A stretch of 32,682 nucleotides of DNA, taken from the NCBI GenBank assembly GCA_002787815.1, contig PCUY01000088.1, positions 9,450 to 42,131 on the forward strand, read 5' to 3'. Position 1 is the first letter of the stretch. Each line of letters opens with the position of its first letter. The DNA is from Bacteroidetes bacterium CG12_big_fil_rev_8_21_14_0_65_60_17 (lineage in GTDB: Bacteria > Bacteroidota > Rhodothermia > Rhodothermales > UBA10348). A model generated the notes under the pieces. The model worked only from the letters and a program-made list of their open reading frames with translations, searched no databases and was not told the origin of the DNA. The translations under genes were made by a program, and so were the position numbers. Of the stretch, positions 1-32,682 are shown piece by piece.

Positions 1-1
1 C

Positions 2-826
2 GAAAGTCTGCGTGAGCCGACAACATTTCCGCGTGGTGGAGGCGCCATCTCTGTGGAAAAGGTAAACCCTTTCGTCGTCTCGAATACATTGTTTGTGGAA
101 AATAATTCGCCAGATGGCCCAGTACTATTTATAGAGAATCAGAGCCATGCGGAGGTGGTGAACAATATAATTACTGACAATGCGCCGCCAGAGGCCAACA
201 GCCTGCTGCTTGGTGGCTTCGTTCCTGGCATTACGCCAAGTAGTGGTATCGTAAGAAATAGTATCCTTGACCAGGGTGTCTCTGATGGTATCATCATGGA
301 GGACGTGACAGATTCCGATCCACAACTCGACATGGAGTTCATGCCATCATCCACGTCTCCCGTTCTCGGTGCTGGAGATAATTCTGTCATTGCTGCCGAC
401 TGGACCGATCTGGACGGTGATGGCAATCGCGAGGAGCCGGTGCCGTGGGACCTGGCCGGAAACCCGCGAGTCGCCGGAGCTGAAGGCCGCGTAGACCTCG
501 GTCCCTTTGAATATCAACCCATTGACGTATCGACCGATCCTCCTTTCGTTGGGCCAGGTTCGAATACGGGGCAGGCCTGCATGGATATTCACCCGAATCC
601 AGCATCGACCCACATTGAAATATCACTCGCCGTTCCTGCTTTTCCGGGCCAGGGAAAGGTTCGATTGATCGATCCGCTGGGGCGCGTGGTGGCGTCTGTG
701 AACGTTGCCGCCGACCTGCAGGACGACTCGTCAACACGCATCGATATCACCCACTTGGCGTCGGGCACGTATATGGTCGATGCTGGCGGGGGGTGCGCCA
801 GACCTGTTGTTGTCACCGGCCGTTGA
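2..826 (+). CDS. T9SS-exported beta-helix surface protein, 3' part
   Basis: The reading frame is open to the left edge of the window, so the gene is 5'-truncated; a GTG at position 53 lies inside it and is probably not the true start. The visible N-terminal part contains GGGAI and short NTLF.ENN / NNIITDN type rungs, typical of parallel right-handed beta-helix (pectate-lyase-like, choice-of-anchor) surface proteins. A segment near residues 110-155 (counting from the GTG) with DLDGDGNREEPVPWDLAGNPR and VDLGPFEY is the usual end of these repeats. The last ~80 residues hold a type A T9SS sorting domain: HPNPASTHIEI, then RLIDPLGRVV and HLASGTYMV. The family is exported by Sec and then T9SS to the cell surface; the ligand or substrate is unknown. 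It is clearly paralogous to the gene at 13563-15470. Its 3' end overlaps the convergent lipase gene by 14 bases. Confidence 0.85.
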   Translation, partial: ESLREPTTFPRGGGAISVEKVNPFVVSNTLFVENNSPDGPVLFIENQSHAEVVNNIITDNAPPEANSLLLGGFVPGITPSSGIVRNSILDQGVSDGIIMEDVTDSDPQLDMEFMPSSTSPVLGAGDNSVIAADWTDLDGDGNREEPVPWDLAGNPRVAGAEGRVDLGPFEYQPIDVSTDPPFVGPGSNTGQACMDIHPNPASTHIEISLAVPAFPGQGKVRLIDPLGRVVASVNVAADLQDDSSTRIDITHLASGTYMVDAGGGCARPVVVTGR

Positions 827-1685
827 GAACGTTGATTACAATAGAGGCCATGAACTCGTTCGATGAGAAATCGCTCGAGGACAGGATGTCGACGCCGATC
901 TGCTGGCCGTGATCGGCCGGAACAGTACCCAGGTATGTGCCCCATTGTGCGGATGTGACCGAGACGAACCCGTCGTTGACGCCTTCTTTGCTGTACAGGA
1001 GGGCGTTCAGAGGTCGCAGGATGGGGTTGATGGTGTTTTCGCAGTCACGCCCTGCCTGACCGGCGTACGAGTAGTAGCGCACGTCAGCATGGTCGGGGAC
1101 TTCCTTGTTGAAGTGGTTCTGGACGTATTCGGGTGTCAGGTCCTGGACGGCGCGCCTGAAATTGGCTTTTCCACCGTCGATGGTTCGCTCACCCGCCCAG
1201 TTTGCCGCATCCGACAGCCATTCCTGGATGCGTTCGGGGCGCTCGAGAACGATGTTGGCCACGCTCGACCCGCGGTGCGGCGTGGCGATCGTGGTCAGCG
1301 ATTCGACATGGGGCGCATACCCGAGCCGCGTAATGAGCCAGCGGGCATCGAGCCCGCCCATGCTGTGGGCAATGAGGTGGACCTTGTCGGCACCGGTTTC
1401 CTCCAGGATGTGATCCAGACGTTCGCGCCACATCCCGGCGCGGGTGGGTACGGTCTGGTAGGGGCTGACGTTGGGTGCGTAGGCGACCACGCCACGGAGT
1501 CTCAGATAGAGGGCTTCATCGTGCAGGTGACCGCCCCGGACGAGAACCGACAAGAGGCCGAATCCGTGCATGAGCACGACCGGATGCGATGTGCGAATTA
1601 CAGGCGGCTGCGGAAACGCGTCAAGGCCGACGAAGCGTCGCAGGCCCTTCCGGGGGGACGACTTGGAGGTGGAGTGGGTTTCCAT
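813..1685 (-). CDS. alpha/beta-hydrolase, lipase-like
   Basis: This 290-residue protein is an alpha/beta-hydrolase of the bacterial triacylglycerol lipase/esterase type. The oxyanion-loop motif HGFG is at residues 40-43 and the nucleophile elbow AHSMGG places the catalytic Ser at 108. NDGFVSV (Asp238) and ADHGQQIG (His259) fit the remaining triad positions. IATPHRGS at 133-140 is also typical of this lipase group. No convincing signal peptide is visible, so a cytoplasmic location is likely unless the start is misplaced. It lies 30 bases downstream of the membrane lipid-kinase-like gene on the same strand, so the two may form a lipid-related operon. The substrate cannot be read from sequence. 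The 3' end overlaps the convergent T9SS gene by 14 bases. Confidence 0.88.
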   Translation of the reverse strand: METHSTSKSSPRKGLRRFVGLDAFPQPPVIRTSHPVVLMHGFGLLSVLVRGGHLHDEALYLRLRGVVAYAPNVSPYQTVPTRAGMWRERLDHILEETGADKVHLIAHSMGGLDARWLITRLGYAPHVESLTTIATPHRGSSVANIVLERPERIQEWLSDAANWAGERTIDGGKANFRRAVQDLTPEYVQNHFNKEVPDHADVRYYSYAGQAGRDCENTINPILRPLNALLYSKEGVNDGFVSVTSAQWGTYLGTVPADHGQQIGVDILSSSDFSSNEFMASIVINVLNGR

Positions 1686-1715
1686 ATGTGGATCAGTGCA
1701 CGTTCGTTCGGGCGC

Positions 1716-2324
1716 TCACATGGGAGCTGACAATGCATAAAGTACCACCGCGCCGGCGAAGGGTGCCACAAGATTGTCGTTGAGCCGCAGGGGAGCCCCC
1801 TCGATGAGCATGGAGGCGATGACGAGGGAGGCCAGCATCCAGTAGGGGTAGGCGTAGGGCAGGAGTGCGGCCGCCGCCCCCGCCGCAATGAGAAACGCCG
1901 CGCTACCCTCGACCGTGCAGCCCTCGCGCCCCCAGCGCGTGCGCCCGAACCGGCGTCCGGCGAGGGCGGCGGCCGCATCGCCCAGCATGAACGTGACGAA
2001 GGCGACAACCGCGATGTCCGGCGGAAAGACGGCCGTGAGCAGCGCCATGGAAATGAGCACCCACGTGGCGCCGTTGATGACGACCGGGCTGCCCATGGGC
2101 GGGCGCTCGGAAGGGCGCATCATCCAGCCGAAAACGCGGTCTATGGTGGTATTGACCCAGGCCAGTCGCACGCGGGCCACATCCAGGAAGAGCGCACCGG
2201 CGGCGAGCGGCACCAGTCCGAACAGGGCCTTGGAGCCAAGCAGGTGAACGGCCAGCGGAAGAACGAGGGCCAGCAGGTGAAGCGCCTTGCGGCCGAGTTC
2301 ACCCCGGTAGTCGAGTTGGGGCAT
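1716..2324 (-). CDS. diacylglycerol/polyprenol kinase family membrane protein
   Basis: A 202-residue, strongly hydrophobic protein with about six or seven predicted membrane segments. It carries features of the CTP-dependent polyprenol/diacylglycerol kinase family (SEC59/DGK1, related to phosphatidate cytidylyltransferases): an early GRKALHLLAL segment, the motif GDAAAALAGRRFGR at about 115-128, and TVEGS near 138-142, which corresponds to the KSxEGS motif of the family. The family phosphorylates membrane isoprenoid alcohols or diacylglycerol; which substrate applies here is not determinable. It is divergent from the MmcQ-RluA gene, leaving 56 bases for both promoters, and is followed by the lipase. 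Family assignment is fairly secure, specificity is not. Confidence 0.8.
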   Translation of the reverse strand: MPQLDYRGELGRKALHLLALVLPLAVHLLGSKALFGLVPLAAGALFLDVARVRLAWVNTTIDRVFGWMMRPSERPPMGSPVVINGATWVLISMALLTAVFPPDIAVVAFVTFMLGDAAAALAGRRFGRTRWGREGCTVEGSAAFLIAAGAAAALLPYAYPYWMLASLVIASMLIEGAPLRLNDNLVAPFAGAVVLYALSAPM

Positions 2325-2380
2325 GGGAACTGTGGGTCGTACGGGTGGGTGAGAGGCTCAACAGGAAGACGTCCGGCGCA

Positions 2381-3412
2381 ATGCTCGAAAAGATCTATAC
2401 ATACTGCACGGCAAAAGCTGGAGTCACGGAAGGGTTTCCATTCGGAGAACAGACGCTCGTGCTCAAGGTGGGTGGCCGGGAGAAAGGCAAAATGTTTGCT
2501 CTCCTGGCCGTTGACGAGCACCCGCTCCGCATCAACCTGAAATGTGACCCGGCAGAAGCCATTGCGCTCAGGGAGCGGTACGACGGCGTGGCGCCGGGCT
2601 ACCACATGAATAAAACGCACTGGAACACGGTGACCCTGGGCCGGGACGTACCGCCGCATGTACTCTTCGGCATGATGGACAGGTCCTGGGAGCTTGTGTA
2701 CGACTCGCTTCCAAAGCGGGCGCGCCAGCCCGAGGTGATTTTCGAGGACAACCACCTGCTTGTCGTAAACAAGGCCCCCGGAATGCTCAGCCAGGCCGAC
2801 CGGACGGGCGACATGGACATGCTGACGCTCGCCCGGATGTACGTGGCGCGCACGCGGGGCAAAAAAGGGGCCGTGTACATGGGACTTGTGCACAGGCTGG
2901 ACCGCCCGGCCGGTGGTGTGATGGTGCTGGCGTGCACGTCAAAGGCGGCCGCCAGACTCTCGGAGCAGTTCCGAACGCGTGCGGCAAAGAAAGAATATGA
3001 GGTGCTGGTCGAGGGGCGACTCGATGGATCGGGCACCTGGGAAGACCGGCTTGAAAAGAAGGACGGGCACGTGCGCGTGGTGGAGAGCGGCGGCAAAGTG
3101 GCCCGGCTTGCGTGGCAGGCCGTGGAAACGTTTGAGGTCCCGCGCCAGGGGGACGGCGCGAACACGTCGAGCGGCGAACGACTCACCCTGACACGCCTTC
3201 GCATTGTGCTCGAAACCGGACGGGCACATCAGATCCGGGTACAGTCGGCCGAACGCGGTCATCCGGTGCTGGGCGATTTCCGCTACGGAAGTACCCACGA
3301 ACTCGATGGGAAAAACCTGGCACTGCATGCCCGGCGGCTCGAACTGGAGCACCCGGTCCAGCGCGAAAACATGGTCTTCGAGGCGCCAGTTCCGCGCTCC
3401 TGGCCGTCGTAG
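2381..3412 (+). CDS. MmcQ/YjbR domain fused to RluA-type pseudouridine synthase
   Basis: Two domains sit in one reading frame. Residues ~1-112 match the MmcQ/YjbR family (EGFPFGEQTLVLKVGG, KMFALLAV, INLKCDP, GYHMNKTHWNTV), small proteins with a DNA-binding-like fold and no firmly established function. Residues ~116-343 are an RluA/RsuA-type pseudouridine synthase, with EDNHLLVVNKAPGMLSQ, the catalytic HRLDRPAGG loop (Asp ~174), RTRAAKKEYEVLVEG, RIVLETGRAHQIRVQ and VLGDFRYGS. No S4 domain is visible. The start is placed at ATG 2381, where family homology begins, preceded by AGGAAG at 2363-2368; a GTG at 2345 would add 12 residues. The RNA target (rRNA or tRNA uridine) cannot be predicted. I do not recall this fusion as a standard architecture. 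Confidence 0.88.
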   Translation: MLEKIYTYCTAKAGVTEGFPFGEQTLVLKVGGREKGKMFALLAVDEHPLRINLKCDPAEAIALRERYDGVAPGYHMNKTHWNTVTLGRDVPPHVLFGMMDRSWELVYDSLPKRARQPEVIFEDNHLLVVNKAPGMLSQADRTGDMDMLTLARMYVARTRGKKGAVYMGLVHRLDRPAGGVMVLACTSKAAARLSEQFRTRAAKKEYEVLVEGRLDGSGTWEDRLEKKDGHVRVVESGGKVARLAWQAVETFEVPRQGDGANTSSGERLTLTRLRIVLETGRAHQIRVQSAERGHPVLGDFRYGSTHELDGKNLALHARRLELEHPVQRENMVFEAPVPRSWPS

Positions 3413-3431
3413 CACGAATGGCCGTCGGGTT

Positions 3432-3725
3432 TTATTGGGGGATGCGGAACGGCTGCCAGGATGATGCGGTGCGGTCGGGTTTGGGCACGACACAGACTTC
3501 CGCGTCCCGGAACGGATCTACGACGACCGGAATGTGATTCCAGGTCTCAAAGTCACCTGTGCCTCTTTTGAGCTCGGCGGCCAGTTTCTTGCAGAAGGTG
3601 GTGTAGGACCGGGGTCCCATTATAATGAAGCGGGCCTCCAGCCCGCCGTCGGCGAGTTGGCGTACCGACTGCGAGAGGAAATCGAGTAGGTCATCGGGCT
3701 GCGGAGCGTGTTGCAGTATGGTCAT
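3432..3725 (-). CDS. hypothetical protein, 97 aa
   Basis: I do not recognise a family. The protein begins with an acidic helix-like segment (PQPDDLLDFLSQSVRQLAD), followed by a hydrophobic strand ARFIIMGPRSY, a basic helix CKKLAAELKR, and a strand-rich end with HIPVVVDPF and AEVCVVPKP. This looks like a small soluble alpha/beta protein. There is no signal peptide or membrane segment. It is convergent with the RluA fusion (20 bases apart) and divergent from ferrochelatase (123 bases apart), so it is probably transcribed alone. Its length, amino acid composition and clean placement between genes argue that it is real, but this is not proven. Confidence 0.6.
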   Translation of the reverse strand: MTILQHAPQPDDLLDFLSQSVRQLADGGLEARFIIMGPRSYTTFCKKLAAELKRGTGDFETWNHIPVVVDPFRDAEVCVVPKPDRTASSWQPFRIPQ

Positions 3726-3848
3726 AACGGGTGGCTTTTCAGGGGACGCGTGAATCCTTCGTGACCCGGACGTGAAGCTTCAGCAAAGAGGGCTGGGCTT
3801 CACACAGACCTGAAACAGGACGGGCGCAAAGGACTGTAATTTATTCAA

Positions 3849-5195
3849 ATGTCGCCACAGGAATTCAGACAGACCTACGCATCGGACGAGCGCCTGTTCA
3901 CGGGGCGCTTCTTCCCGGACGGGCCGCTTTGCCTGGACGCAGACAGCCATGTTGGCGTATTGTTGCTTGTACCTGGCGCACCCGAGTCGCGATCCGAGGT
4001 GTTTTCCTACCTCTACCGGCGACTGGTCTCTCCGCTTAAGGGTGGTCTGTCCCGGTTCTGGCGGTCCCACCTGGCCGCCTGGCTGCGAGCCCGCATTGCG
4101 GCGCGGTACCTGACGGGCCAGTACGATGCTATTGGCGGGGGAAAAGCCATCAACCAGTTCCATCGTGAGCAGGCCCATATGCTTCAGAGCATGATTGACC
4201 GCTCGGAACCGGGACGGATGACGGTGTATCTGGCATCGCCATTCGGCAGTCCGGACATTGCCGCGAGCGCTGAAAAAATGGAAAAGGACGGCGTAACACA
4301 CGTCATTCTGTTGCCGCTCTTTCCCCAGTACGCCGCCGAGACCACGGGCCGCTCGTTTGCCGAGTGGGAGTCGCTCATGCGGCAGGGAATGGTGTCGGCG
4401 CGTCCGACCGTTGCCGTCCGCCAGTTTGCAACCCACGAAGGATACATCGAAGCCCTCAGTGATCGGATTGACCAGGGACTGCAGCGCTTTCCGCGCCACG
4501 TCCGCTCCCAGGTACAACTCGTTTTTGCGGCGCACGGCAGTACGACGCGCCAGCAGGGCAGCATCCCCGATCCGTACTGTTGCCTCTCGCATCATACGGT
4601 CAATGCGCTCATGGAGCACCGTGGCCACGATCGTCCTTGGCTGCTGGCTTTTGTGCGACCGGATTCATGGGGAGGCAAGCTGGCCGGGGACATTCCGGCC
4701 CGGTTCCGTGATCTGGCCGCATCGGGGCACAGGGCGGCACTCGTTGTTCCTGTTGACCATGTCACCGAGCAGTTCGATACCGCCTATCTGCTGGACGTGC
4801 GCATGCGAGAGGTAGCCGAAGATGTAGGGCTGTCCCATTACCAGGTCGTGAACGGTCTGAATTGCCACCCCCTCTTCATGGAGACGCTGCTGGATTTGCT
4901 GCGTGGGCCACTGGGTCGGCGCCGCGAGCCTCTGCCCGGCATGGACTGCTTCGACTCGTGCCCACGCCCGGACTGGGATGCGGAGCCGGAGGGCCGGTGT
5001 GCTGCGTGCCCGTTCGGTTCGCGTGCGGCACCGAGGGACGGTTCGGCGCGGGCTGCCGATGCGTCGGCCCGGCACGGGTCAGGTCAACTCTCCCGTCTCT
5101 TCAGACGAAAAATAGGACTCCAGGCTTTCCAGGGTCTCTTCCGAACGGGCCTCATCGCGCAGGATTTCCCCTCGGCCAATAAGTGTGATTCGTGA
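3849..5195 (+). CDS. hemH: divergent ferrochelatase with Cys-rich C-terminal extension
   Basis: Ferrochelatase inserts Fe2+ into a porphyrin in heme synthesis. Family landmarks are present in order: VGVLLLVPGAPES (35-47), YDAIGGGKAIN (92-102), LLPLFPQYAAETTG (154-167), AAHGS with the likely catalytic His229, DPY (241-243), WLLAFVRPDSW (264-274), and VVPVDHVTEQFD (299-310). Differences from the canonical sequence: IGGGSP is IGGGKA, the LLNLG strand is altered, and the HxE acid site reads H304-V-T-E307, so the Glu is one place later than expected. After residue ~350 there is an extension of about 98 residues containing Cys367, 371, 384 and 387. The final ~39 residues are encoded antisense to the ABC ATPase gene (117-base overlap). 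The identification is good; activity and the true C-terminus are less certain. Confidence 0.8.
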   Translation: MSPQEFRQTYASDERLFTGRFFPDGPLCLDADSHVGVLLLVPGAPESRSEVFSYLYRRLVSPLKGGLSRFWRSHLAAWLRARIAARYLTGQYDAIGGGKAINQFHREQAHMLQSMIDRSEPGRMTVYLASPFGSPDIAASAEKMEKDGVTHVILLPLFPQYAAETTGRSFAEWESLMRQGMVSARPTVAVRQFATHEGYIEALSDRIDQGLQRFPRHVRSQVQLVFAAHGSTTRQQGSIPDPYCCLSHHTVNALMEHRGHDRPWLLAFVRPDSWGGKLAGDIPARFRDLAASGHRAALVVPVDHVTEQFDTAYLLDVRMREVAEDVGLSHYQVVNGLNCHPLFMETLLDLLRGPLGRRREPLPGMDCFDSCPRPDWDAEPEGRCAACPFGSRAAPRDGSARAADASARHGSGQLSRLFRRKIGLQAFQGLFRTGLIAQDFPSANKCDS

Positions 5196-5810
5196 GCAGA
5201 CGTCTGTCACGTGGCCCAGATCGTGACTCGAAATGAGCATGCTCAGGCCCTGGCCGGACAGCCGCAAAAGGTGCTGCTTCAGGCGAATCTGGGAGGGTGG
5301 ATCGAGATTGGCAAAGGGTTCATCGAGTACGAGCAGTCGTTCGGCCACGAACAGTGCGGCGGCAATGCCTACTTTCTTGGCATTTCCGGTCGAGAGGTCC
5401 CGGATGAGACGCCGGGAGTCGGCCGTTGAGACAGGCAGGAAGTTGGTAAAGGGCTCTATGGCCCTGGCGACGTCGGCTTTCCGTAGACCGTAGGTCGCCC
5501 CCACGAATTCCAGGTACTCACCGATCGTGAGATATTCAATAAGGAATGACCGGTCCAGGAACGAGCCCGTCGTGAGGCGCCACGACTGGTCGTGGACGAC
5601 ACTTCTACCTTCAAAAAGGACCTGCCCCGAGTCGGGCTCGAGTAAATCCAGGAGCAGCCTCAGGAAGGTGGTCTTGCCGGCACCATTGCTGCCGACGAGT
5701 CCGACCACTTCACCCGATTGCATGGTCCAGGAAGGGACGTGGAGCGCCACCTTCTCGCCGTATGATTTGCGGATGTCGTTGAATTCAAGCAGCATGACGG
5801 CGTTGTTCAT
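5079..5810 (-). CDS. ABC transporter ATP-binding protein
   Basis: A 243-residue ABC ATPase. Walker A is GSNGAGKTT at 40-48, the signature is a degenerate LSTGN at 139-143 instead of LSGGQ, Walker B and the D-loop are LLVLDEPFANLD at 159-170, and the H-loop is SSHD (His196). The layout resembles single-ATPase exporters in which the permease is encoded separately. Its ATG overlaps the stop of the upstream DUF5687 membrane gene by 3 bases (ATGA), which strongly suggests the two form one transporter and are translationally coupled. The substrate is unknown. The 3' end overlaps the convergent ferrochelatase reading frame by 117 bases. Confidence 0.93.
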   Translation of the reverse strand: MNNAVMLLEFNDIRKSYGEKVALHVPSWTMQSGEVVGLVGSNGAGKTTFLRLLLDLLEPDSGQVLFEGRSVVHDQSWRLTTGSFLDRSFLIEYLTIGEYLEFVGATYGLRKADVARAIEPFTNFLPVSTADSRRLIRDLSTGNAKKVGIAAALFVAERLLVLDEPFANLDPPSQIRLKQHLLRLSGQGLSMLISSHDLGHVTDVCSRITLIGRGEILRDEARSEETLESLESYFSSEETGELT

Positions 5811-7333
5811 TCACGGAAACCCGTAAGCATTCGTTGTTTACGCGCCTGGAGGCCCCGTGCAAAATAGCGTGCCCACAGGTTGGTGGCCATGATGCTCACG
5901 AATCCGACCGACGCAAGTATGCCGAGAGCGAGCTGACGGTGGTTTCCCATGGCCATCATGAAAAGTACGGGCGGGAGGGCCGTGGGAATGAACCAGATCC
6001 AGTGGCGGGAGGACAGGCCCTCGTAGTTGAAAAATCCTCCGGAACGTCCAATGTCGATGGCCTGCCGGTTGCGCGCAGCAAGCTCCATGACGAGGACACT
6101 CGTAATGCCGGCGTTGTAGAACAGGAAGGCGAAGTGCACGTCCATCCGATCGGGCGCGAGCAGCAGGAAGAGCGGGAGTGAAATCGCGAACAGAACCAGG
6201 CAGCTGGCCTGAAGTACGACGAGTTTCGACTTGACAAGCGTGCGATAGGCAATGTTTCGCGTAACGAGAGCCGGGTAATAGCTGCTGTCCCAGCCGAACA
6301 TGAGTTGTCCGTAGTTGAGAATGAATCCGCCCGAGGCAAACAGGCCAATCAGGGCGTTCATGCCTGCGCCGGTAATCCGGTTTCCCGGACCCAGCATGAA
6401 GGCCAGGTACATGGTGGAAAAAAGAAGCGATATGATGAGGTAGTGCCGGGGCCTCCGGTTGCGCCACATGAGCAGTAGTTCAAGGCGTATGAGCTGCCCT
6501 TCCGCGCCCCAGTCGGCGGCAAGGAGACGCTCGGCCGTGCGTGGGAGGCGCAACCATGGATGCTCCCTGGTGGCTGAGGGGGGATCGGGTCGCAGTCCGG
6601 ACAGGAGCGAACGTGTTGAGAGCACGACGCCGAGTGCGGTGAACGACGCCACAAAAGCCGTACCCAGCAGGCTGCCGCGCAGGATGTCCGTGAACAGGAA
6701 CTCCGAGAGCATGCGCTGCAGGCCGGCTCCCAACCATTCATCAATGACTGCGGTTACGACCAGGAGCAGCGTGAGCACATAGAAGAGGCCCGTGTGCTGT
6801 TGCAGTGTGCTGCGCAGGTACAGAATGGCAAAATGACTGGCCAGGATGAGGAGTACAACGGCCAACATCCAGGACGAAGCAGCGGCCAGGCCGGCATCGG
6901 GTACGACGAACCGCATCCAGAAGGGAATGAAAAAAAGGAACGGGTACACGTTGTGCACCGTGGCCAGTGACGAGACCTGGAAAAACGTCGCCAGACTGGT
7001 TCGCGAAACGGGCAGGTGCAGATAGGGCACGATCTTCATCCGTGGGGTTTTCTGGAACAGGAACCGGATGAAGAAGAGGGAGAGGAATGCGGCCAGGAGG
7101 TACTGATTGACCACGAGTACCGGAGATACACCCGGCAGCGTCAGCCGCGAAAACGACTCAAAAAAGAATCCGAGTGTAAGCAGGGTCGAGATGACATAGA
7201 ACGTGACGAACCCGATGACGAGCCAGGTAATCCAACTCTTGCGCTGGATGAGTGCCCTCATCGAGACCCGACGCTGAACACGCGCAAGCAGGAGAAAAGC
7301 AGCGAGTCCGGATATCGGTCGGCGGTGCGTCAC
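5807..7333 (-). CDS. DUF5687-like ABC permease
   Basis: A 508-residue integral membrane protein with roughly twelve predicted membrane segments, for example WLVIGFVTFYVISTLLTLGF near 37-56 and LVVLQASCLVLFAISLPLFL. Overall character and its place directly before an ABC ATPase fit the DUF5687 family, common in Bacteroidota beside ABC ATPases and presumed to be the permease; this family call is by recognition, not by search. The start is GTG at 7333, overlapping the RNase R stop (GTGA). An internal ATG at 7260 (MRALIQ) is an alternative start that would remove 24 residues without losing the first membrane segment. What it transports is unknown. Confidence 0.75.
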   Translation of the reverse strand: MTHRRPISGLAAFLLLARVQRRVSMRALIQRKSWITWLVIGFVTFYVISTLLTLGFFFESFSRLTLPGVSPVLVVNQYLLAAFLSLFFIRFLFQKTPRMKIVPYLHLPVSRTSLATFFQVSSLATVHNVYPFLFFIPFWMRFVVPDAGLAAASSWMLAVVLLILASHFAILYLRSTLQQHTGLFYVLTLLLVVTAVIDEWLGAGLQRMLSEFLFTDILRGSLLGTAFVASFTALGVVLSTRSLLSGLRPDPPSATREHPWLRLPRTAERLLAADWGAEGQLIRLELLLMWRNRRPRHYLIISLLFSTMYLAFMLGPGNRITGAGMNALIGLFASGGFILNYGQLMFGWDSSYYPALVTRNIAYRTLVKSKLVVLQASCLVLFAISLPLFLLLAPDRMDVHFAFLFYNAGITSVLVMELAARNRQAIDIGRSGGFFNYEGLSSRHWIWFIPTALPPVLFMMAMGNHRQLALGILASVGFVSIMATNLWARYFARGLQARKQRMLTGFRE

Positions 7334-9423
7334 GCAAACACGAAGTCGATTTCCCTGTTTTCCATACTGGCGCTGGCGATTTTGACCCGGATTTCCTGGC
7401 CGAGTTTGTACGTGCGCCCGGATTTGCGTCCACGCAGCACGTACTCCTCCTCAATGTATTCATAGAAATCGCCGTCCATATCGCGAACATGGATGAGTCC
7501 CTCGATGAGGAGTTTCGGCAGTTCTATGAAAATACCAAACCGCGTAAGGCCCGAAATCACGCCGTCGACCTCGTCGCCCACGTGCATGCGGGCATACTCG
7601 ACCTGCTTGAGCTTCACGCTCTCGCGCTCGGCCTGGGTGGCTATCTGCTCGCGCTCGGTGCAGTGGGTTGCCAGTTCGTCGAGCGTAGCGGGCGATGGGC
7701 GGCCTTCGCCGCTCAGGTGTGCCTTCACAATGCGGTGCACGATCAGGTCCGGATAGCGCCGGATGGGACTCGTGAAATGCGTATACGCCGAGAGGGCCAG
7801 GCCATAATGACCAATGTTGTCCACCGAATAGACGGCGCGCGACATGGCGCGCAGCGCGGCTTGCTCAATCACAGCCTCCTGGGGAGATCCCTTTACGCTT
7901 TCGAGCAGGCTGTTGAGCGCCTGCGGCGTAATGGCGCCGTCGGCGTGTTCTACGCGCAACCCGAAGGCTTTCATGTAGGATGCCAGACGGGCTATCCGCT
8001 CGGCGTTGGGAACATCATGGACCCTGAAAATGAATCCGCCGAACTTCTCGTCACCGAATTCTTCGGCAATGCTGCGGTTGGCGAGCAGCATGTACTCCTC
8101 GATAAGCTGGTTCGCTTCGTGCCGCTCGCGGAGCACGATGTCGACGGGGTGTCCCTTCTCGTCGAGCACGACCCGGATTTCGGGAAGGTCGAAGTTCACC
8201 GAACCCTTCTCGAAGCGTGTCTTACGCATGGAACGGGCCAGACGGGCCAAAAGGCGCACGTCTTCGGCCAGTTCGTGCTCGGCGCCATCAATGAGGCGCT
8301 GCGCGTCTTCATAGGCAAAGCGCTGCTGCGAGCGGATAATGGCCTCGGCCGCCCGGAATCGGACCACACGGCCTTCCGGGTCCAATTCAAAAATGCAGGA
8401 AAACGCCAGGCGGTCCTCGTTGGGCCTCAGCGAGCAGACGTTGTTCGAGAGGTGCTCGGGGAGCATGGGCATGACCCGGTCCACGAGGTAGACCGACGTG
8501 CCTTTCTCGACAGCGTCCCGGTCAAGGGCCGATCCCTCGGGCACGTAGTGGCTTACGTCGGCAATGTGCACGCCGACTTCGAAATTCCCGTTGCCAAGGG
8601 CATGCACGTGCAGGGCATCGTCGAAATCCTTCGCATCTACCGGGTCAATGGTGAAGACGCGGCGCTGGCGGAAGTCCTCGCGCGCTTTGAGCGTCGCCTT
8701 GTCAATCTGGACTTCGGCGCGGGCAGCCTCTTTTTCCGCTTCCGGGCTGAAACCGTCAATGGCGCCCACGCTGAGCGCCACGGAAAGTGTCTGTACGGCC
8801 GGGTCGTCAGCGCGGCCAATGACGCTCAGCAGCCGGCCCCGGGGGGCGCTGCCCGGCTTGTTGAAGGCATCGATCGATACGACCACCTTGTCGCCGTCCT
8901 TGGCCTGGCCCACCGTGTCGAGGTCCACGAAAATGTCGTGCGTCAGGCGGCGGTCGTCAGGGGTGACTGTCGCGAACGATCCGCTGTGCTCAAACGTGCC
9001 GACGGCGCTCTGCCGGCTCCTCACAACGACCTCCACGACCTCCACTTCGCGCCGCTGATCGCCTTTTTTGGCGGCCACCGTGGCCACCTTCACCCGGTCG
9101 CCGTCGAGGGCCGTTCCCATGCGGCGGGAGCGGACATAGAAATCGTCGTCCCAACCATCGACGCTTACAAAGCCGAAACCGTCCGGGTGGACCGAAAGAC
9201 GGCCCTCCATGTGGTTCTCGGGCGGGCGGTACGAAAAGCGATTTCCGCCCACGGCCTGGATATAGCCTTTTTTCTCGAGCGACTGAAGCGCCTCGACGGC
9301 GGCCTCGTACTCTTTCCGGTCTTTCAGGTCGAGCCGCTTCGCGACTTCCTTGGCGCGAAATGTGCGTTTGCCATGGTTTTTGAAAAAGGACAGTACACGG
9401 TCTTCGATGCGGGATGAACTCAT
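7330..9423 (-). CDS. rnr: ribonuclease R
   Basis: A 697-residue 3'-to-5' exoribonuclease of the RNB (RNase II/R) family. Order of parts: an N-terminal winged-helix-like segment (SSSRIEDRVLSFFKN onward, ~1-65), cold-shock-type domains (~70-200, including HPDGFGFVSV and DDDFYV), the RNB catalytic domain from ~250 with DPVDAKDFDD (260-269) supplying the metal-binding aspartates, HFTSPIRRYPDLIVHR, and a C-terminal S1 domain (~610-697, GVISGLTRFGIFIEL). The start is ATG 9423, which overlaps the upstream regulator's stop (ATGA); a longer frame to 9627 would add a low-complexity Arg/Pro tail translated from inside the regulator gene and is rejected. RNase R degrades structured RNA, including rRNA and mRNA decay intermediates. 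Confidence 0.95.
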   Translation of the reverse strand: MSSSRIEDRVLSFFKNHGKRTFRAKEVAKRLDLKDRKEYEAAVEALQSLEKKGYIQAVGGNRFSYRPPENHMEGRLSVHPDGFGFVSVDGWDDDFYVRSRRMGTALDGDRVKVATVAAKKGDQRREVEVVEVVVRSRQSAVGTFEHSGSFATVTPDDRRLTHDIFVDLDTVGQAKDGDKVVVSIDAFNKPGSAPRGRLLSVIGRADDPAVQTLSVALSVGAIDGFSPEAEKEAARAEVQIDKATLKAREDFRQRRVFTIDPVDAKDFDDALHVHALGNGNFEVGVHIADVSHYVPEGSALDRDAVEKGTSVYLVDRVMPMLPEHLSNNVCSLRPNEDRLAFSCIFELDPEGRVVRFRAAEAIIRSQQRFAYEDAQRLIDGAEHELAEDVRLLARLARSMRKTRFEKGSVNFDLPEIRVVLDEKGHPVDIVLRERHEANQLIEEYMLLANRSIAEEFGDEKFGGFIFRVHDVPNAERIARLASYMKAFGLRVEHADGAITPQALNSLLESVKGSPQEAVIEQAALRAMSRAVYSVDNIGHYGLALSAYTHFTSPIRRYPDLIVHRIVKAHLSGEGRPSPATLDELATHCTEREQIATQAERESVKLKQVEYARMHVGDEVDGVISGLTRFGIFIELPKLLIEGLIHVRDMDGDFYEYIEEEYVLRGRKSGRTYKLGQEIRVKIASASMENREIDFVFA

Positions 9424-10064
9424 ACGGGAGCAGCAAAAATATGGGCCGCCACGTCGGCTGGAACAGAGATGTGATCGTGGTCGAGGTGGACAACGAGCAG
9501 CTCGTCGTCCGCATCCAAAATACGAAACACCGTACCCGGAAGCAGGCCGAGGGCTTCTATCCGGTGCAACATGTCGTGATCGGTGTCGAGAAGGCGCCGC
9601 ACTTCCAGGTCCTGTTCGTGAGGACACGCGGGCAGGGGATCGGCCGGTGTGTGCTCCATCGTGCCATCGCGCGTGGGGATGGGGTCGCCGTGCGGATCGT
9701 GCGTGGGGTAGCCGAGCAGCGCATCTATCCGGTCCTCAAATTCTTCCGAAATATGATGCTCCAGATGCTCGGCTTCGGAGTGCATCTGCTCCCAAGCGTA
9801 CCCGAGTACGTCGCGCAGGTAGGTCTCAAGCAGGCGGTGATGGCGAATGATTTCGAGAGCGATTTTCTCGCCGGCGGCCGTGAGCGCGACGCCCCGGTAC
9901 GGCGCATAGGTGACGAGTTTCATCTTGGCGAGCCGCGTCATCATGTTGGTGACCGACGCCGACGACACGCCGAGCCGCGCCGAAAGCTCCGACGTGGTCA
10001 CCGGCTTGCCGTTGTGCAGCGTGTAGATGGCCTTGAGGTAGTCTTCGACAGCCTGGCTCAGCAT
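9420..10064 (-). CDS. DtxR/MntR-family metal-dependent transcriptional regulator
   Basis: A 214-residue regulator with three parts: an N-terminal winged helix (SELSARLGVSSASVTNMMTRLAK, LVTYAPYRGVALTAAGE), a metal-binding and dimerisation domain (RHHRLLETYLRDVLGY, then HSEAEHLEHHISEE), and a C-terminal SH3/FeoA-like domain (LLPGTVFRILDADDELLVV to the end). The family represses or activates Mn or Fe uptake genes in response to the bound metal. VEDYLKAIY at 6-14 carries Asp8 as in MntR-type proteins rather than the Met of DtxR/IdeR, but Lys is at position 11 where Bacillus MntR has Glu. The start is ATG 10064, where homology begins and which overlaps the racemase stop by 7 bases; an upstream start at 10190 is rejected. 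No metal transporter lies beside it in this window. Confidence 0.92.
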   Translation of the reverse strand: MLSQAVEDYLKAIYTLHNGKPVTTSELSARLGVSSASVTNMMTRLAKMKLVTYAPYRGVALTAAGEKIALEIIRHHRLLETYLRDVLGYAWEQMHSEAEHLEHHISEEFEDRIDALLGYPTHDPHGDPIPTRDGTMEHTPADPLPACPHEQDLEVRRLLDTDHDMLHRIEALGLLPGTVFRILDADDELLVVHLDHDHISVPADVAAHIFAAPV

Positions 10065-10834
10065 GGGTTCGGTTTCAGTCGGTGCGGGAAGGTGGCCCGG
10101 ATGAGCGCCCGCGCCACGATACGTGTCGGGTTTATTACGTATGGATGCAGCGCATGGTGCCCGCCGACCGCAAGTGGAAGCTCTGTGCACCCGAGAATGA
10201 CGCGCTCGGCGCCTCGGCCCAGGAGGTGTTCGATGGCCAGGGCGACCGCCTCGCGCGCCCTGTCGGTCACGGGAGATGATGCGGCCTTGATCCCGGACTC
10301 CGGATCGTAGATGGCCGGAAACAGGTGGTTTTCGCGGATGTCTTCGCTTGGCAGAATCGCCGTGAAGCCGGCTTTTGCCAGCGCGTCGTCATACAGGCGC
10401 AGCCGGTAGGTGCCAGCGGTTGCCAACAGACCGATTTTCCGGCCAGAGATGGATGCGACCGTCTCGTGGATCATGTGGAGCAGCGTGAGGCCCGGTGCAC
10501 TCTGGCGAACGTGTTCCTGCACGCGGCGGAAAATAGGTTCGGCATGCGCCGTGTTGCAGGCAACAGCCGCCGTCGTGGCGCCAGCGCCTGCCAGCTGCAC
10601 AAGCGCACGGCCCATGGGCGGCGCGGGGTCACGGAGCGTGCCCTCCGCCGGGTTGCCGGCGCCCTGCAACAGAAAGGCCGTTCGGTCCGGAACGTGCGCA
10701 GCGCTCCAGAGCAGCGTCGGAACGTGATCCTGGTCGCGCGTGGCGAGCGTGTTGTCCATGACGGCCTGGAACAGGTCCAGCCCCGCCTTCGGACCCATGC
10801 CCCCCAGGATGCCAATTGTCGGTTGTGCGTGCAT
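10058..10834 (-). CDS. aspartate racemase family protein
   Basis: A 258-residue member of the Asp/Glu/hydantoin racemase superfamily. Landmarks: GILGGMGPKAGLDLF at 8-22, VPDRTAFLL at 48-56, the first catalytic cysteine in ACNTAH (Cys93) and the second in GCTELPL (Cys216). The two-cysteine, cofactor-independent mechanism interconverts L- and D-aspartate, or possibly glutamate or another amino acid; the GGMGP and PDRTA motifs favour aspartate racemase. It is the first gene of a five-gene minus-strand run in which every junction overlaps (7, 4, 4 and 4 bases). The 196 bases upstream, shared with the divergent T9SS gene, must hold its promoter. Confidence 0.9.
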   Translation of the reverse strand: MHAQPTIGILGGMGPKAGLDLFQAVMDNTLATRDQDHVPTLLWSAAHVPDRTAFLLQGAGNPAEGTLRDPAPPMGRALVQLAGAGATTAAVACNTAHAEPIFRRVQEHVRQSAPGLTLLHMIHETVASISGRKIGLLATAGTYRLRLYDDALAKAGFTAILPSEDIRENHLFPAIYDPESGIKAASSPVTDRAREAVALAIEHLLGRGAERVILGCTELPLAVGGHHALHPYVINPTRIVARALIRATFPHRLKPNPC

Positions 10835-11030
10835 GGGCGGTGTACTTCCGACGGCGGGGGATGGTTCGGCCGGGAATGGGTTCGGTCCGGCACCTGCTCA
10901 TGAAATCACGACACCGATCTCCGTCGGGTGCAGATTGTTATCGGGTAAAAACGAGTGCCAAATTTGCTATTCCGAAAGGTACTATGTATCTCGGTAAGCA
11001 GACTATCTCTTATTTCAGGATCCAAATGTC

Positions 11031-13559
11031 ATGAACACGATTGCACGCACAAACGCACAAATCATACACCAGAGCATGGTCAAATAATTTACTACAATTC
11101 GTATGCGTAGCTGGTATTTTTATTTATTCTACAAATCTGGTGCATGCGCAGGAGGCCGTTAGTGTGGCCCCGGTAGAGGTGAAAATCACAAATGAATCTG
11201 AGGTGACTGGCGTAACTGTTATCATTACAGACTTGGAAAGTTCGAGCATGGATGAAGAAGAGTTTTCGCTGGACCCACTGGAGACCTTGGGAATGAATTT
11301 TACGGGGGAAGCGAAACGAGCGCTGATTTCGACGGGCTGGAAAACCGATTGTACAAGATTGAGATTGGTGAACACTCATTCCTGTATATGGATTGTGATC
11401 CGAGCGGTGTCGACCTGCAAACTCATGGTTTTTTCTGTCCCAATGCCGATTTCACCGGTAGTGTCCAGCAGCACGACATGACTATATTATGGTCAGAATT
11501 TGCTCTCGACGTGCGTTTTGGAGGTATTATGGGATCTGACCGCGTCGAACCTGACGCCGTATTCTCTGATGATGACTGGTCTTTGCCCTACAATGCGAGC
11601 AATCTATGTGCTGTAGACCCGTCCCGGCCCTGTAACGAGGCCTCAATCATGTACTTTCTATCTCCTCAAGTCTCGACCCAATCGTTCACTTTTACGTCGG
11701 AAGATATCGTCCAGCCCCCGGGTAGTGGATGGAATTTCAACAACATCGACGTAACGATCCCAGATGGCATTGAGGTCTCGATCACAGAGGGTCTGAACAT
11801 TGGCGGCAGCACCGTCACGTTCGGGATTGATTCGGAGCTTGTTTACACCGGTAGCGCGCACGGTTTCGATCCGGAGCCCGGAACGCTCTTCCGAATGGGG
11901 AAGAATTCCCGTTTTACGCTCATGAGCCCTGTTACGCTCTCCGGGACGGCATCCGAGCCTATCCGCTTCGAGCAACTCTCTCCTGGAAACCGCTGGGACT
12001 ATCTCGACCTTCTCGCCGATGGCAATACCATTGAATATGTCGAACTCGATGGCGGCGACAAGACCATCGAGGTTCGCTCTACAGGCAATACGTTCGACCA
12101 TATCACCTCTACAAATGGCTACCGCGGCCTGAGTTCGTATTTCCAGTCGCTTCCAGGTGGTGGAACCGCGTCAAGCTCATTTGACGTGTCGAACTCGCTT
12201 ATCGAAGGCAGCCAGTCGGTAGGCGTCGTGGCGCACAACACGGATCTGGATATGATTGACGTCACCATTCGTGACAGCGGTCAGGATGGACTCTGGCTCC
12301 TGGGGGCTACGGTCGATACGTTGACGGGCAGTCTTATCGAGGATAATGCGCACCTCACAACGAATTCCAGCGGCATTGCTGTCCATTCGGGAAGTACGTT
12401 GGATATTGGGACCGATGCATTCAACACCATCAAGAACAATGCCGTACACGAAGTCACGATATCCTCTACTGGAATTGCTTACCTCGGTACGAGCACGGGC
12501 GGGTCAACAGGCGGCAGGAATACCATTTTCGATACGTCAACTCCGGTCTCTGGTGAGTTCTACGTCAATAACACATCATTCGCATCCGTCAAGGCGGAGT
12601 ACAACTGCTGGAACACCACGCTTGCACCAGCGGCCTCCCTTTTCAGCGGATCGGTGGACCGGGACCCGTTCATGTCATGCAGCGGGCTCACAAAGGGAAT
12701 CGGTGAGGCGACGGCGAGCACCAATGTAAACGGTGCATTGGCGGGTACTGACGTGAATGCGGCATTTGTCGCGTTTGAGGAGAATCCAACGGAGGCCAAC
12801 CTGGCTGCGTTATATGTGCTGGTGGCGCAGCCGGGCGAGGCGGGAGGGGCCTTTCAGGGTTACTTCGACCGCGTACTGACCTCGGTTCTCTCCGCATCAG
12901 ACCGTTACGCAGCCGTCAACACGCGCACCCGGGAGCTTGCCGTCGTGCTCTCGCTGCGCGAAGCGCTTCGGCAGGAACGCTTCGCCGATGCCCGTGCGAT
13001 CTTTGAGGACAACCTGGACCAGGTTGTTTCGCCAGACCTGAGAAGCGACGCTATGCTACTCGGCGTCAATGCATATACCATGACGCGAGCGTATGCCGAG
13101 GCGCTGGCGCTGCTTCCGGCCGTCAAAGCGATCCGTGCACCAAATCGCGACACAAAGGCGGAGTTGATGTTTCTGGAGGAAGAGCTTACGTTCCGGCTGA
13201 AAGAAGAGGGCGGTGCCGAGAAAGCCCTCGTGGCCGCCGGAGCGCTCGAGAAGACGACGGCGGACGAGTCGGCCGACGAACTGCCGGGCAGGGCGGCCCT
13301 TACCGCCTGGCCGAATCCGACCAGGGGCACGGTCCGGCTCCAGCTCGACCTGCCGCGCGCAGCGTCCGTTTCAATCCGCACGCTCGATGCTCTTGGGCGT
13401 GAGGTTCTGCGCGCGGCACCACGGGTCTACGGCGCGGGAGGCCAGGTCACCAGCGTGGACCTCAGTTCGCTGGCGGCGGGCCTCTATCTGATAGAAGTCG
13501 TCGTGGAGGAGGACGGGCAGCCTCCCGTGCGGCGCACGTCAACCATCCTGAGGAACTGA
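11031..13559 (+). pseudogene. T9SS-exported beta-helix protein with frameshift(s)
   Basis: A large surface-protein gene split between two frames. The 5' part, open from TTG 11041 to 11481, encodes a signal peptide (LLQFVCVAGIFIYSTNLVHAQ) and the start of a mature domain. The main part runs to 13559 in another frame. Adding one G to the G5 run at 11304-11308 joins them as NFTGGSETSADFDGLENRLY, a natural-looking sequence. No ATG exists for the 5' frame; an ATG at 11031 with AGGA at 11017-11020 is in the frame of the main part and stops at 11085-11087 beside an AAA run, so a second, compensating indel is likely. Downstream come beta-helix-type rungs (~11900-12600), a helical region, and a T9SS sorting domain (AWPNPTRGTVRLQ, LDALGREVL, SLAAGLYLIEV). 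It could be a pseudogene, a phase-variable gene or an assembly error. Confidence 0.75.
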
Positions 13560-13562
13560 GCC

Positions 13563-15470
13563 ATGCGCACAGGAATCACACACACACTCCTCATCACAAA
13601 TTTTCTGGTCTCCACCGCGGCCCTCACGCTCTCAGCGGAGAGCGTTACGGCCCGGCAACTGACAATATTCGTAAATCACGCCGCAACGGGCCAGAATGAC
13701 GGCACGTCGTGGGCGAACGCCTACACGACGCTCCAGGATGCCATTGTTACCTCAAACCCCGGCGACGCCGTCTGGATAGCAGAGGGTACCTACCGCCCGG
13801 ACGAAGGACAGAACCAGACGCCGGGAGATCGGGCGGCAACGTTTCTGATCTCGCATGACCTGTCGGTCTACGGTGGGTTCAGTGGTACGGAAACCGCGCT
13901 CGAAGAGCGCGACATGGAGGCGAACGAGACCATTCTGTCAGGAGACCTGCTTGGTAACGACGGGGAGGTGTTCGATCCTGAGAGTCCGCTTCGGGGAGAT
14001 AACGTGGAGCGTTTGTTGTTGTTGGCGTCTGAAGAGAGCAAACCCTTTTCAGTTCTGCTTGGCGGCCTGACCATCCAAGGGGGACATGCCACCGGCGAGT
14101 TCAATGTTCCAGTCCAGCGCTTCAGTGAGATCATCTATTCGCAGCTCGGTGGGGGAATTTACGTGGCATCAAACGCGGATCTGACAGTGCGGCGCACACT
14201 GTTTCGATACAATCATGCACGCACTTGCGGGGGCGGAATATTTTCCACGGGTCGTCTGATCGTGAAGACATCCGTCTTCAGTGAGAATAATGCAAGCAGT
14301 CCCAGTATCAGTGACGGTGGCAGATGTGACGTGGGTACCGGTGGTGGAATTGCGATAGACGGGAATGACAGAACTGATTTATGGCTGGATATTTCCGACT
14401 CCCTTTTCGAGCGGAATACGGGTGGTTGGGACTGTGGAGGCGCACTGGCCGTTGGCGCAGCGAATGCTCGTATTACAGGAACCCGAATCAAGGAAAATGA
14501 GGCAGCGGCAGGGGCAGGTATATGTCTCAGTGGCGGCTTCCTTTCCATGTCGCATCTCGTCATGGAGGGCAATAGAGGTTTTGAAGGTGATGATATTATT
14601 ACCGTGGCTGGTGCATTGTTTATTGTTAATGCAAAGGCACGGCTCCATGGCTCCCTGGTCGTTGGCAATGGGAGCAGCTCAACTCGGGCCTCCGGCGGCG
14701 CCATCTGGTTTGAGCGGTCTTCCATACTGTACGTGACCAATTCAACGATCGCTGACAATGAAGCCGTACAAGGAGACGGTATGGCCATCGATAAGCAATC
14801 GACGGTGTTTTTCCACAACAGCATACTTCACAACGACAGTATCGTAGCGGACGACACGCGTTCGACGGTGGCGCTACCTCATGCTTTTTTCTCGGAATAC
14901 TCGATACTCAATGGTGAGCTGCCGGAATTCACTGCGCTCGGCGCTGGTATCCAACAGGGGGTAGACCCGTTATTTGACGAGAACTACTACCTGCTCCCTG
15001 GCTCTCCGGCTGTTGACGCAGGTGCGAACGTGCTTGTACCTGCCGATACATTCGACGTGGACATGGATGGAGACACCAGCGAACCGGTCCCGCTCGACCT
15101 TGCGGGAAACCCCCGCTTCGTGATGCAGGAGGGCTCGGCGCCCAACCGAACGGTCGATCTCGGCCCATTCGAAATGCCGTTCACAGCGACATCGATCGTC
15201 GAGTCATTTCCGGGTGAAACCTCAAACGCGTGTCCACTTGTTACAACCTACCCCAATCCCGCGTCTACTGAACTGACAGCAGAACTGTCCGCGCCGGGGA
15301 ATCTTGAACTTTTGGATGTCCTGGGCCGGAGGGTCGCCGAGTGGAAACGCCAGCCGGCAGGTACCTCGCGACTCGATGTGAGCACGATTCCCGGTGGATC
15401 ATATTTCATGCAATACACGGGTGATGATGCCAGTAGAAGGTGCTTGGTGCCACTGGTCATCATGAACTGA
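13563..15470 (+). CDS. T9SS-exported beta-helix (choice-of-anchor) surface protein
   Basis: A 635-residue protein with an N-terminal signal peptide (LLITNFLVSTAALTLSAESVTA). Next comes the conserved opening of this family: TIFVNHAATGQNDGTSWANA, LQDAI, GDAVWIAEGTYRP, LSVYGGFSGTET and TILSGDLLGND. Residues ~190-440 hold repeated rungs of a right-handed parallel beta-helix (GGGIYV, GGGIFSTG, NSTIADN, NSILHND). Then DMDGDTSEPVPLDLAGNPR and VDLGPFEMP close the repeat domain. The last ~75 residues are a type A T9SS sorting domain (TYPNPASTELTAEL, LLDVLGRRVAEW, IPGGSYFM). It begins 3 bases after the frameshifted gene, with GAGGAA at 13550-13555 as ribosome binding site inside that gene's end, so the two are cotranscribed. 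Ligand or enzymatic role unknown; close paralog of the truncated gene at the left edge. Confidence 0.9.
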   Translation: MRTGITHTLLITNFLVSTAALTLSAESVTARQLTIFVNHAATGQNDGTSWANAYTTLQDAIVTSNPGDAVWIAEGTYRPDEGQNQTPGDRAATFLISHDLSVYGGFSGTETALEERDMEANETILSGDLLGNDGEVFDPESPLRGDNVERLLLLASEESKPFSVLLGGLTIQGGHATGEFNVPVQRFSEIIYSQLGGGIYVASNADLTVRRTLFRYNHARTCGGGIFSTGRLIVKTSVFSENNASSPSISDGGRCDVGTGGGIAIDGNDRTDLWLDISDSLFERNTGGWDCGGALAVGAANARITGTRIKENEAAAGAGICLSGGFLSMSHLVMEGNRGFEGDDIITVAGALFIVNAKARLHGSLVVGNGSSSTRASGGAIWFERSSILYVTNSTIADNEAVQGDGMAIDKQSTVFFHNSILHNDSIVADDTRSTVALPHAFFSEYSILNGELPEFTALGAGIQQGVDPLFDENYYLLPGSPAVDAGANVLVPADTFDVDMDGDTSEPVPLDLAGNPRFVMQEGSAPNRTVDLGPFEMPFTATSIVESFPGETSNACPLVTTYPNPASTELTAELSAPGNLELLDVLGRRVAEWKRQPAGTSRLDVSTIPGGSYFMQYTGDDASRRCLVPLVIMN

Positions 15471-15540
15471 TGCCCGGAATCCGTATTTTGGGTTCGAATA
15501 CGCTGAAAAGCCCGCACCCGTACCGCATCTCCCCGAAACA

Positions 15541-16719
15541 ATGTCCTCTCGCATTGCTGTTTCCCGCTCTGGATTCCTCATCCTGGCCCTGCTGGTGGCA
15601 TTTTCAGCACCGGACGCGTCCGGCGCAATGCAGGTGCACGATTCGCTCCAGGTCCGTGCGCGGGACGTGGGTATTCGCCCCGGCGTGCTGCCGGTGGGGC
15701 CGCTCAACGCGATCACCGATGTGGAAGGCGTTCGCGTGGGGCATGTGACGCTCATGGAAGGCGATTCGGTGCGCACGGGTGTAACCGTGATCCTGCCCCA
15801 CGGGGGCAATCTGTACGCCGACAAGGTGCCCGCGGGCTTCAGTGCGGCCAATGCGTTCGGGAAGTTCGCCGGGAGCACGCAGATCCGGGAGCTCGGCGAA
15901 ATCGAAACGCCGATCGTGCTCACGAACACGCTTTCGGTGCCCCAGGGCATGGAGGGCGTGATTGACTGGACGCTGAAGCAGCCGGGCAACGGGAATGTGC
16001 GCTCTGTCAATGCCGTGGTCGGTGAAACGAACGATGGCTTCCTGAACGATATCCGCGGCCGGCACGTGCGGGCGCACCACGTGGTGGAGGCGATCGAGGC
16101 GGCGCGTCCAGGGCCGGTCGGGGAAGGAGCCGTCGGCGCCGGCACGGGGACCGTCAGTTTCGGGTGGAAGGGGGGCATTGGGACGAGCTCGCGGCGCTTG
16201 CCCGAGGCGCTCGGGGGCTGGACGGTCGGTGTGCTCGTGCAGACGAACTACGGCGGCGTCCTGCAGATCGACGGCGTGCGCGTGGGCGAGGCGCTGGGGC
16301 AGTTCTATCTGGACCGGTTCGTGGACCGGGGAGATGCGGACGGGTCGGTGATCGTGGTCGTGGCGACCAACGCGCCGCTTTCGGATCGGAACCTGGAGCG
16401 GCTTGCGCATCGGGCGCTCTACGGCGTGCCGCGCAGTGGATCGCCGGCGACGAACGGATCGGGTGATTACGCCGTCGCTTTTTCAACGCATGAAGGCGTG
16501 CGGCGCACGCCCGAGCGGCGCGCGCCGGATCCGTCTGGCGACGGGGCCACGCTGCGCGAGTGGCCGAACGACGGCATGAGCCCGCTCTTCCAGGCGGCCG
16601 TGGAAGCCTCGGAGGAGGCTATATATAATGCGCTCTTCATGGCGGAAACGATGACGGGGCACCGGGGTACGGTGCAGAAGTTGCCGCTGCGGCAGGTGTT
16701 GGACGTGATGGGTCGGTGA
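15541..16719 (+). CDS. P1-family (DmpA-like) aminopeptidase, exported
   Basis: A 392-residue member of the DmpA/P1 family (peptidase family S58), N-terminal-nucleophile hydrolases that cleave themselves and act as L-aminopeptidases/D-esterases or beta-peptidyl aminopeptidases. Landmarks: NAITDVEGVRVGH at 56-68, GVTVILPHGG, NAVVGETNDG, the glycine-rich GAGTGTVSFGWKGGIGTSSR at 199-218, VLVQTNYGG at 231-239, and DGSVIVVVATNAPL at 267-280, where Gly268-Ser269 matches the expected autocleavage site and Ser269 the nucleophile. NGSGDYAVAFST follows. A hydrophobic N-terminus (FLILALLVAFSAPDASGA) indicates export to the periplasm. It stands alone between the T9SS genes and tRNA-Gln. The natural substrate is unknown. 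Confidence 0.92.
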   Translation: MSSRIAVSRSGFLILALLVAFSAPDASGAMQVHDSLQVRARDVGIRPGVLPVGPLNAITDVEGVRVGHVTLMEGDSVRTGVTVILPHGGNLYADKVPAGFSAANAFGKFAGSTQIRELGEIETPIVLTNTLSVPQGMEGVIDWTLKQPGNGNVRSVNAVVGETNDGFLNDIRGRHVRAHHVVEAIEAARPGPVGEGAVGAGTGTVSFGWKGGIGTSSRRLPEALGGWTVGVLVQTNYGGVLQIDGVRVGEALGQFYLDRFVDRGDADGSVIVVVATNAPLSDRNLERLAHRALYGVPRSGSPATNGSGDYAVAFSTHEGVRRTPERRAPDPSGDGATLREWPNDGMSPLFQAAVEASEEAIYNALFMAETMTGHRGTVQKLPLRQVLDVMGR

Positions 16720-16832
16720 CGGGTGCGCCGCGCCAGCGAATGGGGCGGTGAAGATTGTGTAACGATGCCCAATTCGTTGCAGTCGGGCCGCTGAATCCCT
16801 ATTTTCCCCGTTCTATACCCCTTCGGGGACTC

Positions 16833-16903
16833 TGCCCGGTCGTCTAATGGCAGGACAGCGGCCTTTGAAGCCGTATGTGGAGGTTCGAATCCTCCCCGGG
16901 CAA
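16833..16903 (+). tRNA. tRNA-Gln (anticodon TTG)
   Basis: A full cloverleaf can be drawn. The acceptor stem is TGCCCGG (16833-16839) with CCGGGCA (16896-16902) and discriminator A at 16903. The D arm is GTCTAATGGCAGGAC. The anticodon stem GCGGC/GCCGT (16858-16862/16870-16874, first pair G-U) closes the loop CTTTGAA, giving anticodon TTG, and the T arm is GGAGG-TTCGAAT-CCTCC. The weak U1-A72 pair is a known glutamine identity element. The 3' CCA is not encoded. A short hairpin CCCC-TTC-GGGG lies at 16818-16828 just upstream. Confidence 0.96.
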
Positions 16904-16955
16904 CGAAGGTCTGCCAGAATATCAAGAAGCCGAATCGTCCGTTTTCAACGAGCCA

Positions 16956-17894
16956 ATGAAAGGAGATCATCCCATCCAGATGTTTGCCGGTCGGTCCAAT
17001 CCGGCGCTGGCCCGTGCCATAGCCACGGCCTTCGGGCAGGGTCTGGGAAAAATGGAGATCAAGAATTTCTCCGACGGCGAAATCTACGTCCACTTCGAGG
17101 AGTCCATCCGGGGTGGGGATGTCTTTCTGATCCAGAGCACGCCGCCGCCGGCCGATCACTGCATGGAACTCATGCTCATGATCGATGCGGCCAAGCGGGC
17201 GAGCGCCGAGCGCATTACGGCGGTCATTCCGTATTTTGGGTACGCCCGCCAGGACCGCAAGGATCAACCGCGCGTGTCGATTGCCGCCAAGCTCATGGCC
17301 AACATGCTGACGATGGCAGGCGTGGACCGGGTATTGACCATGGACCTGCATGCGGCTCAGATCCAAGGCTTTTTTGACGTGCCCGTGGACCACCTCTACG
17401 GCAGTGCGGTGTTCATTGAACACTTTCGGGCCATGGCACTGGAAGATCTCGTGGTGGTGGCTCCCGATGTGGGAGGTATCAAAATGGCGCGCGCCTACTC
17501 GAAGAGGCTCCGCGCAGACCTGGCCATGATTGACAAGCGGCGGCCCATGCAGAACGTAGCCGAAGTCATGAACATCATCGGTGAGGTCGAAGGCAAGAAC
17601 GTGATCCTGATCGATGACATGATCGACACGGCCGGGACCATCACAAGCGCCGCATCTGCCCTCAAGAAAGCGGGTGCCCTCCGGATCATGGCGGCCGGAA
17701 CACATGCCCTGCTCTCGGGGCCCGCGTTTGACCGCATAGAAAACTCTGAAATTGAACGTATGGTCGTGACGGATACGATTCCGCTTGTACGACCTTCGGA
17801 ACGCATTACGGTGGTGAGCACGGCGGAGATTTTCGCCGACGCCATCCGGCGTATTTACACGGATGAATCAGTTTCGACACTGTTCATCCCCTGA
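16956..17894 (+). CDS. prs: ribose-phosphate pyrophosphokinase
   Basis: A 312-residue PRPP synthetase, which transfers pyrophosphate from ATP to ribose 5-phosphate to supply purine, pyrimidine, His, Trp and NAD synthesis. Motifs: MFAGRSNPALA, KNFSDGEIYV, the ATP-loop VIPYFGYARQDRKDQPR, DLHAAQIQGFFDVPVDHLYG with the metal and ATP-binding histidine, and the PRPP-binding loop VILIDDMIDTAGT. The start ATG 16956 is chosen because it gives the usual length and the N-terminal extension (HPIQ before MFAG) seen in relatives. ATG 16980, with AGGAGA 15 bases before it, is an alternative. A longer frame would start inside the tRNA and is rejected. It heads a prs-rplY-pth cluster, 52 bases after tRNA-Gln. 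Confidence 0.96.
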   Translation: MKGDHPIQMFAGRSNPALARAIATAFGQGLGKMEIKNFSDGEIYVHFEESIRGGDVFLIQSTPPPADHCMELMLMIDAAKRASAERITAVIPYFGYARQDRKDQPRVSIAAKLMANMLTMAGVDRVLTMDLHAAQIQGFFDVPVDHLYGSAVFIEHFRAMALEDLVVVAPDVGGIKMARAYSKRLRADLAMIDKRRPMQNVAEVMNIIGEVEGKNVILIDDMIDTAGTITSAASALKKAGALRIMAAGTHALLSGPAFDRIENSEIERMVVTDTIPLVRPSERITVVSTAEIFADAIRRIYTDESVSTLFIP

Positions 17895-17926
17895 ACCCAA
17901 CACAACGAATACAGGAAGGAATTGGC

Positions 17927-18577
17927 ATGGAAGCGATAACGCTCGAAGTGACCCCCCGCGAGACGGGCAAGAAGGCAACGAAAGCCGCCCGGAATGCCGG
18001 TCACGTGCCGTGTGTCATGTACGGATTTGAAGAGGACGCCAAGTCGTTCAGTGTACCGGCGCTCGACTTGCGCCAGCTGATTCACACCGACGAATTCCGG
18101 CGGGTAAATGTGGTCTATGAAGGCACTTCGTATGAGTGCGTCGTAAAGCGTGTGGATTTCCACCCGGTGACAGACGTTCCCATTCACGCGGACTTCCAGA
18201 TCCTGCATCCGGGCGAAATGGTGAACCTCCGGATTCCCGTCCATTTTGATGGCGTATCCATTGGCCAGAAAAACGGAGCCATCGCGCAGACGTTCGTCAA
18301 CAAAATCCGGGTCCGGTGCCTCCCGAAGGACCTGCCCGATCACGTGGTTGTGGATATTTCGCCGCTGAATATCGGCCAGTCGCTGATGGTACGTGACCTG
18401 GAAGTGGAAGGCGTCGAGTTTCTGTCGCCCGCGGACCAGACGCTCGTCACTATTACCGTACCGCGTGGTATTGTGAGCGCCGAGGACGAGGAGGCCGATG
18501 ACGATGCTGCCGGTATTCTCGCCGAAGGTGAAGAGGGAGAAGAGCTTGCTGAAGGAGAAGCGGAAGCGGAAGCGTAA
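17927..18577 (+). CDS. rplY: 50S ribosomal protein L25/Ctc
   Basis: A 216-residue protein of the long L25/general stress protein CTC type, which binds 5S rRNA in the large ribosomal subunit. The N-terminal L25 domain (~1-95) includes RETGKKATKAARNAGHVPCVMYG and VKRVDFHPVTDVPIHADFQ. The C-terminal TL5/CTC beta-domain (~96-185) includes MVNLRIPVHFDGVSIGQKNG and LPDHVVVDISPLNIGQSL. A strongly acidic Glu/Asp/Ala tail of about 35 residues ends the protein, common in the CTC form. AGGAAGG at 17913-17919 lies 7 bases before the ATG. It sits between prs and pth, a widely conserved order. Confidence 0.96.
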   Translation: MEAITLEVTPRETGKKATKAARNAGHVPCVMYGFEEDAKSFSVPALDLRQLIHTDEFRRVNVVYEGTSYECVVKRVDFHPVTDVPIHADFQILHPGEMVNLRIPVHFDGVSIGQKNGAIAQTFVNKIRVRCLPKDLPDHVVVDISPLNIGQSLMVRDLEVEGVEFLSPADQTLVTITVPRGIVSAEDEEADDDAAGILAEGEEGEELAEGEAEAEA

Positions 18578-18589
18578 GCGGGCTGCGTC

Positions 18590-19159
18590 GTGTCAACGAA
18601 GCGATTCATCATTGGTCTTGGCAACCCGGGCCCTGAGTACGCAAGGACGCGACACAATATCGGTTTCGACGTCGTGGATGCTGTGGCAGCGCGTCTAAGG
18701 GACGTCTCTTTTTCACGGAAGGGGCAGTCTGACGTTGCCGAGGCGCGGTGGCGTGGCCGCCACGTGGGACTGGCCAAACCGCAGACGTTCATGAATCGCA
18801 GCGGACTCGCGGTGGAGGAGATTGTCCGAAGGCACGGACTCGACAAGCAGGATCTGCTGGTGGTCGTTGACGACATCCACCTGCCCTTTGGCCGGATCCG
18901 CATTCGGCCATCGGGCGGCAGCGGGGGGCACAACGGACTGGAAGACATTGGCGACTGGCTGGACGGAGACGACTTTCCCAGGCTTCGGTTTGGCATCGGG
19001 GCCGAGTTCGACCAGGGGAGACAGTCCGAATATGTATTGGCCCCGTTCGACAAGGAGCAGCAGCAGGAACTGGAGCGGCTCGTGGCACACGCCCGCGATG
19101 CCGCTCTTGCATTTGTATCGGACGGACTCCAGACGGCCATGAACCGCTATAACCTCTGA
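18590..19159 (+). CDS. pth: peptidyl-tRNA hydrolase
   Basis: A 189-residue bacterial Pth, which frees tRNA from peptidyl-tRNAs that drop off ribosomes. Conserved residues are present: [19 protein letters not shown] (Asn and catalytic His in the TRHNIG loop), [10 protein letters not shown] with the second active-site Asn, [20 protein letters not shown] with the catalytic-site Asp, and GSGGHNGL with the third Asn. [10 protein letters not shown] follows. The start is GTG 18590, 12 bases after rplY, and is the only good start before the conserved FIIGLGNPG. Length matches the family. Confidence 0.96.
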
Positions 19160-19256
19160 ATTATTGGTTAACGGGTGTAAGGTGCCGTCCTGCCCCCTAT
19201 TTTCACGGATCTTATTCTACCAGGAATTACAACAACCCGAATACAACCCACTCACC

Positions 19257-21359
19257 ATGGATCTCGCATTATTGACCTGGCTTGTCCCCGTTTCCGGCGT
19301 ATTGGCACTGCTGTACGCTTTTTCACGAGCTCAATGGGTCGCAAAGCAGGAGGTTGGCACGCCGCTCATGGCAGAATTGGCGCAGGCCATAGCCGAGGGC
19401 GCGCGCGCATTTCTCCGCCAGGAGTACCGCGTACTCGTCATTTTTGTGGCGGTCGTTGCAGTCCTGTTGGCGTTTGCCAACCTGTCGCAACCTGAATCGT
19501 CGTGGATGATTGCCATTTCCTTTGTGGTGGGCGCCTTCTGCAGTGGACTGGCCGGGTTCATAGGCATGACGGTCGCGACAAAAGCCAATGTCCGGACGAC
19601 GCAGGCCGCCCGAACGGGCCTTGCCCCTGCACTCAACGTGGCCTTCTCCGGAGGGCTCGTGATGGGACTGAGCGTTGTCGGCCTCGGCGTACTCGGTCTC
19701 GGTCTGCTGTTTCTGGCCTATGACGCCATGACCGTTTGGACCATCACGAAAGTGATCGGTGTCATTTCAGGATTCTCGCTGGGTGCCAGTTCGATTGCGC
19801 TTTTTGCCCGCGTAGGTGGTGGCATCTATACGAAAGCGGCGGACGTGGGAGCTGACCTGGCCGGAAAGGTCTACGAAGGCATCCCGGAGGACGATCCGCG
19901 CAACCCGGCCACGATTGCGGACAATGTCGGTGACAACGTGGGCGATGTGGCGGGTATGGGTGCTGACCTGTTTGAATCCTATGTCGGATCGATTATTGGT
20001 ACGATGGTGCTCGGATCGGCGTTCATTTCGTTGCCGGCCTTTGTTTCGGGTGGCATGGGTGACATCAGCGCCGTCATCCTGCCGCTGGTACTTGCCGGTG
20101 TGGGCATCCTGGTGTCCATCCTGGGTTCGTTTTTCGTCAAGGTCAAGGAAGGTGGAAATCCGCAACATGCCCTGAACGTAGGTGAGTTCGGAGCAGCGGG
20201 CCTCATGGCTGTGCTGTCATACTTCATCATCACCATCATGCTTCCGGACGCATGGGACCACACGTCCTGGAACGGTGTGACCACGCAGTACACATCTCTG
20301 GGTGTCTTTTGGGCTGTCCTTATCGGTCTTGCAGCGGGCACCATCATCGGACTCGTTACCGAGTATTACACAGCCACCGGCAAGGGTCCCGTAACGGGCA
20401 TTGCGCGTCAATCCGTGACGGGCTCCGCCACGAACATCATAGCCGGCCTTGGTGTGGGCATGTTCTCGACTGGTATTCCTGCTGTCGTACTGGCCCTGGG
20501 CATCATGGGTGCGTTCTCGTTCGCGGGGCTTTATGGCATCGCCATTGCGGCCGTGGGTATGTTGTCCGTGACTGGAATCCAGTTGGCTGTCGATGCCTAC
20601 GGTCCCATCTCAGACAACGCGGGTGGGATTGCGGAAATGGCCGAACTACCACCCGAAGTGCGCGAGCGTACCGACAAACTCGATGCGGTTGGTAATACGA
20701 CAGCCGCCATTGGAAAGGGTTTTGCCATTGGCAGCGCTGCGCTCACCGCACTGGGTCTGTTTGCGGCTTACATGCAGCAGGCCCAGGTACCGAACATCGA
20801 TGTCGCCAATCCGAATATCCTGGCAGGGCTGCTTCTGGGTGCCATGCTGCCGTACGTATTCAGCGCCATGGCCATGGGCGCCGTGGGCCGCGCCGCGGGC
20901 GACATGATCAAGGAAGTGGGGCGTCAGTTTGCCGAAATTCCAGGTCTGCGTGAGGGGACGGCCAAGCCGGACCACGAGCGCTGCGTTGAGATTTCGACCA
21001 AGGCGGCCATCCGGGAAATGGTAGCGCCGGGTTTGCTGGCCGTGATTGTACCCGTGGTTATCGGCTTCATTGACAAGAGCATGCTGGGCGGTTTGCTGGC
21101 CGGTGTGACGGTGTCAGGCGTTCTGTTTGCCATTTTCCAGTCGAATGCCGGTGGTGCCTGGGACAACGCCAAGAAAATGATTGAAAGCGGTATTTCCATT
21201 GACGGCACGACCTACGGCAAGGGCTCAGAGGCCCACAAGGCTGCCGTCGTGGGCGATACGGTCGGTGATCCGCTCAAGGATACGTCGGGTCCGAGCCTGA
21301 ACATCCTGATCAAGTTGATTGCCGTTGTCGCGCTGGTGATTGCTCCGCTGATTGCCTGA
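19257..21359 (+). CDS. hppA: membrane-bound ion-translocating pyrophosphatase
   Basis: A 700-residue integral membrane pyrophosphatase with about 16 hydrophobic segments. It couples PPi hydrolysis to H+ or Na+ pumping across the inner membrane. The catalytic cluster [18 protein letters not shown], then [18 protein letters not shown] and GADLFESY, is intact, as is the C-terminal [19 protein letters not shown]. The sequence [18 protein letters not shown] has Ala where K+-independent enzymes have Lys (GNTTKA), so K+-dependence is predicted from known family rules. Whether it pumps H+ or Na+ cannot be settled by eye. The start ATG 19257 is chosen because family similarity begins there; a GTG at 19164 would add 31 non-conserved residues. 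Confidence 0.95.
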
Positions 21360-21366
21360 TCTTTTT

Positions 21367-21382
21367 GTACGCAGCCGCGTAC
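21367..21382. other. short perfect inverted repeat after hppA
   Basis: GTACGC-AGCC-GCGTAC forms a 6-bp stem with a 4-base loop eight bases after the hppA stop and 44 bases before the E2 start. No T-run follows on the plus strand, so it does not meet the usual rule for an intrinsic terminator. It may still act as an mRNA 3'-end stabiliser or be chance. Confidence 0.3.
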
Positions 21383-21425
21383 CTGTCCATCCTGTCCACC
21401 ACCAGATCTCCAGATCGCGCTCCAC

Positions 21426-23150
21426 ATGGCGAAAGTTGAAGTGACCATGCCCAAGATGGGCGAAAGTATCACGGAAGGGACCGTAATCGAGTGGCTGAAG
21501 CAGCCGGGCGACACGGTCGAAATGGATGAACCGTTGCTGGAAATCGGCACGGACAAGGTCGATACGGAGGTCCCGTCGCCAAATGCGGGCGTGCTGTCCG
21601 AAATTCTGGTGGAAGCCGGCGATACGGTAGAGGTAGGAACAGCCATTGCCATTTTGGAAACAGATGCCGACGACGCGTCCGACGCAGCGCCCGAGCCCGA
21701 GCCCGAGCCTGAATCCGAGCCCGAGCCCGAGCCTGAATCCGAGCCCGAATCGGAGCCCGCGTCTGCAGCGGACAACTCGGCAGAGACCGGGCCAGCGGCG
21801 CCACCGAGTGGCAAGCGCGTTGAAGTCCACATGCCCAAGATGGGCGAAAGTATTACAGAAGGAACCGTCCTTGCGTGGGCGAAAAAGGTAGGCGATGACA
21901 TCGAGCTGGACGAGACGCTACTTGAGATCGCTACCGATAAGGTTGACACGGAAGTGCCTGCTCCTGCCGCGGGTGTGCTCCAGGAAATCTGTGTTGAGGA
22001 AGGTGAAACGGTCGAGGTCGGTACACTGATCGCCGTGATCGGGTCGGAGAAGGCACCCGATTCTGCGCCGGCACCCGGTTCCGCGCCGGCACCTGGTTCC
22101 GCGTCCACCTCCACGGCAAAAGCCGCTGCCGAAACACCCTCCCAGCCTGCAGCGCGCCCTTCCGAGTCGGTGGGCCCGATTGAGCGGACCGACGACGAGG
22201 GCCGGTTTTACTCGCCGCTGGTACGCTCCATTGCGGAGGCTGAGGGCGTTTCGATGTCCGAGCTGAAGCAGATCAAGGGGTCCGGTCGGGAAGGTCGCGT
22301 TACGAAGGCCGACCTGATGGCTTATCTGGAAGCGCGCGGCAGTGCGCCGGCGGCGAAGGAGGCACCGGCGGCGAAGGAGGCACCGGCACGGCCGTCTGCG
22401 GGCGTCGCATCTACAGGAACAGCGGCCTCCGGAGAGCGGGTAGAAGTGGTCAAAATGGACCGCATGCGGCAGATCATTGCCGAGCACATGACGCGCTCCA
22501 AAGCGACGAGTGCGCATGTGACCTCGTTCGCGGAAATTGATGTGACCAATCTGGTTCGGCTGCGGGAAACGAACAAGGAGGCGTTCCAGGCGCGCGAGGG
22601 CATCAAGCTCACGTATACTCCGTTTTTTGTGCAGGCGGCCGTTCAGGCTCTCAAGGACCACCCCATTCTGAACAGCTCGGTCGATGGGGATTCCATCGTG
22701 TACCGCAAGGATATACATATCGGAATTGCGGTGGCTATCGGGACGAGCGGGTTGCTGGCACCTGTCATCCGGGATGCCGGGCAACGCAACCTTACGGGAC
22801 TGGCACATGCGGCCGCGGACTTGGCAACGCGGGCGCGAAGCAAGCAGTTGTTGCCCGATCAGTTGGCGGGAGGCACATTTACGGTGACCAATGTAGGCTC
22901 GCTCGGGTCCATCATGGGTACGCCCATCATCAATCAGCCGCAGGTGGCCATCCTGGCGACGGGCGCCATCAAGAAGCGCCCGGTAGTCATCGAGGATCCT
23001 GACATGGGTGACGTGATTGCCGTGCGTCACATGATGGTTGTGTCGCTTTCGTATGATCACCGGATTATTGACGGATCGATGGGGTCGTCTTTCCTGCGCT
23101 CCTACACCGATGCGCTCGAAGGACTGGATCCTGATACGGAAATTCAATAA
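21426..23150 (+). CDS. 2-oxo acid dehydrogenase E2 acyltransferase, two lipoyl domains
   Basis: A 574-residue dihydrolipoyl acyltransferase. Lipoyl domain 1 (~1-78) has the lipoylated lysine K44 in GTDKVDTEV; lipoyl domain 2 (~131-205) has K172 in ATDKVDTEV. They are joined by a Glu/Pro/Ser linker (~90-112). The peripheral-subunit (E1/E3) binding domain is at ~262-302 ([33 protein letters not shown]), followed by an Ala/Pro/Lys linker. The CoA-dependent acyltransferase core (~340-574) ends with HRIIDGS, carrying the catalytic HxxxDG pattern. It could belong to the 2-oxoglutarate, pyruvate or branched-chain complex; [13 protein letters not shown] in both lipoyl domains is typical of Bacteroidota E2 proteins. 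No E1 or E3 gene is adjacent, so the substrate is not decided here. Confidence 0.93.
21687..21757 (+). repeat. Glu-Pro/Ser tandem repeat in the E2 linker
   Basis: Repeated hexamer-like units built on GAGCCC with GAATCC variants encode alternating Glu-Pro and Glu-Ser residues in the flexible linker between the two lipoyl domains. A second, shorter repeat (GCGGCGAAGGAGGCACCG twice, about 22351-22387) lies in the later Ala/Lys/Pro linker, and GCGCCGGCACC[CT]GGTTCC occurs twice near 22068-22101. Such repeats are prone to length change by slippage without affecting domain folds. Confidence 0.75.
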
Positions 23151-23222
23151 CCGTTATTGACAAAGTCCGTCAAAGTTGGTTGATTGGGGGGCCGTCAGAA
23201 TGCACGAATCTGCCCCATACCC

Positions 23223-24131
23223 ATGACCCTTGCCGATAGCCCGGACCTGAAGCTGTCTCCTGCTGCCCTTCGGGAACACATGCAGCGTTTCCTGCGGGAG
23301 TATCTGGCAGACAAGAGTCCCGAAACGGTAGGTACGTATCGTCGCTCCCTGAACGAGTTTGAGCGCTGGTTCATGCGGGGCGACACCGATTGTGTTTTCC
23401 GCACGGAGGATATTGCCGCCTACAAGAAGTGGCTCATGGATACGCGGGGTCTGCATGAAGTATCGGTCTCGACGTATCTGACCGCCGTCCGGCGGCTGTG
23501 TCAATACATGGTGGACCGGGGTATGCTTCCCGAAAACCCGGCGCGGGCCGTGAAGGGAAACCGCCGACCGGATGCGCACACGCGCGATGTCCTGTCACGA
23601 AGCGACGTGGACAGGCTGATGGCGGGAATTCCTGCGGATTCGCGCATCAACACGCGTGACAGGGCGATTGTGCACATGATGCTGTTCGCCGGGCTGAGTG
23701 AGATTGAAATTACGCGGGCCGATGTGCAGGACCTCGAGCAGACACTCATGGGGTGGTATTTGCGAATCCAGGGAAAAGGTCATACGCTGAAAGATCAACA
23801 GGTGCCGATCGATCCTCCCGTCATGGATGCCATACGACTATATCTGGATGCACGGGGCCGGATTTCGCCGGAAGACCCACTCTTTGTCTCTCATGGTCAC
23901 CGAAGTGAGGGAAAGCGGCTCAATACGCGCTCGGTCCGGAGCCGGATCAATGCGCACCTGCAGACGGCAGGCGTGAAGCGTAAAGGTATAACGCCCCACA
24001 GCCTGACCCACACGGCGGCCCTGTTGTGGCTGGGCGACGGGATGTCGGTCGACGACGTCCGTCGCCGCATGCGACACGGCACGCTGGAAACCACCATGAT
24101 GTACTATCGCCGACAGGAAGGAGGAGAATAA
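23223..24131 (+). CDS. tyrosine recombinase-like protein lacking both catalytic arginines
   Basis: A 302-residue protein with tyrosine recombinase (XerC/XerD/integrase) architecture. The N-terminal SAM-like core-binding domain spans ~15-105 (FLREYLADKSPETVGTYRRS, VSVSTYLTAVRRLCQYMV) and the catalytic domain ~120-302. Usual catalytic order is R-K-H-R-H-Y. Here the first Arg (GLR) is Ser159 in AGLSEIEITRADV, Lys185 is kept in RIQGKG, His259 is kept, the second Arg (HSLRHT) is Thr262 in HSLTHTAA, His285 is kept in MRHGT, and Tyr294 is kept in TTMMYYRR. Both arginines normally hold the scissile phosphate, so normal strand cleavage is doubtful. The start ATG 23223 is the first one giving a family-like N-terminus. 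An AlkD-like gene follows after 3 bases with its ribosome binding site inside this gene. Confidence 0.88.
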   Translation: MTLADSPDLKLSPAALREHMQRFLREYLADKSPETVGTYRRSLNEFERWFMRGDTDCVFRTEDIAAYKKWLMDTRGLHEVSVSTYLTAVRRLCQYMVDRGMLPENPARAVKGNRRPDAHTRDVLSRSDVDRLMAGIPADSRINTRDRAIVHMMLFAGLSEIEITRADVQDLEQTLMGWYLRIQGKGHTLKDQQVPIDPPVMDAIRLYLDARGRISPEDPLFVSHGHRSEGKRLNTRSVRSRINAHLQTAGVKRKGITPHSLTHTAALLWLGDGMSVDDVRRRMRHGTLETTMMYYRRQEGGE

Positions 24132-24134
24132 CCC

Positions 24135-24839
24135 ATGCCAGGACCCATAGATATTCCTCATCTGTACTCTCCGGAGGATGTCGTTCGATTCGTAGGACGT
24201 CAACTCGCGGCGGCACGGGACCAGGAGAAAGCCCATCAGATGGCGCAGTACATGAAGACGCGGATGCCGTTCTACGGTGTGCAGAAGCCCGGTCGCGAGC
24301 ACATTGCCCGGGCGGTGAAATGGCATTTCCGGCCGTCATCCCAGACCGAATACGAACGACTCGTGCGCATGCTCTGGAGTCAGGAGCACCGGGAGGAAAA
24401 ATATCTGGCGGTTCAGTTTGCCCGAACTTTCCGGCTGTTCATCACACTCGAATCCATGCCGCTCTACGAATTTCTGATCCGCGACGGCGCGTGGTGGGAC
24501 TTCGTGGACGATGTGGCAATCCGACTCGTCGGCACGGTCCTGCGCCATGAACGGCCACAGATTTCACCCATCCTCGACCGGTGGATAGAGGACGAGGATC
24601 GATGGATACGTCGGGCAGCGCTGCTCTCGCAGATCATGCATCGGGAGCATACGGATCATGCACGTCTGTTCCGTTATTGCCGGATATGCATACACGAAGA
24701 GGATCCATTCATCCTGAAGGCGGTGGGCTGGGCGCTGAGGGACTATGCCAAGGCGGCTCCCGATCGCGTGGAACATTTCCTGTCTGAATTCAATGGATCG
24801 CTGCCCGGTGTCGTGGAGCGCGCCGTGAAGAAAGCATAG
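24135..24839 (+). CDS. AlkD-like DNA alkylation repair glycosylase
   Basis: A 234-residue all-helical protein of the AlkD (HEAT-like repeat) DNA glycosylase family, which removes alkylated bases such as 7-methylguanine or 3-methyladenine without flipping them. Matching elements: MAQYMKTRMPFYGVQKPGR at ~36-54, EEKYLAVQFAR, the active-site segment AWWDFVDDVA (Trp121, Asp125), RWIRRAALLSQI with the conserved Arg at ~159-160, and FILKAVGWALRDYAK with Trp199. Length fits. A strong AGGAGG lies within the last codons of the recombinase-like gene, so the pair is translationally coupled. It is convergent with the PorQ-like gene, 19 bases away. Confidence 0.9.
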   Translation: MPGPIDIPHLYSPEDVVRFVGRQLAAARDQEKAHQMAQYMKTRMPFYGVQKPGREHIARAVKWHFRPSSQTEYERLVRMLWSQEHREEKYLAVQFARTFRLFITLESMPLYEFLIRDGAWWDFVDDVAIRLVGTVLRHERPQISPILDRWIEDEDRWIRRAALLSQIMHREHTDHARLFRYCRICIHEEDPFILKAVGWALRDYAKAAPDRVEHFLSEFNGSLPGVVERAVKKA

Positions 24840-24858
24840 GGTGGCTCCCGGGGGCAGC

Positions 24859-25833
24859 TTACCGGATGGCCGTCTGGATCGTAATGCGGTGCAGCCCGCC
24901 CAGGGACGACCACGACGTGAAGCCGTAGTCGACCGATACACGGCGCACGCGTACGCCCACACCTGTCGAGACCCCGGCCAGGTCGAGTCGGGACTTGATC
25001 TTCAACTCGTCGTGGCGCCGATGGTTATACCCGAGGCGCACGCGGAAGCCCTCGGAAAACTGGAATTCGGCGGCGGGAATGATGTGGTAGAAAATGTTTC
25101 CAAGCGTAGTTGTGCCGTCGGGGCCTCCGTCCGGATCGTGAAGCCGGTACGCGGTCACGGAGAACAGAACGGGAAGGTGCTCCAGGCGCTTCGTGATACC
25201 GATGCGGAGGTCGGTCGGGACATCGTCACGCCGCGAGCCGATGGAAGAGAGCACAACGCCGGCATGCTGCAACGAGATACCTGCCGAGAAGCGCCGTTCC
25301 GCATCGTGATAGAGGGCACCGACATCGAGAGTCAGTGCCTGGGCACCCTCTGAATCGATGCTGTTGTGAAGCCAGTTGAGGTTGGCGCCATATTGCAGTC
25401 GTGTGCTGTACGAGCGGGAAAGACTGAGCGTGAGGCCCACGTCCGATGCATTGAATGAGCCGAGACGGTTTCCGCTGGCATCGAGCCGGTCCAGATCCCC
25501 GAAACCCATATAGCGGATGCCGATGGCGGCCGTTCCCAACTGCTCCACCGTTCGGGCATAGGAGAGCCATCCGCCGCTGATGTCCGAGACGTGGTTCAGG
25601 TAGGTGAATTCGGCTGTTCCGTGCATGGATGCATCGAGAAGGGCCGGATTGACGAACAGGCCGCCCGTTCCCCGGGTCACCAGGGCCGGGTTGTGTCCGC
25701 CCATGCTGCTGGTCCGGGCAGATGCGTCGAGCTGTGCGACCGGAAATGCCGCCGATTCAACCTGGGCACTTGCGTGGCCGAGGGTCAGCAGGGACACCAA
25801 AAGAAGGGCACAGAAAAGAAAGAGGACACGCAT
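24859..25833 (-). CDS. porQ: PorQ-like type IX secretion system protein
   Basis: A 324-residue protein with a signal peptide (RVLFLFCALLLVSLLTLGHASAQ) followed by alternating polar/hydrophobic strands typical of an outer-membrane beta-barrel. It resembles PorQ, a T9SS-associated protein: ASARTSSMGGHNPALVTR, GGLFVNPALLDAS, YLNHVSDISGGWLSYAR, GIRYMGFGDLDRLDASGN, GSFNASDVGLTLSLS and TDLRIGITKRLEHLPVLFSV occur in the expected order. This fits the T9SS cargo genes elsewhere in the window. The start ATG 25833 is chosen because it gives a clean signal peptide; extending to 26001 would add 56 residues of unlikely sequence. Divergent from secA, with 210 bases between. Confidence 0.85.
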   Translation of the reverse strand: MRVLFLFCALLLVSLLTLGHASAQVESAAFPVAQLDASARTSSMGGHNPALVTRGTGGLFVNPALLDASMHGTAEFTYLNHVSDISGGWLSYARTVEQLGTAAIGIRYMGFGDLDRLDASGNRLGSFNASDVGLTLSLSRSYSTRLQYGANLNWLHNSIDSEGAQALTLDVGALYHDAERRFSAGISLQHAGVVLSSIGSRRDDVPTDLRIGITKRLEHLPVLFSVTAYRLHDPDGGPDGTTTLGNIFYHIIPAAEFQFSEGFRVRLGYNHRRHDELKIKSRLDLAGVSTGVGVRVRRVSVDYGFTSWSSLGGLHRITIQTAIR

Positions 25834-26043
25834 GGGCGGTCGGTTGTACGGTTGTCGGGCGGTATACAGGAATCGGGTCATGTGGTTCTGCGCTGCGCGC
25901 GTTGAGATTGCGTTTTGTGGCCCCGGTTCCTGCGAAGTGGCAGCGAAATATGGCTTCGACGGGAACGACCCCCGTTTGGATCGCGTGTCAGCCGGATGCA
26001 ACGTCTGCCCAGGACCCGGGCAACCATCTTATAGTGCGTCGTT

Positions 26044-29000
26044 ATGCTGAATTTGCTCAAGAAGGTATTCGGAGATTCCCAGGTGCGTGCCGTCAAGCGG
26101 CTCTGGCCGAAAGTGCACGAGATAAATGAGGAGTTTGAAAAACTGGCCACGCTCAGCGACGAGGAGTTGCAGGCGAAAACCGGGGAATTCCGAGAGCGGA
26201 TCAAGGCGGCGCTCGCCGATATCGAGGCCGACCGGACACGTATTGAGGCGGAGCTGAAGGCCGGGCATGAAGATGGCGTCGAAGAACGGCTTACGCTGGA
26301 AGACCGTCTTCGCATGTACGATGAGCTCGATGCGCTCGACAAGGAATGGTACGATACGCTCGATGCAACGCTTGACGAACTCCTTCCCGAGGCGTTTGCT
26401 GTGGCGAAAGATGCCTGCCGTCGCATGGTCGGTCGGGAGTGGCAGGCGGGCGGACAGACCGTGGTCTGGGACATGGTTCCCTACGACGTGCAGTTGCTCG
26501 GTGGAATAGCCCTTCATGAGGGAAACATTGCTGAAATGAAGACCGGTGAAGGCAAGACGCTGGTGGCCGTGGCACCGGTCTATCTGAACGCATTGGCTGG
26601 GCAGGGTGTGCACCTGGTTACCGTGAACCCCTATCTGGCGCAACGCGACGCCGAATGGATGGGCCCCGTGTATGAGTTCCTTGGGCTCACAATTGACGTG
26701 ATTGACAAGTTTGAGCCGCATACGCCCGGCCGGAAGGCGGCGTACATGGCGGACATCACGTACGGTACGAACAATGAATTCGGGTTCGACTACCTGCGCG
26801 ACAACTCTTTTGTGAACGATCCCGAGCACCTGCAGCAGCGGAAACACCACTTCACGATCATTGACGAGGTTGACTCGGTCCTGATTGACGAAGCCCGTAC
26901 GCCGCTCATTATTTCCGGGCCGGTCCCGGAGTCGGATGAGACCCAGTTCCACGATTTCAAGCCGGCCGTGGAGCGGCTCGTCTATTCGCAGCAGAAGCTC
27001 GTCGCAGGTTTTGTGAGTGAGGCGGAGAAACTGCTCAACGAGCGCGATGAACTGCTCGCAGCGGGCAAGAACAAAAAGGCGAGTCAGGCTGAATCCGAAG
27101 CGGGGCTGGCGCTGCTGCGGGCCCATCGCGGGTATCCACGCAACAAGAAGCTGCGCAAGCTCCTGCAGGAACCGGGCGTTGAACAGCTCAGGCAGAAAAC
27201 GGAATTCCTGTATCTGCAGGACAACGCCAAGAACATGCCCATTGTTGACCAGGAGATGCACTTTTCCTACGACGAGAAGCAGCGCTCCATTGAAATGAGC
27301 GACATGGGGCGGGAGTTCATTGGCAAGGCGGCTGGCCAGGACCAGAACATGTTCATCCTGCCAGATTTGGGTGAGGAGGTGGCGCAGCTTGAGAAACAGA
27401 ACGCCGCTGAACAGGCTGAGCTCGAAAAAGAGCTCGCCGCCGATACGTCGCTCTCCGACGAAAAGCGCCAGAACAAGCTGGACAATGACCTGCGCGTGCT
27501 GCGAAACGAACTGGCAGACCGGAAGCGGGAACTCTACGCGCGTTACGCCGACGCGGCCTCGCGCCTGCACGCCATAGAGCAGCTTCTCAAGGCGTATATC
27601 CTGTTCGAAAAGGACACCGAGTACATTGTCCAGGATGGGAAAATCCAGATCGTCGACGAGCATACCGGGCGCGTGCTCTCCGGGCGCCGGTATTCCGATG
27701 GGCTCCACCAGGCCATTGAAGCCAAGGAAGGCGTCAAAATCCAGGCGGCGACGCAGACCTACGCGACGGTCACGCTTCAGAACTACTTCCGCCTGTACCA
27801 CAAACTCGCCGGTATGACGGGTACGGCTGAAACGGAGGCCGAAGAGTTTTTCAAGACGTACAAGATGGAGGTGGTCGTAGTGCCGACGAACCGCCCCATT
27901 GCCCGGAATGACATGGACGATCTGGTTTTCCGGACGAAGCGGGAGAAAATTGCCGCCGTCATCCAGAAAATCCAGGAATACCACGAGAAAGGGCAGCCCG
28001 TGCTTGTGGGTACGACAAGTGTCGAGGCGTCGGAGATGTACAGTCGTATGCTGACGCGGGCTGGTGTCCGGCACAACGTGCTCAATGCCAAGCGGGACCG
28101 GGCCAAAGCCGAGGCCATGATCGTGTCCGAGGCGGGACAGCAGGGCGGTGTGACGATTGCCACCAACATGGCTGGCCGTGGAACGGACATCAAACTGGGA
28201 AAAGGGGTTCGTGAACTCGGTGGCCTGGCCATCATTGGTACGGAGCGGCATGAAAGCCGACGGATTGATCTGCAGCTCCGCGGACGAAGTGGCCGCCAGG
28301 GAGACCCGGGCGAAAGTCAGTTCTATATCTCGCTGGAAGACAACCTGATGCGGCTTTTCAGCTCGGATCGGGTCGCGAAGGTCATGGACCGGTTGAACCT
28401 GGAAGAGGGTGCCGTAATCACGCACCCTTGGGTGAACAAGAGTATTGAGCGGGCCCAGTCCAAGGTGGAGCAGAACAACTACGGTATTCGCAAGCGGCAG
28501 CTCGAATACGACGACGTGCTCGATGCGCAGCGGAAGGTGATTTACGAACGCCGCGCGAATGCACTGCGTGGGCAGCGTCTGGCAGGCGACTTGCTCGACA
28601 TGTTGCGCCACATGGTAAATGAAATGGTCGGGCGACACTACGGCGAGGGAAACCTGGACGAGTTGCGCGAGGAACTGCTACGCGTCCTGGCCCTCGATTT
28701 CGACGTGGACAGCGAGACGTTTGCCCGGCTCGGGGAAGAAGGCGTCGCCGATCGTATCTACGATGAAGCGGTGGAGTACTACACGCGCAAACGCGACGCC
28801 TTGGCACGTCCCTTTTTCGAGAGCATGAAAAACCTGGCCGCAAGTGACCGGGAGAACAAGCCTGAGAAGGTATACATCGATTTTACCGACGGTCGCAAGG
28901 CCATCCGGGCCGTGGTGTCGATTGAGGACGCCCTTGCGTCCGAGGGGCAGGAGGTCAACGATGCGCTCGAGCGCGTGGCCATGCTGACCTACATTGACTC

Positions 29001-29427
29001 GCACTGGACGGAGCACCTGCGCAATCTGGACGAGGTGAAGGAGGGCATTGGACTGCGGGCATTCGGTCAGCGGGATCCCCTGATCGAGTACAAGATGGAA
29101 GCCTATGGGCTCTTCGCCGACATGATCGATTCGGTGAACAAGGAAACCGTTTCATTCATTTTCCGCTCCGGTCCGCTTGTAAGCCAGTCGTCCGAGGCCA
29201 CCCGTGCCCGGCAGAGCCGGCTCGATCCCAAGCGCGCCCGCACGCAGCACGACTCCATTTCGCCGACGTACGGCGTGGGTCAGGGAGGCAATGGAAGACA
29301 GGCCGCGGCCGCTGCCGACCCGACGGCCAAGGCGGCACCGGTTACGGTCGAGGACAAAGTGGGTCGTAATGATGCCTGTCCGTGTGGCAGCGGCAAGAAG
29401 TACAAGCATTGTCATGGTCGCCAGTAG
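26044..29427 (+). CDS. secA: protein translocase ATPase SecA
   Basis: A 1127-residue SecA, the motor that drives proteins through SecYEG. Walker A is MKTGEGKT at 165-172, Walker B DEVD at 274-277, NBD2 contains MTGTAETEAEEF and TNMAGRGTDIKLG with LRGRSGRQGDPGES, and the C-terminus has the zinc-binding CPCGSGKKYKHCHG that binds SecB and phospholipid. It is longer than the ~900 residues of E. coli SecA because of an extra acidic, helical segment near 55-110 and a charged, coiled-coil-like insertion around 435-510 in the preprotein cross-linking region (for example LEKELAADTSLSDEKRQNKL). Long SecA forms are common in Bacteroidota. First gene of a secA-recN-phosphohexomutase run. Confidence 0.97.
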   Translation: MLNLLKKVFGDSQVRAVKRLWPKVHEINEEFEKLATLSDEELQAKTGEFRERIKAALADIEADRTRIEAELKAGHEDGVEERLTLEDRLRMYDELDALDKEWYDTLDATLDELLPEAFAVAKDACRRMVGREWQAGGQTVVWDMVPYDVQLLGGIALHEGNIAEMKTGEGKTLVAVAPVYLNALAGQGVHLVTVNPYLAQRDAEWMGPVYEFLGLTIDVIDKFEPHTPGRKAAYMADITYGTNNEFGFDYLRDNSFVNDPEHLQQRKHHFTIIDEVDSVLIDEARTPLIISGPVPESDETQFHDFKPAVERLVYSQQKLVAGFVSEAEKLLNERDELLAAGKNKKASQAESEAGLALLRAHRGYPRNKKLRKLLQEPGVEQLRQKTEFLYLQDNAKNMPIVDQEMHFSYDEKQRSIEMSDMGREFIGKAAGQDQNMFILPDLGEEVAQLEKQNAAEQAELEKELAADTSLSDEKRQNKLDNDLRVLRNELADRKRELYARYADAASRLHAIEQLLKAYILFEKDTEYIVQDGKIQIVDEHTGRVLSGRRYSDGLHQAIEAKEGVKIQAATQTYATVTLQNYFRLYHKLAGMTGTAETEAEEFFKTYKMEVVVVPTNRPIARNDMDDLVFRTKREKIAAVIQKIQEYHEKGQPVLVGTTSVEASEMYSRMLTRAGVRHNVLNAKRDRAKAEAMIVSEAGQQGGVTIATNMAGRGTDIKLGKGVRELGGLAIIGTERHESRRIDLQLRGRSGRQGDPGESQFYISLEDNLMRLFSSDRVAKVMDRLNLEEGAVITHPWVNKSIERAQSKVEQNNYGIRKRQLEYDDVLDAQRKVIYERRANALRGQRLAGDLLDMLRHMVNEMVGRHYGEGNLDELREELLRVLALDFDVDSETFARLGEEGVADRIYDEAVEYYTRKRDALARPFFESMKNLAASDRENKPEKVYIDFTDGRKAIRAVVSIEDALASEGQEVNDALERVAMLTYIDSHWTEHLRNLDEVKEGIGLRAFGQRDPLIEYKMEAYGLFADMIDSVNKETVSFIFRSGPLVSQSSEATRARQSRLDPKRARTQHDSISPTYGVGQGGNGRQAAAAADPTAKAAPVTVEDKVGRNDACPCGSGKKYKHCHGRQ

Positions 29428-29430
29428 GTC

Positions 29431-31161
29431 GTGCTCCACACCCTTCACATCCGGGATCTTGCGCTGATCGAGTCGCTCGACATTGAGTTCGGGCGCAGCT
29501 TGAACATCGTAACCGGAGAAACGGGGGCCGGAAAATCCATTCTGGTCGGCGCCATGAAGCTGATTCTCGGCGACCGGGCATCGACCGATGTCGTGCGGCC
29601 AGGTGCGTCGCGGGCCGTCGTGGAGGGCACGTTTCGTTTGGAGGAGGCAACTCCGTCGGCGCAGGCCGTACGGCGCCTGCTCGAAGAAAACGAGATTGAC
29701 ACACAGCCCGAGTTGATTCTCAGGAGGCAGGTGTCGTCCACCCAGAGCAGGGCGTTCATCAACGATACGCCGGCAACCGTCTCATTGCTGCGTGATGTGG
29801 CCAGCCAGCTGGTCGACCTGCACGGGCAGCACGAGCATGTGTCGCTGCTGCGGACGGAGCATCATCTGGATCTGGTGGATGCGTTCGGTATGCTGGGGGA
29901 GGAGGCCGAAGCCTGCAGGAAGGCCTGGCATGAGGCGCGAACCGTGTTCCAGCGCCGTGAAGACGTACGGACGCAGGCTGGCACGCTGCGGCGCGAGCAG
30001 GACGTGCTCGCGTTCGAAATGGAGGACATCGATGCCGTGGCACCGGTACAGGGCGAGGAGGATGAGTTAGAGGACGAGCGGAGGCGTATGGAGCATTCCG
30101 AGCGACTCTTCGAACTGACGACGCGGATCCAGGAACTGCTCTACGACGGTGAGCCATCGGTCCATGACCTGTTGGCACAGGTGAAGTCCCTGCTCCAGGA
30201 CGCCGTTCGCATCGATGCCGCTTTCGAGAGCACGCTCCAGGAAATGATTTCGGCGCAGATCATGGCGGGTGAGGCGGCTTCCTTTGCACAGGAGTACCAG
30301 AGCGACATTGAATTCAACGAGGACCGTCTGGAATTCATTCGCTCGCGCCTGATTGCCATCGACGCCCTGAAGCGCAAATATGGAGGCACGCTCGAAGCGG
30401 TGCTGGCTCACCGGGCCGATATCGGTGAGCGCTTTGAGATGGCAGCCGACGTGGAGGGTACGCTGTCGCGTTTGACCGAAGAGTTCGGGGCGGCCTGCCG
30501 CCGGCTTTCGGACGCCGCTTTCGCGGCGTCGGCCGCCCGGCGGCAGGCCGCCCACGAGCTGTCGGAACGGATAGTGGAACAGCTGGCAGGACTTGGCATG
30601 CCGCGCAGCCGCTTCGATGTGCGGTTTGAGTACCGGGAGCGCGAGGACGGATGGGCGACGCATCCGGAGACCGGAGCCCGGTTGGAAGCCGGACCCCGGG
30701 GCGTGGACCATGCCACGTTCATGATTTCAACGAATCCCGGGATGGATCTGATGCCCCTGGCACGGGTGGCTTCGGGAGGCGAGACGAGTCGCATCATGCT
30801 GGCCATGAAATCCATCCTGGCCCGCGCCGACAGATTGCCGGTGCTTATCTTTGACGAAATCGATACCGGTATTTCAGGTGCCGTCGCACAGCGGGTGGCC
30901 GATACCCTTCGCAGCCTCTCGGCGCATCACCAGGTCATTGCCGTTACGCACCTGCCACAGGTCGCCGCATCTGGCCAGACCCATTTTACGGTCGAAAAGC
31001 ATGTCGAGACGGGAGCGTCGGGCGAAATTACCCGGACCGTTGTACGACAACTGGACGACCAGGAACGCGAACGCGAGGTGGCCTCGTTGCTCTCTGGCGA
31101 ACGCATCACGGAAACGGCACTGGCAGGGGCAAGGGAGCTCCTGGCCGCCCGCCCGGACTGA
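29431..31161 (+). CDS. recN: DNA repair protein RecN
   Basis: A 576-residue SMC-like ATPase involved in double-strand break repair. The N-terminal half holds IRDLALIESLDIEF and Walker A GETGAGKS (29-36), followed by SQLVDLHGQHEH. Central residues ~150-400 are coiled-coil-rich. The C-terminal half has the ABC-type signature ARVASGGETSRIMLAMKS, Walker B LPVLIFDEIDTGISG and VIAVTHLPQVAA. The start is GTG 29431, 3 bases after the secA stop; homology begins at the first residues, so no other start is needed. Length is close to the usual 550-570. Confidence 0.96.
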   Translation: MLHTLHIRDLALIESLDIEFGRSLNIVTGETGAGKSILVGAMKLILGDRASTDVVRPGASRAVVEGTFRLEEATPSAQAVRRLLEENEIDTQPELILRRQVSSTQSRAFINDTPATVSLLRDVASQLVDLHGQHEHVSLLRTEHHLDLVDAFGMLGEEAEACRKAWHEARTVFQRREDVRTQAGTLRREQDVLAFEMEDIDAVAPVQGEEDELEDERRRMEHSERLFELTTRIQELLYDGEPSVHDLLAQVKSLLQDAVRIDAAFESTLQEMISAQIMAGEAASFAQEYQSDIEFNEDRLEFIRSRLIAIDALKRKYGGTLEAVLAHRADIGERFEMAADVEGTLSRLTEEFGAACRRLSDAAFAASAARRQAAHELSERIVEQLAGLGMPRSRFDVRFEYREREDGWATHPETGARLEAGPRGVDHATFMISTNPGMDLMPLARVASGGETSRIMLAMKSILARADRLPVLIFDEIDTGISGAVAQRVADTLRSLSAHHQVIAVTHLPQVAASGQTHFTVEKHVETGASGEITRTVVRQLDDQEREREVASLLSGERITETALAGARELLAARPD

Positions 31162-31178
31162 ACACACAATCCACAGCT

Positions 31179-32579
31179 ATGCTGGACCGACACGATATTG
31201 TTTTTGGAACCGATGGCTGGCGGGCCGTCATCGGTGAGGGCTTCACGCTCGACAACCTGGAACGGGTAGCGCTGGCTACGGCGGCGTGGGTACGCGAAAC
31301 CTATGGCGTGGAGCATCCCGTCGTGCTCGGGCACGATTCCCGATTCGGCGGTCGCATGTTCACGGCGCATGTGGCCCGCGTGCTGGCATCCGAGGGCATT
31401 CCTGTGGTCGTCGGTCGGGGTATTACCGCGACTCCGGTCGTGAGCTGGGCCGTCCAGGACCGGGGCGCGAGTGCAGGCATCGTGATTACGGCCAGCCACA
31501 ACCCACCGCAGTACAGTGGCTTCAAGATCAAGGGGCATTTCGGCGGATCGGCGCTGCCTTCCATGGTGGCCGACGTGCAGCGACGCATTGGCCCCTGGGA
31601 AGAACGCACGTTCGACGTGCCGGCGGGTGGTATCCAGGAAGCGGATCTGACTGCAGGGTACTATGAGCACGTGCGCGCGCGCATAGACGTCGATGCCATT
31701 CGCCAGGCCGGGATACGGATTGTGCACGACGCCATGCACGGTGCGGGAATGGGGATGTATACCGCGCTGCTTGGAAAAAAGCACGTGATCGATGTGCGTT
31801 CGGATGTGAATCCGTCTTTCGGGGGCATTGCGCCGGAACCCATCGAAAGGAACCTGGCGTCCTTGCCGGAAACGGTCCGGGAGCACGGTTGTGATGCGGC
31901 TATTGCTAACGACGGCGATGCCGACCGGATTGGCATGTTTGACGAAAAGGGTCACTATGTGGATTCGCACCGGATTCTTGCACTTCTCGTGTCGTATCTG
32001 GCCGAAGACAGGGGGCTCAAGGGAACGGTGGTAAAGACCTGTTCCACGACCGACATGCTCGATGTCATGGCCCGTGAGCTGGATTTGCCGCTTGTTACCA
32101 CACCCATAGGATTCAAATACATCGGAGAGAAAATCCTGGAAGGTGACGTGCTCGTGGGAGGCGAGGAATCGGGCGGGATGGCCGTCAAGGGTCACATCCC
32201 GGAACGGGACGGTATTTTCATTGGCCTGCTCGTGCTCGAAATGATGGCCCGTCGCGGAAAACCACTGAGCAGGCTGGTGGAGGAGCTCTACTTGCGCTTC
32301 GGGCCACATGCCTACGCCCGTACCGATGCGCATACGACGCCGGCCAGGAAAGAGGCGCTTCTGGAGCAGCTTCGTACCGGGGGTGGGCTGTCGGAAGTGG
32401 CCGGACAGAAGGTGACGTCTGTATCCGACCTGGATGGCTACAAACACCGCACGGCGTGGGGCTGGCTGCTCATTCGTCCATCCGGTACGGAGCCGGTGTT
32501 GCGCATCTATGCCGAGGCGCGGACAGAGGAGGAAGCCAGGGCCATGGTGGCCGATGCCACGCGGCAGGCGGGGGTATAG
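31179..32579 (+). CDS. phosphoglucomutase/phosphomannomutase family protein
   Basis: A 466-residue alpha-D-phosphohexomutase, which moves phosphate between C1 and C6 of a hexose phosphate through a phosphoserine. FGTDGWRAVIGEGFT at 9-23 is the substrate-entry loop. The phosphoserine loop is TASHNPPQYSGFKIKG (Ser106). The metal loop is NDGDADRIGMFD, the sugar-binding loop GGEESGGMAVKG, and the phosphate-binding loop RPSGTEPVLRIYAEA. All key elements are intact. Substrate (glucose, mannose or glucosamine phosphate) is not determined by these motifs alone. It starts 17 bases after recN and ends 6 bases before a probable insertion-sequence terminus. Confidence 0.94.
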   Translation: MLDRHDIVFGTDGWRAVIGEGFTLDNLERVALATAAWVRETYGVEHPVVLGHDSRFGGRMFTAHVARVLASEGIPVVVGRGITATPVVSWAVQDRGASAGIVITASHNPPQYSGFKIKGHFGGSALPSMVADVQRRIGPWEERTFDVPAGGIQEADLTAGYYEHVRARIDVDAIRQAGIRIVHDAMHGAGMGMYTALLGKKHVIDVRSDVNPSFGGIAPEPIERNLASLPETVREHGCDAAIANDGDADRIGMFDEKGHYVDSHRILALLVSYLAEDRGLKGTVVKTCSTTDMLDVMARELDLPLVTTPIGFKYIGEKILEGDVLVGGEESGGMAVKGHIPERDGIFIGLLVLEMMARRGKPLSRLVEELYLRFGPHAYARTDAHTTPARKEALLEQLRTGGGLSEVAGQKVTSVSDLDGYKHRTAWGWLLIRPSGTEPVLRIYAEARTEEEARAMVADATRQAGV

Positions 32580-32585
32580 CGCCTA

Positions 32586-32659
32586 GAGCCTGTTAACACT
32601 ACGCCTGAGCCCGCTGTAGCCATCAGAAATGGCGTTTATCAAGGCGTGAGGAGTGAAGT
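32586..32659. mobile_element. possible IS5-family insertion sequence left end
   Basis: Immediately after the phosphohexomutase stop, CTAGAGCCTGTTAACAC resembles the terminal inverted repeat of IS5-family elements of the IS1031/IS427 type, which often begin GAGCCTG and insert at short T-A or CTAG-like sites. A short leader then leads to an ATG with a good ribosome binding site. The other end lies outside the window, so the inverted repeat and target duplication cannot be checked. Confidence 0.4.
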
Positions 32660-32682
32660 ATGGCAGCGTCATTTGGCGAAGT
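32660..32682 (+). CDS. start of an ORF, possibly a transposase
   Basis: ATG 32660 is preceded by GAGGAG at 32648-32653 with a 6-base spacer, and the frame stays open for the remaining seven codons (MAASFGE). The position about 75 bases inside a possible IS end suggests a transposase. Too little sequence remains to identify the protein. Confidence 0.4.

Follow-up and report, generated by a model that had tools for sequence, protein, structure and literature searches.

Tyrosine recombinases that have lost catalysis are already known as DNA-binding proteins from a transposon (TnsF) and from Crypton-derived genes of animals. In Firmicutes, the XerD-like protein of Streptococcus (HAMAP MF_01817) is a chromosomal Xer paralogue with a degenerate active site, and IntDOT of CTnDOT carries a substitute arginine two residues before the catalytic lysine. 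TnsF of Tn6022 is a transposon protein of 498 aa that combines zinc fingers and tandem core-binding domains with a truncated catalytic domain; it is related to tyrosine recombinases but no longer catalytic, and it acts as a DNA-binding factor with sequence specificity (PMC10293859). The Crypton-derived DUF3504 genes of animals stem from a tyrosine recombinase that was domesticated long ago and has lost catalytic residues (PMC3212892). In IntDOT, the residue at the first arginine position is not arginine, and activity is kept through the substitute arginine downstream (PMC8138268). A limited search of the open-access literature returned no account of an order-wide, vertically inherited inactive tyrosine recombinase on a bacterial chromosome, and nothing on the family described here, whether sought through the family itself or through the Xer proteins of Rhodothermus and Salinibacter.

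The gene under study, here called pseudo-Xer, lies in a window of 32,682 nucleotides, the whole stretch of DNA that was analysed, from a metagenome-assembled genome of the Rhodothermales (Bacteroidota). The gene and the residues discussed below are as follows:

23223..24131, + strand: Xer-like pseudo-recombinase gene, an uninterrupted open reading frame of 302 aa with a SAM-like N-terminal domain (about residues 15–107) and a recombinase domain (123–298)
23697..23699, + strand: Ser159 (codon AGT), at the position of the first catalytic arginine
23775..23777, + strand: Lys185, the catalytic lysine, still present
23928..23930, + strand: Arg236, in the predicted DNA-recognition helix
24006..24008, + strand: Thr262 (codon ACC), at the position of the second catalytic arginine, in HSLTHTAA
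24102..24104, + strand: Tyr294, the nucleophile position, still tyrosine

By descent, pseudo-Xer belongs to the tyrosine recombinase superfamily (PF00589), since its catalytic-domain fold and its SAM-like domain are both homologous. The PF00589 match covers residues 123–298 at 63.7 bits against a cut-off of 27.1, the N-terminal SAM-like match covers residues 21–100, and no extra domain was found. The original prediction that both invariant arginines are replaced is exact: alignment of E. coli XerD (1a0p) with a profile of 57 orthologues placed no gap across either arginine site, which rules out a 3-residue deletion at the first, and Lys185, His259, His285 and Tyr294 are all present, as had been stated. 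The active site reads S-K-H-T-H-Y in place of the R-K-H-R-[H/W]-Y of active tyrosine recombinases. When the protein was modelled with AlphaFold2 (mean pLDDT 87), it matched XerA, Cre, XerH and XerD, and helix 235–248 of the model corresponds by alignment to the DNA-recognition helix of XerD.

Comparison with the described systems sets the protein apart from each of them. It shares fold, length, domain order and a gapless alignment of the catalytic motifs with XerC and XerD (TIGR02224, TIGR02225), but it reaches 120 bits against the XerC cut-off of 335 and 105.5 bits against the XerD cut-off of 329.6, falls outside both clades, lacks both catalytic arginines and has a shorter C-terminal tail. 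Unlike XerS/difSL, XerH/difH and XerA, it has neither an intact active site nor a terminus-linked dif-like palindrome. Unlike TnsF, it is full-length, chromosomal and vertically inherited; no zinc fingers of the TnsF type were found in its 302 aa, and its neighbours are sucB, an AlkD-like gene and SecA rather than a tniQ/tnsABC operon. The DUF3504 genes are eukaryotic and have lost the tyrosine and the second arginine, whereas pseudo-Xer has lost both arginines and mostly keeps the tyrosine. In contrast to IntDOT, pseudo-Xer also lacks the second arginine and shows no evident substitute at the comparable place.

The replacements are a property of the order. Orthologues were detected in 104 of 114 Rhodothermales genomes, a count that depends on the E-value thresholds. 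Among the 65 main-group sequences (about 60 distinct proteins, some rows being near-duplicates), threonine occupies position 262 in all 65, and position 159 is Ser in 58, Ala in three, Gly in three and Thr in one, never Arg; close relatives with both arginines, which would have pointed to local decay in the present genome, were not found in this group. Thr262 is encoded by ACC (29 sequences), ACG (29), ACT (5) and ACA (2). Substitutions common to about 60 species and written in several synonymous codons reflect neither sequencing error nor chance, and local decay is likewise ruled out by the breadth of occurrence, the fixed residues and the varied codons. Among close congeners (identity of at least 90%), dN/dS is 0.05–0.07. 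Its surroundings are conserved as well:

21426..23150, + strand: sucB-like E2 subunit of a 2-oxoacid dehydrogenase, the conserved upstream neighbour

Across the order, pseudo-Xer comes after sucB, and wherever the contig extends far enough, a PorV-like gene and secA mostly follow it. Order-wide presence, shared synteny and purifying selection together indicate a vertically inherited core gene.

Catalysis has presumably been lost, to judge from the residues that vary and those that do not. Family f15 of the Rhodothermales has an active site that is scrambled almost throughout. The gene nevertheless remains at the same place downstream of sucB, its dN/dS is 0.12–0.23 within the largest genus of that family, and the protein is still predicted to adopt the full Xer/Cre fold. 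Tyr294 is replaced by serine in five relatives and by histidine in one (6 of 65) and is mostly lost in f15. The relatives with Ser294 retain the lysine, both histidines and Thr262, and nucleophilic catalysis is thus not the reason why these residues are kept. With five clades taken together, K185 ranks 31 and Y294 ranks 54 in conservation among the 302 positions, and the other catalytic positions rank 116, 120, 123 and 205. Arg236, by contrast, is invariant in all 108 family members, even where the active site is scrambled. Two further arginines stand close to the second histidine: R282 is Arg or Lys in 107 of 108, and R284 occupies the place of the glycine in the canonical LGH motif, the family motif being R-M-R-H. 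Gln183, two residues before Lys185, is glutamine in 65 of 65. In XerD and XerA, the tail after the tyrosine docks on the partner or in the protein's own cleft (PMC5052618); in pseudo-Xer, its median length is 8–15 residues in four of five clades and 23 in the fifth, compared with 19–20 in XerC and XerD. Three findings support the prediction that selection keeps the gene for a role other than normal recombination: the change is fixed order-wide, dN/dS is low, and the gene persists where the whole active site is gone.

A search of the phylum with alignment of the matches extended the family beyond the Rhodothermales, to Chlorobia-type genomes (a label that rests on the FMO protein marker only) and other genomes. 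Chlorobia-type members mostly read S-K-H-R-H-Y, with the first arginine alone missing, other families of the phylum mostly read S-K-F-R-I/L-Y, and the sister lineage f21 in the same class reads T-K-H-V-H-Y; loss of the second arginine was found in the Rhodothermales and f21. Three of the 10 Chlorobia-type members (L115, L119, L144) have arginine at the first site, two of them with glutamine at the second, and this arginine was probably regained, since the three are nested among serine-bearing relatives in the tree. Apart from these exceptions, the first arginine is missing family-wide beyond the order, and the other catalytic losses are lineage-specific. In a tree built without the XerC row L203, the family comes out as a single clade (99/93), separate from XerC (95/95) and XerD (99/97). 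Because its internal branching follows taxonomy, the loss of the first arginine is old. By its place in this tree, pseudo-Xer is a third Xer paralogue of ancient origin, distinct from XerC and XerD.

Chromosome dimer resolution in the order appears to depend on other proteins. None of the 114 Rhodothermales genomes has a match to the XerD model above its curated cut-off. The present genome carries two recombinases with an intact R-K-H-R-H-Y. Outside the order, 26 of 26 genomes from the phylum have an XerD above the cut-off together with a second gene of XerC type, and this pair is found in sister lineages of the class. FtsK with a gamma domain was found in 37 of the 38 genomes checked (35 of 36 within the order). 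A recombinase with intact R-K-H-R-H-Y, here called type A, occurs in 61 of the 114 genomes and is absent from the present genus. Three complete genomes, each from a different family, have it at or beside the GC-skew terminus, as estimated by sampling twenty 20-kb stretches of each genome: at 3.48 Mb in G032 (switch at 3.4–3.6), at 4.47 of 4.50 Mb in G036 (switch near 0/4.5) and at 2.04 Mb in G049 (switch at 1.9–2.0). Directly upstream of 9 of 18 type A loci (L151–L168, for example L153, L154, L155, L156 and L157) stands a 28-bp palindrome of 11-6-11 architecture, GATAA-N6-TTATC, with 11/11 positions paired in the best cases; an example is ACTTCCGATAA-CAGTTC-TTATCGGAAGT. The GATAA-N6-TTATC pattern did not occur in 1.2 Mb of background. 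A degenerate canonical-dif pattern was uninformative, its reversed control matching as often in AT-rich genomes. The terminus position and the upstream palindrome make type A the likely dimer-resolution recombinase where it is present, and it resembles a single-recombinase Xer/dif system that has taken the place of XerC/XerD; in many Rhodothermales, another recombinase thus seems to have taken over dimer resolution. Pseudo-Xer itself was rejected as the dimer resolvase, as it lies away from the terminus in the three complete genomes and its active site is lost. The names under which databases hold the whole family, "tyrosine recombinase" or XerC/XerD, are therefore misleading on dimer resolution in the Rhodothermales. 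Instead of type A, the present genus has a recombinase ending in SSSNYLDI (L002, contig C45 of the present genome), with an intact active site. An integron-integrase-like gene with an intact active site (L001, contig C52) is also found in this genome.

The region upstream of pseudo-Xer holds a conserved element with the following parts:

23145..23197, + strand: 53-bp block, identical in three species of the genus, with the palindrome CAATAAC-C-GTTATTG at 23145–23159
23151..23162, + strand: CCGTTATTGACA element, the core of the block, with this one exact copy in the genome and with order-wide conservation in front of the gene
23180..23185, + strand: TTGATT, the -10-like half of a candidate promoter, 17 bp after TTGACA, with conserved T positions

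The coding sequences of the three species that share the identical block differ synonymously, with dS of 0.6–0.9. Over all clades, 34 of 121 loci have CCGTTATTGACA immediately before the gene, with one copy elsewhere in 1.07 Mb, and with up to two mismatches it is found in 47 of the 64 upstream regions of the main group. In those 47 regions CCGTTATTG is invariant, and a T-rich -10-like hexamer lies 17 bp beyond TTGACA. Among the copies of the exact 12-mer listed for 32 genomes, 20 of 30 lie at the orthologue, in 20 of the 32 genomes, the remaining 10 being near the chance expectation (estimated at about 6); the 12-mer has no copy in 1.2 Mb of background. A second CCGTTATTG lies 21–44 bp downstream in some lineages. 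The element is not an 11-6-11 dif-like palindrome. Xer arms begin with TTAT, a feature that the type A dif-like sites share, and the half-site TTATTGACA resembles such arms. The other 17 of the 64 regions (families f4, f9, f12 and others) lack the element, as does f15, and the gene is kept in all of them. Among the lineages with Ser294, L072, L080 and L081 have no upstream CCGTTATTGACA and L078 has CCGTTATTG only.

We consider it likely, with a probability of about 0.6, that pseudo-Xer is a former recombinase kept as a site-specific DNA-binding protein, probably an autoregulator that acts through the upstream element. The protein appears to retain a clamp fold of two domains, together with the arginines that face the DNA, while the loss of both phosphate-binding arginines would leave it unable to hold the scissile phosphate. 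It would most likely bind the CCGTTATTG(ACA) element, which overlaps its own promoter-like sequence, and perhaps also other degenerate sites, in a regulatory or architectural role. Of the three possibilities raised originally, a structural partner, DNA binding or altered chemistry, DNA binding is favoured by the invariance of Arg236 and by the practically single-copy element, whose position before a gene of DNA-binding type suggests autoregulation; that pseudo-Xer is the protein which binds there we infer from this arrangement. Lys185 and Tyr294 fit less well, as both are still conserved in most lineages although pure binding does not require them, and the retention of the gene where the element is absent is a further difficulty. 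Another regulator might bind the element instead. In that case, the element would serve a different protein as operator or special promoter, and pseudo-Xer would act at other sites, which agrees with the -35/-10-like spacing of 17 bp and with the lineages that have the gene and no element. We regard this as unlikely, because practically one exact site per genome would be unusual unless the gene regulates itself, and because the half-site is like Xer arms.

In another explanation, doubtful to a similar degree, pseudo-Xer would be a catalytically inactive member of a complex with an active tyrosine recombinase, contributing binding or synapsis while the partner performs the chemistry. Xer recombinases act as heterotetramers, nearly all genomes checked have at least one further recombinase-family gene, and the present genome has two with an intact active site. 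However, no single active partner co-occurs with pseudo-Xer, as the XerD model finds nothing above its cut-off in the order, XerC/XerD occur elsewhere in the phylum, and type A, present in little more than half of the genomes and missing from this genus, is ruled out as an obligate partner. Obligate pairing with XerC/XerD is accordingly unsupported, the gene persisting in an order without such XerD matches. The neighbour-docking tail is also short in four of five clades, and the gene lies away from the terminus in three genomes. Altered chemistry, in which DNA is still cleaved with a phosphate clamp rebuilt from other arginines such as R282 and R284 of R-M-R-H, is more improbable again. The conservation of Lys185 and Tyr294 in most lineages, the arginine in place of the LGH glycine, the nearly constant Arg or Lys at position 282 and the precedent of IntDOT, in which another arginine replaces the first (PMC8138268), are in its favour. 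Against it, two arginines would need replacing, the gene is retained where the tyrosine has become Ser or His or is mostly lost, and Gln183 occupies the place that holds the substitute arginine in IntDOT. Its most specific form, limited cleavage or nicking by a clamp rebuilt from R282/R284 beside His285, with Lys185 and Tyr294, at the gene's own single-copy upstream element, is very improbable; if true, gene expression or DNA topology would be controlled by a self-targeting former recombinase. Both the partner and the altered-chemistry explanations are thus less likely than a DNA-binding pseudo-recombinase. The stepwise loss of active-site residues would fit a pseudogene in decay, or what is left of a recombinase since lost, but this reading is refuted by frames that stay open in nearly all genomes, a dN/dS well under 1, a conserved place and order-wide presence. 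For the DNA-binding interpretation, a candidate site directly upstream and practically unique in the genome makes the proposed switch from recombinase to regulator readily testable.

On its other side, pseudo-Xer is followed in the window by a gene outside the conserved unit:

24135..24839, + strand: AlkD-like DNA alkylation repair gene (PF08713, by domain match)

This neighbour was rejected as a conserved partner, as it adjoins pseudo-Xer only in the present genus, where it starts 3 bp past the pseudo-Xer stop codon.
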